64,000 bases of DNA from Oerskovia jenensis (GTDB lineage: Bacteria; Actinomycetota; Actinomycetes; Actinomycetales; Cellulomonadaceae), in the NCBI RefSeq assembly GCF_016907235.1, contig NZ_JAFBBO010000001.1:372001-436000 (forward strand), written 5' to 3'. Numbering within the stretch: position 1 is the stretch's first letter; the number at the start of each line of letters is the position of its first letter. Positions 1 through 64,000 of the stretch are shown piece by piece. Under the pieces are notes generated by a model. It saw only the letters and a program-made list of their open reading frames with translations, had not been told where the DNA came from and did not search any database. Made by a program: the position numbers and the translations under genes.

Positions 1-275
1 TGGGTCACTATGAAACCTACCCAGGCACAGTGCAATGAAGCGGTGAAGTGGAAGATGTACGAGTTCCACTTGAAGCAAATTACCGTCATCGGCACCTCAC
101 CCTGTCGCTCGACGCATCTAGGCTGGGAAGGCGCAATTCAGTACCGCTAGCCCAGCCTTCTGAACCGTCGGGGCAGGCTCGATGCCTTGTCCTCCTGACA
201 TCCACTTCGGGCCGCACCGCGCCTTTCCACCGGCAACCGGAGCGCAGGTGGAGGGCGACAGCCCGTTGCCAGCAC

Positions 276-313
276 GCCACAGGTTCGCGGGCCGATACCC
301 GCGAACCTGTGGC
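276..313. repeat. Perfect 16-bp inverted repeat, 6-nt loop
   Basis: The left arm (276-291, GCCACAGGTTCGCGGG) is exactly reverse-complemented at 298-313, with a 6-nt loop. It could be a factor-independent terminator for an unseen gene, or a recombination/replication site. No U-tract follows on either strand. Confidence 0.6.
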
Positions 314-445
314 ACCACCCCGTCGACCGTGGTTCTCCTGGTGAACCGTGCGGATCGCATCGAGGCGCTGTGCGTCGGTGACGAGGTCGACGTGAAGCCT
401 GAGCGCCCCGGCGTACGCCTCGGTGAAGGTTGGTTCGCGCGAGCT

Positions 446-469
446 AGTGGCCCGGCACATCGGGCCACT
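446..469. repeat. 9-bp inverted repeat (AGTGGCCCG)
   Basis: AGTGGCCCG at 446-454 is mirrored by CGGGCCACT at 461-469 around a 6-nt loop. It sits 46 nt downstream of the end of the minus-strand hypothetical fragment that stops at 515, so it may be that gene's terminator. Confidence 0.4.
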
Positions 470-514
470 CGAATCTGGCCGTAGAACCTGCCCGCGATTG
501 GATGCCCCTCCTCG

Positions 515-997
515 TCAGAGGGCGGGGCTGTTCTTCATGCCGTTGACGTCTGCCCGCATCGCGTCAGCGAGCCTGCTGCGGATCTCCTTGAGCCCGTCTT
601 GGCCTTCTGAGACGTACGCACCCTCTTCCGGGGAGATGCTCGTGATCCGCGCGACAGTGAGCATCCAATCGAACTCACGGATCCCAGACTCGAACTCTTC
701 AGCGAGCTCACGGATCGGCTTGGGAGCGATCAGTTCCAGTTCAGACGTCGCTGTCTGTAGGTCGTGCTGCGTGTCGTCGGGCACTTCCCCTGCTTCGGGG
801 CCTTCGGTCGGCAGAACGAAATTCTCCCAATCCTCGTGGTGCGCAACGACGAGCAGATAGCCGAACCCGGAGATGTCCCGGTCGGCAGCAGCCAGGACCG
901 CGGCGTACGCGACCCGCCGTTCCTCTGGCCACCGTTGGCCCGTCGTGCGCCCGGTTCTGCCCGTTTGCGGACGAGGCTCCCCCCGCGCGAGAAGCAC
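515..997 (-). CDS. Hypothetical protein fragment, 5' end doubtful
   Basis: The last ~140 residues read like a real helical protein, from RWPEERRVAYAAVLAAAD through an acidic middle to a C-terminus DVNGMKNSPAL. The segment before RWPEERR is Arg/Gly/Thr-rich and unconvincing, so the natural 5' end is probably missing or frameshifted; I give the nearest in-frame GTG (997) as a nominal start. The motif resembles the juxtamembrane part of small actinobacterial membrane-associated proteins (EERRxAYAxVLAAAD), but no transmembrane segment remains. I do not assign a function. A remnant of an accessory gene is the simplest reading. Confidence 0.35.
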   Translation of the reverse strand: MLLARGEPRPQTGRTGRTTGQRWPEERRVAYAAVLAAADRDISGFGYLLVVAHHEDWENFVLPTEGPEAGEVPDDTQHDLQTATSELELIAPKPIRELAEEFESGIREFDWMLTVARITSISPEEGAYVSEGQDGLKEIRSRLADAMRADVNGMKNSPAL

Positions 998-1210
998 ATG
1001 GAGTACTCCTGCGCCCCAGGTCGGCACACGCCGTGGATCTGCCCGGCGTACGGGACATGGGCCGCAGAGGACTGCCTCGACGTCGCGCGCTGGTCGCAAG
1101 CCAGAACCTCGGCCGGGCTCGCTCACGAGCTGCGGGCCCGCGTCGCCCACGCGGAGCGATCGCCTTCACCCGACGATGTGTGTGTGCACCTCGACCACTT
1201 CCGGATACGA

Positions 1211-1247
1211 CGAGAGGCCCGGAATCTGAACGATTCCGAGCCTCTCG
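1211..1247. terminator. Terminator downstream of tRNA-Pro
   Basis: A 16-bp stem with one G-T mismatch (CGAGAGGC... / ...GCCTCTCG) and a 5-nt loop lies 7 nt past the 3' end of the minus-strand tRNA-Pro. Position and strength fit a factor-independent terminator. Confidence 0.7.
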
Positions 1248-1253
1248 CTTCTG

Positions 1254-1327
<74 letters not shown>

Positions 1328-1661
1328 TGAGCCCCGGAGGGCTTCACCAGCCCTTCAGGGCCGAGAGAAACAATACCCCACTTTGGGCGTGCTCCGTGCA
1401 TCGCCGCTGGTGAGTGGCACGGGTCACGCGCGTCCGGGGAGTCCTCGGCCGCGTCACAGGCCATGTCGAGGCCATGCCCAGCGCGCCACCAGCGCGCCAC
1501 CAGGACGCCGTCAGCCCCCACCCGGTCCCAGCACTCCCCCAGCGCGCCCCACAAACGCCCAGGAGGGCCGCGCGCGCCTTCCGGCACGCACGGCCCTCCC
1601 GTGGGTCTCTCGACGCCTCCCACGCCCCGCTGGAGCCCCACGGGCCCCGGCAGGAGGTGCG
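1328..1661. other. Intergenic region between tRNA-Pro and der
   Basis: No gene is visible. It holds an 11-bp direct duplication (CAGCGCGCCAC twice, 1480-1501), the likely promoter of the minus-strand tRNA-Pro near 1365-1375 (TATTGT as a possible -10, no clear -35), and the der terminator hairpin. Confidence 0.5.
1562..1599 (-). terminator. Probable der terminator
   Basis: GGAGGGCCG (1562-1570) pairs with CGGCCCTCC (1591-1599) around a GC-rich loop that can pair weakly inside. It lies 63 nt past the der stop codon and ends the long minus-strand run. Confidence 0.5.
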
Positions 1662-3248
1662 TCAGCGCTTGCGCTTCTCGCGCACGCGCACCGAGATCTC
1701 GATGGGCGTGCCCTCGAACCCGAAGGTCTCGCGCAGGCGACGCTCGATGAAGCGGCGGTAGCCGGCCTCGAGGAAGCCGGTCGCGAAGATCACGAAGCGC
1801 GGCGGGCGCGTGGACGCCTGGGTCGCGAACAGGATGCGGGGCTGCTTGCCACCGCGCAGCGGGTGCGGGTGGGCCGCGACGAGCTCACCCAGGAACGCGT
1901 TGAGGCGCCCGGTGGGGATGCGCTTGTCCCAGGACTCGAGCGAGCGCTCGAGGGCGGGCACGAGGCGGTCGGTGTGCCAGCCGGTGCGGGCCGAGACGTT
2001 GACGCGCGGCGCCCACTGGATCTGCACGAGGTCCTTCTCGATCTCGCGCTCCAGGAAGGGGCGACGGTCCTCGTCCATGAGGTCCCACTTGTTGTAGGCG
2101 ATGACGAGGGCGCGCCCGGCGTCGACGACCTGCGAGATGACGCGCGTGTCCTGCTCGGTGAGCGGGACGGACGCGTCGACGAGCACGACGGCGACCTCGG
2201 CCTTCTCGATCGCGGCCTGGGTGCGCAGCGAGGCGTAGAAGTCGGCGCCCTTGGTCTGGTGCACGCGACGGCGGATGCCGGCGGTGTCGACGAACCACCA
2301 CGGGATGCCCTTGAGGAGCACGAGCTCGTCGACGGGGTCGCGCGTGGTGCCGGCGACGGAGTCGACGACGACGCGCTCGGCGCCCGCGACCTTGTTCAGG
2401 AGCGAGGACTTGCCGACGTTGGGGCGCCCGACGAGCGCGACGCGGCGCGGCCCGGACGGCAGGACGACGGCGTGCTCGGACACGAGCGGCAGTGCCTTCA
2501 TGGCGGCGTCGAGCAGGTCGCCCGTGCCGCGCCCGTGGAGGGCGGAGACGGGGTGCGGCTCGCCGAGGCCCAGGCTCCAGAGCTCGGTCGCGTCGGCCTC
2601 GCCGCGCGCGCCGTCGACCTTGTTGGCGCACAGCACGACGGGCTTGCCGGACTTGCGGAGGAGCTTGACGACGCGCTCGTCGGTGGCCGTGGGGCCCACG
2701 GTCGCGTCGACGACGAACACGACGGCGTCGGAGAGCGCGATGGCGACCTCGGCCTGCTCGGCGACGCGCGCCTCGATGCCGGCGACGTCGACCTCCCAGC
2801 CGCCCGTGTCGACGAGCGTGAACTGGCGCCCGGCCCACTCGGCCGGGTAGGAGACGCGGTCGCGCGTGACGCCGGGCTTGTCCTCGGTCACGGCCTCGCG
2901 GCGTCCGAGGATGCGGTTGACGAGCGTCGACTTGCCCACGTTGGGGCGGCCGACGATCGCAAGGACCGGCAGCGGCGCCTCGGGTTCGAGGTTGCCGTCC
3001 TCGTCGTACTCGCCGGACAGGAGCGCCATGTCCTCGTCGGCGAGCTCGTACTCCTCGAGGCCGGCGCGCAGGGCGCGCTCGCGGGTCTCGTCGTCCTGCT
3101 CGTCACCTTCGGCGGCGAGCAGTGGTTCGGTGGTGTCCTCGGGCTGCCCGACGACGTCGCTCGCCTGGTCGATCGTCTCACCGGGGGTCTGCGACACCTC
3201 GTCGAGGGATGCCTGGGCATCGGGCTGTGCGTGGTCGGGTGTGGTCAT
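1662..3248 (-). CDS. der: Ribosome-associated GTPase Der (EngA)
   Basis: Der is a tandem-GTPase needed for 50S subunit maturation. The 528-residue protein has two G domains, each with a P-loop GRPNVGKS(T/S) (about residues 100 and 275), DTGG/DTAG switch motifs and NKxD-type motifs ([13 protein letters not shown]), followed by a C-terminal KH-like domain ending VREKRKR. The ~95-residue acidic N-terminal extension is typical of actinobacterial Der. I chose the ATG at 3248 because GGGAG lies about 10 nt upstream; the ATG at 3257 has no room for a ribosome site. It is last in the cmk-plsC-der run, 73 nt after plsC. Confidence 0.95.
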
Positions 3249-3321
3249 GGTGACCATTCTCCCAGCAACCGGGCAGTTCTCCGAACGAGGACCGTGCGCG
3301 ACACGCCCGGAGTGCACGACG

Positions 3322-4023
3322 TCACTCGGCGGGACGTCCTCCGGCGACGAGGCGCTCGGGTCCGTCGACGGGCAGGGCGATGCCCGAGCGGCCCACGGCA
3401 CCGGTCACGAGGGTCGCGAGCGCTGCCCGGATCTGCTCGTTCGCGGCCTCCAGGGCGGCCTTGCCGCGTGCGCCGTCGGACCTCTCGATCGCCAGGGGTG
3501 CGCCGAACTCGACGTAGAGGCGGCGCCGGAACCCCGGGATGCGGTTGAGGCCGTCGCCCGTGCGGCGCGTGCCCAGCACGGCGACGGGCACCACGACGGC
3601 GGGACCGTTGAGCGCGAGCCAGGCCACGCCTGCGCGCGCCGACGTGGCGTCGCCGCGTCCGCGGTTCCCCTCGGGGAAGACCCCGACTCCCCCGCCGCGC
3701 CGCAGGACCGCGAGCGCCGTGACGAGCGCCGTGCGCCCGCCGCGCCGGTCGACGGGGATCTGCCCGGCCGCCCGCAGGATCCACCCGACCGGGCCGACGA
3801 ACATCTCGTCCTTGACGAGGACGTGCAGCGGCCTGGGGGCGACGCCCAGCACGAGGGGGCCGTCGACGAGGCCCGTGTGGTTGGCGGCCAGCAGGACGGG
3901 CCCGGTGACGGGGACGCGCTCGGTCCCGACCACGCGGGTGTCCCAGATCACGCGCGCGAGGAAGCGCCCCACCCAGCGGGACCAGGCGGGTCCGGCCGGG
4001 GAGGGGACGTTCGGGGTGCTCAC
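3322..4023 (-). CDS. plsC: 1-acylglycerol-3-phosphate O-acyltransferase (PlsC type)
   Basis: A 233-residue acyltransferase of the PlsC/LPLAT family, expected at the membrane face, transferring an acyl group to lysophosphatidic acid. The HX4D catalytic block is NHTGLVDGP and the glycerophosphate-binding block is FPEGNRG; a hydrophobic VPVAVLG strand follows as in the family. The GTG start at 4023 overlaps the cmk stop by 4 nt (GTGA), showing translational coupling. In actinobacteria a PlsC-like gene regularly sits between cmk and der. Exact acyl acceptor is inference. Confidence 0.85.
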
Positions 4024-4811
4024 CGAGCGGTTCCTTCGCCCCCTGCGGCGGCGGTGGCCGTGACACGGTCGACGACGTCGAGCACGGCCTGGACGGTCTG
4101 CTCGAAGTCGAGGTCGGACGAGTCGACCGTCACGACGCCGTCGGCCGCGACGTGGAACTGCGAGACGGTCGAGTCGTCGCGGTCGCGACGCAGCACCTGG
4201 TCCTTGGTGGCCTCGACCGCGGCGTCGTCGGCCGCGCCGTGCACCTCGAGCGAACGGCGTGCCAGGCGTGCCTCCTCGCTCGCGGTGAGCAGGATGCGCA
4301 CGTCGGCGTCGGGGGCGACGACGGTCGTGATGTCGCGTCCCTCGGCGACGACGCCGCGCCCGCCGGAGAACGACGTGTCGCCGCCCTCGGCCGACGACGC
4401 CGACGACGCCGACGACTCTGCCGCGATGATGACCCGCTGGAGGCGGCGCAGCTCGGCGCGCACGGCGAGGTTGGTCGCGACCGCGCTCACGGCCGTGGAG
4501 ATCTCGGTGGTCCGGATCGCCTCGCCGACGTCGGTCCCGCCGACGTGCACCGACGGCGCAGCCGGGTCGATGCCCATGACGAGCGGCATGACGTCGACGG
4601 CCGCGGCGACCGCGGCCTGGTCGGCGAGGTCGATCCCTTCCTCGAGGCACCACCAGGTCGCGGCGCGGTACATCGCGCCCGTGTCCAGGTAGGCCGTGCC
4701 GAGGCGGCGCGCGACGGCTCGCGAGACGCTCGACTTGCCCGAGCCCGAGGGACCGTCGATCGCGACGACCAGCCCGCGGGCGCCGGCGGCGGCCTGCGGC
4801 TCCCCGCTCAC
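4020..4811 (-). CDS. cmk: Cytidylate kinase
   Basis: Phosphorylates CMP/dCMP with ATP. The 263-residue product has the P-loop GPSGSGKSS near residue 20, the conserved DTGAMYR block, EGRDITTVV and a C-terminal DSSDLDFEQTV. A low-complexity Ser/Ala stretch (SSASSASSAEGG) lies in the middle and is encoded by a short 9-nt repeat around 4388-4412, an insertion compared with standard Cmk. The GTG start at 4811 overlaps the chorismate mutase stop by 4 nt, and the stop overlaps plsC by 4 nt, so the three are one operon. Confidence 0.93.
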   Translation of the reverse strand: MSGEPQAAAGARGLVVAIDGPSGSGKSSVSRAVARRLGTAYLDTGAMYRAATWWCLEEGIDLADQAAVAAAVDVMPLVMGIDPAAPSVHVGGTDVGEAIRTTEISTAVSAVATNLAVRAELRRLQRVIIAAESSASSASSAEGGDTSFSGGRGVVAEGRDITTVVAPDADVRILLTASEEARLARRSLEVHGAADDAAVEATKDQVLRRDRDDSTVSQFHVAADGVVTVDSSDLDFEQTVQAVLDVVDRVTATAAAGGEGTAR

Positions 4812-5170
4812 TGGGCCAGGTCCTTGCGCAGCGACGTCGCCCCGTGCAGGTACACGTGCTGGACGTCGGCGCGCGGGACGTCGAGCTCGGCGTGCGCCAT
4901 GAGACGCACCACGCGAGGCAGCGCGCCGGGCACGCCGATCTCGACGGCGCACATGAGGGGCACGTCGCCGAGACCCATCTCACGGGCCGCGGCGGCCGGG
5001 AAGTCGGCGACGAGGTCGGGGGTGCAGGTGAAGAAGATCGAGATGAGCGACGCGGTGTCGGCCTCGTTGGCGTCGAGGACTGCCTGGACGAGCTCGCGCG
5101 TGCGGTCGAAGAGGTGCTCGCGCTCGTCGACGTCGAGCTGCGTGGCGCCCCGGATGGCCCGGACGGGCAT
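4808..5170 (-). CDS. aroH: Chorismate mutase, AroH class
   Basis: Converts chorismate to prephenate for Phe/Tyr synthesis. The 120-residue length and motifs match the monofunctional AroH (Bacillus subtilis) fold: N-terminal VRAIRGAT with the active-site Arg, a middle MCAVEIGVPG...RVVRLM with the Glu and Arg, and C-terminal VYLHGATSLRKDL with the Tyr and Arg. The ATG at 5170 has AAGGAG 7 nt upstream. It begins the cmk-plsC coupled set; placement of a mutase before cmk is common in actinobacteria and need not mean a shared pathway. Confidence 0.93.
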   Translation of the reverse strand: MPVRAIRGATQLDVDEREHLFDRTRELVQAVLDANEADTASLISIFFTCTPDLVADFPAAAAREMGLGDVPLMCAVEIGVPGALPRVVRLMAHAELDVPRADVQHVYLHGATSLRKDLAQ

Positions 5171-5257
5171 GGGTACTCCTTCGTACGGGAGGGTCGGGTC
5201 GAGCGTAGCGCCGCCCCGGGAGCGCGTGAAGTCGCGGCTCCCGGGGCGGGCGGCGTG

Positions 5258-6220
5258 CTAGAGGCCGACCTCGGTCATGAGGGTGCCGAGCTCGGTGCGT
5301 CCGAGGACGCGGGTCGCGCCGGGACGCAGGTTGCCCAGGTGGATCGACCCGATGCGCGTGCGCACGAGCCGGGTCACGGGGTGGCCGAGCTCCTCGAACA
5401 TGCGGCGCACGATGCGGTGGCGTCCCTCGTGGAGCACGACCTCGACCATGCTGGCCTGCGGGGTCGTGTCGACCACGCGGTAGCGGTCGACCTTGGCCGG
5501 GCCGTCCTCGAGCTCGATGCCGTGGAGCAGCTTGTTCGCGACGTTGCCCGCGACGCGGCCCTCGACCGAGACGAGGTAGGTCTTGGAGACCTCGTACTTG
5601 GGGTGCGAGAGCCGGTTGGCGAGCTCGCCGTCGTTCGTCAGGAGCAGCAGGCCCTCGCTGTCGGCGTCGAGGCGCCCGACGTGGAAGAGACGCTCGGGGC
5701 GCGTCGCGACGAACTGCGTGAGCGCGGGGCGCCCCTCGGGGTCGTGCATCGTGGAGACGACGCCGAGCGGCTTGTTGAGGGCGATCGTCACGAGCGACTG
5801 GTCGAGCTGGACGCGCATGCCGTCGACGTGGATCACGGCCTTCTCGGGGTCCACCCGGACGCCGAGCTCGCGCACCACGACGCCGTCGACCTCGACGCGG
5901 CCCGCGGCGATCAGGTCCTCGCACGCGCGGCGCGAGCCCAGGCCCGCGGTCGCGAGCACCTTCTGGAGGCGCACGCCGTCGGCGACGTGCACGTCACGCT
6001 GCGGTCCCTTGGGAGCGGCCGGGCGACGCGGCGGCTTGCTCTTGCCCGCCTGCGGGTCGCCCGCCCACCCGCGGCCCGCTCCGGAGCGGGGGGCCGAGGA
6101 GCGCTGACCTGCCGGCCGGCCACCGCCTGCGTGACCACTGCCCGGTCGACCGGTGCCCGAGGAGTTCTCGGACCGCTGTCCTCGGGCGGCCGGACGGCCA
6201 CCCTCGCGTGCGCTGCTCAT
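5258..6220 (-). CDS. rluB: 23S rRNA pseudouridine synthase (RluB family)
   Basis: Pseudouridine synthase of the RsuA/RluB family, expected to modify 23S rRNA helix 80 region. Residues ~78-140 form an S4 RNA-binding domain (VRLQKVLATAGLGSRRACE), and the catalytic motif GRLDADSEGLLLLTNDG carries the Asp nucleophile. The first ~75 residues are a Gly/Arg/Ser-rich low-complexity tail often seen in actinobacterial homologues. ATG at 6220 has AAGGAA 5 nt upstream and overlaps the scpB stop (ATGA). RluB versus RluE specificity cannot be settled from sequence alone. Confidence 0.9.
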   Translation of the reverse strand: MSSAREGGRPAARGQRSENSSGTGRPGSGHAGGGRPAGQRSSAPRSGAGRGWAGDPQAGKSKPPRRPAAPKGPQRDVHVADGVRLQKVLATAGLGSRRACEDLIAAGRVEVDGVVVRELGVRVDPEKAVIHVDGMRVQLDQSLVTIALNKPLGVVSTMHDPEGRPALTQFVATRPERLFHVGRLDADSEGLLLLTNDGELANRLSHPKYEVSKTYLVSVEGRVAGNVANKLLHGIELEDGPAKVDRYRVVDTTPQASMVEVVLHEGRHRIVRRMFEELGHPVTRLVRTRIGSIHLGNLRPGATRVLGRTELGTLMTEVGL

Positions 6221-6987
6221 GATGTTCCTTCGTCGTTCGTGCTGGGTCGAGCGCCGTCGGGCAGGGCCGGCGACCGCGGCTGTGCGCGGTCGCTCCCACC
6301 CCCGGACGCTCCGAGTGTGCTGTCGGCGACGTCGAAGATGCTGTCGACGTCCGGCAGGTGCGGCGCGAGGGCGGGGAGCTCGTCGAGCGACGAGAAGCCC
6401 ATGCGCTCCAAGAAGTATCCCGTGGTTCCGTACAGGACCGCACCCGTCGAGGGATCCTGGCCGACCTCCGCGACGAGCCCGCGGGTCGTGAGCGTCCGTA
6501 CGACGCCGTCCACGTTCACGCCGCGCACGGCCGAGATCTGGCCGCGCGTGACCGGTTGACGGTACGCGACGACAGCGAGGGTCTCCAAAGCGGCCTGCGT
6601 CAGCCGGGCGCTCTGACCCTCCAGGAGGAAGCGCCCGACGACGTCGGCGAACACGGGCGCCGAGTACACGCGCCACCCCCCACCCGCCTGGCGCAGCTCG
6701 AAACCGCGGGGCCGCCCGCCCAGCTCGCCGCGGTACTCCGCGGCCAGCTCGCCGAGCAGGTCCTCGACCTCGCGCTGCGGCAGCCCGAGCGCGGTCGCGA
6801 GCTGGACCGCAGGGATGGGCTCGTCGGCGACCATGAGGACGGCCTCGAGGGCCGCGAGCGCCCCGCCCGGCAGGTGCTCGGCGCTGAACGCTCCGGCGTC
6901 CTCGAGGAGCGCCCCGACGGGGGCCGGCGGCGCGGCGGGCGTGGAGCTCGTGCCCTGGGTGTCGTGCGTCATGTTCTCCTCGTTCAT
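6217..6987 (-). CDS. scpB: Segregation and condensation protein B
   Basis: ScpB dimers bind ScpA in the SMC condensin-like complex that compacts chromosomes. The 256-residue protein has the two winged-helix units typical of ScpB, with AALEAVLMVADEPIP near the N-terminus and LETLAVVAYRQPVTRGQISAVRGV centrally. Two starts are possible: ATG 6987, overlapping the scpA stop by 4 nt (chosen), and ATG 6972, which has GAGGAG only 3 nt away. The C-terminal ~40 residues are Ser/Asp/Gly-rich. It lies in the parA-scpA-scpB-rluB chain. Confidence 0.92.
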   Translation of the reverse strand: MNEENMTHDTQGTSSTPAAPPAPVGALLEDAGAFSAEHLPGGALAALEAVLMVADEPIPAVQLATALGLPQREVEDLLGELAAEYRGELGGRPRGFELRQAGGGWRVYSAPVFADVVGRFLLEGQSARLTQAALETLAVVAYRQPVTRGQISAVRGVNVDGVVRTLTTRGLVAEVGQDPSTGAVLYGTTGYFLERMGFSSLDELPALAPHLPDVDSIFDVADSTLGASGGGSDRAQPRSPALPDGARPSTNDEGTS

Positions 6988-8102
6988 GGGTGCGCCCCGG
7001 TGCCCGCTCGAGGGTCCGCGACGACCTCCGCCGGCGGGAGGTCGTCCGGCCCGGGGGATGCGTCGTCGTCGGCGTCGAACTCCCCGCCCACGGCGTCGAG
7101 CGCGGCGCCGTCCCTGCCGTCCACGCCGTCCGAACCCGTCCAGCGGACCGTGAGCTCGCCCAGGGCCTCGACCTGCTCGAACGCGACGAGCCCCTCGCGG
7201 AAGAGCTCGAGCAGCGCGAGGAAGCGCGCGACGACGACGAGCGTCTCGCCGGCGTCCGCGACGAGCGCGCGGAACGAGGCGACCCCCTCGCGCCGCAGCA
7301 GCCCGACGACGATGCTCGCCTGCTCGCGCACGCTCACCGCGGGCGCGTGCAGGTGGGTCAGGGACACCCCGGGCGGCGGCGGCGCGGGCTCCATGGCCTT
7401 GACCGCGAGCGCCGCGAGCTGGTCGGGGCCGAGCTTCCACACGAGCTCGGGCAGCAGGGCCGCGAGGTGCGGCTCGAGCTGCACGATGCGGGGGAAGCGG
7501 CGCCCCTCGGTCGCGAGCCGGTCCGCGATCACCGCGGACACCTGCTTGTAGGCGCGGTACTGCAGGAGCCGGGCGAACAGGAGGTCGCGGGCCTCGAGCA
7601 GCTCGAGGTCCTCGGCGCTCTCGACGTCGCCCGTGGGCAGCAGCCGGGCGGCCTTGAGGTCGAGCAGCGTCGCGGCGACCAGCAGGAACTCGCTCGCGGT
7701 GCCCAGGTCCCAGCCGGGGTGCCCGCCCTGCCCCGGACGGGGGCGACGTGCGCGACCGGCGGGCGCTCCGCCGTCGGGCTGGACGTCGACGGCCTGAGCG
7801 CGCGCCGCGTCCTCGGCCTCGCGCGCGAGGCGTTCGGCCGCGCGGATGTACGCGATGAACTCGTCGGTGACCTGCGAGAGCGCGATCTCGGTGATGTCGA
7901 GCTTGTGCTTGGCGATCAGCGAGAGCAGGAGGTCGAAAGGACCCGAGAAGTTCTCGAGGTGGACCTCGAACGCGGGGTTCCCGTAGCGGTCGGTCTGCCG
8001 GTCGGCCGAGGCGTCGCTCGGGAGGTGGGTCGGCGAGGAGGGCTGCTCGTCCTGCGGTGCGGCGGCGACGGCCGCCGGTGCGGTGTCAGGCAGCGTCGCC
8101 AC
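6984..8102 (-). CDS. scpA: Segregation and condensation protein A
   Basis: ScpA is the kleisin that bridges SMC heads. The core starts at FEVHLENFSGPFDLLLSLI, the standard ScpA N-terminal signature, followed by HKLDITEIALSQVTDEFI and the acidic linker, with a C-terminal winged helix (VVARFLALLELFREGLVAFEQ). The start is uncertain: the GTG at 8102 overlaps the parA stop by 17 nt and leaves a ~50-residue Ala/Pro-rich leader. A ~25-residue Gly/Arg/Pro insert interrupts the N-terminal domain. Coupling to parA and scpB supports a chromosome-segregation operon. Confidence 0.9.
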   Translation of the reverse strand: MATLPDTAPAAVAAAPQDEQPSSPTHLPSDASADRQTDRYGNPAFEVHLENFSGPFDLLLSLIAKHKLDITEIALSQVTDEFIAYIRAAERLAREAEDAARAQAVDVQPDGGAPAGRARRPRPGQGGHPGWDLGTASEFLLVAATLLDLKAARLLPTGDVESAEDLELLEARDLLFARLLQYRAYKQVSAVIADRLATEGRRFPRIVQLEPHLAALLPELVWKLGPDQLAALAVKAMEPAPPPPGVSLTHLHAPAVSVREQASIVVGLLRREGVASFRALVADAGETLVVVARFLALLELFREGLVAFEQVEALGELTVRWTGSDGVDGRDGAALDAVGGEFDADDDASPGPDDLPPAEVVADPRAGTGAHP

Positions 8103-9051
8103 GGGCGACCAGCTCGCGGGCGAGCTGTCGGTAGGCCACCGCACCCGGGTGGGACGGTGCGTAGACCGTGATGGGCTCGGCCGCGACCGACGCGTCGGGG
8201 AACTTCACGGTGCGCCCGATCACGGTGTGCAGGAGCTTGTCGCCGAAGGCCTCGTGCACGCGGGCCACGACCTCGCGCGAGTGCAGGGTGCGCGAGTCGA
8301 ACATGGTCGCGAGGATCCCGTCGACCTCGAGGCGCGGGTTGAGGCGGTCGCGGACCTTCTCGATGGTCTCGACGAGCAGCGCCACGCCGCGCAGTGCGAA
8401 GAACTCGCACTCGAGCGGGATGAGGACCCCGTGCGCCGCGGTGAGCGCGTTGACGGTCAGCAGCCCCAGGGAGGGCTGGCAGTCGACCAGGATCACGTCG
8501 TACTCGTCCTGCACGGGGCGCAGCACCCGGGCCAGGACGGACTCGCGCGCGACCTCGCCCACGAGCTGGACCTCGGCCGCGGACAGGTCGATGTTCGCGG
8601 GCAGCACGTCGAGGTTCTCGACCGCCGTGGGGACGATGACCTCGCGGATGTCCGCACCGCGCTCCATGAGGAGGTTGTAGACCGTGCGGTCGAGCTCGTG
8701 CGGGTTGACGCCCAGGCCCACCGACGCGGCGCCCTGGGGGTCGAAGTCGACGAGCAGGACCTTGCGCCCGTACTCGGCCAGCGTCGCGCCCAGGTTGATG
8801 GTCGTGGTCGTCTTGCCGACCCCGCCCTTCTGGTTGCACATCGCGATGATGCGTCCCGGGCCGTGCGTGGCCAGCAGGGCCGGGACGGGGAACTCGGGGA
8901 CCTCGCGGCCGACCGGATCGACCTTGAAGAGGCCGTCGGGTACGGATCCCGCACGGCCGTCGACGGCGCCTGCCGCCGCTGCGACGCGTGCGTCGTGCGG
9001 TCCGGCGGCGTCCTGGATCTCGCTCGGGGCCTGGCTGCTCACGTCCGCCAC
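8086..9051 (-). CDS. ParA/Soj-family chromosome-partition ATPase
   Basis: A 321-residue deviant Walker ATPase: CNQKGGVGKTTTTINLG (with the signature Lys), Walker A' LLVDFDPQGAASVG, and Walker B VILVDCQPSLGLLTV. The ~65-residue N-terminal extension is Ala/Gly-rich. There is no parB beside it; instead it heads the scpA-scpB run, as does the ParA-like Rv1708 of M. tuberculosis, so it is probably the SMC-associated paralogue and not the origin-linked ParA. GTG start at 9051 has GAGG 5 nt upstream. Confidence 0.9.
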   Translation of the reverse strand: MADVSSQAPSEIQDAAGPHDARVAAAAGAVDGRAGSVPDGLFKVDPVGREVPEFPVPALLATHGPGRIIAMCNQKGGVGKTTTTINLGATLAEYGRKVLLVDFDPQGAASVGLGVNPHELDRTVYNLLMERGADIREVIVPTAVENLDVLPANIDLSAAEVQLVGEVARESVLARVLRPVQDEYDVILVDCQPSLGLLTVNALTAAHGVLIPLECEFFALRGVALLVETIEKVRDRLNPRLEVDGILATMFDSRTLHSREVVARVHEAFGDKLLHTVIGRTVKFPDASVAAEPITVYAPSHPGAVAYRQLARELVARGDAA

Positions 9052-9120
9052 GCTACCTCAGGGGTCCGCGTGCGACGTGTGCACGCGCCGGAGTGGCGCG
9101 AACCCGCACACGACCCTGTC

Positions 9121-10146
9121 TCAGCCCAGCGCCCGCGGGTGGGCCGACGCGTAGACCTCGCGCAGCGTCTCGCGCGTCACGAGCGTGTAGATCTGCGTCG
9201 TGGTGACCGAGGCGTGCCCCAGGAGCTCCTGGACCACCCGCACGTCGGCGCCGCCCGCGAGCAGGTGCGTCGCGAACGAGTGCCGCAGGGTGTGCGGCGA
9301 GATCCGCTCGGGACGGTCGAGCCCTGCTCGCTCGGCCGCGGTGCGCAGGACCGCCCACGCGCTCTGGCGGCTCAGACGCGCGCCGCGCGTGTTGAGGAAG
9401 ACCGCAGGGGTCCCGCGCCCCGTGGCGGACAGCGCCGGGCGCCCCCGCACGAGGTAGGCGTCGAGCGCCCGGACCGCGTACGATCCCACGGGCACGACAC
9501 GCTCCTTGGCCCCCTTGCCGAACAGCCGCACGGCCCCCGAGCCCAGGTCCAGGTCGTCGACGTCGAGGCTCACGGCCTCGGAGATGCGGGCCCCCGTGGA
9601 GTACACGAGCTCGAGCAGCGCGCGGTCGCGCAGGGGGCCCGGCCCCTCCCCCGCGCCGGCGGCCTCGAGGATGGCCTCGACCTCGTCGGTCGAGATGGCC
9701 TTGGGCAGGCGCTTGCCCTGCGCGGGCGGGCGCACCTCGGCCGACGGGTCGGACGCGGTGTGCCCCTCGAGCGCGCAGAAGCGGTGCCAGCCTCGCACCG
9801 CTGCCACCGACCGGGCGGTCGACGACGGCGAGAGGAGAGCGGCGCCGTCGGACCCCGTACGGACCGTGGTGACGTACTCCGTGACGTCGACCGGCGTCAC
9901 GTCCGCGGGCTCGGTCCGACCCCGGGCCGCGAGGTAGGCGGCGTACCGGGCGAGGTCGCGGCGGTACGCCGAGACGGTGTTCTGCGACAGCCCGCGCTCG
10001 ACCGTCAGGTGCGCGAGGTACTCGCGCACGGCCCGGTCGAGGGCCGCGGGCAGCGGCGGTGGTGCGGGGGGCTTCGGGGCTTCGGCCCCGTCCACGGCGT
10101 CAGGCCCGACGACGGGCGCGGACCCCCTCGCAGCGGCGCGCGTCAT
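9121..10146 (-). CDS. xerD: Site-specific tyrosine recombinase XerD
   Basis: XerD with XerC resolves chromosome dimers at dif. The N-terminal SAM-like DNA-binding domain ([23 protein letters not shown]) is followed by the catalytic domain with Arg in STGARISEA, Lys in [29 protein letters not shown] (HxxR), [14 protein letters not shown] with His and the Tyr nucleophile. About 35 extra Pro/Ala-rich residues precede the domain, so the true start may lie downstream of the ATG at 10146, which has no clear ribosome site. Its place upstream of parA-scpAB is conserved in actinobacteria. Confidence 0.92.
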
Positions 10147-10197
10147 CGCGCACCGGCTGCTGGGTGTTCGGTCATCCCGTGGGTCCCGGGCCGGCCG

Positions 10198-11280
10198 TCA
10201 GAAGGGGAGGAAGACGTCGACCGCGACCGCGACGAACAGCAGGGTCAGGTACGTGATCGAGGCGTGGAACACCTTCATCGCACCGAGCTTGCCCTTGGTC
10301 GGGTCGTTCGCCCGGCGCAGCATCATGACGCACAGCGCCAGGAACCAGGCACCCAGACCGATCGCGACCACCCCGTAGACCCAGGTCATGGGTGCGAGCC
10401 ACCACAGCGCGAGCGACGAGGCGATCATCGCGACCGTGTAGGCGATCATCTCGCGCGCGACCTTGCGGTTGTCGGCGACGACGGGGAGCATCGGGACGCC
10501 CGCGTTGGCGTAGTCCTTCTTGAACTTGATGGACAGCGGCCAGTAGTGCGGCGGCGTCCAGAAGAAGATCACGAGGAACAGCGCGACCGCGGACCAGCTG
10601 AGCGACCCGGTGACCGCGGACCAGCCGATGAAGACCGGCATGCAGCCCGCGATGCCGCCCCACACGATGTTCTGCGGGGTACGGCGCTTGAGGATCATGG
10701 TGTAGCCCACGACGTAGATCGCGATGGCCGCGAACGTGAGCCACGCCGAGGGGGCGTTGACCAGCAGCGCGAACCACAGCAGCGCGATCACGCCGAGCGC
10801 CGTTGCGAACACGAGCGCAGCACGCGGCGAGATCTCGCCCGTCACGAGCGGGCGCCGCTTGGTGCGGTTCATGAGCTCGTCGATGTCGCGGTCGATGTAG
10901 CAGTTGAAGACGTTGGCCGACGCCGCGGCGAGCGTGCCGCCGACGAGCGTCTTGACGACCAGCCAGAAGTCCGGGAACCCGCCCTGGGCGAGGATCATGG
11001 TGGGCAGCGTCGTCACGAGCAGGAGCTCGATGATGCGCGGCTTCGTCAGGGCGACGTACGCGCCGATCGTGCCGCGGATCCCCGCGACGGCATGGCCGTC
11101 CGCGGCGACCCGGGGCTGTCCGGCGACCTGCGCGGTCGCGGCAGGACGAGACGGGAGACCCGTCTCGTCGATCGGTGCCTGGCTCGTGGTGTGCACGCGC
11201 TTCGGGGTTCCGTTCTGGCGAGGAAAGCTGGGGGGCGTCGTCCGGCGGTCGGTGCGCGTCGGCGCCGACCCGCTGGACAT
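10198..11280 (-). CDS. ctaB: Protoheme IX farnesyltransferase (heme O synthase)
   Basis: UbiA-superfamily integral membrane prenyltransferase converting heme B to heme O for cytochrome oxidase. The first Asp-rich motif is NCYIDRDIDELMNRTKRRP and the second region RRTPQNIVWGG; the family segment WTPPHYWPLSIKFKKDYA and about nine hydrophobic helices are present. The N-terminal ~75 residues are hydrophilic. The ATG at 11280 has AGGA just upstream, and also TAACAT 7 nt upstream, so a leaderless transcript is possible. It is divergent from tkt, an arrangement conserved with M. tuberculosis Rv1451-Rv1449c. Confidence 0.94.
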   Translation of the reverse strand: MSSGSAPTRTDRRTTPPSFPRQNGTPKRVHTTSQAPIDETGLPSRPAATAQVAGQPRVAADGHAVAGIRGTIGAYVALTKPRIIELLLVTTLPTMILAQGGFPDFWLVVKTLVGGTLAAASANVFNCYIDRDIDELMNRTKRRPLVTGEISPRAALVFATALGVIALLWFALLVNAPSAWLTFAAIAIYVVGYTMILKRRTPQNIVWGGIAGCMPVFIGWSAVTGSLSWSAVALFLVIFFWTPPHYWPLSIKFKKDYANAGVPMLPVVADNRKVAREMIAYTVAMIASSLALWWLAPMTWVYGVVAIGLGAWFLALCVMMLRRANDPTKGKLGAMKVFHASITYLTLLFVAVAVDVFLPF

Positions 11281-11608
11281 CCGTCCTATGTTACGTCGGC
11301 CCCTCCGTCACCGCCGCCCTGCGCGACGCACAAAAGTGTGAGATCCGACCGAAATCCACGTGGTGGGCGGGGCAGGGCGCCGCCACGGGGTCCACGTATA
11401 GGCTGGGTGGAGCAACCGACGGCCTGGTGCCCCGGTGGGCACCCGAGGGCTCCGACCCCGACGCCCACCGCCGCGACCGGCCGGTCGCCTGCCCGGCCCC
11501 CCGCTCCGCCTGTGAGCGACCGGGTGCGTGCGACGGAATTGTTCATCGGTTGATCTTTGTTGTTCCGACGATGATCCGGGGCCAGGCTCCGGACGGGAAA
11601 GAGGTCCG
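11281..11608. other. Divergent ctaB/tkt promoter region
   Basis: No gene is visible in these 328 bp. On the minus strand TAACAT (11288-11293) sits 7 nt before the ctaB ATG. The tkt side has an AT-richer patch near 11540-11575 likely to hold its promoter, but I cannot fix the -35/-10. Confidence 0.5.
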
Positions 11609-13771
11609 GTGAACGCGTTCGTTCCTGCCAACCAGCCCCTCGAGTGGTCCCCCCTGGACGACCAGGCCGTCAAGACCATCAAGGCCCTCGCGGCCGACGC
11701 GGTCGAGAAGGTCGGCAACGGCCACCCGGGGACCGCGATCTCGCTCGCGCCCGCTGCGTACCTGCTCTTCCAGAAGGTCATGCGCCACGACCCCGCCGAC
11801 TCGCACTGGGTCGGCCGCGACCGCTTCGTGCTCTCCGCGGGCCACTCCTCGCTCACGATCTACCTCCAGCTCTTCCTCGCCGGCTACGGCCTCGAGATCG
11901 AGGACATCGAGGCGCTGCGCACGTGGGGCTCCAAGACCCCCGGCCACCCCGAGTACAAGCACACCAACGGCGTGGAGATCACCACGGGCCCCCTCGGCCA
12001 GGGGCTCGCGTCCTCGGTCGGCATGGCCATGGCCGCCCGCCGGGAGCGCGGCCTGCTCGACCCGTCGACCGCTCCCGGCGAGAGCCCGTTCGACCACCAC
12101 GTCTACGTCATCGCCTCGGACGGCGACCTGCAGGAGGGCGTGACCTCCGAGGCCTCCTCGATCGCGGGCCACCAGCAGCTCGGCAACCTCATCGTGATCT
12201 GGGACGACAACAAGATCTCGATCGAGGACGACACCGACATCGCGTTCACCGAGGACGTCCTCGCGCGCTACGCGGCCTACGGCTGGCACACCCAGAAGGT
12301 CGACTGGACCCAGGGCGGCACGGGCTACGCCGAGAACGTCGACGAGCTCGCCGCGGCCGTCGCCGCCGCGCAGGCCGAGACCGGCAAGCCCTCGATCATC
12401 GCGCTGCGCACGATCATCGGCTGGCCCTCGCCCACCAAGCAGAACACCGGCGGGATCCACGGCTCGGCCATGGGCGCCGACGAGATCCGCGGCCTCAAGG
12501 TCGAGCTCGGCCTCGACCCCGACAAGACGTTCGACGTGCCCGCCGAGGTCCTGGCCTACACGCGTGCCGTGGGCGAGCGCGGCGCCGAGCTGCGCGAGCG
12601 CTGGGACACCGCGTTCGAGGCCTGGAAGGTCGCCAACCCCGCGGGCCACGCGCTGCTGCAGCGCCTCGAGGCCCGCGAGCTGCCGGCCGGCTGGACCGAG
12701 TCCCTGCCGACGTTCGAGGCCGGCAAGGACGTCGCGACGCGCGCGGCCTCGGGCAAGGTCCTCTCGGCCCTGGCCGACACGCTGCCCGAGCTCTGGGGCG
12801 GCTCGGCCGACCTCGCGGGCTCGAACAACACGACCATGGACGGCGAGCCCTCGTTCGTCCCCGCCGAGCACGCGACCAAGAAGTTCCCGGGGCACGAGTA
12901 CGGCCGCACGCTGCACTTCGGCATCCGTGAGCACGCCATGGGCTCGATCCTCAACGGCATCGTCCTGCACGGCGGAACCCGCGCCTACGGCGGCACGTTC
13001 CTCACGTTCTCCGACTACATGCGCCCCGCGGTCCGCCTCGCGGCCCTCATGGAGATCCCGTCGACGTTCGTCTGGACGCACGACTCGATCGGCCTGGGCG
13101 AGGACGGACCCACGCACCAGCCGATCGAGCACTTCGCCGCGCTGCGCGCCATCCCCGGCCTCGACGTCGTCCGCCCGGCCGACGCCAACGAGACCGCGTG
13201 GGCCTGGCGCACGATCCTCGAGCACACCGACCGCCCGGCCGGCCTCATCCTGACCCGCCAGAACGTCCCGACGTTCCCCCGCGGCACGGACGGCTTCGCC
13301 GACGCCTCGGGCACCGCGAAGGGCGGCTACGTGCTGCTCGACACCGAGGGCACGCCCGACGTGATCCTCATCGGCACGGGCTCCGAGGTCCAGCTCGCGG
13401 TCGAGGCGCGCGAGCAGCTCGCGGCCGAGGGCATCGCGGCGCGCGTCGTGTCGCTGCCGAGCCGCGAGTGGTTCGACGCGCAGGGCCCCGAGTACCGCGA
13501 GAGCGTGCTCCCGGCCGCCGTCAAGGCACGCGTCTCGGTCGAGGCGGGCATCGCCCAGGGCTGGCGCGACCTGGTCGGCGACGCCGGCCGCTCCGTGAGC
13601 CTCGAGCACTACGGCGCGTCCGCGGACTACAAGATCCTCTACCGCGAGTTCGGGATCACGTCCGAGGCCGTCGCGGCCGCCGCGAAGGACTCGATCGAGT
13701 CGGCTCGCACCGGCGCCGCTCCCGGCGGCGTGGCGATCCCCTCGGTCGGTGGCACTGGCGACCAGCTCTGA
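11609..13771 (+). CDS. tkt: Transketolase
   Basis: ThDP-dependent transfer of two-carbon units between pentose, tetrose, hexose and triose phosphates. The 720-residue product has the family order: pyrophosphate domain with GNGHPGTAISLAP, the ThDP motif SDGDLQEGVTSEASS...DDNKIS, pyrimidine domain with GIREHAMGSILNG and THDSIGLGEDGPTHQPIEH, and a C-terminal domain. GTG at 11609 (VNAFVPANQPL) is chosen because GAGG lies just upstream; longer frames upstream look noncoding. It leads the tkt-tal-zwf-opcA-pgl block. Confidence 0.96.
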   Translation: MNAFVPANQPLEWSPLDDQAVKTIKALAADAVEKVGNGHPGTAISLAPAAYLLFQKVMRHDPADSHWVGRDRFVLSAGHSSLTIYLQLFLAGYGLEIEDIEALRTWGSKTPGHPEYKHTNGVEITTGPLGQGLASSVGMAMAARRERGLLDPSTAPGESPFDHHVYVIASDGDLQEGVTSEASSIAGHQQLGNLIVIWDDNKISIEDDTDIAFTEDVLARYAAYGWHTQKVDWTQGGTGYAENVDELAAAVAAAQAETGKPSIIALRTIIGWPSPTKQNTGGIHGSAMGADEIRGLKVELGLDPDKTFDVPAEVLAYTRAVGERGAELRERWDTAFEAWKVANPAGHALLQRLEARELPAGWTESLPTFEAGKDVATRAASGKVLSALADTLPELWGGSADLAGSNNTTMDGEPSFVPAEHATKKFPGHEYGRTLHFGIREHAMGSILNGIVLHGGTRAYGGTFLTFSDYMRPAVRLAALMEIPSTFVWTHDSIGLGEDGPTHQPIEHFAALRAIPGLDVVRPADANETAWAWRTILEHTDRPAGLILTRQNVPTFPRGTDGFADASGTAKGGYVLLDTEGTPDVILIGTGSEVQLAVEAREQLAAEGIAARVVSLPSREWFDAQGPEYRESVLPAAVKARVSVEAGIAQGWRDLVGDAGRSVSLEHYGASADYKILYREFGITSEAVAAAAKDSIESARTGAAPGGVAIPSVGGTGDQL

Positions 13772-13787
13772 CCATCCGTAGATTCCA

Positions 13788-13816
13788 GGAGGGGGCGGGT
13801 TCTGCCCGCCCCCTCC
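13788..13816 (+). terminator. Terminator after tkt
   Basis: A perfect 12-bp GC stem (GGAGGGGGCGGG / CCCGCCCCCTCC) with a 5-nt loop starts 17 nt after the tkt stop. It may terminate partly, since tal lies only 66 nt further on in the same direction. Confidence 0.7.
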
Positions 13817-13882
13817 CGGGACGTCCGTGAGGACACCTGGGACGTCCGCGAGGACGGCCGCCAGACGACGAGAGGGAGAACC

Positions 13883-15022
13883 GTGACCGTGCACCACAGT
13901 GCAGCACCAGCACCCGTCCGCGAGCTGTCGGAGGCAGGTGTCTCCATCTGGCTGGACGACCTCTCCCGAGAACGGCTGCGCAGCGGCGGGCTCGCCGACC
14001 TCACCACCTCCCGCGCCGTCGTCGGTGTCACGACCAACCCGACGATCTTCGCGGGTGCGCTCGCGAAGGGCGACGCCTACGACGCCCAGCTGACCGAGCT
14101 GGCCGCCGCCGGGACCGACGTCGAGGCCGCGGTCGAGCGGATCACGACGGACGACGTGCGCGCAGCGGCCGACGTCCTGCGCCCCGTGTACGACGCGACC
14201 GACGGCGTCGACGGCCGCGTGTCGATCGAGGTCGACCCTCGCCTGGCGCGCGACGCCGACAGCACGGTCGCGACCGCCGTCCGCCTCTGGCGCACGGTCG
14301 ACCGCCCCAACGTCCTGATCAAGATCCCCGCGACCGTCGAGGGTCTCGACGCGATCGAGCGCACCCTCGCCCAGGGCATCAGCGTCAACGTGACGCTCAT
14401 CTTCTCCCTGGACCGCTACCGCCAGGTCATGGACGCGTTCCTGTCCGGCCTCGAGCAGGCGCGCGACGCCGGGCACGACGTGACGCGTGTCGCGTCGGTC
14501 GCGTCCTTCTTCGTCTCGCGCGTCGACTCGGCCGTCGACTCCGCCCTGACCGCGATCGGGACCCCCGAGGCCCTCGACCTGCGCGGGCGCGCCGCGATCG
14601 CCAACGCGCGGCTCGCGTACGAGGCGTACGAGCAGGTCGTCCAGACCGACCGCTGGCGTGCGCTCGAGTCCGCGGGAGCCCACCCGCAGCGCCCCCTGTG
14701 GGCCTCGACCGGGGTCAAGAACCCCGACTACCGCGACACCATGTACGTCGACGAGCTCGTCGCGCCAGGCGTCGTGAACACCATGCCGCAGGCCACGCTC
14801 GACGCGTTCGCCGACCACGGCGTCGTGCTGGGCAACACCGTCGCGGGCACGTACACGGCCTCGCGCTCGGTCCTGGCGACCATCGAGTCGTTCGGGGTCT
14901 CGCTCGACGAGGTCACGCGGCACCTCGAGGTCGAGGGGGTCGAGAAGTTCGAGGCGAGCTGGTCCGACCTGCTCGCGACCGTCGCGGACGGCCTGGCCCG
15001 CGCGGGCGGCGACGCGTCGTGA
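13883..15022 (+). CDS. tal: Transaldolase
   Basis: Transfers a dihydroxyacetone unit from sedoheptulose-7-phosphate to glyceraldehyde-3-phosphate. The 379-residue length fits the actinobacterial TalB-like subfamily. [14 protein letters not shown] gives the first conserved block, [12 protein letters not shown] carries the Schiff-base Lys, [14 protein letters not shown] and [12 protein letters not shown] follow. GTG at 13883 has GGGAG 5 nt upstream. It lies between tkt and zwf, so it belongs to the non-oxidative pentose phosphate set. Confidence 0.95.
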
Positions 15023-15170
15023 CCCGCGCCCTCCCCCGGCGAGCCGTGGCGGGCGACTCGGACGTGGACGCCCTCCGAGAGCGCCCCGGCCACCGCCTAG
15101 GCTCTATCCCGGTCCGCAGGACGGACCTTTCGACCATTCCAGCCCACGCCGACGAGAACGGTGACATCAG

Positions 15171-16712
15171 TTGAGACCGGCAAAGATCAGCGCAGAGCAC
15201 AACCCGCTGCGCGACCCGCGTGACCTTCGACTCCCCCGCATCGCCGGGCCCTGCGGCCTGGTCATCTTCGGCGTCACGGGCGACCTCGCCCGCAAGAAGC
15301 TCATGCCCGCCGTGTACGACCTCGCCAACCGCGGGCTCCTCCCGCCTGGCTTCGCGCTCACGGGCTTCGCCCGTCGCGACTGGGAGGACCAGGACTTCGC
15401 CCAGGTCGTCCACGACGCCGTCAAGCAGTACGCTCGCACGCCGTTCCGCGAGGCGACGTGGAAGCAGCTCGCCGAGGGCATCCGGTTCGTCCAGGGCGAG
15501 TTCGACGACGAGCAGGCGTTCGAGCGCCTGCGCGCCACGGTCGAGGACCTCGACAAGGAGCGCGGCACGGGCGGCAACCACGCGTTCTACCTGTCGGTCC
15601 CCCCGAGCGCGTTCCCGCTGGTCTGCGAGCAGCTCTCACGGTCTGGCCTGTCGAAGTCGAGCGAGGACGCCTGGCGTCGCGTGGTCATCGAGAAGCCGTT
15701 CGGTCACGACCTGCACAGCGCGCGCGAGCTCAACGACGTGGTCTCGAAGGTCTTCGACCCCGACTCGGTCTTCCGCATCGACCACTACCTGGGCAAGGAG
15801 ACCGTCCAGAACATGCTGGCGCTGCGGTTCGCCAACCAGCTCTACGAGCCCATCTGGAACGCGAACTACGTCGACCACGTCCAGATCACCATGGCCGAGG
15901 ACATCGGCATCGGGGGCCGTGCGGGCTATTACGACGGGATCGGCGCCGCGCGCGACGTCATCCAGAACCACCTCGTCCAGCTCCTCGCGCTCACCGCGAT
16001 GGAGGAGCCCGTGTCGTTCGACGCGGAGTCGCTGCGCGCCGAGAAGCTCAAGGTGCTCTCGGCCGTGCGCCTGCCTCGCGACCTGGGGCGTCACACCTCG
16101 CGCGGCCAGTACTCGGCCGGGTGGCAGGGCGGCGAGGAGGTCGTCGGGTACCTCGAGGAGGACGGCATCTCGCCCGACTCCACGACCGAGACGTTCGCCG
16201 CGATCCGCGTCGACATCGACAACCGCCGCTGGGCCGGGGTCCCGTTCTACCTGCGCACCGGCAAGCGCCTGGGCCGGCGCGTGACGGAGATCGCCGTCGT
16301 CTTCAAGTCGGCCCCGCACCTGCCGTTCGAGTCCTCCGCGACGTCCGAGCTCGGCAAGAACGCGCTCGTCATCCGCGTCCAGCCCGACGAGGGCGTCACG
16401 ATCCGCTTCGGCGCGAAGGTCCCCGGCACCGCCATGGAGGTCCGCGACGTCACGATGGACTTCGGCTACGGGCACGCGTTCACCGAGTCCTCCCCCGAGG
16501 CCTACGAGCGCCTCATCCTCGACGTCCTGCTGGGCGACCCGCCGCTCTTCCCGAGCCACGAGGAGGTCGAGCTCTCCTGGAAGATCCTCGACCCCATCAC
16601 GTCGTACTGGGAGTCCAAGGGCACGCCGGACGCGTACCGCTCCGGGACGTGGGGCCCCGAGTCGGCCGACGAGATGATGGCCCGCGACGGGCGCACCTGG
16701 CGGCGACCGTGA
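15171..16712 (+). CDS. zwf: Glucose-6-phosphate 1-dehydrogenase
   Basis: Oxidises glucose-6-phosphate to 6-phosphogluconolactone with NADP+. The 513-residue protein has the Rossmann motif VIFGVTGDLARKKLMP, VIEKPFGHDL, and the active-site peptide RIDHYLGKE. The TTG at 15171 is preferred: its translation (LRPAKISAEHNPLRDPRD) matches the usual actinobacterial N-terminus, whereas the GTG at 15161 is out of frame and soon stops. It is followed 67 nt later by opcA, its assembly partner. Confidence 0.95.
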   Translation: MRPAKISAEHNPLRDPRDLRLPRIAGPCGLVIFGVTGDLARKKLMPAVYDLANRGLLPPGFALTGFARRDWEDQDFAQVVHDAVKQYARTPFREATWKQLAEGIRFVQGEFDDEQAFERLRATVEDLDKERGTGGNHAFYLSVPPSAFPLVCEQLSRSGLSKSSEDAWRRVVIEKPFGHDLHSARELNDVVSKVFDPDSVFRIDHYLGKETVQNMLALRFANQLYEPIWNANYVDHVQITMAEDIGIGGRAGYYDGIGAARDVIQNHLVQLLALTAMEEPVSFDAESLRAEKLKVLSAVRLPRDLGRHTSRGQYSAGWQGGEEVVGYLEEDGISPDSTTETFAAIRVDIDNRRWAGVPFYLRTGKRLGRRVTEIAVVFKSAPHLPFESSATSELGKNALVIRVQPDEGVTIRFGAKVPGTAMEVRDVTMDFGYGHAFTESSPEAYERLILDVLLGDPPLFPSHEEVELSWKILDPITSYWESKGTPDAYRSGTWGPESADEMMARDGRTWRRP

Positions 16713-16779
16713 CCGTGACCGCACCGAACTCCCGCCTGTCCCGGATCCCCGGCCGGACCTCGAACTGGAGCCTCACCTC

Positions 16780-17697
16780 ATGATCATCGATCTCCCCGAG
16801 ACGACGACCAATGCGGTCAACAAGCGCCTCGTGAAGCTGCGCGACGAGGGCGGCGCCGTGGCCCTCGGCCGCGTCCTGACCCTGGTCGTCCTGGCCGAGG
16901 AGGCCGACGTCGAGGACGCGGTCGCAGCGGCCAACGGCGCCTCGCGCGAGCACCCGTGCCGCGTCGTGGTCGTCGCTCCCGCGAACAAGCGCACGGCGGC
17001 CCGGCTCGACGCCCAGATCCGCATCGGCGGGGACGCGGGCGCCAGCGAGGTCATCATCCTGCGCCCGTCCGGCCCTCTCGTCGCACACACCGACACCCTC
17101 GTGATGCCCCTCCTGCTGCCCGACGCGCCGATCGTTGCCTGGTGGCCCCGGGAGACGCCCGACAACCCGTCCGCGGACCCGGTCGGCCAGATGGCCCACC
17201 GCCGCATCACGGACGCGGTCAACGCGGGCAAGTCGCTCCAGACGCTCCAGCGCCTGAGCAAGAGCCACCACCCGGGCGACACGGACCTCGCGTGGACCCG
17301 CGTGACCCTGTGGCGCGGGCTCATCGCGGCGGCGCTCGACCAGCCGCCGTACGAGTCCGTCACGGCCGTCGAGGTCGAGGGCGAGGAGCACCACCCGTCG
17401 GTCGACGTGCTCGCGGCGTGGCTCGCCCAGCAGCTCAGGTGCTCGGTCAAGCTGGTCCGTCGCCGGGGCGTGTCCGGGATCACCAAGGTGACCCTCGTCC
17501 GCAAGGGCGGCGCGATCGTGCTGTCCCGACCGGACGGCCGCATCGTGACGCTGACCCAGCCGGGCCAGCCCGACCGTCGCATCTCGCTGCCGCTGCGTCA
17601 GCTCGAGGAGTGCCTGACCGAGGAGCTGCGCCGCCTCGACCCCGACGAGGTCTACGGCGAGGTCCTCACCAAGGGCCTCGCGAGGATCGGCGAATGA
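16780..17697 (+). CDS. opcA: Glucose-6-phosphate dehydrogenase assembly protein OpcA
   Basis: Actinobacterial/cyanobacterial OpcA promotes activity or oligomerisation of Zwf. The 305-residue product begins MIIDLPETTTNAVNKRLVKL and has the family segment VMPLLLPDAPIVAWWP. ATG at 16780 has GGAG 9 nt upstream. Its stop overlaps the pgl start (ATGA). The order zwf-opcA-pgl matches M. tuberculosis Rv1447c-Rv1445c. Confidence 0.93.
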   Translation: MIIDLPETTTNAVNKRLVKLRDEGGAVALGRVLTLVVLAEEADVEDAVAAANGASREHPCRVVVVAPANKRTAARLDAQIRIGGDAGASEVIILRPSGPLVAHTDTLVMPLLLPDAPIVAWWPRETPDNPSADPVGQMAHRRITDAVNAGKSLQTLQRLSKSHHPGDTDLAWTRVTLWRGLIAAALDQPPYESVTAVEVEGEEHHPSVDVLAAWLAQQLRCSVKLVRRRGVSGITKVTLVRKGGAIVLSRPDGRIVTLTQPGQPDRRISLPLRQLEECLTEELRRLDPDEVYGEVLTKGLARIGE

Positions 17698-18470
17698 CGG
17701 CCGACGCGGGGACCGGCGCCCGCGCGCACGGGCCGCGCCTCGTCGTCGTGCACCCCGATGCGGGCGTGCTCGCCGAGGCCGTCGCGGCCCGGCTCCTGAC
17801 CCGCATCCTGGACATCCAGTCCGTACGGTCGCCCGTCCACGTGGTCCTCACGGGTGGCACCGTCGGGATCAGGTCCCTCGCGGCGGTCGCCGCGCACCCC
17901 GTGCGCGACGCGGTCGACTGGACCGGGGTGCACCTGTGGTGGGGCGACGAGCGCTTCCTGCCCACGGGCGACCCCGAGCGCAACGAGACGCAGGCGCGCG
18001 AGGCCCTCCTCGACCACCTGCCGACCCTGCCCCCGCAGAACGTGCACGTGATGCCCGCGCCGGGAGACGGCGTCGGGTCACCGGAGGAGGCGGCCGCGCT
18101 CTACGCGGACGAGCTCTCGCGCTTCACGCCCGACGGCGGTGCGCACCTCGCGTTCGACGTCCTCCTGCTCGGCATGGGCCCGGACGGGCACGTCGCGTCG
18201 CTCTTCCCCGGGAACGCGGCGCTCGACGCCGACGGGGCGACGACCGGGGTGCACGACTCCCCCAAGCCGCCGCCCGAGCGCGTCTCGCTGACGTTCGCCG
18301 CGATCCAGGCGGCCCAGGAGGTCTGGGTCGTGGCCGCGGGAGCGGAGAAGGCCCCCGCGGTCGCCTCCGCCCTGGCGGGCGACCCGGTGACGACGACCCC
18401 GGCAGCCGGTGCGCTCGGCACGCAGCGCACGCTGTGGCTCGTCGACCTCGCGGCCGGCACGACCGACTGA
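17694..18470 (+). CDS. pgl: 6-phosphogluconolactonase
   Basis: Hydrolyses 6-phosphogluconolactone, the Zwf product. The 258-residue NagB/RpiA-fold protein has LTGGTVGIRSL, WWGDERFLP and LLGMGPDGHVASLFPG, all hallmarks of DevB/Pgl. The ATG at 17694 overlaps the opcA stop by 4 nt, giving translational coupling. A 19-bp palindromic terminator follows 52 nt later. Confidence 0.94.
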   Translation: MTADAGTGARAHGPRLVVVHPDAGVLAEAVAARLLTRILDIQSVRSPVHVVLTGGTVGIRSLAAVAAHPVRDAVDWTGVHLWWGDERFLPTGDPERNETQAREALLDHLPTLPPQNVHVMPAPGDGVGSPEEAAALYADELSRFTPDGGAHLAFDVLLLGMGPDGHVASLFPGNAALDADGATTGVHDSPKPPPERVSLTFAAIQAAQEVWVVAAGAEKAPAVASALAGDPVTTTPAAGALGTQRTLWLVDLAAGTTD

Positions 18471-18521
18471 ACGAGGGTCCTGCCCGGCTCCCGCGGCCGG
18501 GCCGGACCCTCGACCTCGACG

Positions 18522-18562
18522 CACGACGGGGCCCGTCCGATGATCGGACGGGCCCCGTCGTG
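18522..18562. terminator. Bidirectional terminator between pgl and rbpA
   Basis: A perfect 19-bp inverted repeat (arms 18522-18540 and 18544-18562, beginning CACGACGGGGCC) with a 3-nt loop lies between convergent pgl (+) and rbpA (-). It can serve both transcripts. No U-tract follows. Confidence 0.85.
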
Positions 18563-18591
18563 CTGTGCGAGCTGTGCGTGCGAGGACGTGC

Positions 18592-18942
18592 CTACCGGCT
18601 GCGGCGGCGCGCCCGGAGCGCGGCGAGCGCCTCGTCGAGAAGGGCCACGCCGTCCTCGTCGCTGCGGCGCTCCTTCACGTACGCGAGGTGCGTCTTGTAG
18701 GGCTCGTTGCGCAGAGCGCTGGGCGGGTTCGCCGGGTCCTGCCCACCGGGAAGACCGCACCGGGGGCAGTCCCAGGTCTCGGGCGTGACGATCTCCACCT
18801 CGGACGAGAAGCTCGGGCGCGTCTCGTGCCCGTTGGCACACCAGTAGGAGACCCAGGTACGCGGAGCGACGTCGCCCCGCTCCGTCTCCCCGAGCGGGCC
18901 GGCACCGACGCGCGACCCCTTGATAGCACTACCACCAGCCAC
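18592..18942 (-). CDS. rbpA: RNA polymerase-binding protein RbpA
   Basis: Actinobacteria-specific transcription factor that binds the principal sigma factor and stabilises open complexes. The 116-residue length and the segments GSRVGAGPLGE, VSYWCANGHETRPSFS, IVTPETWDCPRCGLPGG and NEPYKTHLAYVKERRSDED are diagnostic. Cysteines of the zinc-ribbon-like core are present. GTG at 18942 has GGGGAG upstream. A sigma-R-like promoter lies about 20-50 nt upstream, consistent with stress control known for rbpA in Streptomyces. Confidence 0.95.
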   Translation of the reverse strand: MAGGSAIKGSRVGAGPLGETERGDVAPRTWVSYWCANGHETRPSFSSEVEIVTPETWDCPRCGLPGGQDPANPPSALRNEPYKTHLAYVKERRSDEDGVALLDEALAALRARRRSR

Positions 18943-18960
18943 GACTTCACTCCCCTGACT

Positions 18961-18990
18961 AACGACCGCCCCGGTACCGGAACGGTTCCC
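18961..18990 (-). promoter_or_regulatory. Sigma-R/SigH-like promoter of rbpA
   Basis: On the minus strand GGGAAC (18990-18985) is followed 20 nt later by CGTT (18964-18961), resembling the GGAAT-N18-20-GTT pattern of disulfide-stress ECF sigma factors. In Streptomyces rbpA belongs to the sigma-R regulon (established knowledge); here it is a pattern match only. Confidence 0.4.
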
Positions 18991-19018
18991 ACCCTGTGCC
19001 GACGGCGTCGGCGCCGGG

Positions 19019-19261
19019 TCAGCTGACCTTCTGGATGAGCCCCAGAAGGATGATCACGACGGTCCAGGTGATCGCGAACGTGATGGTGATGCGGTTCAGG
19101 TTGCGCTCGGCCACACCGGAGCTGCCGGCGCTGCTCGAGATGCCGCCGCCGAACATGTCGGACAGGCCGCCGCCCTTGCCCTTGTGCATGAGCACGAGGA
19201 GGGTCAAGAAGCCGCTGGTGATGACCAGCAGGATCTGGAGAATGATGCGCAGCGCGTCCAC
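19019..19261 (-). CDS. secG: Preprotein translocase subunit SecG
   Basis: Small SecYEG channel subunit of 80 residues. Two hydrophobic helices (LRIILQILLVITSGFLTLLVL and ITITFAITWTVVIILLGLI) flank the conserved loop HKGKGGGLSDMFGGG. GTG at 19261 has AAGGA 7 nt upstream; longer in-frame starts lack one. It sits downstream of tpiA as in other actinobacteria, but a strong double hairpin at 19458-19516 and a 263-nt gap suggest its own promoter as well. Confidence 0.93.
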   Translation of the reverse strand: MDALRIILQILLVITSGFLTLLVLMHKGKGGGLSDMFGGGISSSAGSSGVAERNLNRITITFAITWTVVIILLGLIQKVS

Positions 19262-19457
19262 GAGTACGTCCTTGGCTCTGGGTCCACGTCGAGAAGTCGA
19301 GGGCGGACCGCAACGGGTGTCCTGGACCGACCTGCGAGGCACAGGTACGGCACCGAGGACAAGGGTAGGCGACGCGGGCCCGATCCGACGAACCGTTCCG
19401 CCCGGTGGTCGATGCTGCCGGTCGGGACACCTCGCCCCAGGGTCTACCGCGAGAAAA

Positions 19458-19516
19458 GGCCACCGCTCGTGCGGTGGCCGGCTGCCGGGCCGCGCCGTGC
19501 GGCGCGACCCGGCAGC
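19458..19516 (-). terminator. Double hairpin downstream of tpiA
   Basis: Two adjacent hairpins: GGCCACCGC/GCGGTGGCC (19458-19479) and GCTGCCGGG...CCCGGCAGC (19481-19516) with an inner CGCGCC/GGCGCG. They begin 9 nt past the tpiA stop and likely end the gap-pgk-tpiA transcript. Confidence 0.75.
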
Positions 19517-19524
19517 AGAGGACC

Positions 19525-20319
19525 TCAGGCCCCGTGGTGCGCCTGGAAGCGCGCGATCTTCGCGAACTCCTCGGGGTCGAGGCTCGCGCCACCGACCAGC
19601 GCGCCGTCGACGTCCTGCTCCTTCATGAGCTCGGCGATCGACGAGGACTTGACCGAGCCGCCGTAGAGCACGCGCACGGCGTCGGCCACCTCGGCCGAGT
19701 AGAGCTCGGCGAGACGGGCACGGATCGCGCCCGCGACCTCCTGCGCGTCCTGCGGCGTGGCGACCTCACCGGTGCCGATGGCCCAGACGGGCTCGTAGGC
19801 GATGACGACCTTGGCGGCGTCCTCGGCCGAGAGCCCCTCGAGCGCGCCGTCGACCTGAGCGAGCGTGTACGAGACCTGCTCGCCGGCCTTGCGGATGTCG
19901 AGCGCCTCGCCGACGCAGATGATCGGGACCAGGCCCTGCGCGAGCGCGGCCTTCGACTTGGCGTTGACGAGCGCGTCGTCCTCGCCGTGGTACTGGCGAC
20001 GCTCCGAGTGGCCGATCGCGACGTAGGTCACGCCCAGCTTGCTCAGGAACACGGGCGAGATCTCTCCCGTGTAGGCGCCCGAGACGTGCTGCGAGACGTC
20101 CTGCGCGCCGTACGTCAGCTCGAGCTTGTCGGCGTCGACCAGCGTCTGCACGCTGCGCAGGTCCGTGAACGGGACCAGGACGGTGACCTCGACGGCCGAG
20201 AAGTCGTGCTTGGCGTCCTTGAGGGCCCAGGCGAGCTTCTGGACCGTGTGGATGGCCTCCTGGTGGTCCAGGTTCATCTTCCAGTTGCCCGCGATGAGCG
20301 GGGTACGTGCATCAGTCAT
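19525..20319 (-). CDS. tpiA: Triosephosphate isomerase
   Basis: Interconverts dihydroxyacetone phosphate and glyceraldehyde-3-phosphate. The 264-residue TIM barrel shows the catalytic Lys in AGNWKMN, His in AIGHSERRQ and Glu in [11 protein letters not shown]; the phosphate-binding YGGSVKSS is near the end. ATG at 20319 follows pgk by 44 nt. Full-length and unremarkable, third gene of gap-pgk-tpiA. Confidence 0.96.
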
Positions 20320-20363
20320 GGTGTGTCTACCTTCTGTGAGCCGTGAGGCTGCGGTGGTGGGGG

Positions 20364-21563
20364 TCAGGCCTCGAGGACTGCGAGCCCCGGGAGGGACTTG
20401 CCCTCGAGGAACTCCAGGCTCGCGCCGCCACCGGTCGAGATGTGGCTGAAGCCGGCCTCGTCGAAGCCGAGGATGCGCACGGCTGCGGCGGAGTCGCCGC
20501 CGCCGACGATCGTGAACGCGCCGTTCGCGGTCGCGTCGACCAGGGCCTGCGCGACGGCACGCGTGCCACCCGAGAACGCCTCGAACTCGAAGACACCCGC
20601 GGGGCCGTTCCAGACGACCGTCTTGGCGTCGACGATCTTGCTCGCGAAGAGCTTGGCCGACTCGGGGCCGATGTCCAGGCCGATCTTGCCGTCCGGGATC
20701 GCGTCCGCGGGCACGACCTCGTAGGGCGAGTCGGCGGCGAACGAGTCGGCAGCGAGGATGTCGGTCGGCAGGACGATCTCGACGCCGGCCTTCTCGGCGT
20801 CCGCGAGGTAGCCCTTGACGGTCTCGATCTGGTCCGTCTCGAGGAGCGAGTTGCCCACCGAGTAGCCCTTGGCCGCGAGGAACGTGAAGACCATGCCGCC
20901 ACCGATGAGCAGGCGGTCCGCCTTGGTCAGCAGGTTGGCGATGACCCCGAGCTTGTCGGAGACCTTCGAACCACCGAGCACGACGACGTAGGGACGCGCG
21001 GGGTCCTCGGTCGCCTTCTTGAGGGAGTCGACCTCCTTGAGGACCAGCTCGCCGACCGCGGACGGCAGCACCTTGGCGATGTCGTAGACCGACGCCTGCT
21101 TGCGGTGCACGACACCGAAGCCGTCGGACACGTACGCGTCCGCGAGCGAGGCGAGGTCCGCGGCGAGCGACTCGCGCTCGGCGTCGACCTTCGAGGTCTC
21201 GCGAGCGTCGAAGCGGATGTTCTCGAGCAGCGCGACCTCGCCGTCGCCGAGCGCGGCGACCGTGGCCTTGGCGGACTCGCCGACGGTGTCGTCCGCGAGC
21301 GTCACGGGCGCGCCGAGCAGCTCGCCCAGGCGGGCGGCGACGGGAGCGAGGGAGTACTTGGCGTCGGGCTCACCCTTGGGACGCCCCAGGTGCGCGGTCA
21401 CGACGACCTTCGCGCCGGCGTCGGTCAGCCGCTTGAGCGTGGGGAGCGCGGCGCGGATGCGGCCGTCGTCCGTGATGGTCGTCCCGTCGAGGGGGACGTT
21501 GAAGTCCGAGCGGACGAGCACGCGCTTGCCGCGCAGGTCGCCGAGGGAGTCGATGGTCTTCAT
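20364..21563 (-). CDS. pgk: Phosphoglycerate kinase
   Basis: Transfers phosphate from 1,3-bisphosphoglycerate to ADP. The 399-residue protein starts [27 protein letters not shown] (typical Pgk N-terminus), and includes [14 protein letters not shown] and the C-terminal nucleotide site [13 protein letters not shown]. The ATG at 21563 has AGGAG 8 nt upstream; an in-frame upstream extension is noncoding. A long hairpin lies between gap and pgk. Confidence 0.96.
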
Positions 21564-21613
21564 GAGCACACTCCTGGTCTGAACAGGGTCGAAACAGGTC
21601 ACGTCACACATGA

Positions 21614-21666
21614 CTGCGTCCGCGTGCATGGGCGGCCAACCGGGCCGGCCACGCACGCGGACGCAG
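21614..21666 (-). terminator. Intercistronic hairpin between gap and pgk
   Basis: A perfect 14-bp stem (CTGCGTCCGCGTGC / GCACGCGGACGCAG) encloses a 25-nt loop that can itself pair (GGCGGCC/GGCC). It lies in the 131-nt gap-pgk spacer, so it may be a partial terminator or a processing/stabilising structure setting a higher gap than pgk output. Confidence 0.6.
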
Positions 21667-21694
21667 AATTCACCTCACGTCGCAGGGACGGAGA

Positions 21695-23242
<1,548 letters not shown>

Positions 23243-23284
23243 CCGACGAGGGGTGCGCGCCGAGCGGCGCGCACCCCTCGTCGG
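23243..23284 (-). terminator. whiA terminator, 19-bp perfect stem
   Basis: Arms 23243-23261 (CCGACGAGGGGTGCGCGCC) and 23266-23284 are perfectly complementary with a 4-nt loop. It starts 63 nt past the whiA stop on the minus strand. Confidence 0.8.
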
Positions 23285-23346
23285 CCGGTCGCCCCCGCCC
23301 TCCCGGCACGGCCGACCGCTCCCGGCGCGCCCCCGGGGCGTGCCGG

Positions 23347-24327
23347 TCAGACGTCGAGCAGGTCCGGGCTCAGGCCGGCCTCGGTGTCGGGAATCCCGAG
23401 CTCGGCCGCCCGCTTGTCGGCGGTGGACAGGAGCCTGCGGATACGACCCGCCACGGCGTCCTTGGTCAGCGGCGGCTCGGCGAGCTGCCCCAGCTCCTCG
23501 AGCGACGCCTGCTTGTGGGCGAGTCGCAGCTCCCCGGCCTCCCGAAGGTGGTCCGGCAGGTCCGGGCCCAGGATCTCGAACGCGCGCTCGACGCGTGCGC
23601 CGGCAGCCACCGCGGCACGGGCCGAGCGGCGCAGGTTGGCGTCGTCGAAGTTCGCGAGTCGGTTCGCCGTGCCGCGCACCTCGCGGCGTTGACGCCGCTC
23701 CTCCCAGACCACCACGGTCTCGTGCGCCCCGAGGCGGGTCAGCATCGCGCTGATCGCCTCACCGTCCCGGATCACGACCCGGTCGACCCCGCGGACCTCA
23801 CGCGCCTTCGCGGCGATCCCGAGCCGACGAGCGGCACCCACGAGCGCGAGCGCCGCCTCGGGTCCCGGGCAGGTCACCTCGAGCGCCGACGAGCGCCCCG
23901 GCTCCGTCAGCGAGCCGTGCGCGAGGAACGCGCCCCGCCACGCCGCCTCGGCCTCCCCGACCCCGGCCGAGACCACCTGCGGCGGCAGCCCGCGGACCGG
24001 ACGGCCCCGGTTGTCGAGCAGGCCCGTCTGCCGGGCGAGCGACTCGCCGTCCTTGACGACCCGCACGACGTACCGGCTCCCCCGGCGCAGCCCCCCGGCC
24101 GAGACCACGATCAGCTCGCTCGCATGTCCGTACACGTCGCTGATCGTCTGCCGGAGCCGGCGCGCAGCGATCGCCGTGTCGAGCTCCGCCTCGATCACGA
24201 TGCGCCCCGAGATGATGTGCAGCCCTCCCGAGAACCGCAGCGTGGCAGAGACCTCCGCCTTGCGGCAGGAGGTCTTGTCCACCTTGAGTCGCGCGAGCTC
24301 GTCCTTCACCTGTGCCGTCAACGCCAT
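23347..24327 (-). CDS. whiA: Sporulation/cell-division regulator WhiA
   Basis: DNA-binding regulator conserved in Gram-positives; in Streptomyces it acts with WhiB on sporulation septation genes, in non-sporulators its role is less clear. The 326-residue product has the N-terminal [14 protein letters not shown], the LAGLIDADG-like fold ([30 protein letters not shown]) and a C-terminal HTH ([24 protein letters not shown]). ATG at 24327 has GGGAGG upstream. Part of the conserved uvrC-rapZ-yvcK-whiA order. Confidence 0.95.
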
Positions 24328-24518
24328 GGCGACATCCTCCCATCAACGAGCAACGATCGTGACCGCGTTCTGCCAGCAGACCAGCCGCGGCGAGAGTTCG
24401 CACCGCTCACGCGGCAGACCTGCCGGCTACCTGCATAGGGGGCTGGGGCCCGTGTCGGTCGCGGCCGGGTCGTCGACCGCGGCACCAGCTCCGACGCGAC
24501 GTCCGCGGCGGGTCCTGC

Positions 24519-25481
24519 TCAGCGGGTCGAGGTCCCCACGTCCCCCAGGAAACCGTCGAAGACGTCGCGCAGCGCGGCCGCGAGCCGCAGCGCGTCGTGC
24601 TGCGGCGTACCGTCCGAACGCCCCACCTGCCGCAGCAGCAGGCGCGCTCCCGTCCGGGCCGACTCGTCCGCGAGCAGGCCGACGTCCTCGGCCGCGCTCG
24701 GGTCGGCGATCACCGCGTCGATGCGCAGGCTGGGTGCGTGCTTGTGCAGCGCCTCGAGGTGGTCGGTCGCGGTCAGGCCGTAGGTCTCGCCCGACGTGTT
24801 CGAGAGGTTGAGGACGACGCAGCGCCGGGCAGTGGTCTCGTGCAGCGCGTGCGCGAGCTCGGGGACCAGCAGGTGCGGCATGACCGAGGAGTACCAGGAA
24901 CCCGGTCCCAGGATCACCCAGTCGGCCGCCATGACGGCGTCGACCGCCTCGGGGCACGCGGGCGGGTCGGGGGGGACGAGCCGGAGCTGCTCGATGCGGT
25001 CGTGCGTCACGGCGACCTGGCTCTGCCCCACGATCGTCGTCAGCCCCTGGGCGGTCCGCACGTCCGCCTCGATCCCGAGGGGGACGGCCGCCATGGGCAG
25101 GACCCGCCCCCTGGCACCGAGCAGCTTGCCGACCCAGTCGAGGCCCGCGACCGGGTCGTCGAGGAGCTCCCACAGCGCGACGATCAAGAGGTTCCCGACC
25201 GCGTGCTGGTCCAGGTCGCCGCTCGAGGAGAACCGGTGCTGCAGCACCGAGCTCCACGTCCGACCCCACTCGGAGTCGTCGCACAGGGCCGCGAGCGCCA
25301 TGCGCAGGTCCCCGGGCGGGAGCACGCCGAGCTCGGCCCGCAGGCGCCCGGAGGACCCGCCGTCGTCGGCGACGGTCACGACGGCCGTGATGCGGTCAGA
25401 CATGAGACGGAGCGCGGAGAGCGTCGCGGACAGGCCGTGCCCGCCGCCGAGCGCCACGACTGCCGGGTTGACGAGGGTCAC
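24519..25481 (-). CDS. YvcK-family gluconeogenesis factor (CofD-like)
   Basis: A 320-residue CofD-superfamily protein with the signature VALGGGHGLSATLSAL, VTVADDGGSSGRLR, LPPGDLRMALAAL and GPGSWYSSVMPHLLVP. YvcK homologues bind UDP-sugars and affect cell shape and carbon metabolism; the M. tuberculosis homologue is CuvA (Rv1422). The GTG at 25481 is 2 nt after the rapZ stop and uses AAGGAG that overlaps the rapZ end, so the two are co-translated. Confidence 0.92.
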   Translation of the reverse strand: MTLVNPAVVALGGGHGLSATLSALRLMSDRITAVVTVADDGGSSGRLRAELGVLPPGDLRMALAALCDDSEWGRTWSSVLQHRFSSSGDLDQHAVGNLLIVALWELLDDPVAGLDWVGKLLGARGRVLPMAAVPLGIEADVRTAQGLTTIVGQSQVAVTHDRIEQLRLVPPDPPACPEAVDAVMAADWVILGPGSWYSSVMPHLLVPELAHALHETTARRCVVLNLSNTSGETYGLTATDHLEALHKHAPSLRIDAVIADPSAAEDVGLLADESARTGARLLLRQVGRSDGTPQHDALRLAAALRDVFDGFLGDVGTSTR

Positions 25482-25483
25482 CG

Positions 25484-26422
25484 CTACTCCTTGCCGAGGT
25501 CGCGGGCCGTCACGGTCACGCGCTGTCCGACGGCGCGCAGCCGTTGGGCGAGCACCTCCGAGATGGCGACCGAGCGGTGCTTGCCGCCCGTGCAGCCCAC
25601 GGCGATGGTCACGTACCGCTTCTCCTCCGCGAGGTAGCCGGCCAGGACGGGCTCGAGCGCGCTGACGTACCGGTCGACGAACTCGAGCGCCCCGGGACGG
25701 GCCAGGACGTAGTCGCGCACGGGCTGGTCGCGCCCGGTGAGGTGCCTGAGCTCGGTGATCCAGTACGGGTTCGCGAGGAACCTCATGTCGACGACGTGGT
25801 CCGCGTCGAGCGGGATCCCGTACTTGAAGCCGAACGAGACCACGTTGATGCGCAGCGTGTCGGGGGTTCCCTCGGCCACGGCCGCGCGGACCTCGCGCGC
25901 GAGGTCGTGGACGTTGAGCTCCGAGGTGTCGATCACGACGTCGGCGCGCTCCTCGACGCTCGCCACCAGGCGTCGCTCCTCGGCGATGCCGTCCAGGATG
26001 CGCCCGTTGCCCTGCAGGGGGTGCGGGCGCCGGACCTGCTCGTAGCGGCGCACGAGGACCTCGTCGGACGCGTCGAGGAACAGGATCCGGTAGAAGACCC
26101 CGGCGTCTCGCAGGTGCTTGAGCACGTCGAGGAGGTCGGTGAAGAAGCCACCTCCGCGCACGTCGACGACGGCCGCGATGCGCTGCACGCTCGACCCTGC
26201 ACGCGTCATCATGTCGACGAGCGGCACGAGCATGCGCGGGGGCATGTTGTCGACGACGTACCAGTCCAGGTCCTCGAGCACCGCGGCCGCACGCGAGCGC
26301 CCGGCGCCCGAGAGCCCGGTGATCACGAGGACCTCTGCGTCCGACCGCTCGGGGGCGTGGGTGGTCGCCTCGATCGCGGGGATGCCCTGAGGGACGGTCG
26401 TCGGGGAGGGTTCGGTGCTCAT
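25484..26422 (-). CDS. rapZ: RNase adapter/nucleotide-binding protein RapZ
   Basis: P-loop protein of the RapZ (YvcJ) family, 312 residues. LVITGLSGAGRSRAAAVLED is the Walker A region, with Arg where the canonical Lys would be, as is common in actinobacterial homologues; WYVVDNMPPRMLVPLV and the C-terminal GCTGGKHRSVAISE, the RNA/metabolite-binding part, are intact. In E. coli RapZ controls GlmS by sRNA decay; a role here is inferred only. ATG at 26422 chosen by family length. Confidence 0.92.
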   Translation of the reverse strand: MSTEPSPTTVPQGIPAIEATTHAPERSDAEVLVITGLSGAGRSRAAAVLEDLDWYVVDNMPPRMLVPLVDMMTRAGSSVQRIAAVVDVRGGGFFTDLLDVLKHLRDAGVFYRILFLDASDEVLVRRYEQVRRPHPLQGNGRILDGIAEERRLVASVEERADVVIDTSELNVHDLAREVRAAVAEGTPDTLRINVVSFGFKYGIPLDADHVVDMRFLANPYWITELRHLTGRDQPVRDYVLARPGALEFVDRYVSALEPVLAGYLAEEKRYVTIAVGCTGGKHRSVAISEVLAQRLRAVGQRVTVTARDLGKE

Positions 26423-26576
26423 GCCACCAGCATGCCAGCCGGGCGCGCCGCCCCGGGCAGGGCCCTCTCGGTGCGTGTCCCGGGCGTGTCCGGCCCAGCA
26501 CCCCTGGCCCCCTGCCCGACGGCGCCGCGCACCCCGGGCGCGGCCGTCACCGGCCACGCACGTGCGCTGGGAACGG

Positions 26577-28715
26577 TCATGCCTGGGCAGCCCCCTCGGG
26601 CGTCCCGGGTGCGGGCACGGCCGCCTCGGGAGAGGTGCTCGGCGCCCCTTCCTCGGTCGCGTCGGGCTCGGCACCGGCCCCTGTGCCACCCGTGCCTCGC
26701 GCTGTCCCCGGACCCAGCGCGGCCACGACGGCGGCCGCGGTCGCGGCGCCCATGCCGGGGACCGTCGCGATCTCTTCCGCGGACGCGGCACGCAACCGCT
26801 TGAGCGACCCGAAGTGGGTCAGGAGCGCCTTCTTGCGGGCGGGCCCGAGGCCCGGGACGTCGTCGAGGACCGAGACGGTCATGGCCTTGCCGCGCTTCTT
26901 GCGGTGGTAGGAGATCGCGAACCGGTGGGCCTCGTCCCGGACCCGCTGGAGCAGGTACAGCCCCTCGGAGCTGCGCTGCAGGATCACCGGGTAGTCCTCC
27001 CCCGGCAACCAGACCTCCTCGAGCCGCTTCGCGAGCCCGCAGAGCGCGACGTCGTCGATCCCGAGCTCCGCGAGGGCCCGGGCGGCTGCCGCGACCTGGG
27101 GAGGCCCGCCGTCGACCACGACGAGGTTGGGCGGGTAGGCGAAACGGGCGGCGCGGCCTGCAGGGGCGTCCGCGCCCACCTCGCCCGAGCGCGGCACGTA
27201 GCCCGCGGCGACGGCGTCCGTGTCGCGGGCGGTGTCGTCGTCGGCCCCCAGGTCCATCTCGACGTCCGTGGCCTGGGACCGGTCCGCGAGGTACCGCTTG
27301 AACCGACGCGTGATGACCTCGTGCATGGCCGCGGTGTCGTCGCGCGCCCCCAGGCCCTCGGGTCCACGGATCGCGAAGTGGCGGTACTCGCTCTTGCGGG
27401 CGAGCCCGTCCTCGAACACGACCATCGACGCGACCTGGTGGGTCCCCTGCGTCGTCGACACGTCGTAGCACTCGATGCGCAGCGGCGCGGTCTCCAGGCC
27501 GAGCGCCTCCTGGATCTCGCGCAGCGCCTGGCTGCGGGTCGTGAGATCGCCCGCACGCCTCGTGCGGTGCAGCGCGAGGGCGTGCTCGGCGTTCTTGTGC
27601 ACCGTCGCGGCCAGCTCGCGCTTGTCGCCGCGCTGCGGCACCCGGACGTCGACCTTGGCGCCGCGCAGGCCCGTGAGCCAGGCCACGACCTGGTCGGTGT
27701 CGGGCGGCAGGACGGGCACGAGCACCTCGCGCGGGACGACGCTCGACGAGGGGGTCGAGGAGTCGCCGAGCGCCTCGTCGACCGAGCCGTAGACCTGCTG
27801 CAGGAGGTGCTCGACGAGCTCGGCGTCGGTCACGTCCTCGACCTTCTCGACGATCCAGCCGCGCTGCCCGCGGATGCGTCCCCCACGCACGTGGAAGACC
27901 TGCACCGCGGCCTCGAGCTCGTCACCCGCGAGCGCGAAGATGTCGGCGTCCGTGGCGTCGCCCAGGACGACCGCGTTCTTCTCCATGGCGCGCTCGAGCG
28001 CGAGGATGTCGTCGCGCAACCGGGCCGCCTGCTCGTACTCCATGGCTGCCGCGGCTTCCTTCATCTTGGCCTCGACCCGGCGGATGAACTTCGCGGTGTC
28101 CCCCGCCATGAAGTCGCAGAAGTCCTCCGCGAGCGCATGGTGGTCCTCGGGCGTGATGCGTCCCACGCAGGGGGCGGAGCACTTGTCGATGTAGCCGAGC
28201 AGGCAGGGCCGACCGGTCTGCTGGGCGCGCTTGAACACGCCCGCGGAGCACGTGCGGACCGGGAAGACCCGTAGCAGCAGGTCGAGCGTCTCGCGGATGG
28301 CCCACGCGTGCCCGTAGGGGCCGAAGTAGCGGGTCCCGGGGCGCTTGGCGCCACGCATGACCTGCGCACGCGGGAACTGCTCCCCCAGGGTCACGGCGAG
28401 ATAGGGGTAGGACTTGTCGTCGCGGTACTTGACGTTGAAGCGCGGGTCGAACTCCTTGATCCACGAGTACTCGAGCGCGAGGGCCTCGACCTCGGTGCCC
28501 ACGACCGTCCACTCGACCGAGGCGGCCGTGGTGACCATGGTCTGGGTGCGGTAGTGGAGGTTCGTGAGGTCCTGGAAGTAGCTGCCGAGGCGGGCCCGCA
28601 GGTTCTTCGCCTTGCCGACGTAGATGACGCGACCGTGCTCGTCACGGAAGCGGTACACGCCCGGTGACGTGGGGATCTCCCCCGGTGCGGGGCGGTACGA
28701 GGACGGATCAGCCAT
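26577..28715 (-). CDS. uvrC: Excinuclease ABC subunit C
   Basis: Makes both incisions in nucleotide excision repair. The 712-residue protein has the GIY-YIG domain ([20 protein letters not shown], residues ~20-100), a cysteine-bearing linker ([12 protein letters not shown]), the UVR motif ([15 protein letters not shown]), the RNase H-like domain ([29 protein letters not shown]) and a tandem HhH ([19 protein letters not shown]). The C-terminal ~45 residues are Gly/Ala/Pro-rich. The ATG at 28715 lies 7 nt after TAGGCT and has no Shine-Dalgarno, so a leaderless mRNA is likely. Confidence 0.96.
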
Positions 28716-28722
28716 GCTCGCC

Positions 28723-28750
28723 AGCCTAGGACAGTGCACCCACACGTCGA
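28723..28750 (-). promoter_or_regulatory. Leaderless promoter of uvrC
   Basis: On the minus strand TAGGCT (28728-28723) is the -10, 7 nt before the uvrC ATG, and TCGACG (28750-28745) lies 16 nt further up as a -35. Transcription would begin at or next to the start codon. Confidence 0.6.
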
Positions 28751-28806
28751 CCCGCGACGGACCTGCGACACGTGATGCCGGTCACACACCGGAGCCCGGT
28801 CACCGC

Positions 28807-28812
28807 TAGGGT
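28807..28812 (+). promoter_or_regulatory. -10 hexamer of leaderless OsmC-like gene
   Basis: TAGGGT ends exactly 6 nt before the ATG at 28819, which places the predicted transcription start on the A of the start codon. No ribosome-binding site is present. A -35 match is weak. Confidence 0.6.
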
Positions 28813-28818
28813 GACGGC

Positions 28819-29304
28819 ATGGGCGCCCTTCACTCGTACGCCGCGACCGTCCGCTGGACCGGCGCAGGCGAGACCGGAACCACCACATACACCGCGTACA
28901 GCCGCGACCACGACGTCGACCTCGCCGGCCGACCGACGCTCCTCGGCTCGGCCGACCCGGCGTTCCGCGGCGACCCGAGCCGCTACAGCCCCGAGGAGCT
29001 GTTCGTCGCGAGCCTCTCGCAGTGCCACATGCTGTGGTTCCTGCACCTCGCGTCGGCTGCGGGGATCGTCGTCCGCGACTACACGGACGAGGTGACCGGC
29101 ACCATGCGGGTCGAGTCCGCCGGGGCGGGCCAGTTCACGGACGTCACGCTGCACCCGCACGTGGTGGTCGACGACGGTCCCGGGGTCACCGAGTCCGCCG
29201 TCGTCGAGATCCACCGGCGAGCGCACGACCACTGCTTCCTCGCACGCTCCGTGAACTTCCCGGTCCTCCTGGAGCCCGCACCGTTGCGCACCCACGCGGC
29301 CTGA
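28819..29304 (+). CDS. OsmC family peroxiredoxin-like protein
   Basis: A 161-residue OsmC/Ohr-superfamily protein, expected to reduce organic hydroperoxides. The two redox cysteines are in SLSQCHMLWFLHL (about residue 71) and HDHCFLARSVNFPV (about residue 139); YSPEELFVASL precedes the first. It is divergent from uvrC by 103 nt. Its predicted leaderless promoter is listed separately. Closer to the YhfA/SACOL-type OsmC than to Ohr, but the subfamily call is tentative. Confidence 0.88.
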   Translation: MGALHSYAATVRWTGAGETGTTTYTAYSRDHDVDLAGRPTLLGSADPAFRGDPSRYSPEELFVASLSQCHMLWFLHLASAAGIVVRDYTDEVTGTMRVESAGAGQFTDVTLHPHVVVDDGPGVTESAVVEIHRRAHDHCFLARSVNFPVLLEPAPLRTHAA

Positions 29305-29428
29305 GGCGACGCCGGGTGCCCCCGGGCACGCACCGGCGTCGCACAGCGTCCGGGGACTCTTCGCTGCACGACGCCGACGTCGAGTGGGCGAGACGGCGGG
29401 CCACCGCTCGTCGACGCGAGGGGTGCCC

Positions 29429-32400
29429 TCAGTCGTCCGCGGCCGGAGCCTTCTTCGGGTCGACCGCTGAAGTGACCGACGAGGCGCTCTCCTTCGCCGC
29501 AGCCGTCGTGGACGACTTGCGCGCAGCGGTCTTGCGCGGAGCCTTTGCCGGCGCCTTGCCCGTCCCGGCCTTGGCAGCGGGTGACTTCTTGGGCAGGGGC
29601 GCGACCGGGATGGGGTCACCCGTGAGGACCTCGGCGAGGAACCGACCCGTGTGGCTCTCGGGAACCGCGGCCACCTGCTCGGGCGTGCCCTCGGCGACGA
29701 CCCTGCCGCCGCCCGAGCCGCCCTCCGGGCCCATGTCGATGACCCAGTCGGCGTTCTTGATGACGTCGAGGTTGTGCTCGATCACGAGCACCGAGTTGCC
29801 CTTGTCGACGAGCGACTGGAGCACCGCGAGCAGCTTGCGGATGTCCTCGAAGTGCAGGCCCGTCGTGGGCTCGTCCAGCACGTAGATGGTCCGGCCCGTC
29901 GAGCGCTTCTGCAGCTCGCTCGCGAGCTTGACGCGCTGGGCCTCGCCTCCCGAGAGCGTGGGCGCGGGCTGCCCCAGGCGCACGTACCCGAGACCGACCT
30001 CGGAGAGGGTCTTGAGGTGCCGCGAGATCGTGGGGACCGCGGCGAAGAACTCCGAGGCCTCCTCGATGGGCATGTCGAGCACGTCCGCGACGGTCTTGCC
30101 CTTGAAGTGCACCTCGAGCGTCTCGCGGTTGTAGCGCGCACCGTGGCAGACCTCGCACGGCACGTAGACGTCGGGCAGGAAGTTCATCTCGATCTTGATG
30201 GTGCCGTCGCCCGAGCACGCCTCGCAGCGGCCACCCTTGACGTTGAACGAGAAGCGGCCGGGCGTGTAGCCGCGGACCTTGGCCTCGCTCGTCTCGGCGA
30301 AGAGCTTGCGCACGTGGTCCCACACCCCGGTGTAGGTCGCGGGGTTGGACCGCGGGGTGCGCCCGATGGGCCCCTGGTCGACGTGAACCACCTTGTCGAG
30401 GTTCTCGAGCCCCGTGATGCGGCGGTGACGACCCGCGACCTGGCGTGCGCCGTTGAGCTCGTTGGCGAGCACGGTGTAGAGGATCGAGTTGACCAGCGTG
30501 GACTTGCCCGACCCCGAGACCCCGGTGACCGCGGTCAGCGTGCCGAGCGGGAAGCTCACGTCGATGCCCTCGAGATTGTGCTCGCGCGCGCCGATGACGG
30601 TGATCCGCCGGTCCTTGTCGACGGGGCGACGGGCGGCGGGCAGCGGGATGCTGCGGCGCCCCGAGAGGTAGGCGCCCGTGACGGACTCGGGGGCCTCCAG
30701 GAGGCCCGCGTAGTCGCCCGAGTGGATCACGCGTCCGCCGTGCTCGCCCGCGCCCGGACCGATGTCGACGATCCAGTCCGCTGCCCGGATGGTGTCCTCG
30801 TCGTGCTCGACGACGATGAGCGTGTTCCCGAGGTCCCGCAGCCGGGTCAGGGTGTCGATGAGCCGGCGGTTGTCCCGCTGGTGCAGTCCGATGCTGGGCT
30901 CGTCGAGGACGTAGAGCACACCGACGAGTCCCGAGCCGATCTGCGTCGCGAGCCGGATGCGCTGCGCCTCCCCACCCGAGAGGGTCCCCGCGGGACGCTC
31001 GAGGGACAGGTAGTCCAGGCCGACGTCGAGCAGGAAGCCCAGGCGGGCGTCGATCTCCTTGAGGACCTCGGTCGCGATGGCCTTCTGGCGGGTGCCGAGC
31101 TCGAGCGAGCCGAGGAACGCCGCGGCCTCGCGCAGCGGGAGCCGGCAGACCTCGGCGATCGACTTGTCGCCCACCTTGACCGCCAGGACCTCGGGCTTGA
31201 GGCGCGTGCCCTGGCACACCGGGCACGGCGTCTCGCGCATGTACGCCTCGTACTTCTCCTTGGACCACTCCGACTCGGTCTCACCGTGACGGCGCTCCAG
31301 GAAGGTCACGACGCCCTCGAAACCGGTCGAGTACTGGCGCTCACGACCCCAGCGGTTCTTGTAGCGGACGTGGACCTCGTGGTTCTGCCCGTAGAGCACG
31401 GCCTGCTGCGCGCGCTGGGGCAGCGCACGCCACGGCACGTCCATCGAGAAGCCCAGGTCCGAGGCCAGGGCCGTCAGGACGCGGTTGAAGTACTCCGAGG
31501 AGATCTGCGCCCACGGCGCGACCGCTCCCTCGGCGAGGGACTTCTCGTCGTCCGGGACGACGAGATCCGGGTCGACCTCGAGGCGGAAGCCGATGCCCGT
31601 GCACTCGGGGCACGCGCCGTAGGGGGCGTTGAACGAGAAGGTGCGGGGCTCGATCTCGTCGAGCGTGAGCTCGTGGTCGTTGGGGCACGCGCGCTTCTCC
31701 GAGAAGCGTCGCTCGCGCTGCGGGTCGTCCGCGTCGGCGTCGACGAGCTCGACCACGACGAGCCCGCCGGCGAGGCCGAGGGCCGTCTCCACGGAGTCCG
31801 TGAGCCTGCGCTGGACGCCCTCGCGCGAGACGAGGCGGTCGATCACGACCTCGATGTCGTGCTTGAGCTTCTTCTCGAGCGCGGGCGGGTCCGTGAGCTG
31901 GACGACCTCGCCGTCGACCCGCGCACGCGCGAAGCCCTTGGACTGGAGCTCCTTGAAGAGCTCGCTGTACTCGCCCTTGCGACCGCGCACCACAGGAGCG
32001 AGGACCTGGTAGCGCGTGCCCTCGGGCAGCTCGAGCAGGCGGTCGACGATCTGCTGCGGGGTCTGGGCCTGGACCTTCTCGCCGCAGACCGGGCAGTGCT
32101 GGGTCCCGGCCCGCGCGAAGAGCAGACGGAGGTAGTCGTAGACCTCGGTGATGGTGCCCACGGTCGAGCGCGGGTTGCGGTTGGTCGACTTCTGGTCGAT
32201 CGAGACCGCGGGCGACAGACCCTCGATGAAGTCGACGTCCGGCTTGTCCATCTGCCCGAGGAACTGGCGGGCGTACGCGGACAGCGACTCGACGTAGCGG
32301 CGCTGCCCCTCGGCGAAGATCGTGTCGAACGCGAGGGAGGACTTTCCGGACCCCGAGAGGCCTGTGAAGACGATGAGCTGGTCCCTCGGCAGGTCGAGGT

Positions 32401-32455
32401 CGACGTTGCGGAGGTTGTGCTCCCGGGCACCAGCGATGACAAGGCGGTTGCTCAC
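29429..32455 (-). CDS. uvrA: Excinuclease ABC subunit A
   Basis: Damage-recognition ATPase of nucleotide excision repair. The 1008-residue product begins with the class-typical [21 protein letters not shown]; two ABC modules are seen, with Walker [15 protein letters not shown] and [13 protein letters not shown], signature [12 protein letters not shown] and [12 protein letters not shown], and zinc motifs CPVCQGTR and CEACSGDG...CEVCHG. The last ~55 residues form a Lys/Ala-rich tail. GTG at 32455 lies 6 nt after TACGAT and no Shine-Dalgarno exists, so the mRNA is probably leaderless. An SOS-type box overlaps the promoter. Confidence 0.97.
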
Positions 32456-32461
32456 CGAAGC

Positions 32462-32500
32462 ATCGTAAGCCTCGCCCCTGACATTCGCACACCTGTTCGA
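32462..32500 (-). promoter_or_regulatory. uvrA promoter with LexA (SOS) box
   Basis: Minus strand: TCGAACAGGTGTGCGA (32500-32485) matches the actinobacterial LexA consensus TCGAAC-N4-GTTCGA with one mismatch. Its last six bases (GTGCGA) serve as -35, exactly 17 nt before the -10 TACGAT (32467-32462), which ends 6 nt before the GTG start. LexA bound here would block RNA polymerase. Confidence 0.8.
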
Positions 32501-32680
32501 CCGTCGCCCGTGGGACGGACTGTTGCCCGGTTCCCGGCACGGCTCGCCGCCGGCCCCCTGACCTGCTCCTGGACGGCGCCTCGGGTCCGTCACCGGCGTG
32601 CCAGACTCGGCACGAGAGGCTCGTCACACCGGCGGCCGAGCGTCCGCGAGGACGCCACCCAGCACAGCGAGGAGATCGGC

Positions 32681-33388
32681 GTGGCATACACCGGAGACGT
32701 CACGGCCGGGGGGCCGAGCGACCTGCGGGTCCTCGACGAGGTCGAGGTCCGCAAGCTCGCCGTCGGCCCTGCCGAGAACAACGCCTACCTCCTCACCTGC
32801 CGCGGGAGCGGCGCCCAGCTCCTCGTCGACGCGGCCGCCGAGCCCGACCGGCTCCTCGAGCTCGTCCGGGAGGGCTCCCCGACCACCCGCCTCGACCTCG
32901 TGCTCACCACGCACCGGCACCTCGACCACGTCGGGGCGCTCGCGTCGATCGGCGCGGCCACCGGCGCGCAGCTCGCGGCCGGTGCTCCCGACGCGGACGC
33001 CATCGCCGAGGCGACCGGAGCGACCATCACGCGCTCCCTGCACGACGGCGACACCCTCGTCCTCGGCCACCTCACGTTCGAGGTGGTCGCCCTGCGTGGT
33101 CACACCCCCGGGTCGGTCACGCTCGTCTACCGCGAGCCCGAGCACGCGAGCGCACCGGGCGCCGTGCCCGGCCGCGCCCACCTGTTCACCGGGGACTCGC
33201 TCTTCCCCGGTGGCGTCGGGAGCACGTCGAACGACCCGGACCGTTTCGCCCTGCTCCACGCGGACGTCACGACCAGGCTCTTCGACCGGTTCGACGACGC
33301 CACCTGGGTGTACCCGGGCCACGGGGCCGACACGACGCTCGGGGCGGAACGACCCCACCTCGACGAGTGGCGCGAGCGCGGCTGGTAG
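32681..33388 (+). CDS. Metallo-beta-lactamase fold hydrolase (glyoxalase II-like)
   Basis: A 235-residue MBL-fold protein with the metal motif TTHRHLDHVG (HxHxDH), RGHTPGSVTL, FTGDSLFPGGVGST and YPGHGADTTLG. The order matches hydroxyacylglutathione hydrolase-like enzymes of actinobacteria, where the thiol is likely mycothiol; substrate is inference. GTG at 32681 has AGGAG 6 nt upstream. It is divergent from uvrA, as is an MBL gene near uvrA (Rv1637c) in M. tuberculosis. Confidence 0.9.
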   Translation: MAYTGDVTAGGPSDLRVLDEVEVRKLAVGPAENNAYLLTCRGSGAQLLVDAAAEPDRLLELVREGSPTTRLDLVLTTHRHLDHVGALASIGAATGAQLAAGAPDADAIAEATGATITRSLHDGDTLVLGHLTFEVVALRGHTPGSVTLVYREPEHASAPGAVPGRAHLFTGDSLFPGGVGSTSNDPDRFALLHADVTTRLFDRFDDATWVYPGHGADTTLGAERPHLDEWRERGW

Positions 33389-33479
33389 CGGTCGTCGTCC
33401 GCGCCGCCCCCACCGGCCGCCCCGGAGCCGTGCGCGGACCCTCTGCGGGACCCCCGCCGGATGGTGCTTCAATGTCGCC

Positions 33480-33779
33480 ATGCCGATCTTCGCCGTGACC
33501 TACACCTACGCCGACAAGCCCGCCGTCCTGGACGAGTTCCGCCCCGAGCACCGCGCCTTCCTGCGCGGCCTGCTCGACGAGGGCACGCTGCTCGCCTCCG
33601 GACCCCTCGCCCAGGACGCGGCGAACCCTGCCGGCGCCCTCCTGCTCGTCGACGCACCGGACGAGGCGTCGGCCGCGCGGACGCTCGACGCCGACCCGTT
33701 CGCCCGGGAGGGCGTCATCACGCGTCGGACCGTCCGACCGTGGGCGCCCGTGATCGGACCGTGGGCGGACCGCGCCTGA
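33480..33779 (+). CDS. YciI family protein
   Basis: A 99-residue ferredoxin-like alpha/beta protein of the YciI family (function mostly unknown, dehydrochlorinase relatives). RPEHRAFLRGLLDEGTLLASGPL carries the conserved His and Gly-Pro, and DDPF-like DADPFAREGV is the Asp region. The ATG at 33480 has no Shine-Dalgarno; a weak hexamer TTCAAT ends 6 nt upstream. It lies 91 nt downstream of the MBL gene. Confidence 0.85.
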   Translation: MPIFAVTYTYADKPAVLDEFRPEHRAFLRGLLDEGTLLASGPLAQDAANPAGALLLVDAPDEASAARTLDADPFAREGVITRRTVRPWAPVIGPWADRA

Positions 33780-33828
33780 CCCCTGGCCGAGCCCGCGACG
33801 CACGCCGTCCGACCAGGTCCGAGAACGC

Positions 33829-33868
33829 ACGAACGGCCCGTCTCCCCGGAGGGAGACGGGCCGTTCGT
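33829..33868. terminator. Bidirectional terminator, 18-bp stem
   Basis: Arms 33829-33846 and 33851-33868 (core CGAACGGCCCGTCTCCC) are perfectly complementary around CGGA. It lies between convergent YciI gene (+) and the TerC pair (-). Confidence 0.85.
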
Positions 33869-33901
33869 CGCGCGGAGCGAGCACCGCCCGCCGCGAGCGA
33901 C

Positions 33902-34915
33902 CTACGAGGCCGCGTCGACGTCGTCGGGCAGGGACTCGTCCTTCTGCTGACCGCGCGTGCGCAGCAGGCTCGCCACGGTCGTGACCCCGAGCGCACCCAG
34001 GATGACCACGAGCGAGAGCCAGACCGGGACCGTCGGGACGGCCTCGATGTGCTGCCCTCCGTTGATGAACGGCAGCGTGTTCTCGTGCAGGGCCTCGAGG
34101 ATCAGCTTGATCCCGATGAACCCCAGGATGACCGCCAGCCCGATCGGCAGGTACACGAGCCGCTCGAGCAGACCACCCAGCAGGAAGTACAGCTGGCGCA
34201 GCCCCATGAGCGCGAACACGTTCGTCGTGAAGACGATGAACGGGTCGTGCGTGAGCCCGAAGATCGCCGGGATCGAGTCGAACGCGAACAGCAGGTCCGT
34301 GCTGCCGATCGCGAGGAACACGATCAGCATGGGCGTGAAGAGCCGCTTGCCGTCGACCACTGTCCGCAGCTTGCCGCCGTCGTACGTCGGCGACAGCGGC
34401 AGGACCCGGCGCAACGACCGGATCAGCCGGTTCTCCTGGTACTCCTCGGGCTCGTCCCCGCCGGCGACGAGCTTGATCGCGGTGTAGATCAGGAAGGCCC
34501 CGAAGAGGTAGAAGACCCACACGAACTGGGCGATGATCGCGGCCCCCGCGAGGATGAACGCCCCTCGCAGCACGAGTGCCACGATGATCCCCACCATGAG
34601 CACCTTCTGCTGGTGCTCCCGCGGCACGGCGAACCTCGTCATGATGATGACGAACACGAAGAGGTTGTCGACCGACAGGCTGTACTCGGTGAGCCAGCCC
34701 GCGTAGAACTCGACCGCGGGAGCACTGCCGCCCACCAGGGCGACGAGGCCGCCGAACACCAGCGCCAGGGCGACGTAGAACGCCACCCACAGGCCGCTCT
34801 CCTTCATCGACGGCACGTGCGGCCGACGGCCCACGACCACCAGGTCGACGAGCAGGAGGACGACGAGGGCCGTCAGGGACGCCGCCTCGAACCAGAACGG
34901 CAGCTCGTGCTGCAT
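33902..34915 (-). CDS. TerC family membrane protein (second of pair)
   Basis: A 337-residue integral membrane protein with about nine hydrophobic segments and the TerC signatures YSLSVDNLFVFVIIMTRF, DLLFAFDSIPAIFGLTHDPFIVFTTN and the C-terminal GFIGIKLILEALHENTLPFINGG. TerC/Alx/MeeF proteins are linked to manganese export and metallation of secreted proteins. Acidic residues in the two VDN/FDS motifs are intact. Its ATG overlaps the first terC stop by one base (TGATG), so translation is coupled. Cytoplasmic loop EPEEYQEN is acidic. Confidence 0.92.
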   Translation of the reverse strand: MQHELPFWFEAASLTALVVLLLVDLVVVGRRPHVPSMKESGLWVAFYVALALVFGGLVALVGGSAPAVEFYAGWLTEYSLSVDNLFVFVIIMTRFAVPREHQQKVLMVGIIVALVLRGAFILAGAAIIAQFVWVFYLFGAFLIYTAIKLVAGGDEPEEYQENRLIRSLRRVLPLSPTYDGGKLRTVVDGKRLFTPMLIVFLAIGSTDLLFAFDSIPAIFGLTHDPFIVFTTNVFALMGLRQLYFLLGGLLERLVYLPIGLAVILGFIGIKLILEALHENTLPFINGGQHIEAVPTVPVWLSLVVILGALGVTTVASLLRTRGQQKDESLPDDVDAAS

Positions 34916-35913
34916 CAGTAGGTTTCCTTCTCCAGACGACGACGGTCGCTCTTGTCCTTGGCGAGGCTCGCGATCGTCGTGATGGCCAGCGTGACCAGGA
35001 TGAAGCTGAGCGAGAGGGCCGTCGAGATCTCCGGGATGACCGTGACGTGCTCACCGCCGTTGATGAACGGGATCTCGTTCTTGTGCAGCGCGTGGATGAG
35101 GAGCTTGATCCCGATGAAGCCGAGGATCGCGGCCAGGCCCCAGGCGAGGTACACCAGGCGGTCGAGCAGGCCGTCGATCAGGAAGTAGAGCTGGCGCAGG
35201 CCGAGCAGCGAGAACGCGTTGGCCGCGAAGACGAGGAACGTCTCCTGCGTGAGACCGAAGATCGCGGGGATCGAGTCGACCGCGAACAGCAGGTCGGCGC
35301 TGCCGATGGCGATCATCACGATGAGCATCGGCGTGATGTAGCGCTTGCCGTCGATCTTCGTGAACATCTTGTCCTCGACGTACGCGTCCGTCGTCGGGAA
35401 GAAGCGACGCGTGAGGCGCAGGACGCCGTTCTCCTTGTACTCCTCGTCCTCGTGCTCCCGCGCGCTCTTGACCTGCGTGTAGGCGGTGTAGATGAGGAAG
35501 GCCCCGAAGATGTAGAAGACCCAGCTGAAGTTCTCGATCAGCGCGGCACCCAGGAAGATGAAGATCGTGCGCAGGACCAGGGCGATCGTGATACCGATCA
35601 GCAGGACCTTCTGCTGGTACAGCCTGGGCACCCGGAAGCTCGTCATGATGAGGACGAACACGAAGAGGTTGTCGACCGACAGGCTCTTCTCGGTGATGTA
35701 CCCGGCGAAGTACTCACCGCCGTAGACCGAGCCGAAATACGCCCAGATCCCGACCCCGAAGAGGATCGCGATGCCGACGTAGCCGGCGGACCACCACGAC
35801 GCTTCCTTGAGCGTGGGGGCGTGCGGGGTGCGGACGTGGCCCACGAAGTCGAAGGCCAGCATCGCGAGGATCATGCCGATCGTCGCGACCCACATCCAGA
35901 CAGGAACATCCAT
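34915..35913 (-). CDS. TerC family membrane protein (first of pair)
   Basis: A 332-residue TerC homologue, about half identical to its downstream neighbour by eye: KSLSVDNLFVFVLIMTSF, DLLFAVDSIPAIFGLTQETFLVFAAN, GFIGIKLLIHALHKNEIPFINGG. ATG at 35913 (MDVPVWMW) has GGAGG 8 nt upstream. The ~180-nt region upstream looks like a yybP-ykoY manganese riboswitch, a regulator known to control terC-type genes, which supports a role in manganese homeostasis. Confidence 0.92.
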   Translation of the reverse strand: MDVPVWMWVATIGMILAMLAFDFVGHVRTPHAPTLKEASWWSAGYVGIAILFGVGIWAYFGSVYGGEYFAGYITEKSLSVDNLFVFVLIMTSFRVPRLYQQKVLLIGITIALVLRTIFIFLGAALIENFSWVFYIFGAFLIYTAYTQVKSAREHEDEEYKENGVLRLTRRFFPTTDAYVEDKMFTKIDGKRYITPMLIVMIAIGSADLLFAVDSIPAIFGLTQETFLVFAANAFSLLGLRQLYFLIDGLLDRLVYLAWGLAAILGFIGIKLLIHALHKNEIPFINGGEHVTVIPEISTALSLSFILVTLAITTIASLAKDKSDRRRLEKETY

Positions 35914-35984
35914 CACACATACCTCCGGTACGTAGTGTCGAGTACCGAAGGTCTCTTCCGCCCTCGCGGTCACCGATCGACCCG

Positions 35985-36090
35985 GAGGCGATCGCGAGAG
36001 GTGACCGAGCAGGACCGGTGACACCGGGCCGACGACTGCGCCGACCGTGATGACGACATCACCGTTTCTGGGAATACTCCCCTTCAACTG
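35985..36090 (-). promoter_or_regulatory. Probable yybP-ykoY (manganese) riboswitch
   Basis: On the minus strand the region begins with AAGGGGAGTATTCC (GGGGAGTA at 36082-36075), followed by GTCGTCATCACGG (36057-36045) and then GTC/GAC-rich pairing near 36030-36000. The GGGGAGUA and GUCAUCA-ACGG blocks are the conserved metal-binding loop parts of the yybP-ykoY family, which controls terC genes. Exact ends were not folded. Confidence 0.62.
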
Positions 36091-36207
36091 GGCAAGCATA
36101 GGGCATGGCACGAGCCGCCTGCCCGACCCTTCCACAACCGCGGCGTGCCGTGGATCCTTCCCGGGGGCCCCTCCGGGCCCTCTCCCCGCGCCGTCCCCTC
36201 ACGTCCC

Positions 36208-36630
36208 TCACTGCACGCAGAACTCGTTGCCCTCCGGGTCCTGCAGGACGATCCAGAACTCTCCGTTCTCGTCCATCTCCTGGAGCACGGACGCCCCGAG
36301 CGAGACGAGGTGCGCCGCGTGCGACCGGACGTTGCCCACCCGCTCGGCCCCGTCCCCCTCGACCCCCACGTCGATGTGCATGCGGTTCTTGGCGGTCTTC
36401 GGCTCGGGGACCTGCTGGATGAAGATCCGTGGCCCCGCACCGTCCGGGTCCACCACCGCATAGAACGCGTTGTAGCGGTCCGGGCTCATGCCCCAGGCCG
36501 CCATCGCAGCCTCCCAGTCGGCGAACCCCTCCGGCGGCGGCTGCTCGACGTAGCCCAACGCCTCGCACCAGAACGCCCCCAGACCCCGCGGGTCCGCTGC
36601 GTCGAACGTGATCTGGACCGTGCGTGCCAT
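36208..36630 (-). CDS. VOC superfamily (glyoxalase-like) protein
   Basis: A 140-residue protein with two beta-alpha-beta-beta-beta repeats of the VOC fold: MARTVQITFDAADPRGLGAFW at the start, RMHIDVGVEGDG mid-way and the closing FWIVLQDPEGNEFCVQ. Such single-domain actinobacterial VOC proteins are of unknown substrate. ATG at 36630 has GAGGG upstream. It follows uvrB on the same strand by 61 nt and could be carried on its transcript. Confidence 0.88.
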   Translation of the reverse strand: MARTVQITFDAADPRGLGAFWCEALGYVEQPPPEGFADWEAAMAAWGMSPDRYNAFYAVVDPDGAGPRIFIQQVPEPKTAKNRMHIDVGVEGDGAERVGNVRSHAAHLVSLGASVLQEMDENGEFWIVLQDPEGNEFCVQ

Positions 36631-36691
36631 GGCATCCCTCGTTCTGTCGCGATCGCCGGGCCGGCGGCACCTGCCCGGGCGGGTCCACTGC

Positions 36692-38791
36692 TCAGGCAGT
36701 GGCCGACTGCATCTGCCGCAGCTCCTTCTTGAGCCCGGAGATCTCGTCGCGCAGGCGCGCCGCGAGCTCGAACTGGAGCTCGGCCGCTGCCGCGTGCATC
36801 TGGTCGCTGAGCTCCTGGATGAGGTCCGCGAGCTCGCCCGCCGCGACCCCCGCCAGACGGTTTGCGGTCGTCGCCCCCTCCTTGGGACCACCGGGGACCG
36901 GGGCCCGCCCCTTGCCCGGCTGACGATAGCCCCCCGCGAGAAGCTCCTGCGTGTCGATGTCCTCGCGCGCGAGCATGTCCGTCACGTCGGCGATCTTCTT
37001 GCGCAGGGGCGTGGGGTCCACGCCGTGCTCGAGGTTGTACGCGACCTGCTTCTCCCGGCGCCTGGTCGTCTCCTCGATCGCCTGGGCCATGGCCGGGGTG
37101 ATCTTGTCGGCGTACATGTGGACCTGGCCCGACACGTTGCGCGCCGCACGCCCGATCGTCTGGATGAGGGACGTGCCCGAGCGGAGGAAGCCCTCCTTGT
37201 CGGCGTCGAGGATCGCGACCAGCGAGACCTCCGGCAGGTCGAGCCCCTCGCGGAGCAGGTTGATGCCCACCAGGACGTCGTACTCACCCAGGCGCAGCTC
37301 GCGCAGGAGCTCGACGCGCCGCAGCGTGTCCACCTCGGAGTGCAGGTACCGCACGCGCACGTCCCGCTCCAGGAAGTAGTCCGTGAGGTCCTCGGACATC
37401 TTCTTGGTCAGGGTCGTGACCAGCACGCGCTCGTTGCGCTCGACCCTCTCGCGGATCTCGTGCAGCAGGTCGTCGATCTGCCCCGAGGTCGGCTTGACGA
37501 CGATCTCCGGGTCGACCAGACCGGTGGGCCGGATGATCTGCTCGACGACGCCGTCCGACATCGAGAGCTCGTACTTGCCCGGGGTCGCCGAGAGATAGAC
37601 CGTCTGCCCGATCCGCTCGACGAACTCCTCCCAGCGCAACGGCCGGTTGTCCATGGCGCTGGGCAGGCGAAAACCGTGGTCGACCAGGTTGCGCTTGCGC
37701 GACATGTCCCCCTCGAACATCGCCCCGATCTGCGGGACCGTGACGTGGGACTCGTCGATCACGAGGAGGAAGTCCTCGGGGAAGTAGTCGAGGAGGGTGT
37801 GCGGGGCGGTGCCCGGCTCACGCCCGTCGATGTGCCGCGAGTAGTTCTCGATCCCCGAGCACGACCCGATCTGGCGCATCATCTCGATGTCGTAGGTGGT
37901 CCGCATGCGCAGCCGCTGCGCCTCGAGGAGCTTGTTCTGACGCTCGAGCTCCGCGAGCCGCTGCTCGAGCTCGGACTCGATCGAGGTGATCGCGCGCTCC
38001 ATGCGCTCAGGGCCCGCGACGTAGTGCGTCGCGGGGAAGAGGTTGACGCTCGTCTCCGAACGCACGACGTCCCCCGTGAGCGGGTGGAGCAGGTGGATCG
38101 CCTCGATCTCGTCCCCGAAGAACTCGATCCGGATCGCGAGCTCCTCGTAGACCGGGATGATCTCGACCGTGTCTCCGCGCACGCGGAACGTCCCCCGCGT
38201 GAAGGCCAGGTCGTTGCGCGTGTACTGCATCGTGACGAACTGGCGGAGCAGCACGTCACGCTCGACCTGGTCACCGACGTCGAGGCGGACCATGCGGTCC
38301 ACGTACTCCTGCGGCGTCCCGAGTCCGTAGATGCACGACACCGAGGCGACCACCACGACGTCGCGGCGCGTCAGGAGCGAGGACGTCGCGGAGTGGCGCA
38401 GGCGCTCGACCTCGTCGTTGATCGACGAGTCCTTCTCGATGTAGGTGTCCGTCTGCGCGATGTAGGCCTCGGGCTGGTAGTAGTCGTAGTAGGACACGAA
38501 GTACTCGACCGCGTTGTTGGGGAGCAGCTCGCGGAACTCCGTGGCCAGCTGAGCCGCCAGCGTCTTGTTGGGCGCCATGACCAGCGTGGGGCGTTGCAGC
38601 TCCTCGATGAGCCAGGCCGTCGTCGCGGACTTCCCGGTGCCCGTCGCGCCGAGCAGCACCACGTCCTTCTCCCCCGCCCTCAGCCGCTGCGAGAGCTCGG
38701 CGATCGCGGTGGGCTGGTCACCGGACGGCGTGTAGTCGGAGATGACCTCGAACGGGGCGACGGTGCGCTGAAGATCGGTGACGGGACGCAT
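36692..38791 (-). CDS. uvrB: Excinuclease ABC subunit B
   Basis: DNA helicase-like loader of nucleotide excision repair, 699 residues. Walker A is [16 protein letters not shown]; the beta-hairpin [34 protein letters not shown], the helicase motifs TIGRAARNV and the C-terminal UVR motif ([19 protein letters not shown]) are complete. The ATG at 38791 ([16 protein letters not shown]) matches the usual N-terminus; TACCGT ends 6 nt upstream, predicting a leaderless mRNA, and there is no Shine-Dalgarno. An upstream in-frame extension is not credible. Confidence 0.97.
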
Positions 38792-38797
38792 GGTTCC

Positions 38798-38803
38798 ACG
38801 GTA
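38798..38803 (-). promoter_or_regulatory. -10 hexamer of leaderless uvrB
   Basis: TACCGT on the minus strand ends 6 nt before the uvrB ATG. Unlike uvrA, I see no LexA-type box in the ~50 nt upstream. Confidence 0.55.
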
Positions 38804-39045
38804 CGGCGAACCACCGACATCGGACCCTCGGACGGCCGCTAGACCACGCCGGGCGATCACGCGAGCCGAACGGTGAGATTCACCCGGTCGACGATTTGGC
38901 GTGTCGCGACGGGGACCCCTACTGTCGCCGTAATCCTCGCGCATCCGTTGATATCCCCTGAAAAACCAGAAGTCGGGGTCATCACGCGTCACGGGTTAGT
39001 ACACAGACCTTACTTTCGGCCTCGACCCCCACCTCGGAGACATAG

Positions 39046-40428
39046 ATGTTCTTCAGCTCGACGCGCAGTACCTCTCAGCGCACCCTTCTCGGCACGCTCA
39101 CCACCGCAGCCCTCACCGTGGGCCTGGTGGGCCTGGGCGCAGCACCCGCCCTGGCCACGACGCCGCTGCCGACCACGGCGCTGGGGAACTCGTGCCCCGA
39201 CTTCTCGGGTGGGCTCACGAACACGCCGCTCTTCACCGACAAGGGTGTCGCGATCTTCGTCGGCGGGGACTACACGGCGCTGGGCGGCGCCAAGGAGTCC
39301 GAGGGCGTCCTGGTCTCCCAGGGCTCCGTGACCATCGACACCGGCGACCTGATGAACCTCGGGGTCGTCGGGGCCGGTTCGCAGTTCACGCCCGCGAGCG
39401 GCAGCGACATGGTCCTGGCCGCAGGCGCCGTCACGGTCAAGTCCGGACGCGTCGAGGTCGCGCACCGCCTCGACAAGGGCGGCAACGTCGTCGCAGGCGG
39501 CGCCATCGAGGGGACCATCGAGCTCAACGGCGGCAAGAAGACCCCGCACTCGTCCGTGCCGGCCCCGCAGGCCAAGGCGCTGCGCGCCGAGCTCGGCAAG
39601 GTCTCCGCCGACCTCGCGGACAAGCCTGCGACCGGCAGCCTCGCGGGCAGCACCCTGCGAGGCGACGGTTCGTCGGCGGTGCAGGTCTTCGACATCTCTG
39701 CGGAGCAGGTGGCGAGCCTCGGTGGGGCGGTCACGTTCGAGAACGTGGGCGCCACCGCGCCGATCGTCGTCAACGTCTCGGGCAAGGCACCGGACCTCTC
39801 GCTCAACTACATCGCCGCGGGAAGCGACCGGATCGACGCCGGTGCCGCCCTCGGCAAGTGGGCCCCCCGCATCCTGTGGAACTTCCCCGACGCCACGCAC
39901 CTCACCATGACGAGCAGCAGCCAGACGGTCGGCTCGATCCTGGCACCGCAGGCCGACGTCGCCCAGAAGACCCACACCAACGGCCGGCTGTACATCGGCG
40001 GTGACCTCACGTTCGGCGGCGCGGGCGCCAGCGGCGGCCTCGAGCACCACAACTTCCCGTGGATCGGGTCGGCGACGCTCGGGTGCGAGGTGCCTCCGGC
40101 GACCGTGAACCCGCCGGTCACGGAGACGCCCACGCCCCTCACGCCCGGGACGACCCCGCCGGTCACCGAGGTGCCCGGCGCGCAGGTGCCGCCGGTCACC
40201 ACGCCGCAGGTCCCCGTCGACAAGGCCACCCCGGTCGCGGCCCCCAAGCCCGCACCGAGCGCCACCGCGCCGGCCACGCCCCAGGCCGCTCGGCCGGCCC
40301 CCGCGCCGGAGGAGGGCGGTCTCGCGGCCACCGGTGCGCAGACCGCGATGATCGTCGCGATCGCGGCAGCCCTCCTCGCGGGCGGCACCTGGCTCGTCCT
40401 GGCGGCACGCAGGCGCGCCGCGCGCTGA
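39046..40428 (+). CDS. Sortase-anchored choice-of-anchor A family protein
   Basis: A 460-residue secreted surface protein. Residues 1-37 are a signal peptide (LLGTLTTAALTVGLVGLGAAPALA). The body (FVGGDYTALGGAKESEGVLVSQG... to NGRLYIGGDLTFGG) matches the choice-of-anchor A module, a beta-rich surface domain. A Pro/Thr stalk (PPVTETPTPLTPGTTPPVTE) leads to LAATG, then a hydrophobic helix and RRRAAR, i.e. an LPXTG-like (LAXTG, class E) sortase signal. ATG at 39046 has GGAG 6 nt upstream. It likely sits on the cell wall; ligand unknown. Confidence 0.88.
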   Translation: MFFSSTRSTSQRTLLGTLTTAALTVGLVGLGAAPALATTPLPTTALGNSCPDFSGGLTNTPLFTDKGVAIFVGGDYTALGGAKESEGVLVSQGSVTIDTGDLMNLGVVGAGSQFTPASGSDMVLAAGAVTVKSGRVEVAHRLDKGGNVVAGGAIEGTIELNGGKKTPHSSVPAPQAKALRAELGKVSADLADKPATGSLAGSTLRGDGSSAVQVFDISAEQVASLGGAVTFENVGATAPIVVNVSGKAPDLSLNYIAAGSDRIDAGAALGKWAPRILWNFPDATHLTMTSSSQTVGSILAPQADVAQKTHTNGRLYIGGDLTFGGAGASGGLEHHNFPWIGSATLGCEVPPATVNPPVTETPTPLTPGTTPPVTEVPGAQVPPVTTPQVPVDKATPVAAPKPAPSATAPATPQAARPAPAPEEGGLAATGAQTAMIVAIAAALLAGGTWLVLAARRRAAR

Positions 40429-40441
40429 CGCCACCCGAGGA

Positions 40442-40499
40442 ACGACCGACGGCCGAGGCCCCCAGGGACGACTCCCCGGGGGCCTCGGCCGTCGGTCGT
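40442..40499. terminator. Terminator with 22-bp perfect stem
   Basis: Arms 40442-40463 and 40478-40499 (ACGACCGACGGCCGAGG core) are perfectly complementary around a 14-nt loop. It lies 13 nt past the surface protein stop and between convergent genes, so it may serve pcp too. Confidence 0.85.
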
Positions 40500-40540
40500 G
40501 CAGCTCCGGTCCTCGCGCCCCGGCATCGGCGACGTGCCGA

Positions 40541-41203
40541 TCAGTGCTCGGCGCCCGCCGGGACCGGCCGGGCCGCATCGGCTCCGAGCCTGCCGTCGAG
40601 ATCCGAAAGGGCCGTCTCCACGACGACCCGCATCGCCCGGACGAGGGCCGCGAGCGACAGGGACCCGCCGTCGGGCGCGGGAGCCCCCGGCTCGCTCACC
40701 GCGGGCACGTGCACGAACCCGGCCCGCACGTCGTCCTGGCCGTGCGCCCAGCGCGCGAGGTCGTAGAACGTCGCGTTGCACACGTACGTCCCCGCGGTGC
40801 TCGACACCGCCACGGGAACACCGGCCTCACGCACCGCGACCAGCGCCGGCTTGAGCGGCAGGGTCGTGAAATAGGCCGCCGGCCCGTCCTCGACCACGGG
40901 CACGTCGACGGGCGCGGAGCCCGCGTTGTCGGGGATACGAGCGTCGATCACGTTGATCGCCACACGTTCGAGGCGGACCGCGGCCGTCCCGCCCGCGAGA
41001 CCGACGGCCACCACGACCCGGGGCCGGTGCTCCTCGATGGCCGAGCGCAGCACGGGCCACGCGCCGGCGAACGTGCACGGCAGCTCGACCGCGACGAGCG
41101 GTTCGGCTCCGTCCCACACGTCCCGCAGCGCACTGACGGCCCGCCACGAGGCGTTGGTCGCAGCGCCGTCGAACGGCTCGAAGCCCGAGAGCAGGACCGT
41201 CAC
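40541..41203 (-). CDS. pcp: Pyrrolidone-carboxylate peptidase
   Basis: Removes N-terminal pyroglutamate from peptides (C15 family). The 220-residue protein shows VLLSGFEPFDG at the start, Glu in RLERVAIN, the Cys nucleophile in STAGTYVCNATFYDL and His in AGFVHVP, completing the Glu-Cys-His triad. GTG at 41203 overlaps the coaE stop by 4 nt (GTGA), so it is translationally coupled to coaE. The C-terminus runs on about 10 residues beyond the usual end. Confidence 0.93.
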   Translation of the reverse strand: MTVLLSGFEPFDGAATNASWRAVSALRDVWDGAEPLVAVELPCTFAGAWPVLRSAIEEHRPRVVVAVGLAGGTAAVRLERVAINVIDARIPDNAGSAPVDVPVVEDGPAAYFTTLPLKPALVAVREAGVPVAVSSTAGTYVCNATFYDLARWAHGQDDVRAGFVHVPAVSEPGAPAPDGGSLSLAALVRAMRVVVETALSDLDGRLGADAARPVPAGAEH

Positions 41204-41817
41204 ACCAGCTCCTCGGCGGTCTCGCGCTCGATGCGCTCCCACAGAGCGTCGACCTCGGCGCGCAGCGCGTCGGGCGAGCCGCTGCCGTCGAGCGTCACGT
41301 CGGCGACCGCGAGCCGCTCGTCATCGGTGGCCTGTGCGGCGATCCGGGCCCGGGCCTCGTCCTCGCTCAGGCCGCGTGAGGCCACCAGGCGCTGCAGGCG
41401 CACGTCCTCGGGGGCCACGACCACCGCGACGAGGTGGAACGACTCGGACTGACCGGTCTCGACGAGCAGCGGGATGTCGTGCACGACGACGGCGCGCGGG
41501 TCTCGCGCGGCGACGAGGGCCTCGCGCTCGGCCGACAGGCGACGGACCTCGGGGTGGACGATCCCGTTGAGCCGGCGGCGCGCCTCGTCGTCACCGAACA
41601 CGACGGTCCCGAGCCGCGCCCGGTCGAGCGACCCGTCGGGCGCGAGGACATCGTCCCCGAAGACCTCGACGATCTCCTCGAGGCCCACGGTGCCGGGCGC
41701 GACGGCCTCCCGCGCCAGCACGTCGGCGTCGATGACGCAGGCCCCGAGCTCGGCGAACCGATCCAGGGCCACGGACTTTCCTGCTGCGATCCCGCCGGTC
41801 AGACCTACGCGAAACAT
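41200..41817 (-). CDS. coaE: Dephospho-CoA kinase
   Basis: Last step of CoA synthesis, phosphorylating dephospho-CoA. The 205-residue protein has the P-loop FRVGLTGGIAAGKSVALDRF, CVIDADVLAREAV and VVVHDIPLLVETG, all standard. The ATG at 41817 is preceded by AGGA; a longer in-frame start adds an unconserved leader. It sits between marR and pcp and is near rpsA, as in M. tuberculosis (Rv1630-Rv1631), though here the ABC exporter intervenes. Confidence 0.94.
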   Translation of the reverse strand: MFRVGLTGGIAAGKSVALDRFAELGACVIDADVLAREAVAPGTVGLEEIVEVFGDDVLAPDGSLDRARLGTVVFGDDEARRRLNGIVHPEVRRLSAEREALVAARDPRAVVVHDIPLLVETGQSESFHLVAVVVAPEDVRLQRLVASRGLSEDEARARIAAQATDDERLAVADVTLDGSGSPDALRAEVDALWERIERETAEELV

Positions 41818-41833
41818 GGGTCCATCCTGCCAG

Positions 41834-42319
41834 TCATGCCCCGTGCGCACGCTCCGGGGCAGTGCGGGCCTCTCCCGAGGCGGTGCCGCCCTCCCCCGCC
41901 ACCGTGCGCAGCAGGCGCAACAGCTCGTGCCGGTCGCCCTCTCCGAGCCGGGACAGGAGGGTCCCTGCGCTCGTCTCGCGCTCGGCGGCGACCGCGGCGA
42001 GCGTGCGTCGTCCGTCCTCGGTCAGCTCGACGAGGGTCGCGCGACGGTCCGTGGGGTCGGGCAGCCTGCGCACGAGGCCGGCGGCCTCGGCGTCGTCGAC
42101 CTTGGAGGTGACCGACCGGGGAGCGACGTCCAGGATGCCGGCGAGCGCGCTGGGGCGCTGGGGTCCCTCGCAGCGGTCGAGCGCACGCAGCATCCGGAAC
42201 TGGCCGGGCGTGGTCCGTGCGCGCCCGAGCCGCTCCCCCGCCTCGCGACGGACCGCGCGCATCGCGGCGTGCAGGAGGGTGAGGAACTCGGCGTTCTCGG
42301 CGTCGAAGTCTGTCGTCAC
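41834..42319 (-). CDS. MarR family transcriptional regulator
   Basis: A 161-residue winged-helix repressor: TPGQFRMLRALDR...RPSALAGILDVAPRSVTSKVDDAEAAGLVRRLPDPTDRRATLVELT is the canonical MarR DNA-binding unit, flanked by dimerisation helices. It is divergent from an ABC exporter that it probably represses. I chose the GTG at 42319, 7 nt after TATCCT, over the ATG at 42364, because the latter would place the coding start inside the shared promoter and operator. Confidence 0.88.
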   Translation of the reverse strand: MTTDFDAENAEFLTLLHAAMRAVRREAGERLGRARTTPGQFRMLRALDRCEGPQRPSALAGILDVAPRSVTSKVDDAEAAGLVRRLPDPTDRRATLVELTEDGRRTLAAVAAERETSAGTLLSRLGEGDRHELLRLLRTVAGEGGTASGEARTAPERAHGA

Positions 42320-42326
42320 AGGCACG

Positions 42327-42380
42327 AGGATAGTCGCCACCAGGACTCTTGTGAACCAACTCATGGTGAGGTAGGCTCAC
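42327..42380. promoter_or_regulatory. Divergent marR/ABC promoters and operator
   Basis: Plus strand: TTGTGA (42349-42354) - 17 nt - TAGGCT (42372-42377) for the exporter. Minus strand: TTCACA (42355-42350) - 17 nt - TATCCT (42332-42327) for marR, with GTG 7 nt on. The two -35 hexamers overlap on opposite strands. The inverted repeat GTGAG-N5-CTCAC (42366-42380) covers the exporter -10 and is a likely MarR operator. Confidence 0.75.
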
Positions 42381-42438
42381 TACCGGCGTCGAGGCACTTC
42401 CTCCGCCGCCCTCCCCCTCCGACCCCCCAGGAGGCCTC

Positions 42439-44394
42439 GTGTCCTTCCCCTCGTCCTTCGGTGGCGGCTCCGGCATGCGCACCTTCCGCCAGGACTCCTC
42501 CGTGGCCAAGCAGCGGCTCCGCCGCGGCACCGTCCGGCGCATCCTCGCCTTCGCGCGCCCCTACAAGGCGCAGCTCGCGGTGTTCCTCGTGCTCATCGCG
42601 CTCAACGCCGCGGCAGGTGCCGTGACCCCGCTGCTGTTCAAGTCCCTCATCGACGACGGCATCACTGCCGGTCGCGTCGACGTGGTCGTCGAGATCTCGC
42701 TCGTCGTGGCCGGCATCGCGCTCGCGTCCGGCCTGCTGAGCATCGGCGAACGCTGGTTCTCCGCCCGCGTCGGCGAGGGACTCATCTTCGACCTGCGCAC
42801 CGCGGTCTTCGACCACGTGCAGCGCATGCCGCTCGCGTTCTTCAGCCGCACCCGCACCGGGGCGCTCGTCCAGCGACTCAACGGCGACGTGCTGGGCGCA
42901 CAGCAGGCCTTCACCTCGACGCTCTCCAACGTCTTCTCGAACCTGCTCACCGTCGTGTTCGTCCTCGCCGCGATGCTCTCGATGTCCTGGGAGCTCACGC
43001 TCATCGCGCTCGCGCTGCTCCCCGTGTTCGTGCTGCCCGCGCGCTGGGTGGGCCGCAGGCTCGCGGGCATCACGCGCGAGAGCTACACCCTCAACGCCGA
43101 TGCCGCCCAGATGATGAACGAGCGCTTCAACGTCGCGGGCGCCCACCTGGTCAAGATCTTCGGACGGCCCGAGCGGGAGTCCACGACGTTCGCCGAGCAG
43201 GCCGGGCGCGTACGCGACATCGGCGTGACCTCGGCCATGTACGCGACCGTGTTCCGCGTCGCCCTCACGACGGTCGCCTCGGTCGCCGTCGCGATCGTCT
43301 ACGGGCTGGGTGGCGTCATGGCCATCCGCGGCACGCTCACCGTCGGCGTCGTCGTCGCCCTCACGGCCTACCTCGCCCGCCTGTACGGGCCGCTCACCGC
43401 GCTGTCCAACGTCCAGGTGGACGTCATGACCGCCCTCGTGAGCTTCGAGCGCGTCCTGGAGGTCCTCGACCTCGAGCCGTCCGTCACGGACGCCCCGGAC
43501 GCCCGCGACCTGTCCGACGACGTCGCTCGCCACGGCGCGACCCTCACCCTGGAACACGTCACCTTCCGCTACCCCGGCGCCGCCGACGTCTCGCTCGCGT
43601 CGCTCGAGGCCGTGGCCACGGTGAGCTCCGACCCGACGAGCGACACGCTCTCCGACGTCTCGTTCGCGGTCCCCGCAGGCGCGATGGTCGCGATCGTCGG
43701 CCCCTCGGGTGCCGGCAAGACCACGATCTCCCAGCTCGTCACCCGGATGTACGACCCCACGGACGGCGCGGTCCGGATCGCCGGTCGCGACCTGCGCGAG
43801 GTCACCCAGCGCTCGCTCCAGGACACCGTCGGCGTCGTCTCCCAGGAGGCGCACCTGTTCCACGACACCATCGCGGGCAACCTGCGCTACGCCAAGCCGG
43901 ACGCGACGGACACCGAGCTGTGGACCGCGCTGCGCCAGGCGCACGTCGCCGAGCTCGTCGAGTCCCTCCCGGCAGGGCTCGAGACCGTGGTCGGCGACCG
44001 CGGCTACCGCCTCTCGGGCGGCGAACGCCAGCGGCTCGCGATCGCGCGCCTGTTCCTCAAGGCGCCGGCCCTCGTCGTGCTCGACGAGGCGACCGCCCAT
44101 CTCGACTCCGAGTCGGAGGCCGCCGTCCAGCTCGCGCTCGACGCCGCTCTCGACGGCAGGACGTCCCTCGTCATCGCGCACCGACTGTCCACGATCCGCC
44201 AGGCCGACATGATCGTCGTGCTCGACCAGGGACGCGTCGTGGCGACCGGTACCCACGCCGACCTCCTGGTCGACGGCGGTCTCTACGCCGAGCTCTACCG
44301 GACGCAGTTCGCGACCGGGGACGCGGCGGACCAGGCGACCGCGGGCGACGAGGACCTCACGACGCGTGACGACGAGGAGAGCCTGGCGGTCTGA
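42439..44394 (+). CDS. ABC transporter, fused permease-ATPase (exporter)
   Basis: A 651-residue type IV exporter half-transporter. Residues ~45-330 hold six transmembrane helices; the ATPase has Walker A GPSGAGKTTI, Q-loop SQEAHLFHD, signature RLSGGERQRLAIAR, Walker B ALVVLDEATAHLD and the H-loop IAHRLST. The linker carries an Asp/Ser-rich insertion (SLEAVATVSSDPTSDTLSD). GTG at 42439 has AGGAGG 4 nt upstream. Divergence from a MarR gene with a shared operator suggests inducible efflux of a drug or lipid; substrate unknown. Confidence 0.92.
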   Translation: MSFPSSFGGGSGMRTFRQDSSVAKQRLRRGTVRRILAFARPYKAQLAVFLVLIALNAAAGAVTPLLFKSLIDDGITAGRVDVVVEISLVVAGIALASGLLSIGERWFSARVGEGLIFDLRTAVFDHVQRMPLAFFSRTRTGALVQRLNGDVLGAQQAFTSTLSNVFSNLLTVVFVLAAMLSMSWELTLIALALLPVFVLPARWVGRRLAGITRESYTLNADAAQMMNERFNVAGAHLVKIFGRPERESTTFAEQAGRVRDIGVTSAMYATVFRVALTTVASVAVAIVYGLGGVMAIRGTLTVGVVVALTAYLARLYGPLTALSNVQVDVMTALVSFERVLEVLDLEPSVTDAPDARDLSDDVARHGATLTLEHVTFRYPGAADVSLASLEAVATVSSDPTSDTLSDVSFAVPAGAMVAIVGPSGAGKTTISQLVTRMYDPTDGAVRIAGRDLREVTQRSLQDTVGVVSQEAHLFHDTIAGNLRYAKPDATDTELWTALRQAHVAELVESLPAGLETVVGDRGYRLSGGERQRLAIARLFLKAPALVVLDEATAHLDSESEAAVQLALDAALDGRTSLVIAHRLSTIRQADMIVVLDQGRVVATGTHADLLVDGGLYAELYRTQFATGDAADQATAGDEDLTTRDDEESLAV

Positions 44395-44404
44395 CCGGGG
44401 CGGG

Positions 44405-45004
44405 TCAGGCGAACCGGCCCAGCCACAGCCCCGCGAGGGCGAGGGCCGCGATCGTCTCCCCGTCACGGATGGTCCCCGCCGAGATCATCGCCAGCACCTC
44501 CGCGAACGGCACGGCCTCGACACGCGAGATCCCCTCCTCGACCTGGCTGGCCGAGCGACCCCCCACCGTCCCCGCGGAGTGCGGTGCGTCGCTCCCGCCG
44601 GTCCCCCGCAGGCTCGGCGCCCCCGTCAGCCCGCGCGCCACGAACACGTGCTCGGGGGCCTTCGCGACCCCGTTGAGAGCGTCCATGCCACCGACCCGCA
44701 CCCACTCCCGAGCACGGAGCCCCGTCTCCTCGAGAAGTTCTCGCTGGGCCGCGACGAGCGGGTCCTCACCGTCGCTCGCCCCGGCGGGGACCTCGATCGA
44801 GAGCGCACCGGTGGCGTAGCGGTGCTGCGTCACGAGCACGACCTCGTCGGCGTCCGTGAGTGCCACGACGAAGACCGCGGGCCATCGCAGCTCGACGACC
44901 CCGTAGATGCCCGGGGCGCCGTCGGGACGGATCACGCGGTCCTCCCGCACCCTGATCCAGGAGTTCTCGTAGGCGGTGCGGGTGCTCTCGGTGGTCCACG
45001 GCAT
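44405..45004 (-). CDS. Nudix hydrolase (ADP-ribose pyrophosphatase-like)
   Basis: A 199-residue Nudix protein; the box is GASDGEDPLVAAQRELLEETGL, where the first Gly-to-Glu spacing is one shorter than textbook Nudix but the REx2EE core is intact. EVPAG before the box fits ADP-ribose-type pyrophosphatases. The ATG at 45004 is chosen over GTG 45010 because TAGGCT (45016-45011) ends exactly 6 nt before it, predicting a leaderless mRNA. It converges with the ABC gene, 10 nt apart. Confidence 0.87.
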   Translation of the reverse strand: MPWTTESTRTAYENSWIRVREDRVIRPDGAPGIYGVVELRWPAVFVVALTDADEVVLVTQHRYATGALSIEVPAGASDGEDPLVAAQRELLEETGLRAREWVRVGGMDALNGVAKAPEHVFVARGLTGAPSLRGTGGSDAPHSAGTVGGRSASQVEEGISRVEAVPFAEVLAMISAGTIRDGETIAALALAGLWLGRFA

Positions 45005-45010
45005 CGTCAC

Positions 45011-45016
45011 AGCCTA
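45011..45016 (-). promoter_or_regulatory. -10 hexamer of leaderless Nudix gene
   Basis: TAGGCT on the minus strand, followed by GTGACG and then ATG. This places the transcription start on the start codon and decides the start choice. Confidence 0.6.
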
Positions 45017-45084
45017 GGGGCACCTCCGGCCCGACGCGGGCGTCCACGACGTCGACTCCGAGGTGCCGACCCCGGGCACGACGA

Positions 45085-45112
45085 AGGCCCGCCACCCGAA
45101 GGTGGCGGGCCT
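45085..45112 (-). terminator. rpsA terminator
   Basis: A 12-bp stem (AGGCCCGCCACC / GGTGGCGGGCCT) with a CGAA tetraloop, 39 nt past the rpsA stop on the minus strand. Confidence 0.8.
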
Positions 45113-45150
45113 CGTCATGACATCACCCCGGCCGCGAGGCCAGGAGGAGA

Positions 45151-46623
45151 TCAGTTACCGGTGAGCTTCTCGCGCAGAGCGGCGAGCGCCTCGTCCGAAG
45201 CCAGCGTGCCGGCAGCCTCTTCCTGGACCGGGGTCGAGGAGTAGGTGGCAGCGGAGCTGGCGGAGGACTCGCCCGAGGTCACGGCCTCGTCGTCGGCCTT
45301 GAGAGCCTCGGCGACCTGCTTGCGGTGCGCCTCCCAGCGCTCGTGAGCCTTCGCGTACTGCGACTCCCACGTCTCGCGCTGCGACTCGAAGCCCTCGAGC
45401 CACTCGTTGGTCTCGGGGTCGAAGCCCTCGGGGTACTTGTAGTTCCCCTGCTCGTCGTACTCGGCAGCCATGCCGTACAGCGCGGGGTCGAAGTCGTCCG
45501 ACTCCGGGTCCACGCCCTCGTTGGCCTGCTTGAGCGAGAGCGAGATGCGGCGACGCTCGAGGTCGATGTCGATGACCTTGACGAAGACCTCGTCACCGAC
45601 GTTGACGACCTGCTCAGGCAGCTCGACGTGACGCACGGCCAGCTCGGAGATGTGCACGAGGCCCTCGATGCCGTCCTCGACGCGCACGAACGCACCGAAC
45701 GGAACCAGCTTGGTGACCTTGCCCGGCACGACCTGACCGATGGCGTGCGTACGAGCGAAGGTCTGCCACGGGTCCTCCTGCGTCGCCTTCAGCGACAGGG
45801 AGACACGCTCGCGGTCGAAGTCGACGTCCAGGACCTCGACCGTGACCTCCTGGCCCACCTCGACGACCTCGGAGGGGTGGTCGATGTGCTTCCAGGACAG
45901 CTCCGAGACGTGCACCAGACCGTCGACGCCGCCGAGGTCCACGAACGCACCGAAGTTGACGATCGAGGAGACGACACCGGGGCGCACCTGGCCCTTCTGC
46001 AGGGTCTGCAGGAAGGTCGAGCGAACCTCGGACTGCGTCTGCTCGAGCCACGCACGACGCGACAGGACGACGTTGTTGCGGTTCTTGTCGAGCTCGATGA
46101 TCTTCGCCTCGATCTCCTTGCCGACGTACGGCTGGAGGTCGCGGACGCGGCGCATCTCCACCAGCGATGCGGGCAGGAAGCCGCGCAGGCCGATGTCGAG
46201 GATGAGGCCGCCCTTGACGACCTCGATGACGGTGCCGGTGACGACGCCGTCCTCTTCCTTGATCTTCTCGATCGTGCCCCAGGCACGCTCGTACTGAGCG
46301 CGCTTCTTGGAGAGGATCAGGCGACCTTCCTTGTCCTCCTTCTGGAGGACGAGGGCCTCGACTGCGTCACCGACCTTGACGACGTCCCCGGGGTCCACGT
46401 CGTGCTTGATGGACAGCTCGCGGGAGGGGATGACGCCTTCGGTCTTGTAGCCGATGTCGAGGAGAACCTCGTCACGGTCGACCTTGACGATCGTGCCTTC
46501 GACGATGTCACCGTCATTGAAGTACTTGATGGTGGCGTCGATGGCGGCAAGGAAGTCCTCTTCGGTGCCGATGTCGTTGATGGCAACCTGAGGTGCGGAC
46601 TTCGCGGGGGTGGAGATGGTCAT
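45151..46623 (-). CDS. rpsA: 30S ribosomal protein S1
   Basis: mRNA-binding ribosomal protein; 490 residues with four S1 (OB-fold) domains starting near GDIVEGTIVKVDRDEVLLDI, GVVTGTVIEVVKGGLILDI, GQVRPGVVSSIVNFGAFVDL and GQVVPGKVTKLVPFGAFVRV. The C-terminal part is acidic/Ala-rich and ends ALAALREKLTGN. Four domains and not six is the actinobacterial form. ATG at 46623 has GGAG ~11 nt upstream; upstream in-frame codons are probably leader. A clear promoter lies ~170 nt upstream, so the mRNA has a long leader where S1 autocontrol may act. Confidence 0.96.
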   Translation of the reverse strand: MTISTPAKSAPQVAINDIGTEEDFLAAIDATIKYFNDGDIVEGTIVKVDRDEVLLDIGYKTEGVIPSRELSIKHDVDPGDVVKVGDAVEALVLQKEDKEGRLILSKKRAQYERAWGTIEKIKEEDGVVTGTVIEVVKGGLILDIGLRGFLPASLVEMRRVRDLQPYVGKEIEAKIIELDKNRNNVVLSRRAWLEQTQSEVRSTFLQTLQKGQVRPGVVSSIVNFGAFVDLGGVDGLVHVSELSWKHIDHPSEVVEVGQEVTVEVLDVDFDRERVSLSLKATQEDPWQTFARTHAIGQVVPGKVTKLVPFGAFVRVEDGIEGLVHISELAVRHVELPEQVVNVGDEVFVKVIDIDLERRRISLSLKQANEGVDPESDDFDPALYGMAAEYDEQGNYKYPEGFDPETNEWLEGFESQRETWESQYAKAHERWEAHRKQVAEALKADDEAVTSGESSASSAATYSSTPVQEEAAGTLASDEALAALREKLTGN

Positions 46624-46795
46624 TGAGTTCGATGCTCCGATGCGGACAGGAAGTAGTTCGGATAGGGATGCTGCTGTGGTGGTCGCCACCGGTGACCTCC
46701 GCTCCGAGCACGGAACGGCCCCACCACGACGAGAACGACGGACGCGTCACGTCTCAGGCAGGAGGTAGGGCGGTAGGCGCACTGCACCGTCAGAC

Positions 46796-46825
46796 ATCCT
46801 ATCGACGGAAAGGCGAAGCGGTCAA
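46796..46825 (-). promoter_or_regulatory. rpsA promoter
   Basis: TTGACC (46825-46820), an 18-nt spacer and TAGGAT (46801-46796) on the minus strand give a good vegetative promoter, start site near 46789, leaving a leader of about 165 nt. The rest of the 46624-46977 spacer holds only this leader and the pfkA terminator. Confidence 0.7.
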
Positions 46826-46925
46826 AGGGAGAACGGAGCGGTGCACGCGCTCTCACCCTCCCGCCCGTGGGGACCCGCCCCCGACCGACCGGTTGCGCCC
46901 GACGATCGACCGACGGCCCGACGCA

Positions 46926-46960
46926 CGACTGCCGCTCGTGGGATCCACGAACGGCAGTCG
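46926..46960 (-). terminator. pfkA terminator
   Basis: CGACTGCCG / CGGCAGTCG outer stem and TCGTGG / CCACGA inner stem with one mismatch and a 3-nt loop, 18 nt past the pfkA stop. Confidence 0.75.
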
Positions 46961-46977
46961 GTGAGGCAGGGCATGCG

Positions 46978-48003
46978 TCAGGACAGGGCGTGCGCGACCC
47001 TCAGCAGCTCGGCGGGGACGTGCTTGACCTTGCCGGCGATCTCGTCGAGCGGGACGAGCACGACGCTCTCGCCGCGCAGCGCCGTCATGACCTTCGACTC
47101 GCCGCGCGAGATCGCGTCGACCGCAGCCACACCGAACCGGCTGCCGAGGATGCGGTCGGTCGGAGTCGGCTCGCCGCCGCGCTGGACGTGCCCGAGGACC
47201 GTCAGGCGCGTGTCGAACCCGGTGCGACGGGCGATCTCGGCCGAGACCCGCTCGCCGATCGAGCCGGCGATGATCTCGCCGTACTTGCCGAGCTCCTGGG
47301 TGAAGTTCATGCTGCTGCCCTCACGCGGCACGGCACCCTCGGCGACGACCACGATCGAGAAGTTGGCGTGCGCACGGTGACGGTGGCGCAGGAACTTCTC
47401 GATGGCGTCCATGTCGAAGGGGTCCTCGGGGGCGAGGACGACCTCGGCGCCACCGGCGATGCCGGCGTTCACGGCGATCCAGCCCGCGTGGCGGCCCATG
47501 ACCTCGACGACCATGACGCGGTTGTGGCTCTCCGCGGTCGTGTGGACCCGGTCGATCGCCTCGGTCGCGATGTTGACGGCGGTGTGGAAGCCGATCGAGA
47601 GGTCGGTGCCCTCCACGTCGTTGTCGATCGTCTTGGGGATCGCGACGATGTTGACGCCCGCGTCCGCGACCTTGCTCGCGGCGTGCAGCGTGCCGTCGCC
47701 GCCGATGCAGATCATGGCATCGAGACGCTCGGCCTCGACGGTCGCGAGGACCGCGTCGATCCCGCCGTCGGACGCGTGCGGGTGGAATCGCGCCGTGCCG
47801 AGAAGGGTTCCCCCCACGGGCAGGACGTTACGGATGTCCTGGCGCCCGAGCGGGACGATGTCGCCGTCGACGACGCCCTTCCACCCGTTGCGGAACCCGA
47901 TGATGGTGTGTCCGTACTCGCCCATCCCCTGCTTGACGACAGCCCTGATGGCCGCGTTCAAACCGGGGCAGTCCCCGCCACCTGTGAGCAGACCGATGCG
48001 CAA
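46978..48003 (-). CDS. pfkA: 6-phosphofructokinase (group III)
   Basis: Phosphorylates fructose-6-phosphate. The 341-residue protein has RIGLLTGGGDCPGLNAAIRA, CIGGDGTLHAA, PKTIDNDVEGTD and EVMGRHAGWIA. GGDG (Gly in the phosphate site) combined with PKTIDND is the mix seen in ATP-using actinomycete enzymes of the mixed-substrate group; PPi-dependent relatives carry Asp at the first site. ATP use is therefore the better guess. The TTG at 48003 has GAGG 7 nt upstream. Single gene between rpsA and a divergent methyltransferase. Confidence 0.93.
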   Translation of the reverse strand: MRIGLLTGGGDCPGLNAAIRAVVKQGMGEYGHTIIGFRNGWKGVVDGDIVPLGRQDIRNVLPVGGTLLGTARFHPHASDGGIDAVLATVEAERLDAMICIGGDGTLHAASKVADAGVNIVAIPKTIDNDVEGTDLSIGFHTAVNIATEAIDRVHTTAESHNRVMVVEVMGRHAGWIAVNAGIAGGAEVVLAPEDPFDMDAIEKFLRHRHRAHANFSIVVVAEGAVPREGSSMNFTQELGKYGEIIAGSIGERVSAEIARRTGFDTRLTVLGHVQRGGEPTPTDRILGSRFGVAAVDAISRGESKVMTALRGESVVLVPLDEIAGKVKHVPAELLRVAHALS

Positions 48004-48134
48004 CTCGAACCTCGTCTCGTGATGAGTGATCGTCGGAAGGCGGACCAGCGCCTTCGCTCGACCGACCAGCCCCCATCGTATCGATCACCAGGGGCGATGC
48101 CGTGGAACGACCCTCGTCGCGAGACGATGGATGC

Positions 48135-48944
48135 ATGACGGATGAGACGATCGGCTCGGTCGGATACCACGACGTACCGCCCGCCCAGGGCGGCGCCGCA
48201 GGTCGCACGTGGTGGGACGCCAACGCCGAGGAGTACCTCGACGAGCACGGGGACTTCCTCGGCGCGGTCGACTTCTGCTGGTGCCCCGAAGGGGTGCGGG
48301 AGTCCGAGGCGCGGCTGCTGGGCGACCTCGACGGCCGCCGCGTGCTCGAGGTGGGAGCGGGCGCCGCGCAGTGCTCGCGCTGGCTCGCGTCGCGAGGGGT
48401 CGAGGTCGTCGCGACCGACGTGTCGGGCGGGATGCTCGCCACGGGCGCACGGCTCAACGCCTCGACGGGCGTCGCCGTGCCGCTCGTGCAGGCCGACGCA
48501 CGCAGGCTCCCGTTCGCGGACGCGAGCTTCGACGTCGCGTTCACGTCGTTCGGGGCCATCCCCTTCGTGCCCGACGCCGGCGCGATCCATCGCGAGATCG
48601 CTCGCCTCCTGCGCCCGGGTGGTTCGTGGGTGTTCTCGGTGACCCACCCGTTGCGCTGGGCCTTCCCCGACGACCCGAGCGAGCACGGCCTCACGGCGAA
48701 CCGGTCGTACTTCGACCGCCGCCCCTACGTCGAGACCGACACGGCGGGGCGGGTCGCGTACGCCGAGTACCACCGCACGGTCGGCGACCACGTGCGCGAG
48801 GTCGTGGGCGCCGGGCTCGTGATCGAGGACGTGATCGAACCCGAGTGGCCGGCCGACAACCAGGAGGTCTGGGGCGGCTGGGGCCCGGTCCGTGGCGCCT
48901 ACCTGCCGGGCACGGCGATCTTCCGGACGCGCCGGACAGGCTGA
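48135..48944 (+). CDS. Class I SAM-dependent methyltransferase
   Basis: A 269-residue methyltransferase: motif I VLEVGAGAAQCSRWLAS, acidic VVATDVSGGML, QADARRLPFADASFDVAFTS and the post-motif LLRPGGSWVFSVTHPLRW. Substrate unknown. Homologous actinobacterial proteins are common near pfkA/rpsA. The ATG at 48135 (MTDETIGSVGYHDV) is preferred to 48102, whose extra residues are not domain-like. No Shine-Dalgarno; GACGAT 6 nt upstream is a possible weak -10. Confidence 0.85.
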   Translation: MTDETIGSVGYHDVPPAQGGAAGRTWWDANAEEYLDEHGDFLGAVDFCWCPEGVRESEARLLGDLDGRRVLEVGAGAAQCSRWLASRGVEVVATDVSGGMLATGARLNASTGVAVPLVQADARRLPFADASFDVAFTSFGAIPFVPDAGAIHREIARLLRPGGSWVFSVTHPLRWAFPDDPSEHGLTANRSYFDRRPYVETDTAGRVAYAEYHRTVGDHVREVVGAGLVIEDVIEPEWPADNQEVWGGWGPVRGAYLPGTAIFRTRRTG

Positions 48945-49000
48945 GGGCGACGAACTCGCGCCGGGGCGGCGAGGCGGACGCAGCGGTCAGCGGCCCGGCT

Positions 49001-49056
49001 CCCGGAGCCCGGAGCCCGGAGCCCGGAGCCCGGAGCCCGGAGCCCGGAGCCCGGAG
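49001..49056. repeat. Heptanucleotide array (CCCGGAG)8
   Basis: Eight perfect tandem copies of CCCGGAG lie between the methyltransferase and the small HTH gene, followed by degenerate CCGG(G)TG-rich units to about 49145. The region 48945-49170 otherwise shows no gene. Confidence 0.9.
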
Positions 49057-49170
49057 GGAGGGTGCGAGGCGCCGGGCCGAGGCGCCGTGCGCCGAGGGCT
49101 GGGCGCCGGAGCGCCGGGAGCCGGATGCCGGGTGCCGGGTGCCGGCGAGACACGACGGGGCAACCCCGGT

Positions 49171-49214
49171 GTCAACGTGGGTTGACGAGATGCTCGCCGT
49201 CAACTTATGTTGAC
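49171..49214 (+). promoter_or_regulatory. Twin operator GTCAAC-N4-GTTGAC over a promoter
   Basis: Two perfect palindromes, GTCAAC-GTGG-GTTGAC (49171-49186) and GTCAAC-TTAT-GTTGAC (49199-49214), are centred 28 bp apart. The first contains the -35 TTGACG (49182-49187) and the second the -10 TTATGT (49205-49210), with a 17-nt spacer. A dimeric repressor bound at both would fully block this promoter. Confidence 0.8.
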
Positions 49215-49217
49215 ACC

Positions 49218-49253
49218 GTGGCCATCGCCATCCGACCGGAGGACACCCGATGA
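49218..49253 (+). CDS. Putative 11-residue leader peptide (leaderless)
   Basis: A GTG 7 nt after the -10 opens a frame VAIAIRPEDTR ending in TGA at 49253. Its stop overlaps an ATG (49250) whose next codons AAGGAG form the ribosome site of the HTH gene. Ribosomes starting on the leaderless 5' end would deliver translation to the HTH start. It may be a coupling peptide or chance. Confidence 0.35.
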   Translation: MAIAIRPEDTR

Positions 49254-49264
49254 AGGAGCCCGAC

Positions 49265-49480
49265 ATGACGACTCTCGTCCACGCCGCCGAGGACGACGAC
49301 CCGCTGCGCGCTCTCGCGGCGCTCCGCGAGCTACGGCACGAGACCGACCGGCGCGAGTCCCTCGTGGTCCGCCGGGCCCGGGCCCGGGGCATCTCCTGGG
49401 CGGCCATCGCGACGATCCTCGGGGTCAGCCGCCAAGCCGTGCACAAGAGGTACGGCGGCTCACGGTTCGCCCGGTCCTGA
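49265..49480 (+). CDS. Small helix-turn-helix protein
   Basis: A 71-residue protein; residues ~36-62 form a HTH (RARARGISWAAIATILGVSRQAVHKRYG), similar to sigma-70 region 4/AsnC-type helices found in short actinobacterial proteins. The N-terminal half is helical and charged (LRALAALRELRHETDRRESL). ATG at 49265 is chosen since AAGGAG lies 6 nt upstream; an ATG at 49250 is also in frame. The twin palindrome in its promoter suggests it is autoregulated. In related genomes similar genes precede Clp-N domain genes; here polA converges instead. Confidence 0.75.
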   Translation: MTTLVHAAEDDDPLRALAALRELRHETDRRESLVVRRARARGISWAAIATILGVSRQAVHKRYGGSRFARS

Positions 49481-49547
49481 CTCCCGGCCGCAAGCCCCTC
49501 GTCGACCGTCGGGCGAGCGATCGCACCTCCCGACGGCCGACCGGACG

Positions 49548-52226
49548 TCAGTGGCCCGCGTCGTGCCAGGTGCGTCCTGCACCCACCGAGACGTCGAGCG
49601 GCACCGAGAGCTCCGCAGCCGCACCCATCTCCCGACGCAGCAGCTCCTCGACGGTGTCCCGCTCCCCCGGTGCGACCTCGACCACGAGCTCGTCGTGAAC
49701 CTGGAGCAGCAGGCGAGAACGCAGGTCCTGGGCGTCGATCGCACGCTGGACGCCCAGCATCGCGACCTTGATGATGTCGGCGGCGCTGCCCTGGATGGGG
49801 GCGTTGAGCGCCATGCGCTCGGCCATGTCGCGGCGCTGACGATTGTCGCTCGTGAGGTCCGGCAGGTAGCGACGGCGCCCCAGGATCGTGGCGGTGTAGC
49901 CCGTGACCCGCGCCTCGTCGACGACTCCCGTGAGGTAGTCGCGCACGCCGCCGAAGCGCTGGAAGTAGTCCTCCATGAGGCCCGCGGCCTCACCCACCGA
50001 GATGTTGAGCTGCTGCGAGAGGCCGAACGAGGACAGCCCGTAGGCCAGGCCGTAGGACATCGCCTTGATCTTGGAGCGCATGGCCGGGGTGACCTCGTCG
50101 GTCGGGACGTCGAACACGCGCGACCCGACGTAGCTGTGCAGGTCCTCGCCCGACCGGAACGCGGCGATGAGGCCCTCGTCGCCCGACAGGTGCGCCATGA
50201 TGCGCATCTCGATCTGGCTGTAGTCCGCGGTCAGCAGCGTCTCGTAGCCCTCCCCGACCACGAACGCGCGACGGATCCGCCGGCCCGCCTCGGTGCGGAT
50301 GGGGATGTTCTGCAGGTTCGGGTCCGTCGAGCTCAGTCGCCCGGTCGCCGCGATGGTCTGCTGGAACGTCGTGTGGATGCGACCGTCCGCGGCGACCGAC
50401 TTGAGCAGGCCCTCGACCGTCTGGCGCAGGCGCGTGGCGTCGCGGTGCGCGAGCAGGTGCTCGAGGAACGGGTGGCCGGTCTTGGCGAACAGGTCCGCGA
50501 GGGCCGCGGCGTCCGTGGTGTAGCCGGTCTTGATCTTCTTGGTCTTGGGCATGCCCAGCTGGTCGAACAGGACCTCCTGGAGCTGCTTGGGCGAGCCCAG
50601 GTTCACCTCGCGACCGATCACGTCGTAGGCCTCGGAGGCGGCGGTCGCCACGAGCTCGCCGAAGTGCTTCTCGAGCTCGGTGAGGTACTCGACGTCGGCG
50701 GCGATGCCGCGCGCCTCCATGCGGGCGAGCACGTCGACGAGCGGGAGCTCGAGGTCCTTGAGCAGGTGGTCCGCGCCGCGATCGCGCAGCTCACCCACCA
50801 GGACCTCCGAGAGGTCGAGGACGCCGGTCGCCCGCACGGCGTCCCGCTTGTCCTCGCCCGAGCCGTCGAGCGAGAGGTCGAGCGCACCCTGGGGCTCGTC
50901 GACCTCCTCGACGCGCAGCTCGCGCTTGAGGTGCCGGATCGCGAGGTCACCCAGGTCGTAGCCCCGCTGGTCGGGGTGGCACAGGTAGGCCGCGAGCTCG
51001 GTGTCGAACACGACGCCCTGCAGGTCGAAACCGCGGGCGGCGAGCTCGTGCCAGGTCGCCTTGGCGCCGTGGACCACCTTGGGCGCGTCGGCGTCCGCGA
51101 GCCATGCCGACAGGGCCTGCTCGTCGACGACCGCGACGTCGGCGAGGTCCACGGCGACGGCCGCGGCGCCGTCGTCCGCCACCGCGAGCGACCACGCGTC
51201 ACCGCCCACCGGGGCGGCCTTGCCCGCGACCACGAGCCCCACCGGGCGCTCCTTGCGCGCCGTGAGCCACGCGCCGAGCTCCCCCTGGCCGAGCTCCGCG
51301 AGCGAGACGTCGAAGCCCTCCTCGACGTCCTCCTCCCCCTCCGGGGCGAGCGCGAACAGACGCTCGCGCAGGGCCGTGAACTCCAGGGCGTCGAACACGC
51401 GGTGCATGGCCTCGCGGTCCCACGGCTGAGCCAGCAGGTCGTCCGGACCGAGCGGGAGCTCCATGTCCGTGAGCAGCGCGTTGAGCTGCCGGTTGAGGCG
51501 GACCTGGTCGAGGTTGGCCCGCAGGTTCTCCCCCGCCTTGCCCGTGATCTTGTCGGCCGAGGCGAGCACGCCGTCCAGACCGTCGTACGCGTTGATCCAC
51601 TTGGCGGCCGTCTTGGGGCCCACGCCCGGGATGCCCGGCAGGTTGTCGCTCGTCTCCCCCACCAGGGCCGCGAGGTCCGGGTAACGCTCGGGCGGGACGC
51701 CGTACTTCTCCAGCACGGCGTCCGGCGTCATGCGCGCGAGCGTCGAGACCCCGACCTTGGGGTAGAGCACCGTCACGTCCTCGCGGACGAGCTGGAACGA
51801 GTCGCGGTCCCCCGAGCAGATCAGGACCTCCATGCCCACGGCCGCGGCCTGGGTCGCGAGGGTCGCGAAGATGTCGTCCGCCTCGAAGTTCTCCTTCTGC
51901 AGGACGGGGATGTTGAGCGTCGCGAGGATGTCCTTGATGAGCGGGACCTGGCCCTTGAAGGGCTCGGGGCTCGCGTCGCGCGTGCCCTTGTACGACGGCA
52001 GGACCTCGGTGCGGAACGACGCGCGCCCCGCGTCGAACGCGACCGCGACGTGCGTCGGCTTCTCGTCCCGCAGCAGGTTCGTCAGCATCGAGACGAACCC
52101 GTAGACGGCGTTGGTCGACTGACCGGTGGTCGTCGAGAACTTCTCGACCGGCAGGGCGAAGTAGGCCCGGTAGGCCATCGAGTGTCCGTCGATCAGCAGG
52201 AGGCGAGGTCGCGCAGTGGTGGTCAC
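49548..52226 (-). CDS. polA: DNA polymerase I
   Basis: 892 residues: 5'-3' exonuclease (LLLIDGHSMAYRAYFAL, FEADDIFATLA, SGDRDSFQLV, GIPGVGPKTAAKWI), a middle 3'-5' exonuclease-like domain without the canonical DxE residues, so probably inactive, and the polymerase domain with motif A DYSQIEMRIMAHLS, motif B RSKIKAMSYGLAYG and motif C QVHDELVVEV. Motif B has Tyr where E. coli has Phe762, as in M. tuberculosis, predicting poor discrimination against dideoxynucleotides. GTG at 52226 lies 7 nt after TAGGTT, so the mRNA may be leaderless. Confidence 0.96.
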   Translation of the reverse strand: MTTTARPRLLLIDGHSMAYRAYFALPVEKFSTTTGQSTNAVYGFVSMLTNLLRDEKPTHVAVAFDAGRASFRTEVLPSYKGTRDASPEPFKGQVPLIKDILATLNIPVLQKENFEADDIFATLATQAAAVGMEVLICSGDRDSFQLVREDVTVLYPKVGVSTLARMTPDAVLEKYGVPPERYPDLAALVGETSDNLPGIPGVGPKTAAKWINAYDGLDGVLASADKITGKAGENLRANLDQVRLNRQLNALLTDMELPLGPDDLLAQPWDREAMHRVFDALEFTALRERLFALAPEGEEDVEEGFDVSLAELGQGELGAWLTARKERPVGLVVAGKAAPVGGDAWSLAVADDGAAAVAVDLADVAVVDEQALSAWLADADAPKVVHGAKATWHELAARGFDLQGVVFDTELAAYLCHPDQRGYDLGDLAIRHLKRELRVEEVDEPQGALDLSLDGSGEDKRDAVRATGVLDLSEVLVGELRDRGADHLLKDLELPLVDVLARMEARGIAADVEYLTELEKHFGELVATAASEAYDVIGREVNLGSPKQLQEVLFDQLGMPKTKKIKTGYTTDAAALADLFAKTGHPFLEHLLAHRDATRLRQTVEGLLKSVAADGRIHTTFQQTIAATGRLSSTDPNLQNIPIRTEAGRRIRRAFVVGEGYETLLTADYSQIEMRIMAHLSGDEGLIAAFRSGEDLHSYVGSRVFDVPTDEVTPAMRSKIKAMSYGLAYGLSSFGLSQQLNISVGEAAGLMEDYFQRFGGVRDYLTGVVDEARVTGYTATILGRRRYLPDLTSDNRQRRDMAERMALNAPIQGSAADIIKVAMLGVQRAIDAQDLRSRLLLQVHDELVVEVAPGERDTVEELLRREMGAAAELSVPLDVSVGAGRTWHDAGH

Positions 52227-52233
52227 GAGTGCA

Positions 52234-52239
52234 AACCTA
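52234..52239 (-). promoter_or_regulatory. -10 hexamer of leaderless polA
   Basis: TAGGTT on the minus strand ends 7 nt before the polA GTG, in the 19-bp space between the divergent polA and thioesterase starts. A -35 match is poor. Confidence 0.5.
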
Positions 52240-52245
52240 TCCGCT

Positions 52246-52692
52246 ATGACTGACACGCACGGAGCCGAGAGCCCGACCACCTCCCCCGACGACTCAGCAC
52301 TCGCAGCGCTGCGCGCGAGCACCGTGGGCACCCTCATCGAGCGCATGGGCATCACGCTCGACGACGTCGCCCCGGACCGCGTCGCCGGCAGCATGCCGGT
52401 CGTCGGCAACACCCAGCCGGCGGGCCTGCTGCACGGCGGCGCCTCGGTCGTGCTCGCCGAGACCCTGGGGTCGATCGCGGCCCAGATCCACGCGGGCGAG
52501 GGGCGCGCTGCCGTGGGCATCGAGATCAACGCCACACACCACCGCGGCGTGCGCTCGGGCTCGGTGCACGGTGTCGCCACGGCGCTGCACCTGGGACGGA
52601 CCACCGCGAGCTACGAGATCGTCGTGGTCGACGACGAGAGGCGGCGCGTGTGCACCGCACGCCTGACCTGCATGGTGCTCGACGGGCGCTGA
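52246..52692 (+). CDS. Hotdog-fold thioesterase (PaaI-like)
   Basis: A 148-residue acyl-CoA thioesterase: TLIERMGITLDDVAPDRV, GLLHGGASVVLAETLGSIAA with the HGG motif and the general-base Glu, and INATHHRGVRSGSVHG. This matches the PaaI/YbdB/menaquinone DHNA-CoA type. ATG at 52246 is assumed; no ribosome site is evident and the GTG at 52216 would overlap polA. Divergent from polA. Confidence 0.88.
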   Translation: MTDTHGAESPTTSPDDSALAALRASTVGTLIERMGITLDDVAPDRVAGSMPVVGNTQPAGLLHGGASVVLAETLGSIAAQIHAGEGRAAVGIEINATHHRGVRSGSVHGVATALHLGRTTASYEIVVVDDERRRVCTARLTCMVLDGR

Positions 52693-52796
52693 CGCACCGC
52701 ACGATCCCACGCAGCGGTCCGGGAGCCCTGGTGCCCCCGGTCCACCCGTCAGGAGGCGGCGCCGTCGCGCCCTGACCTGACCCGAGGGTCCGACGA

Positions 52797-52833
52797 CGAA
52801 GGGCCCGGCTCGAGGAACGAGCCGGGCCCTTCG
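52797..52833. terminator. Bidirectional terminator, 16-bp stem
   Basis: CGAAGGGCCCGGCTCG (52797-52812) pairs perfectly with 52818-52833 around AGGAA, between the convergent thioesterase (+) and GNAT (-) genes. Confidence 0.85.
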
Positions 52834-52845
52834 CGTGCGACGTGG

Positions 52846-53514
52846 TCAGCGGACCGCGGGCTCGCTCACGAGCGGCGCGTCGAGACCTGCGGCAGCCTCA
52901 CGACGGTAGTCGTCCTGGAAGGCCCGGAGGTCGACAGGACCCGTCTGGCCGTCGGTCCGCGCCTTGCGCCGACGCGCGATGAGGTCCTCGAGGCTGCGTG
53001 CGCCCCGGCGCAGGGTGCCCGAGTCGGCGGCCAGGCGGCGCTGGAGCACCGACGTCGAGACGACGCGGTGGCCCGCGGCCGGCGCGAAACCGAGCCGCGC
53101 GAGGAAGCGCTGCACGCCCCGCGACCCCGGGATCGGCACCGAGAACACGTCGATCGCGCCGTGCTCGGCCGCGAGGTCGGCGGTGGCCGTGAGCAGTGCG
53201 TGCCCCACCCCGCGGCGCCGCGCGTCCTGCGACACGTACAGCGCCTCGATGTACAGGCTCGGCTCGTCGTTGAAGAGGTGCGGGTCGAGCACGCGGGCGA
53301 GGAGGAAACCGACCGGGACGTCGTCGTGGAACGCCACGAGCGCCGTACCGCCGGGGACCGACAGCAGGACCCGGAGCTGGCGGACCAGCTTGGACTCGTC
53401 CGAGAGGCAGACCTGAGGTCCGGCCGCGGACTCGCGTCGGGCCTCGGCGCAGAGTGCAGCGACACCAGGGAGGTCGTCGCCGACCGCAGGCCTGACCACT
53501 ACTGCTGCACGCAC
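52846..53514 (-). CDS. GNAT family N-acetyltransferase
   Basis: A 222-residue GNAT protein: acetyl-CoA-binding LYVSQDARRRGVGHALLTA (motif A R/QxxGxG/A as RRRGVG) and FLARLGFAPAAGHRV. The last ~55 residues (LRRGARSLEDLIARRRKAR...) extend past the domain. GTG at 53514 has GGAGG 6 nt upstream. Substrate unknown; its neighbourhood near polA and pdtaR is conserved among Micrococcales only as far as I can recall. Confidence 0.85.
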   Translation of the reverse strand: MRAAVVVRPAVGDDLPGVAALCAEARRESAAGPQVCLSDESKLVRQLRVLLSVPGGTALVAFHDDVPVGFLLARVLDPHLFNDEPSLYIEALYVSQDARRRGVGHALLTATADLAAEHGAIDVFSVPIPGSRGVQRFLARLGFAPAAGHRVVSTSVLQRRLAADSGTLRRGARSLEDLIARRRKARTDGQTGPVDLRAFQDDYRREAAAGLDAPLVSEPAVR

Positions 53515-53733
53515 GTGGAACCTCCTCGTAGGATCCTCCGACCACGGAGCACCCCGGCGGCAGCAGAGCCTTCTGCCACCGACGAGCGCCCCCGGTCATC
53601 GATCGACTGATGCTTCGTGGGAGTCCGGATCGTCGAACTCATCGACCTGGACACCTGTCCATGACGATAGCCTTCCTGAGCGTCCCGAACAAAGAGGCTG
53701 TTCACGACCCGATTCACGCCGTGCCGCACCGGA

Positions 53734-54423
53734 TCAGGCGCCGCCGACCTGCTCGATGACGGCGTCCGCGACCTCTCGCATCGTCAGACGACGGTCCATC
53801 GAGGTCTTCTGGATCCAGCGGAACGACTCGGGCTCGGACAGCCCCATCTTGGTCATGAGGAGACCCTTGGCACGGTCGACGCGCTTGCGGGTCTCGAACC
53901 GCTCGGCCAGGTCCGCGACCTCGGCCTCGAGCGCGCTGATCTGCGAGTAGCGGGAGATCGCGATCTCCACGGCGGGCAGCAGGTCCGCGGGGCTGAACGG
54001 CTTGACGACGTACGCCATGGCGCCGGCGTCGCGGGCCCGCTCGACCAGCTCGGTCTGCGAGAACGCCGTCAGGAGAACCACGGGGGCGACGTGCGCCTTG
54101 CCGATGCGCTCGGCCGCCGAGATGCCGTCGAGCTCGGGCATCTTGACGTCCATCACGACGACGTCGGGCTTGAGCTCGAGCGCGAGCTTGACCGCGGTCT
54201 CGCCGTCGCCCGCCTCGCCCACGACGTCGAAGCCCGCCTCGCGGAGCGTCTCGACGACGTCCATGCGGATCAGTGCCTCGTCCTCCGCGACGACGGCACG
54301 GCGGGCAGGGCGACCGCCCGACGGCGCAGCGGGGGCCTCGGGCTCGGCGCTCGGTTCAGGCTGGATCAGGGGGGGCAGGTCGAGCGGTGCCGTGGCATCG
54401 GGCTGCGCGTTGTCGTCACTCAC
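53734..54423 (-). CDS. pdtaR: ANTAR-domain response regulator (PdtaR type)
   Basis: A 229-residue antiterminator: residues ~45-160 are a receiver (AVVAEDEALIRMDVVETL, phosphoacceptor Asp in DVVVMDVKMPELDG, Thr in LLTAFSQ, Lys in YVVKPFS) and residues ~165-225 an RNA-binding ANTAR domain (RFETRKRVDRAKGLLMTKMG, TSMDRRLTMREVADAVI). In mycobacteria PdtaS/PdtaR controls copper/NO-responsive genes by binding twin hexaloops. The partner kinase is not in the window. ~40 Pro/Glu-rich residues precede the domain. GTG at 54423 lies 7 nt after TACGAT. Confidence 0.93.
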   Translation of the reverse strand: MSDDNAQPDATAPLDLPPLIQPEPSAEPEAPAAPSGGRPARRAVVAEDEALIRMDVVETLREAGFDVVGEAGDGETAVKLALELKPDVVVMDVKMPELDGISAAERIGKAHVAPVVLLTAFSQTELVERARDAGAMAYVVKPFSPADLLPAVEIAISRYSQISALEAEVADLAERFETRKRVDRAKGLLMTKMGLSEPESFRWIQKTSMDRRLTMREVADAVIEQVGGA

Positions 54424-54430
54424 GTCCCTC

Positions 54431-54436
54431 ATCGTA
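54431..54436 (-). promoter_or_regulatory. -10 hexamer of pdtaR
   Basis: TACGAT on the minus strand ends 7 nt before the GTG start, again a leaderless spacing; GAGGGA in the gap could instead be a weak ribosome site. Confidence 0.5.
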
Positions 54437-54552
54437 GTGGGAGAACACCTCGATCGCCCCGCGCCACGGGTGTGATTCTCGTTTCGTCCCGGTTCTGTGG
54501 TTCGATGGTCCACGCACCGCAGCGGTTTCCTCGTGAACCCCTGACGGCCAGT

Positions 54553-54626
54553 GCCCCGGTAGCCCAACCGGCAGAGGCGTTCGGCTCAAACCCGATCCAG
54601 TGTGGGTTCGAATCCCACCCGGGGCA
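54553..54626 (+). tRNA. tRNA with Leu anticodon CAA, class I variable loop
   Basis: Cloverleaf: acceptor GCCCCGG/CCGGGGC, discriminator A (54626), short 3-bp D stem GCC/GGC, anticodon loop CTCAAAC (CAA, 54587-54589) on a stem with 4 pairs plus a T-T mismatch, 5-nt variable loop CCAGT, T arm GTGGG-TTCGAAT-CCCAC. Bacterial tRNA-Leu normally has a long class II variable arm; this one does not. It still has A73. Encoded 3' bases are CCC, not CCA. It may be a diverged or non-canonical tRNA. Confidence 0.85.
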
Positions 54627-54632
54627 CCCACA

Positions 54633-54674
54633 GATGCAGGTCAGAGCGTCGTCGCCTGGCCTGCATCGTCGTTT
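54633..54674 (+). terminator. tRNA terminator hairpin
   Basis: GATGCAGG (54633-54640) pairs with CCTGCATC (54660-54667) 7 nt beyond the tRNA, followed by GTCGTTT. Its 3' half is part of the direct repeat shared with 59893. Confidence 0.55.
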
Positions 54675-54685
54675 CCGGGGCCGAG
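54654..54685 (+). repeat. Direct repeat, copy 1 (island left edge)
   Basis: The 32 nt from GCCTGGCCTGCATCGTCGTT onward recur at 59893-59924 with 28 of 32 positions identical. This copy directly follows the tRNA with the Leu anticodon, the usual place for an integration boundary. Confidence 0.65.
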
Positions 54686-54916
54686 AACAGGCTCGGGTCA
54701 GCTACTCACCGTTGTCGTCTCGACAGCGACGAACACCCTCCGCAGACGACGCGCGACGACGCGCTGCCGCTCCGCTCATCCCGGGGCTCGACGCCCCGCT
54801 CAGCCATCCCGCTCCACGCACCGGTATCCGCAGGCGGTGGATGATCTTGTCCGCAGGCCAGTGGGCCCACCGGCAACCCTGGCAACCACCTTGCGAGGCG
54901 GACGTGAAGCACACCC

Positions 54917-55348
54917 TCACCCAGCAGGGGGTTCCGGTGAGGAGGTGCTCGCCGACACCGGCGGGTCCCTGCGCACGATGCGCGCTCCTTCGCCGATGGT
55001 CTTCCTCTGCCGGGCTGGCGCTACCTTCGCTGCAGCCCGGGTGTGGTCATCAGGCTCGTCTCCCAGGTCGGTGATGACACCTGCTCGGCGGCCGGAGTCG
55101 CCGGTGACAGCGCGGGCGGCACCGAACTCACGCTCGATCATCGTCGCGACCGTCGTGCGGAACGTGTGCAGCCCGACCCACTCCCGGTCGGCCTGGGAGC
55201 GAATGTCGCGCCGGGCACGGCGGAGACTGTGGGCGAAGCCCCCGTTTCCGTTACGGGTGACGAACACCGCGTCGAGTTCGTTCTCGCACAGCTGCTCGCG
55301 CCGGCGGCGTAGCACCCCGACGGCGAAGGACGGGATCGTCAGGCTCAC
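54917..55348 (-). pseudogene. Tyrosine integrase remnant
   Basis: The translation LTIPSFAVGVLRRRREQL, AVFVTRNGNGG, RRDIRSQADREWV and HTFRTTVATMIEREFG follows the C-terminal half of actinophage-type tyrosine integrases, including the HxxR box. N-terminal domains with the first catalytic Arg and Lys are missing, and after EREFG the frame loses the GHS...Y part, so it cannot be active. It lies 290 nt from the tRNA with its 3' end facing it, as expected for an element inserted there. Confidence 0.7.
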
Positions 55349-55429
55349 GGGGTCGGATGCGTGTGCTGTCGTGAGTCGCCGGTCACCTGTGCGGCAGCAC
55401 CGTCAGTGCCCCGCCGTAGGTTCGATCGC

Positions 55430-56062
55430 ATGCCTTCCGCGCCGTTCCACCTGGACATCTCGATGACGCCCGAACGGCGCGAACTGTTCGCGTCCTGGCT
55501 CGAGGCGATGCACCCGCGCCTGGCGCGGGTCGAGGACTTCATCACCCCGCGGGAGTGGAGCGGCGGGTACACCCGGGAGTCACTCGTCTCGCTCGAGCAG
55601 TACATCCTCGACAGGTGGCCCGACAAGAAGGCGTTCATCGACGAGAACGACACGGACTTCGTCGACGGTGCGACGCGGTACATCGGGGAGACGTACCTGC
55701 GCCTCGCAGGTGGCGGATGGTCGATCGACCACGACCCGACGTTCATCTACACCGGCCGACCCGTGGTCCGGTTCGACACCGGGAGCCCGATACCGGTCTC
55801 ACCGGTGCACCTCATGACGACCATCCTCGCCCGGCGCACGGGGAACGTCCTGACCCGGATCTGGGACGGCCAGGCTGCCGCCGTGGAGCGGCGGCGCGAG
55901 GCGGAGGGGCCGGGCTGGGAGCCGACACGCCAGCCCGTGCCGGGCCGCGTCGCCGAGCGCCCAGGATCCCCCGAGCTCGCCGCCTGGGTGCAGCGGGCGC
56001 CCGCCGACTCCGTGAAGCCGCGCACTGCGAGCACTCCGCCGACGGGCGTGACGCTGACCTGA
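55430..56062 (+). CDS. Hypothetical protein
   Basis: A 210-residue soluble protein I do not recognise. It starts MPSAPFHLDISMTPERREL and has a folded-looking core (LVSLEQYILDRWPDKKAFID, ATRYIGETYLRLAGGGWSID, FIYTGRPVVRFDTGSPIPVSPV, MTTILARRTGNVLTRIWD), then a Pro/Arg-rich tail. Similar stand-alone proteins are scattered in actinobacteria, often as singletons in variable regions. ATG at 55430 lies 7 nt after TAGGTT (55417-55422), predicting a leaderless mRNA. It sits in the island beside the integrase remnant. Confidence 0.75.
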   Translation: MPSAPFHLDISMTPERRELFASWLEAMHPRLARVEDFITPREWSGGYTRESLVSLEQYILDRWPDKKAFIDENDTDFVDGATRYIGETYLRLAGGGWSIDHDPTFIYTGRPVVRFDTGSPIPVSPVHLMTTILARRTGNVLTRIWDGQAAAVERRREAEGPGWEPTRQPVPGRVAERPGSPELAAWVQRAPADSVKPRTASTPPTGVTLT

Positions 56063-56302
56063 ACGAGCTCCTCCCAGTCATCGTGGTCCGCGTGCACAGG
56101 TTCCCCAGACGACCAGGAGACGCGGACCGGGCCAGCCCCCGAGGCGACGAGGCGACGACCCATCCATGGCTATCTGCGTCGCGCGGCGGATGCGTAGTCG
56201 GGCACCGCGCGACCGACGACGGTCCCGACCGGTCATCGCACTTCCTGGTGGCGGAGCAGAGGCGCGCTGGACGGGGAGGGAGTGGTCGTTCACAGGTCTG
56301 GG

Positions 56303-57328
56303 TCAGCGCCCGACCCCAGAGAGAAAGGCCCCATAGTCGCTGGTGGTCCCGGGCGCGAGAAGTGCTCGGGGCCAGATGATGCCGGTGAGGACGCCGACAA
56401 GATCGTTGTCCTCCATGAGTGGGCGGGCCAGGGAGTGTGCACCGTCGACGAGAGTGACGGTGAGCGACGATCCAAAGATCGAACGGTAGGTGCTTTCGGT
56501 CTCCGCGACGTCGACGTTGCGGTCGTGCGTGCCTGCCATGAGGTGCACGGGGATCGCACGCGCGGCTGAGGCGATCAGGTCTTCCGTTGCGTCGGCGTCG
56601 AAATTGCGCTGGACGAAGCCCCAGCGCTCTTCGGTCATCGGATCGAGGCTGCTCGTCGATGCGAGGTACTCCTCGTAGGACCCCCCGCGTTCGAGAAGTC
56701 CCCGCGTCTGGTCGCTCTCCGCTATGGCGAGCTCTCGCTCCTGCGGGCCCGCGGCGTCGTGCTCGAGCTGAGCGAGGAGGTTGAACCGGCCTTGCCGGAG
56801 CCAGTTGATCGCCGTCCCGACGGCGACGACACCGTCGATGTCCTCACGAGCGCTGGTGATCTTGGGGAGTACCCAGCCGGCCTGGCTCGCGCCCCACAGC
56901 ACGACTGTGTCGGTCGGAACGTCGTCGTCGCCCTGGGCCCAGTCGAGGGCCGCAGAGACCTCTGCTGCTCGATCGTCCATCGACTGTGCCAGCCAGTCCC
57001 CGTCCGAACCACCGGTCCCAGGCTTGCTCCACGAGAGTGTGGCGAAGCCGACGTCGGCTGCGGCCTCGAACCATGGGGCGTAGAGACCGTTCTGCGTCGC
57101 TTCCACCGGCCCGTCACCGTGGACCATCACCACGAGGCCTCGCGCGGTTCCGTCGTCCGGCAGCGTCAGGACTCCCGCAAGGTCTCCGTCGAGACCTGGG
57201 ATCGTGACGGCCCTCTGGGTGAAGCGAAAGCTGTTGCCGACGAGAGCGATGCTGGTCACCAGCGCGACGACGCCGACGAGAGCGAGGGCGAGGGCGAGCA
57301 CAGACCGCCTCGGGTTCTTATTCCGCAC
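56303..57328 (-). CDS. Membrane-anchored alpha/beta hydrolase
   Basis: A 341-residue serine hydrolase. An N-terminal helix (VLALALALVGVVALVTSIALV, residues ~10-30) anchors or exports it. The hydrolase core has MVHGDGPVEATQN, the nucleophile elbow LWGASQAGWVLP (Ser), the Asp in GTHDRNVDVAE and His in LVDGAHSLARPL. The type resembles BAAT/dienelactone-like esterases; substrate unknown. GTG at 57328 lies 6 nt after TACGAT, so it is probably leaderless, and it faces the GNAT gene across only 29 bp. Confidence 0.85.
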   Translation of the reverse strand: MRNKNPRRSVLALALALVGVVALVTSIALVGNSFRFTQRAVTIPGLDGDLAGVLTLPDDGTARGLVVMVHGDGPVEATQNGLYAPWFEAAADVGFATLSWSKPGTGGSDGDWLAQSMDDRAAEVSAALDWAQGDDDVPTDTVVLWGASQAGWVLPKITSAREDIDGVVAVGTAINWLRQGRFNLLAQLEHDAAGPQERELAIAESDQTRGLLERGGSYEEYLASTSSLDPMTEERWGFVQRNFDADATEDLIASAARAIPVHLMAGTHDRNVDVAETESTYRSIFGSSLTVTLVDGAHSLARPLMEDNDLVGVLTGIIWPRALLAPGTTSDYGAFLSGVGR

Positions 57329-57357
57329 GTTCGTATCGTATGCGATAGGTTCGAGTC
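57329..57357. promoter_or_regulatory. 29-bp divergent leaderless promoter pair
   Basis: TACGAT (57340-57335, minus) ends 6 nt before the hydrolase GTG, and TAGGTT (57346-57351, plus) ends 6 nt before the GNAT ATG. Each -35 would have to lie inside the other gene's first codons, so the two promoters physically overlap. Confidence 0.65.
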
Positions 57358-57948
57358 ATGGACGACGTGACGATCAGCCGAGGCTTCACCGAAGACGAGC
57401 GCGGCCGTGTCGCCTCCTTGTACTGGGAGGCCTTCGGGCGCAAGCTCCGGCCCGGTTTCGTCGACGAGCAGACCGGGGTCGCAGTCGTCCGGGCTGCGCT
57501 GCGCCGCGACCAGATGCTCGTCGCACGCCAGGGTGACGATGTCATCGGGGTCTGCGGCTTCTACGACGCCGGCGCCGGGGCGGCAGACCTCAGATGGTCC
57601 CGCCTGCGACAGGCACTCTCGGTTCCAGCAGCCTTGCGCGCGAGCCTCGTCCTGTCCTTGCTCTCGCGGTCACCCCACCCGGGCTCGTTCGTGCTCGACG
57701 GCATCTGCGTCGACCGCGCCGCGCGTGGCCTGGGCGTCGGGACAGCACTGCTCGGCGCAGCCTCCGAGGGCGCCCGGCGGGACGGAGCGCGCACCGTGCG
57801 GCTCTCGGTGATCGACGGCAACCCGCGAGCGCGCGCCCTCTATGAGCGACAAGGCTTCGTGCCGGTGGACCGCGGGACTCTCGGCTTGCTCTCGCCCGTG
57901 TACGGCTTCGACGGCTACACGACGATGGAACGCACGGTCGACCAGTGA
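57358..57948 (+). CDS. GNAT family N-acetyltransferase
   Basis: A 196-residue acetyltransferase. The acetyl-CoA-binding part is LDGICVDRAARGLGVGTALLGAA, then VRLSVIDGNPRARALYERQGF, both strongly GNAT-like. The N-terminal half (LYWEAFGRKLRPGFVDE) is conserved with actinobacterial relatives. It overlaps the next gene by 4 nt (GTGA), so it is co-translated with the PaaX-like regulator, which may control it. Confidence 0.87.
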   Translation: MDDVTISRGFTEDERGRVASLYWEAFGRKLRPGFVDEQTGVAVVRAALRRDQMLVARQGDDVIGVCGFYDAGAGAADLRWSRLRQALSVPAALRASLVLSLLSRSPHPGSFVLDGICVDRAARGLGVGTALLGAASEGARRDGARTVRLSVIDGNPRARALYERQGFVPVDRGTLGLLSPVYGFDGYTTMERTVDQ

Positions 57949-58754
57949 CGCATCAGATCGCTCCGCGGACCGTTGTCGAGGCGTTCCTGCCGGCCTCCGG
58001 CGAAGTGCTGCTGGCCGACATCTACGACACCGCCAATCTCGCGGGGCTCCCCGACCAGCCGGTGCGCCTGGCAATCCGACGCCTCATCGCCGGCGGCGAC
58101 GTCACACAGCACGGGCGGGGGCGAGCGGGCACCCTCAGCCTCACCAGCGCGGGCCATCTCCGTATGCAGCGCGATCGGCAGAGCCTGGCTCTCGCCTTCG
58201 CTCAAGACGCTGGGGACGCCCCGTGGGACGGTCGCTGGCGCATCATCGCCGTCAGCGTCCCTGAACGCGAGCGCACGGTGCGGGACACGCTGCGCCGCGA
58301 GCTCCGCGACCTCGGCGCCGTCGCGATATCGACGGGCCTCTACGTGAGCCCTCACCACCTCGTCGACGTCCTGCACATGGACGCGAGCCCGTACCTGTCG
58401 ACCGCCACCACGGACGACCTCGACGTACGAGGGATCACCGACCCGCTTGCGATCGCCGAGCTCCTCTGGCCTCACCGCCCGACCGTCTCCGCCTACGCGG
58501 CCGTCGACGCAGCCCTCCAGCAGGACGGCGAAGACCCCACCACCACCGCCGTCGTCCGCAAGCTCCAGCTCGCGGACGCACTCGAACGGGCCATACGAGA
58601 CGACCCCCTCCTCCCGCCCGAGCTGCGCGGCCGTGCCTGGGTGCCCACACAGATCCGTGCCGCATGGGCTCGCCGTTGGGACACTCTCCACGCAGACACC
58701 AGAAACGCCATCTACGAGGGTTGGTGGCCCCCGGCCACCACTGCGTACCGCTGA
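57945..58754 (+). CDS. PaaX family transcriptional regulator
   Basis: A 269-residue GntR-like/PaaX repressor: N-terminal winged helix (VRLAIRRLIAGGDVTQHGRGRAGTLSLT), central PaaX domain (DGRWRIIAVSVPERERTVRDTLRRELRDLG, followed by STGLYVSPHH) and C-terminal PaaX_C (RGRAWVPTQIRAAW). PaaX in E. coli senses phenylacetyl-CoA; no paa genes are nearby, so the ligand here is unknown. The GTG at 57945 overlaps the GNAT stop, forming a two-gene operon inside the island. Confidence 0.87.
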   Translation: MTHQIAPRTVVEAFLPASGEVLLADIYDTANLAGLPDQPVRLAIRRLIAGGDVTQHGRGRAGTLSLTSAGHLRMQRDRQSLALAFAQDAGDAPWDGRWRIIAVSVPERERTVRDTLRRELRDLGAVAISTGLYVSPHHLVDVLHMDASPYLSTATTDDLDVRGITDPLAIAELLWPHRPTVSAYAAVDAALQQDGEDPTTTAVVRKLQLADALERAIRDDPLLPPELRGRAWVPTQIRAAWARRWDTLHADTRNAIYEGWWPPATTAYR

Positions 58755-59166
58755 GAGCTGTGCGGCGCCGGGTACCCCCACTCAGTTCACCCGGTCGCCT
58801 CACATCGCGACCTACCCGAGCTCGCTCGTCTGTCGGCGTGATCGCGCGGTAGGCGCGTGCGACGGTCGCTGCCCATACGAGGCTCTCCAGACCGACGAGA
58901 GCTCGGGCACCTTCGCGACGTCGTCCGGTATCGCCGAGTCCGCGTGGGGCTGTGGTGTACTGTCGTCTGGTAGCGCCCACGTCGCAGGGTTCAGCCCGCG
59001 ACGATCTTCGGTCTTCGGCATCGGAGCTAGGCCGTGCGCGCCAGGTAGCCCAGACTACCGTCGACGATCTCCGCCCAGCGTGTGCGGAGCGAAAGCAGAG
59101 AACATCCTTTCTTCCACCCTTGAACGCCCTGAGTCTTGTGACACCCCCGGGGCAGCGTCCGCTGTC
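58755..59166. other. Gene-free stretch in the island
   Basis: 412 bp with no credible frame on either strand and slightly lower GC than neighbours. No terminator-like palindrome follows the PaaX-like gene. I see no clear regulatory site. Confidence 0.5.
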
Positions 59167-59361
59167 ATGGGCGGATCGGGACAAGACCTCGTACTGCGCC
59201 GCGCCGACGACGACCTCTGGGTCGCCACGGCGGACGGCGAGTATGCCGGGCTCGTGACCCGACTTCCCGACGGCTTCCACGTCCACGACCGCTACACGCG
59301 GCCGGTGGGTGTCGTCGCTGCGCTCGACCACGTGGGGCGACACCTCCTCGCCGCCGCATGA
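59167..59361 (+). CDS. Small hypothetical protein
   Basis: A 64-residue protein, [24 protein letters not shown] followed by [21 protein letters not shown] and ending [10 protein letters not shown], with beta-strand-like alternation. It resembles short actinobacterial proteins that often stand near cspA, but I cannot name a family. There is no strong ribosome site. It is 107 nt upstream of cspA on the same strand. Confidence 0.5.
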
Positions 59362-59468
59362 TCCCTCGGCCGGTTCCTACCGGACCGGCCCCTCACCGTC
59401 GGCGCCCTGCGGGGCGCGGCATCCAGGCCCACTGTCGTGAGCCGGTCGTATCAACGAAAGAAGACACC

Positions 59469-59672
59469 ATGGCTACAGGCACCGTGAAGTGGTTCAACGC
59501 TGAGAAGGGGTTCGGGTTCATCGCCCCCTCCGACGGAACCAGCGATGTGTTCGCCCACTACAGCGAGATCACCTCGAGCGGGTTCCGCTCGCTGGAGGAG
59601 AACCAGAGCGTCTCGTTCGACGTCGCCCAGGGCCCCAAGGGCCCGCAAGCGACGAACATCGTCGCGATGTGA
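59469..59672 (+). CDS. cspA: Cold-shock protein CspA family
   Basis: A 67-residue cold-shock domain: [19 protein letters not shown] holds RNP1 (KGFGFI) and DVFAHYSEI holds RNP2. Binds single-stranded RNA/DNA as chaperone. ATG at 59469 follows a GAAAGAAG ribosome site. The ~107-nt space after the previous small gene may be its leader. A 17-bp stem terminator follows immediately. Confidence 0.95.
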
Positions 59673-59676
59673 CCCC

Positions 59677-59716
59677 ATGGTGGGAGGACCGCGCGTCAAC
59701 GCGGTCCTCCCACCAT
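59677..59716 (+). terminator. cspA terminator, 17-bp stem
   Basis: ATGGTGGGAGGACCGCG (59677-59693) pairs perfectly with 59700-59716 around a 6-nt loop, 4 nt past the cspA stop. Confidence 0.85.
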
Positions 59717-59753
59717 CTGTCTGTGCTCGGCGACCATCTGTCTGTGCTCGGCG
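59712..59753. repeat. Perfect 21-bp tandem duplication
   Basis: ACCATCTGTCTGTGCTCGGC(G) occurs at 59712-59732 and again at 59733-59753 without mismatch. The first unit overlaps the cspA terminator arm. The rest of 59754-59989 shows no gene. Confidence 0.85.
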
Positions 59754-59892
59754 ACGGTGCGCTATCACGTCGGCTGTAGCAGCTGACCCCGACCACACCG
59801 TGGGGGCACGCTCCGGAGTTCACGTCGGCAGCAGCATTCGCCGAAGGAGAAGATCCCGAGCGGCGGGCGCAGTGGACGAGCAGTCAGTTCTT

Positions 59893-59924
59893 GCCTGACC
59901 TGTATCGTCGTTTCTCGGGCCGAG
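59893..59924 (+). repeat. Direct repeat, copy 2 (island right edge)
   Basis: Matches the tRNA-adjacent copy at 54654-54685 at 28 of 32 positions (core TATCGTCGTTTC against CATCGTCGTTTC, then GGGCCGAG in both). It is also preceded by a CAGTCAG/CTGACCTG hairpin like the tRNA copy. No tRNA sequence lies beside it. Confidence 0.65.
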
Positions 59925-59989
59925 GCCGGAGGAAGCGCGCTGCACGGGCGATCACGAGCCGCCTCAGGAGGGGTGAGCGGTCTGATCGG

Positions 59990-60241
59990 TCAGTGGGATG
60001 CGACCGACACCTTGGACGCCCTGGGCACCAGTACCGCGACGACCGCTCCGGCGACCGCGATCACCGGCCCGAGGACGAACGAGAAGAACTCCGCAGGCAT
60101 CAACCGCCCGGCGGTCCCGGCCTCGTCGGCCTCGACGCCCTCGACGTAGCCGGTGTACGCACCTGCGACGAACAAGATCGCACCGCACACGATGGCGATC
60201 CAGCACAGCGCCAGCACCGGGCGCCTGAGATGTGATGTCAC
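59990..60241 (-). CDS. Small membrane protein (second of pair)
   Basis: An 83-residue protein with two transmembrane helices (VLALCWIAIVCGAILFVAGA and FFSFVLGPVIAVAGAVVAVLV) joined by an acidic loop (VEGVEADEAGTAG). The GTG at 60241 overlaps the upstream small gene by 4 nt (GTGA). Function unknown; small paired membrane proteins like this can be toxin-like, stress or transporter accessory proteins, none shown. Confidence 0.6.
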   Translation of the reverse strand: MTSHLRRPVLALCWIAIVCGAILFVAGAYTGYVEGVEADEAGTAGRLMPAEFFSFVLGPVIAVAGAVVAVLVPRASKVSVASH

Positions 60242-60474
60242 GTGAAGTACTCCCCCGAGTGAGTGCGTCGTTGGTCGCTCCATGAAACGTAGAGCATGGC
60301 CAGGGCCACCGGCACCACGGCAGAGAATGCCCACGTCACCACGCCCGGCAGGAGCACGCTCCACGCGCCGACACCGGTAGCGCTGGCACGCGACCGTGGG
60401 CGCCGCGACAGGTGCTTGGCGGGCTCGCCGGTCAGGGCACGGGAGATCTCCCGGTCGCTCGTCCCGCTGACCAT
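60238..60474 (-). CDS. Small membrane protein (first of pair)
   Basis: A 78-residue protein MVSGTSDREISRALTGEPAK..., with one or two hydrophobic segments (WSVLLPGVVTWAFSAVVPVAL) and a charged tail SDQRRTHSGEYFT. The ATG at 60474 lies at the end of a heptanucleotide array; further in-frame ATGs within that array would add MGDGRWA repeats. Couples to the next gene through GTGA. Function unknown. Confidence 0.5.
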   Translation of the reverse strand: MVSGTSDREISRALTGEPAKHLSRRPRSRASATGVGAWSVLLPGVVTWAFSAVVPVALAMLYVSWSDQRRTHSGEYFT

Positions 60475-60511
60475 CGCCCATCGCCCATCGCCCATCGCCC
60501 ATCGCCCATCG
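60471..60511 (-). repeat. Heptanucleotide array at a gene start (GATGGGC)n
   Basis: About 5.9 perfect copies (CCATCGC on the plus strand, GCGATGG on the minus). Every copy carries an ATG in a different phase, the last being the start of the small membrane gene. The rest of the 60475-60807 spacer has a 9-bp palindrome (GGAGTCCGG/CCGGACTCC, 60637-60659) but no gene. Confidence 0.9.
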
Positions 60512-60807
60512 GACGAGGATCGCCGGGCATCCGGGAGCGCGGTCGGCCGAGGCCGCGCACGACGAGAACGCGCTCGCGCGCTCAGGGCTCTCGACGTCCC
60601 CGGTGCGCCACGCACGAGACGAGCTCGAGAAGCACCGGAGTCCGGCACTGCCGGACTCCCTGCCCACCCCCTCTCTCGACCTCCGGTGGACAGAGAGATC
60701 GACTTTCGGTCGAGGCGCACAGGCACGCGACGCGAGAGCGTGGAGGGTGCCGACACGAAGGGGTGCCGACGCCGACACGAGCACGCACCCCGAGGAGTCG
60801 CTGCACC

Positions 60808-61509
60808 ATGACCATCACCCCCGCCCGCCGGGCGCGCGCTGTCCCCCCGAAGTCTCCGGGCGGCCCGGGGCAGGCTCGTCCGGTCGGGCGGTTCCGGCAC
60901 GACCTGGCCACCGGACGCTGGTGGTGGTCGTCCGAGACCTTCGCCCTGCACGGCTACGACCAGGACGAGATCGCGCCGACGACGGAGATCTTCCTGGCAC
61001 TGCGCCACCCCGAGGACCGCGCTGCCGTCGAGGAGGTCCTCCGCCGCGCAGGCGAGGACGCGATGCCCTTCTCGAGCGTCCACCGCATCGAGACGGCCCG
61101 AGGCCGTGAACGGACCCTGTGCCTCGTCGGACAGGGTCGGCGCGACCGCGACACGCACGAGGTCGTCGAGGTCATGGGGTACTTCACCGACCTCACGAGC
61201 ACCCTCGCCCAGCGGGCCGAGATCCTCGCGGGCGAGCAGATCCGCGCCGCCGCCGAGCATCGCGCCACGATCGAGCAGGCGAAGGGCATCCTGGCCCTCA
61301 CGTGCGACGTGAGCGCCAGCCGCGCCTTCACCGTGCTGCGTGCCGCGTCGAACGACCACAACGTGCCGTTGCGCAGGCTCTCGGGGTGGGTCGTGGAGCT
61401 GGCCGAACAGCTCCCGGCCCCCGACGACCAGCGTCGGTCGGTCAACGAGTTCCTGGACCGACCCCGCGAGCCCCGGCCTGCGGTCGACGTGCTCGACCGA
61501 TCGGCCTGA
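60808..61509 (+). CDS. PAS-ANTAR RNA-binding regulator
   Basis: A 233-residue protein with an N-terminal PAS fold (GRWWWSSETFALHGYDQDEI to EVVEVMGYFTDLT, residues ~35-125) and a C-terminal ANTAR domain (EHRATIEQAKGILALTC, SASRAFTVLRAASNDHNVPLRRLSG). ANTAR proteins bind paired hexaloop RNA stems to prevent termination; the PAS domain replaces the usual receiver and probably senses a small ligand or redox state. ATG at 60808 has GAGGAG ~10 nt upstream. Second ANTAR protein of the window. Confidence 0.87.
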   Translation: MTITPARRARAVPPKSPGGPGQARPVGRFRHDLATGRWWWSSETFALHGYDQDEIAPTTEIFLALRHPEDRAAVEEVLRRAGEDAMPFSSVHRIETARGRERTLCLVGQGRRDRDTHEVVEVMGYFTDLTSTLAQRAEILAGEQIRAAAEHRATIEQAKGILALTCDVSASRAFTVLRAASNDHNVPLRRLSGWVVELAEQLPAPDDQRRSVNEFLDRPREPRPAVDVLDRSA

Positions 61510-61570
61510 CGACGGGTCGCCGCGCCGCGCGGCCGACCGAGCACGTGCCGCCGCCGTCGTCGGGACATGA

Positions 61571-61633
61571 CGATGCCCTCGTGAAGGCCTCCCCCACCCC
61601 GTCGGGGAGGGAGAGGTGCTCACGAGGGCATCG
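61571..61633. terminator. Branched hairpin after the ANTAR gene
   Basis: CGATGCCCTCGTGA (61571-61584) pairs with TCACGAGGGCATCG (61620-61633); inside, CTCCCC/GGGGAG forms a second stem. It lies 61 nt past the stop. Confidence 0.7.
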
Positions 61634-61724
61634 GTGTCCCGAGAGGGACGAAGAGGCCGAAGCCGGCCGGGTAGCCGACGGCACGCGTGGGAACACTCAC
61701 CGTCGACCACCCGGCCGCTGGACA

Positions 61725-61773
61725 CCTCGGTCCGTCGTGCGGGTGACGGGGGCACCCGCACGACGGACCGAGG
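61725..61773. terminator. GH3 terminator, 21-bp perfect stem
   Basis: CCTCGGTCCGTCGTGCGGGT(G) at 61725-61745 pairs perfectly with 61753-61773, 4 nt past the GH3 stop on the minus strand. Confidence 0.85.
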
Positions 61774-61777
61774 CGGC

Positions 61778-64000
61778 TCAGGAGTCGGCGCCGACGGCCA
61801 CCCGCTCCGGGGTGGCGGTGGGAGCCTCCGCCTTGCGGTGGCGCAGCACACGACGCGTCACCATGAACCCGCCGGCCAGCACCAGGAGACCGATCAGCAC
61901 GGTCGCACCGATCTGGATGTAGACCCAGGTCGGCGGCGTGTAGGTGACCGTGGCCCCCGGCGCGAGCCCGTTCATGGCGTTGGAGTTGGCCACCGTGAAC
62001 AGGATGTTGTGCGTCGCCTCGCGGATGTCGCTGACCGCCTTGGCCGACGTGGTGTCCCCGAGGGACTTCGACGGCTGGAAGGTCAGGGTGAGGTCCGTAC
62101 CGGCGCTGATGCTCTGGTTCGGGTTCATGTAGGGGTACAGGTTGAAGTCCGAGATCGCGAAGCCCTCGAAGCCCCACTCGGTGCGCAGGACGTTCGTCAT
62201 GAGCGCCTCGGAGCCGCCGGCCCACGTGGCGCCGATGCGGTTGAACGAGCTCATGATGCTGCCCGCACCGATCGTCGTCTCCGAGATCGTGCCCTCGTCG
62301 TCGGACACGTACTGCACGTCCATGGTGATGCCCTTGACGGCCATCTCGAACGGCTTGAGGTAGATCTCCCGGATCGTCTGCTCGGTCGCCCAGGTGGCGA
62401 TGCCGTTGTTGACGCGGTTGGTCTCCTGCTCGTTGAGCGCGAAGTGCTTGAGCGCGGTGTAGACGCCCTTGGTCGCAGCACCGTTGGCCACCGAGGTCGC
62501 CATCGCGCCGGAGAGGAACGGGTCCTCCGAGTAGTACTCGAAGTTGCGCCCGCCGAACGGTGAACGGTGCAGGTTCATCGCGGGTGCGTACCAGCCGTTG
62601 ATGCCCTTGAACATCGCCTCGTTGCCGAGCATCTCTCCCATGGCCGCACCGAGCTCGACGTCCCACGTCTGCGCGATGAGGAACTCCGAGGGGTAGGCCA
62701 CCCCGTTGATGGAGGAGTTGATGAAGGACGAGAACCCGGCGGGGCCGTCGGGCTCGACGGTCTGCGGCTTGGCGATCGAGCCGATCGCGGCCGTCTGGTA
62801 GGCGCCGTTGAGCAGCATGGACGTCATGTCACCGACCGAGACGGCGTCGAGCAGCTCGTCCCACTTCGGGTCGTCCTTGGGCAGACCACGCATGTCGACG
62901 AGCGTCAGCTCGGTCGGCGCACCCGTCGTGGGCTTCTCGCCCTCGAACGCCGCAGCGGCTGCCTCGAGGTCCCAGGGCTCGAAGCCCTTCTGGACGGCCT
63001 CGTCGGCGACGAGCAGGTCCGCGGTCGGGGCCTTCGGGAACGTCCCGGCGAAGTCCGCGCGGGACATCGACAGGATCTTGCCGTCGGTCGGCTCGGCGCT
63101 GAACTGCGCCGAGACGTCGTCGAACTGGTTGGTGACCTCGGCGAGGTCCGTCGCACGGTGGTCGTCACCCGAGTACACGATGTCGGAGTCCACCGTGTAG
63201 ACGATGGGCTCGGTGCCCGGGGCGACGGTGTGGGAGTCGGTCCGCAGCGTGATGTCGTAGGCGCCCGCCTCGAGGACGTACGCCTTGTTGCCCAGGTGGT
63301 CGTAGGACGCCATGTCCTCGACCGCGAGGTCGATCGTGACGGTCTCGCTCGCACCGGGCTCGATCAGCCCGGTCTTGGCGAATCCGCCGAGCACGACCTC
63401 GGACTTCTCGATACCGCCCGCCGTGTAGGGAGCGGAGTAGTAGAGCTCGACGACGTCCTTGCCCGCGGTGGCGCCCGTGTTCGAGACCTCGACCGTGACG
63501 GAGATCTTCCCGTCGACCTCACCGGCCTCGGTGCTGACGACCTTCCAGGCGAAGTCGGAATAGCTCAGGCCGTACCCGAACGGGTAGACGACGGCCTGGT
63601 CGTAGTCGATGAAGCCCTCGGCCGCCGCGGTCTCGTAGTAGCGGTAGCCGAAGTAGATGCCCTCGGCGTAGTTCACGAACGGCGCGTCGGACGTGAGCGT
63701 GGCGTTGGAGGTTGCCTTCTCGATCGCGGGGACCGGGAAGGACGCCTCGATGTTGTCGTAGACGAACCCGCCGAAGTTGGCGAAGGTCGGGTCGGCCGTG
63801 AAGTCGGCCGCCCAGAGGTCCGCGGTACGGCCCGACGGGTTCACGTCGCCCGCCAGGATGCGCCCCAGGGCGCTGAGGCCCGTGGCGCCCGGCGAACCGG
63901 CCAGCAGGATCGAGTCGATCTCGGGGTCGTCCTGCAGGGCGCCCATCTCGATGGTGGTCGAGGAGTTGACCACGACGACCACGTTCTCGAAGCTCGACTT
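61778..64000 (-). CDS. GH3 glycosidase, inverted domain order, membrane-anchored (5' end outside window)
   Basis: At least 740 residues; the frame is open to the window edge, so the N-terminus is missing. Order seen: end of the GH3 C-terminal alpha/beta domain (ILLAGSPGATGLSALGRIL, AGDVNPSGRTADLW), fibronectin III-like domain (YPFGYGLSYSDFAWKV, GASETVTIDLAVEDMASYD), then the TIM-barrel domain (EPDGPAGFSSFIN, SPFGGRNFEYYSEDPFLSG, GVYTALKHFALNEQE, nucleophile Asp in GFEGFAISDFN). Normal GH3 enzymes have the barrel first. It ends with a helix (YIQIGATVLIGLLVLAGGFMV) and an RRVLRHRK stop-transfer. Probably a beta-glucosidase-type enzyme on the outer face of the membrane. Confidence 0.88.
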   Translation of the reverse strand, partial: KSSFENVVVVVNSSTTIEMGALQDDPEIDSILLAGSPGATGLSALGRILAGDVNPSGRTADLWAADFTADPTFANFGGFVYDNIEASFPVPAIEKATSNATLTSDAPFVNYAEGIYFGYRYYETAAAEGFIDYDQAVVYPFGYGLSYSDFAWKVVSTEAGEVDGKISVTVEVSNTGATAGKDVVELYYSAPYTAGGIEKSEVVLGGFAKTGLIEPGASETVTIDLAVEDMASYDHLGNKAYVLEAGAYDITLRTDSHTVAPGTEPIVYTVDSDIVYSGDDHRATDLAEVTNQFDDVSAQFSAEPTDGKILSMSRADFAGTFPKAPTADLLVADEAVQKGFEPWDLEAAAAAFEGEKPTTGAPTELTLVDMRGLPKDDPKWDELLDAVSVGDMTSMLLNGAYQTAAIGSIAKPQTVEPDGPAGFSSFINSSINGVAYPSEFLIAQTWDVELGAAMGEMLGNEAMFKGINGWYAPAMNLHRSPFGGRNFEYYSEDPFLSGAMATSVANGAATKGVYTALKHFALNEQETNRVNNGIATWATEQTIREIYLKPFEMAVKGITMDVQYVSDDEGTISETTIGAGSIMSSFNRIGATWAGGSEALMTNVLRTEWGFEGFAISDFNLYPYMNPNQSISAGTDLTLTFQPSKSLGDTTSAKAVSDIREATHNILFTVANSNAMNGLAPGATVTYTPPTWVYIQIGATVLIGLLVLAGGFMVTRRVLRHRKAEAPTATPERVAVGADS

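Follow-up and report, generated by a model that had tools for sequence, protein, structure and literature searches.

Transfer RNAs for leucine are presented as class II or long-armed molecules in the available text of PMC9976931, PMC7609411 and PMC4033280, and reviews, in the parts accessible to us, describe cytosolic tRNA-Leu as having a long variable arm. In E. coli, the tRNA-Leu species with the anticodons CAA and UAA are both class II. According to the accessible part of PMC9976931, leucylation in E. coli depends on A73, A15-U48, G18G19, A20a and contacts between the D and T loops, and tRNA-Leu variants without the long arm are still active with E. coli LeuRS. SerRS recognises the long arm together with G73 (PMC7609411, available portion). 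The human mitochondrial tRNA-Leu(UUR) has no long variable arm, reads UUR codons, has A73 and A14 as its main determinants and carries mismatches in the anticodon arm (available text of PMC9976931). In Mycobacterium tuberculosis, tRNA Leu-2, Leu-3 and Leu-5 are the ones named as having a long variable loop in the accessible part of PMC11541572, which would fit the other tRNA-Leu of this species being class I.

The tRNA studied here, from Oerskovia jenensis, is like the mitochondrial one in these respects, but its gene lies on a bacterial chromosome and its D and T loops are conserved, whereas the mitochondrial tRNA is organellar and presumably of separate ancestry. It lies at 54553-54626 on the plus strand of the 64,000-nucleotide stretch that we analysed (hereafter the window; G000:C1:372001-436000), in a single-contig genome of 4.45 Mb that is 99.92% complete. 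ARAGORN reads the anticodon as CAA and calls the gene tRNA-Leu(CAA), and the Rfam model RF00005 matches the same interval and strand with 54.4 bits for a gathering score of 29, which places it among the tRNAs. The class I tRNA-Leu model R1 gives it 92.3 bits, the window tRNA being one of the 45 rows from which R1 was built.

The gene covers tRNA positions 1-73, ending on the discriminator base A73 (54626) with no encoded CCA. Read from the sequence, the acceptor stem has 7 bp and no mismatch, and the T arm is intact. In the D arm (54562-54578), a stem of 3 bp (10-25, 11-24 and 12-23; 54562-54564 with 54576-54578) is closed by a C13.A22 mismatch (54565 and 54575), and the arm includes the letters A14A15, G18G19 and A20a (54573). 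The anticodon arm (54580-54596) has a U27.U43 mismatch at its outer end and the loop CTCAAAC, in which the anticodon CAA (54587-54589) reads UUG. The variable loop, CCAGT, has 5 nt (54597-54601), with U48 (54601) facing A15 (54567); this loop, the 15-48 contact and the D arm were assigned from sequence, alignment and conserved pattern. The initial annotation had reported the CAA anticodon, the short variable loop, the 3-bp D stem, the U27.U43 mismatch and A73, and all of them are borne out by the sequence, ARAGORN and RF00005. It had also listed the D stem among the oddities of this tRNA; the short stem is real but no defect, as pair 13-22 is likewise broken in the genome's class II tRNA-Leu genes.

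With its 5 nt, the variable loop falls short of the 10 nt or more that define a class II tRNA in the available text of PMC7609411. Nor is the molecule an allo-tRNA as PMC7609411 describes these in its available text (8/4 or 9/3 arms with a long variable arm), since it combines 7/5 arms with the short loop. Compared with E. coli class II tRNA-Leu(CAA), it shares the anticodon, A73, A14A15, G18G19, A20a, a 13.22 mismatch and U48, but lacks the long variable arm, has C13.A22 and carries AGAGGC where E. coli has AGACGC. What is expected functionally of a bacterial tRNA-Leu is present, namely an anticodon for a leucine codon along with A73, A15-U48, G18G19 and A20a. We propose that it belongs to a family of class I tRNA-Leu of phages and Actinomycetota, recognised by a UAGCCCAA-GG-AGAGGC D arm, or a covarying form with C13.A22, a short variable loop, A73 and a leucine anticodon, each of which is found in the window tRNA.

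Judging from sequence, we consider it very probable that this is a functional leucine tRNA reading UUG and built on a class I body. A LeuRS of the E. coli type would read A73 and the hinge between the D loop and the variable region (A15-U48, G18G19, A20a), all of which the window tRNA has; with A73 and no long arm, it would offer none of the features sought by SerRS. Since the letters that serve as determinants for E. coli LeuRS are present, we infer normal charging by the resident LeuRS, with the tRNA being expressed, charged with leucine and used on the ribosome. It would thereby replace the class II tRNA-Leu(CAA), as its class I UAA sister would do for UUA. Charging by LeuRS through A73 had been one of the initial proposals, and the retained determinants, the lack of any other CAA tRNA among those found, the mutual exclusion of the two classes and the use of UUG in leucine columns, all detailed below, point in its favour. 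Against this explanation stands the conserved U27.U43 mismatch, which could make the anticodon stem less stable.

The genome contains 53 matches to the Rfam tRNA model, for all but one of which (L070, a 30-bit match) ARAGORN gave an anticodon, and among these 53 the window tRNA is the sole CAA tRNA found. The tRNA-Leu(UAA) is also a single-copy, class I gene; the class II genes are those for CAG, UAG and GAG, the last in two copies. The listing of the other tRNA-Leu genes that the initial annotation had recommended thus brings up no second CAA-reading tRNA, and UUG would otherwise be readable only through wobble by the UAA tRNA. This bears on a mainly non-ribosomal use, such as aminoacyl transfer or a regulatory role, which had also been raised and for which one might invoke the class I body and an anticodon arm that is the same in 18 genera. 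A tRNA that is needed for UUG, apart from UAA wobble, and whose distribution tracks codon slots does not support such a use, and we regard it as extremely unlikely.

The slots themselves were compared across the phylum. The class I model, run on 396 genomes, gave strong matches in many of them and only weak ones in others; its scores separate the classes imperfectly, with a mixed zone at about 68-76 bits that holds both true class I Leu (for example in G080, G428, G416 and G363) and tRNA-Lys (G358). By sequence patterns, 148 Actinomycetota genomes included 22 with class I CAA and 33 with class I UAA, and the class II form of the same anticodon was found in none of them (0/22 and 0/33; Fisher p <1e-9 for each anticodon, on counts that ignore shared descent). 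The class II form alone was present in at least 87 genomes for CAA and at least 62 for UAA. Neither form was among the matches listed for 39 (CAA) and 53 (UAA) genomes, where the class II pattern misses bodies without AGAC and where 15 genomes with class II matches beyond those listed, none of them a class I genome, were counted as neither. A further class I match, in G278, was no tRNA by ARAGORN and was excluded (23 becoming 22), as was a class II row on G254:C2 that looked spurious.

A class II Leu model applied to 16 genomes likewise revealed no slot with a read anticodon that held both classes; in one of these genomes, G158, the anticodon of the class I match was not read. The two classes combine in either direction, with class I UAA beside class II CAA in G056, G107, G221 and G269, and class I CAA beside class II UAA in G066, G423 and G300. 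All five anticodons are class II in G183, G226 and G092, with no class I form found. Within a single genus of eight genomes (g50), presumably Streptomyces-like to judge by its UAA tRNA sequence, six have class I CAA and two class II CAA. The occurrence of both solutions in one genus amounts to a natural experiment on the role of the long arm.

The class I form is well conserved. The region of the window tRNA was matched in 52 of 59 genomes, its own included, and among the best 30 of these 52 loci the anticodon arm is identical letter for letter in 18 genera and the whole tRNA body in six of those. A search with the class I UAA sister gave matches in 59 of 59 genomes, the weakest of which are probably other tRNAs; in both searches, many low-scoring matches (28-nt stretches, or about 45 bits) probably represent something other than class I Leu. 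Over 45 diverse relatives (alignment A1), the cloverleaf is paired in 98.4% of 900 cells, with pair 28-44 broken in 3 of the 45 rows, and double-sided changes number 195 against 42.6 in shuffles. The invariance of the D-arm letters in A1 is partly a selection effect, as the first search pattern fixed them; rows obtained with R1 or looser patterns are less bound by this selection. Fold covariation and the recurrence of the anticodon arm in 18 genera rule out chance or a pseudogene, and what had been taken for a possibly diverged tRNA is instead a member of a conserved family of its own, found also in phages.

Bacterial loci yielded 225 distinct class I Leu bodies, and 221 of these could be numbered. 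A73 and C13.A22 are each present in 220 of the 221, A15-U48 in 217 and G15-C48 in two, and the D-stem pairs 10-25 and 11-24 covary across the set. G15-C48 in place of A15-U48, the pair needed by E. coli LeuRS, was observed in two class I CAA tRNAs of one genus (L322 and L340).

A pattern scan of named genomes returned at least 119 stretches with the class I form. Those listed include Corynebacterium, Mycobacterium, Nocardia, Gordonia, Micromonospora, Streptosporangium, a Bifidobacterium MAG and Acidimicrobiia MAGs, together with a few from MAGs labelled Chloroflexi, Acidobacteria, Planctomycetota, Rokubacteria and Deltaproteobacteria. In the 80 of these stretches numbered L106-L185, every patterned place was called a tRNA. 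Class I UAG was seen in other Actinomycetota genomes (L413-L416, L420 and L421) and class I CAG in L428, so the short body is not confined to UUR codons. It looks as if the short form substitutes for the usual class II tRNA in many actinobacteria, and many phages carry it as well. On one Chloroflexi MAG contig (L218:6870-7550), class I Leu tRNAs with the anticodons GAG, CAG, UAA and CAA lie close together, and this cluster may be a mobile tRNA array.

If the window tRNA carried another amino acid, UUG would be mistranslated or reassigned in this lineage. Such an identity could draw on the global alignment, in which the body comes out nearer to certain class I tRNAs of its genome (Arg, Thr, Lys) than to the class II Leu tRNAs there, although the latter scores are depressed by the gap at the missing arm. 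The use of the codon speaks against it. In the LeuRS genes of 16 class-I-CAA genomes we tested 77 TTG codons, and all 33 that fall in conserved columns (at least 70% conserved among other codons) correspond to Leu; the CTG control gave Leu in 373 of 395 cases, and TTG in the LeuRS of 14 other genomes in 24 of 27. Similarly, PolA from 14 genomes of the same family has 27 TTG codons, with Leu in 22 of the 23 conserved columns and Val in one. The LeuRS and PolA genes of the O. jenensis genome itself contain no TTG codon, so this test rests on relatives. In addition, class I and class II forms were never found sharing a slot in the genomes we examined, and the window tRNA retains the leucine determinants known from E. 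coli. The mistranslating tRNA of another identity that had been suggested initially is thus unsupported, and we consider it very unlikely. We know of no reassignment of UUG in bacteria. A screen of more than 250,000 genomes makes no mention of one in the available part of its text (PMC8629427).

As to the enzyme, the trimmed LeuRS frame of the 16 class-I-CAA genomes measures 854-896 aa in four and 954-975 aa in twelve, and both size ranges are also found alongside class II CAA, so no special enzyme type stands out. The O. jenensis genome does have a second LeuRS gene (G000:C1:522840-525445, equal to L412:12840-15445), which might be thought to encode a dedicated enzyme for class I tRNAs. This copy, however, is split between two frames, by mutation or sequencing error, and at E 1e-150 its first piece is matched in 5 of 7 same-genus genomes and 3 of 12 from other families of the order, but in none of the 16 genomes searched from the rest of the family, and class I CAA occurs in several of these. 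Within the set of 16 class-I-CAA genomes, only that of O. jenensis gave a second LeuRS match above the cut-off. We accordingly see next to no chance that a dedicated second LeuRS charges these tRNAs, and favour the resident enzyme. The matched sequence has no internal stop in G003 and G006 and one in each of G002 and G005. The second LeuRS gene is situated about 10 kb from the two tRNA-Leu(GAG) genes.

The class I form is also carried by phages. The class I CAA tRNA of one genome (G130) matched 293 phage records at E 0.01, 108 of them over at least 80% of the query, and some of the remaining matches are halves of attachment sites. In the stretches examined, class I tRNA-Leu with the anticodon CAA, UAA, UAG or CAG occurs in phages of E. 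coli, Erwinia, Pseudomonas, Enterococcus, Lactobacillus, Streptomyces, Mycobacterium and Synechococcus. Across at least 120 stretches of viral contigs, ARAGORN called short-bodied Leu genes for UAA (at least 77), CAA (at least 32), UAG (at least 30), GAG (at least 9), CAG (at least 4) and AAG (at least 3), as well as at least 35 long-bodied Leu genes, all in loci picked by the class I pattern, whose counts give no rate. A73 is present in 152 of the 153 scorable short-bodied Leu genes among the viral matches listed.

The phage genes of wV8 (UAG), phiEa104 (CAA), PPSC2 (CAA), Bacchae (UAG and UAA), Moab (CAA) and ET08 (CAG) are like the window tRNA in D-arm type, short variable loop and A73, but differ from it in being phage-borne, in including further anticodons and in being annotated, where an annotation is given, as plain tRNA-Leu. 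Those of wV8, phiEa104, PPSC2 and Moab and the UAG gene of Bacchae obtain higher scores with three bacterial class I forms than with the class II CAA and UAA tRNAs of E. coli, in a comparison that includes the gap for the missing arm. That phages keep such tRNAs suggests that ordinary LeuRS accepts them. The idea of a known lineage variant, also considered initially, holds in so far as phage records label these genes tRNA-Leu, but our literature search, made mostly without subscription papers, found no description of class I tRNA-Leu in bacteria or phages.

In a tree of 123 rows and 70 columns, with the variable region removed, the class I rows cluster (3 changes against 40.9 when shuffled), and phage and bacterial class I rows are intermixed. 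Class I rows stand on one side of a branch in 0% of 200 bootstrap trees, and the starred branches force at least two changes. The presence of the same form in phages suggests a mobile type of tRNA that takes the place of the isoacceptors already resident in a genome. As a tentative model, which we rate as plausible but somewhat short of probable, phages and integrating elements would have spread class I tRNA-Leu, which would have repeatedly displaced the class II form slot by slot (UAA, CAA, UAG and sometimes CAG), both in Actinomycetota and in other groups; such swaps would have been helped by the role of these genes as attachment sites, and perhaps by selection for evading nucleases or toxins directed at long-armed tRNAs. 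If charging is as we infer, the armless variant constructed in vitro to demonstrate that leucylation can do without the long arm has a natural counterpart, on which many actinobacteria rely. This would have a bearing on tRNA identity, on gene-finding programs that take the arm as the sign of isotype and on the question of why phages carry tRNAs.

The initial annotation had also referred to the gene as an integration site. Within the window this is unsupported, the 25-nt 3' end of the tRNA being present there in a single copy, but in the same-genus genome G003 the 3' half of the tRNA recurs as a direct repeat about 6.4 kb from the gene (L621; G003:C15:8400-15500). The interval contains transposase domains (rve and HTH_21) and a sub-threshold HTH_17, and the seven ORFs scanned have no tyrosine integrase domain. 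In mycobacteria, attB-11 overlaps tRNA-Leu-CAA and has a core of 44 bp for Omega, according to the available text of PMC10865867, which is silent on the class of the tRNA. The phage LittleE (Omegavirus) matches the 3' 44 nt of the G130 class I CAA tRNA at 100%, beside a tyrosine integrase; this G130 match fits the length of the Omega core at attB-11. Both the G003 repeat and the attB-11 overlap might be expected of a relic tRNA whose sole remaining use is as an integration site, yet the covariation of the fold, the same anticodon arm in 18 genera and the lack of another CAA tRNA among those found make such a relic scarcely credible, and we retain the functional leucine tRNA as our reading. Close to the tRNA, a tyrosine recombinase remnant was considered for the ORF at 54917-55348 on the minus strand and is not claimed here, with nothing in Pfam and one PHROGs match at E 0.23. 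Further along the window, at 60400-60600, a short tandem repeat is visible in the translations of overlapping ORFs.
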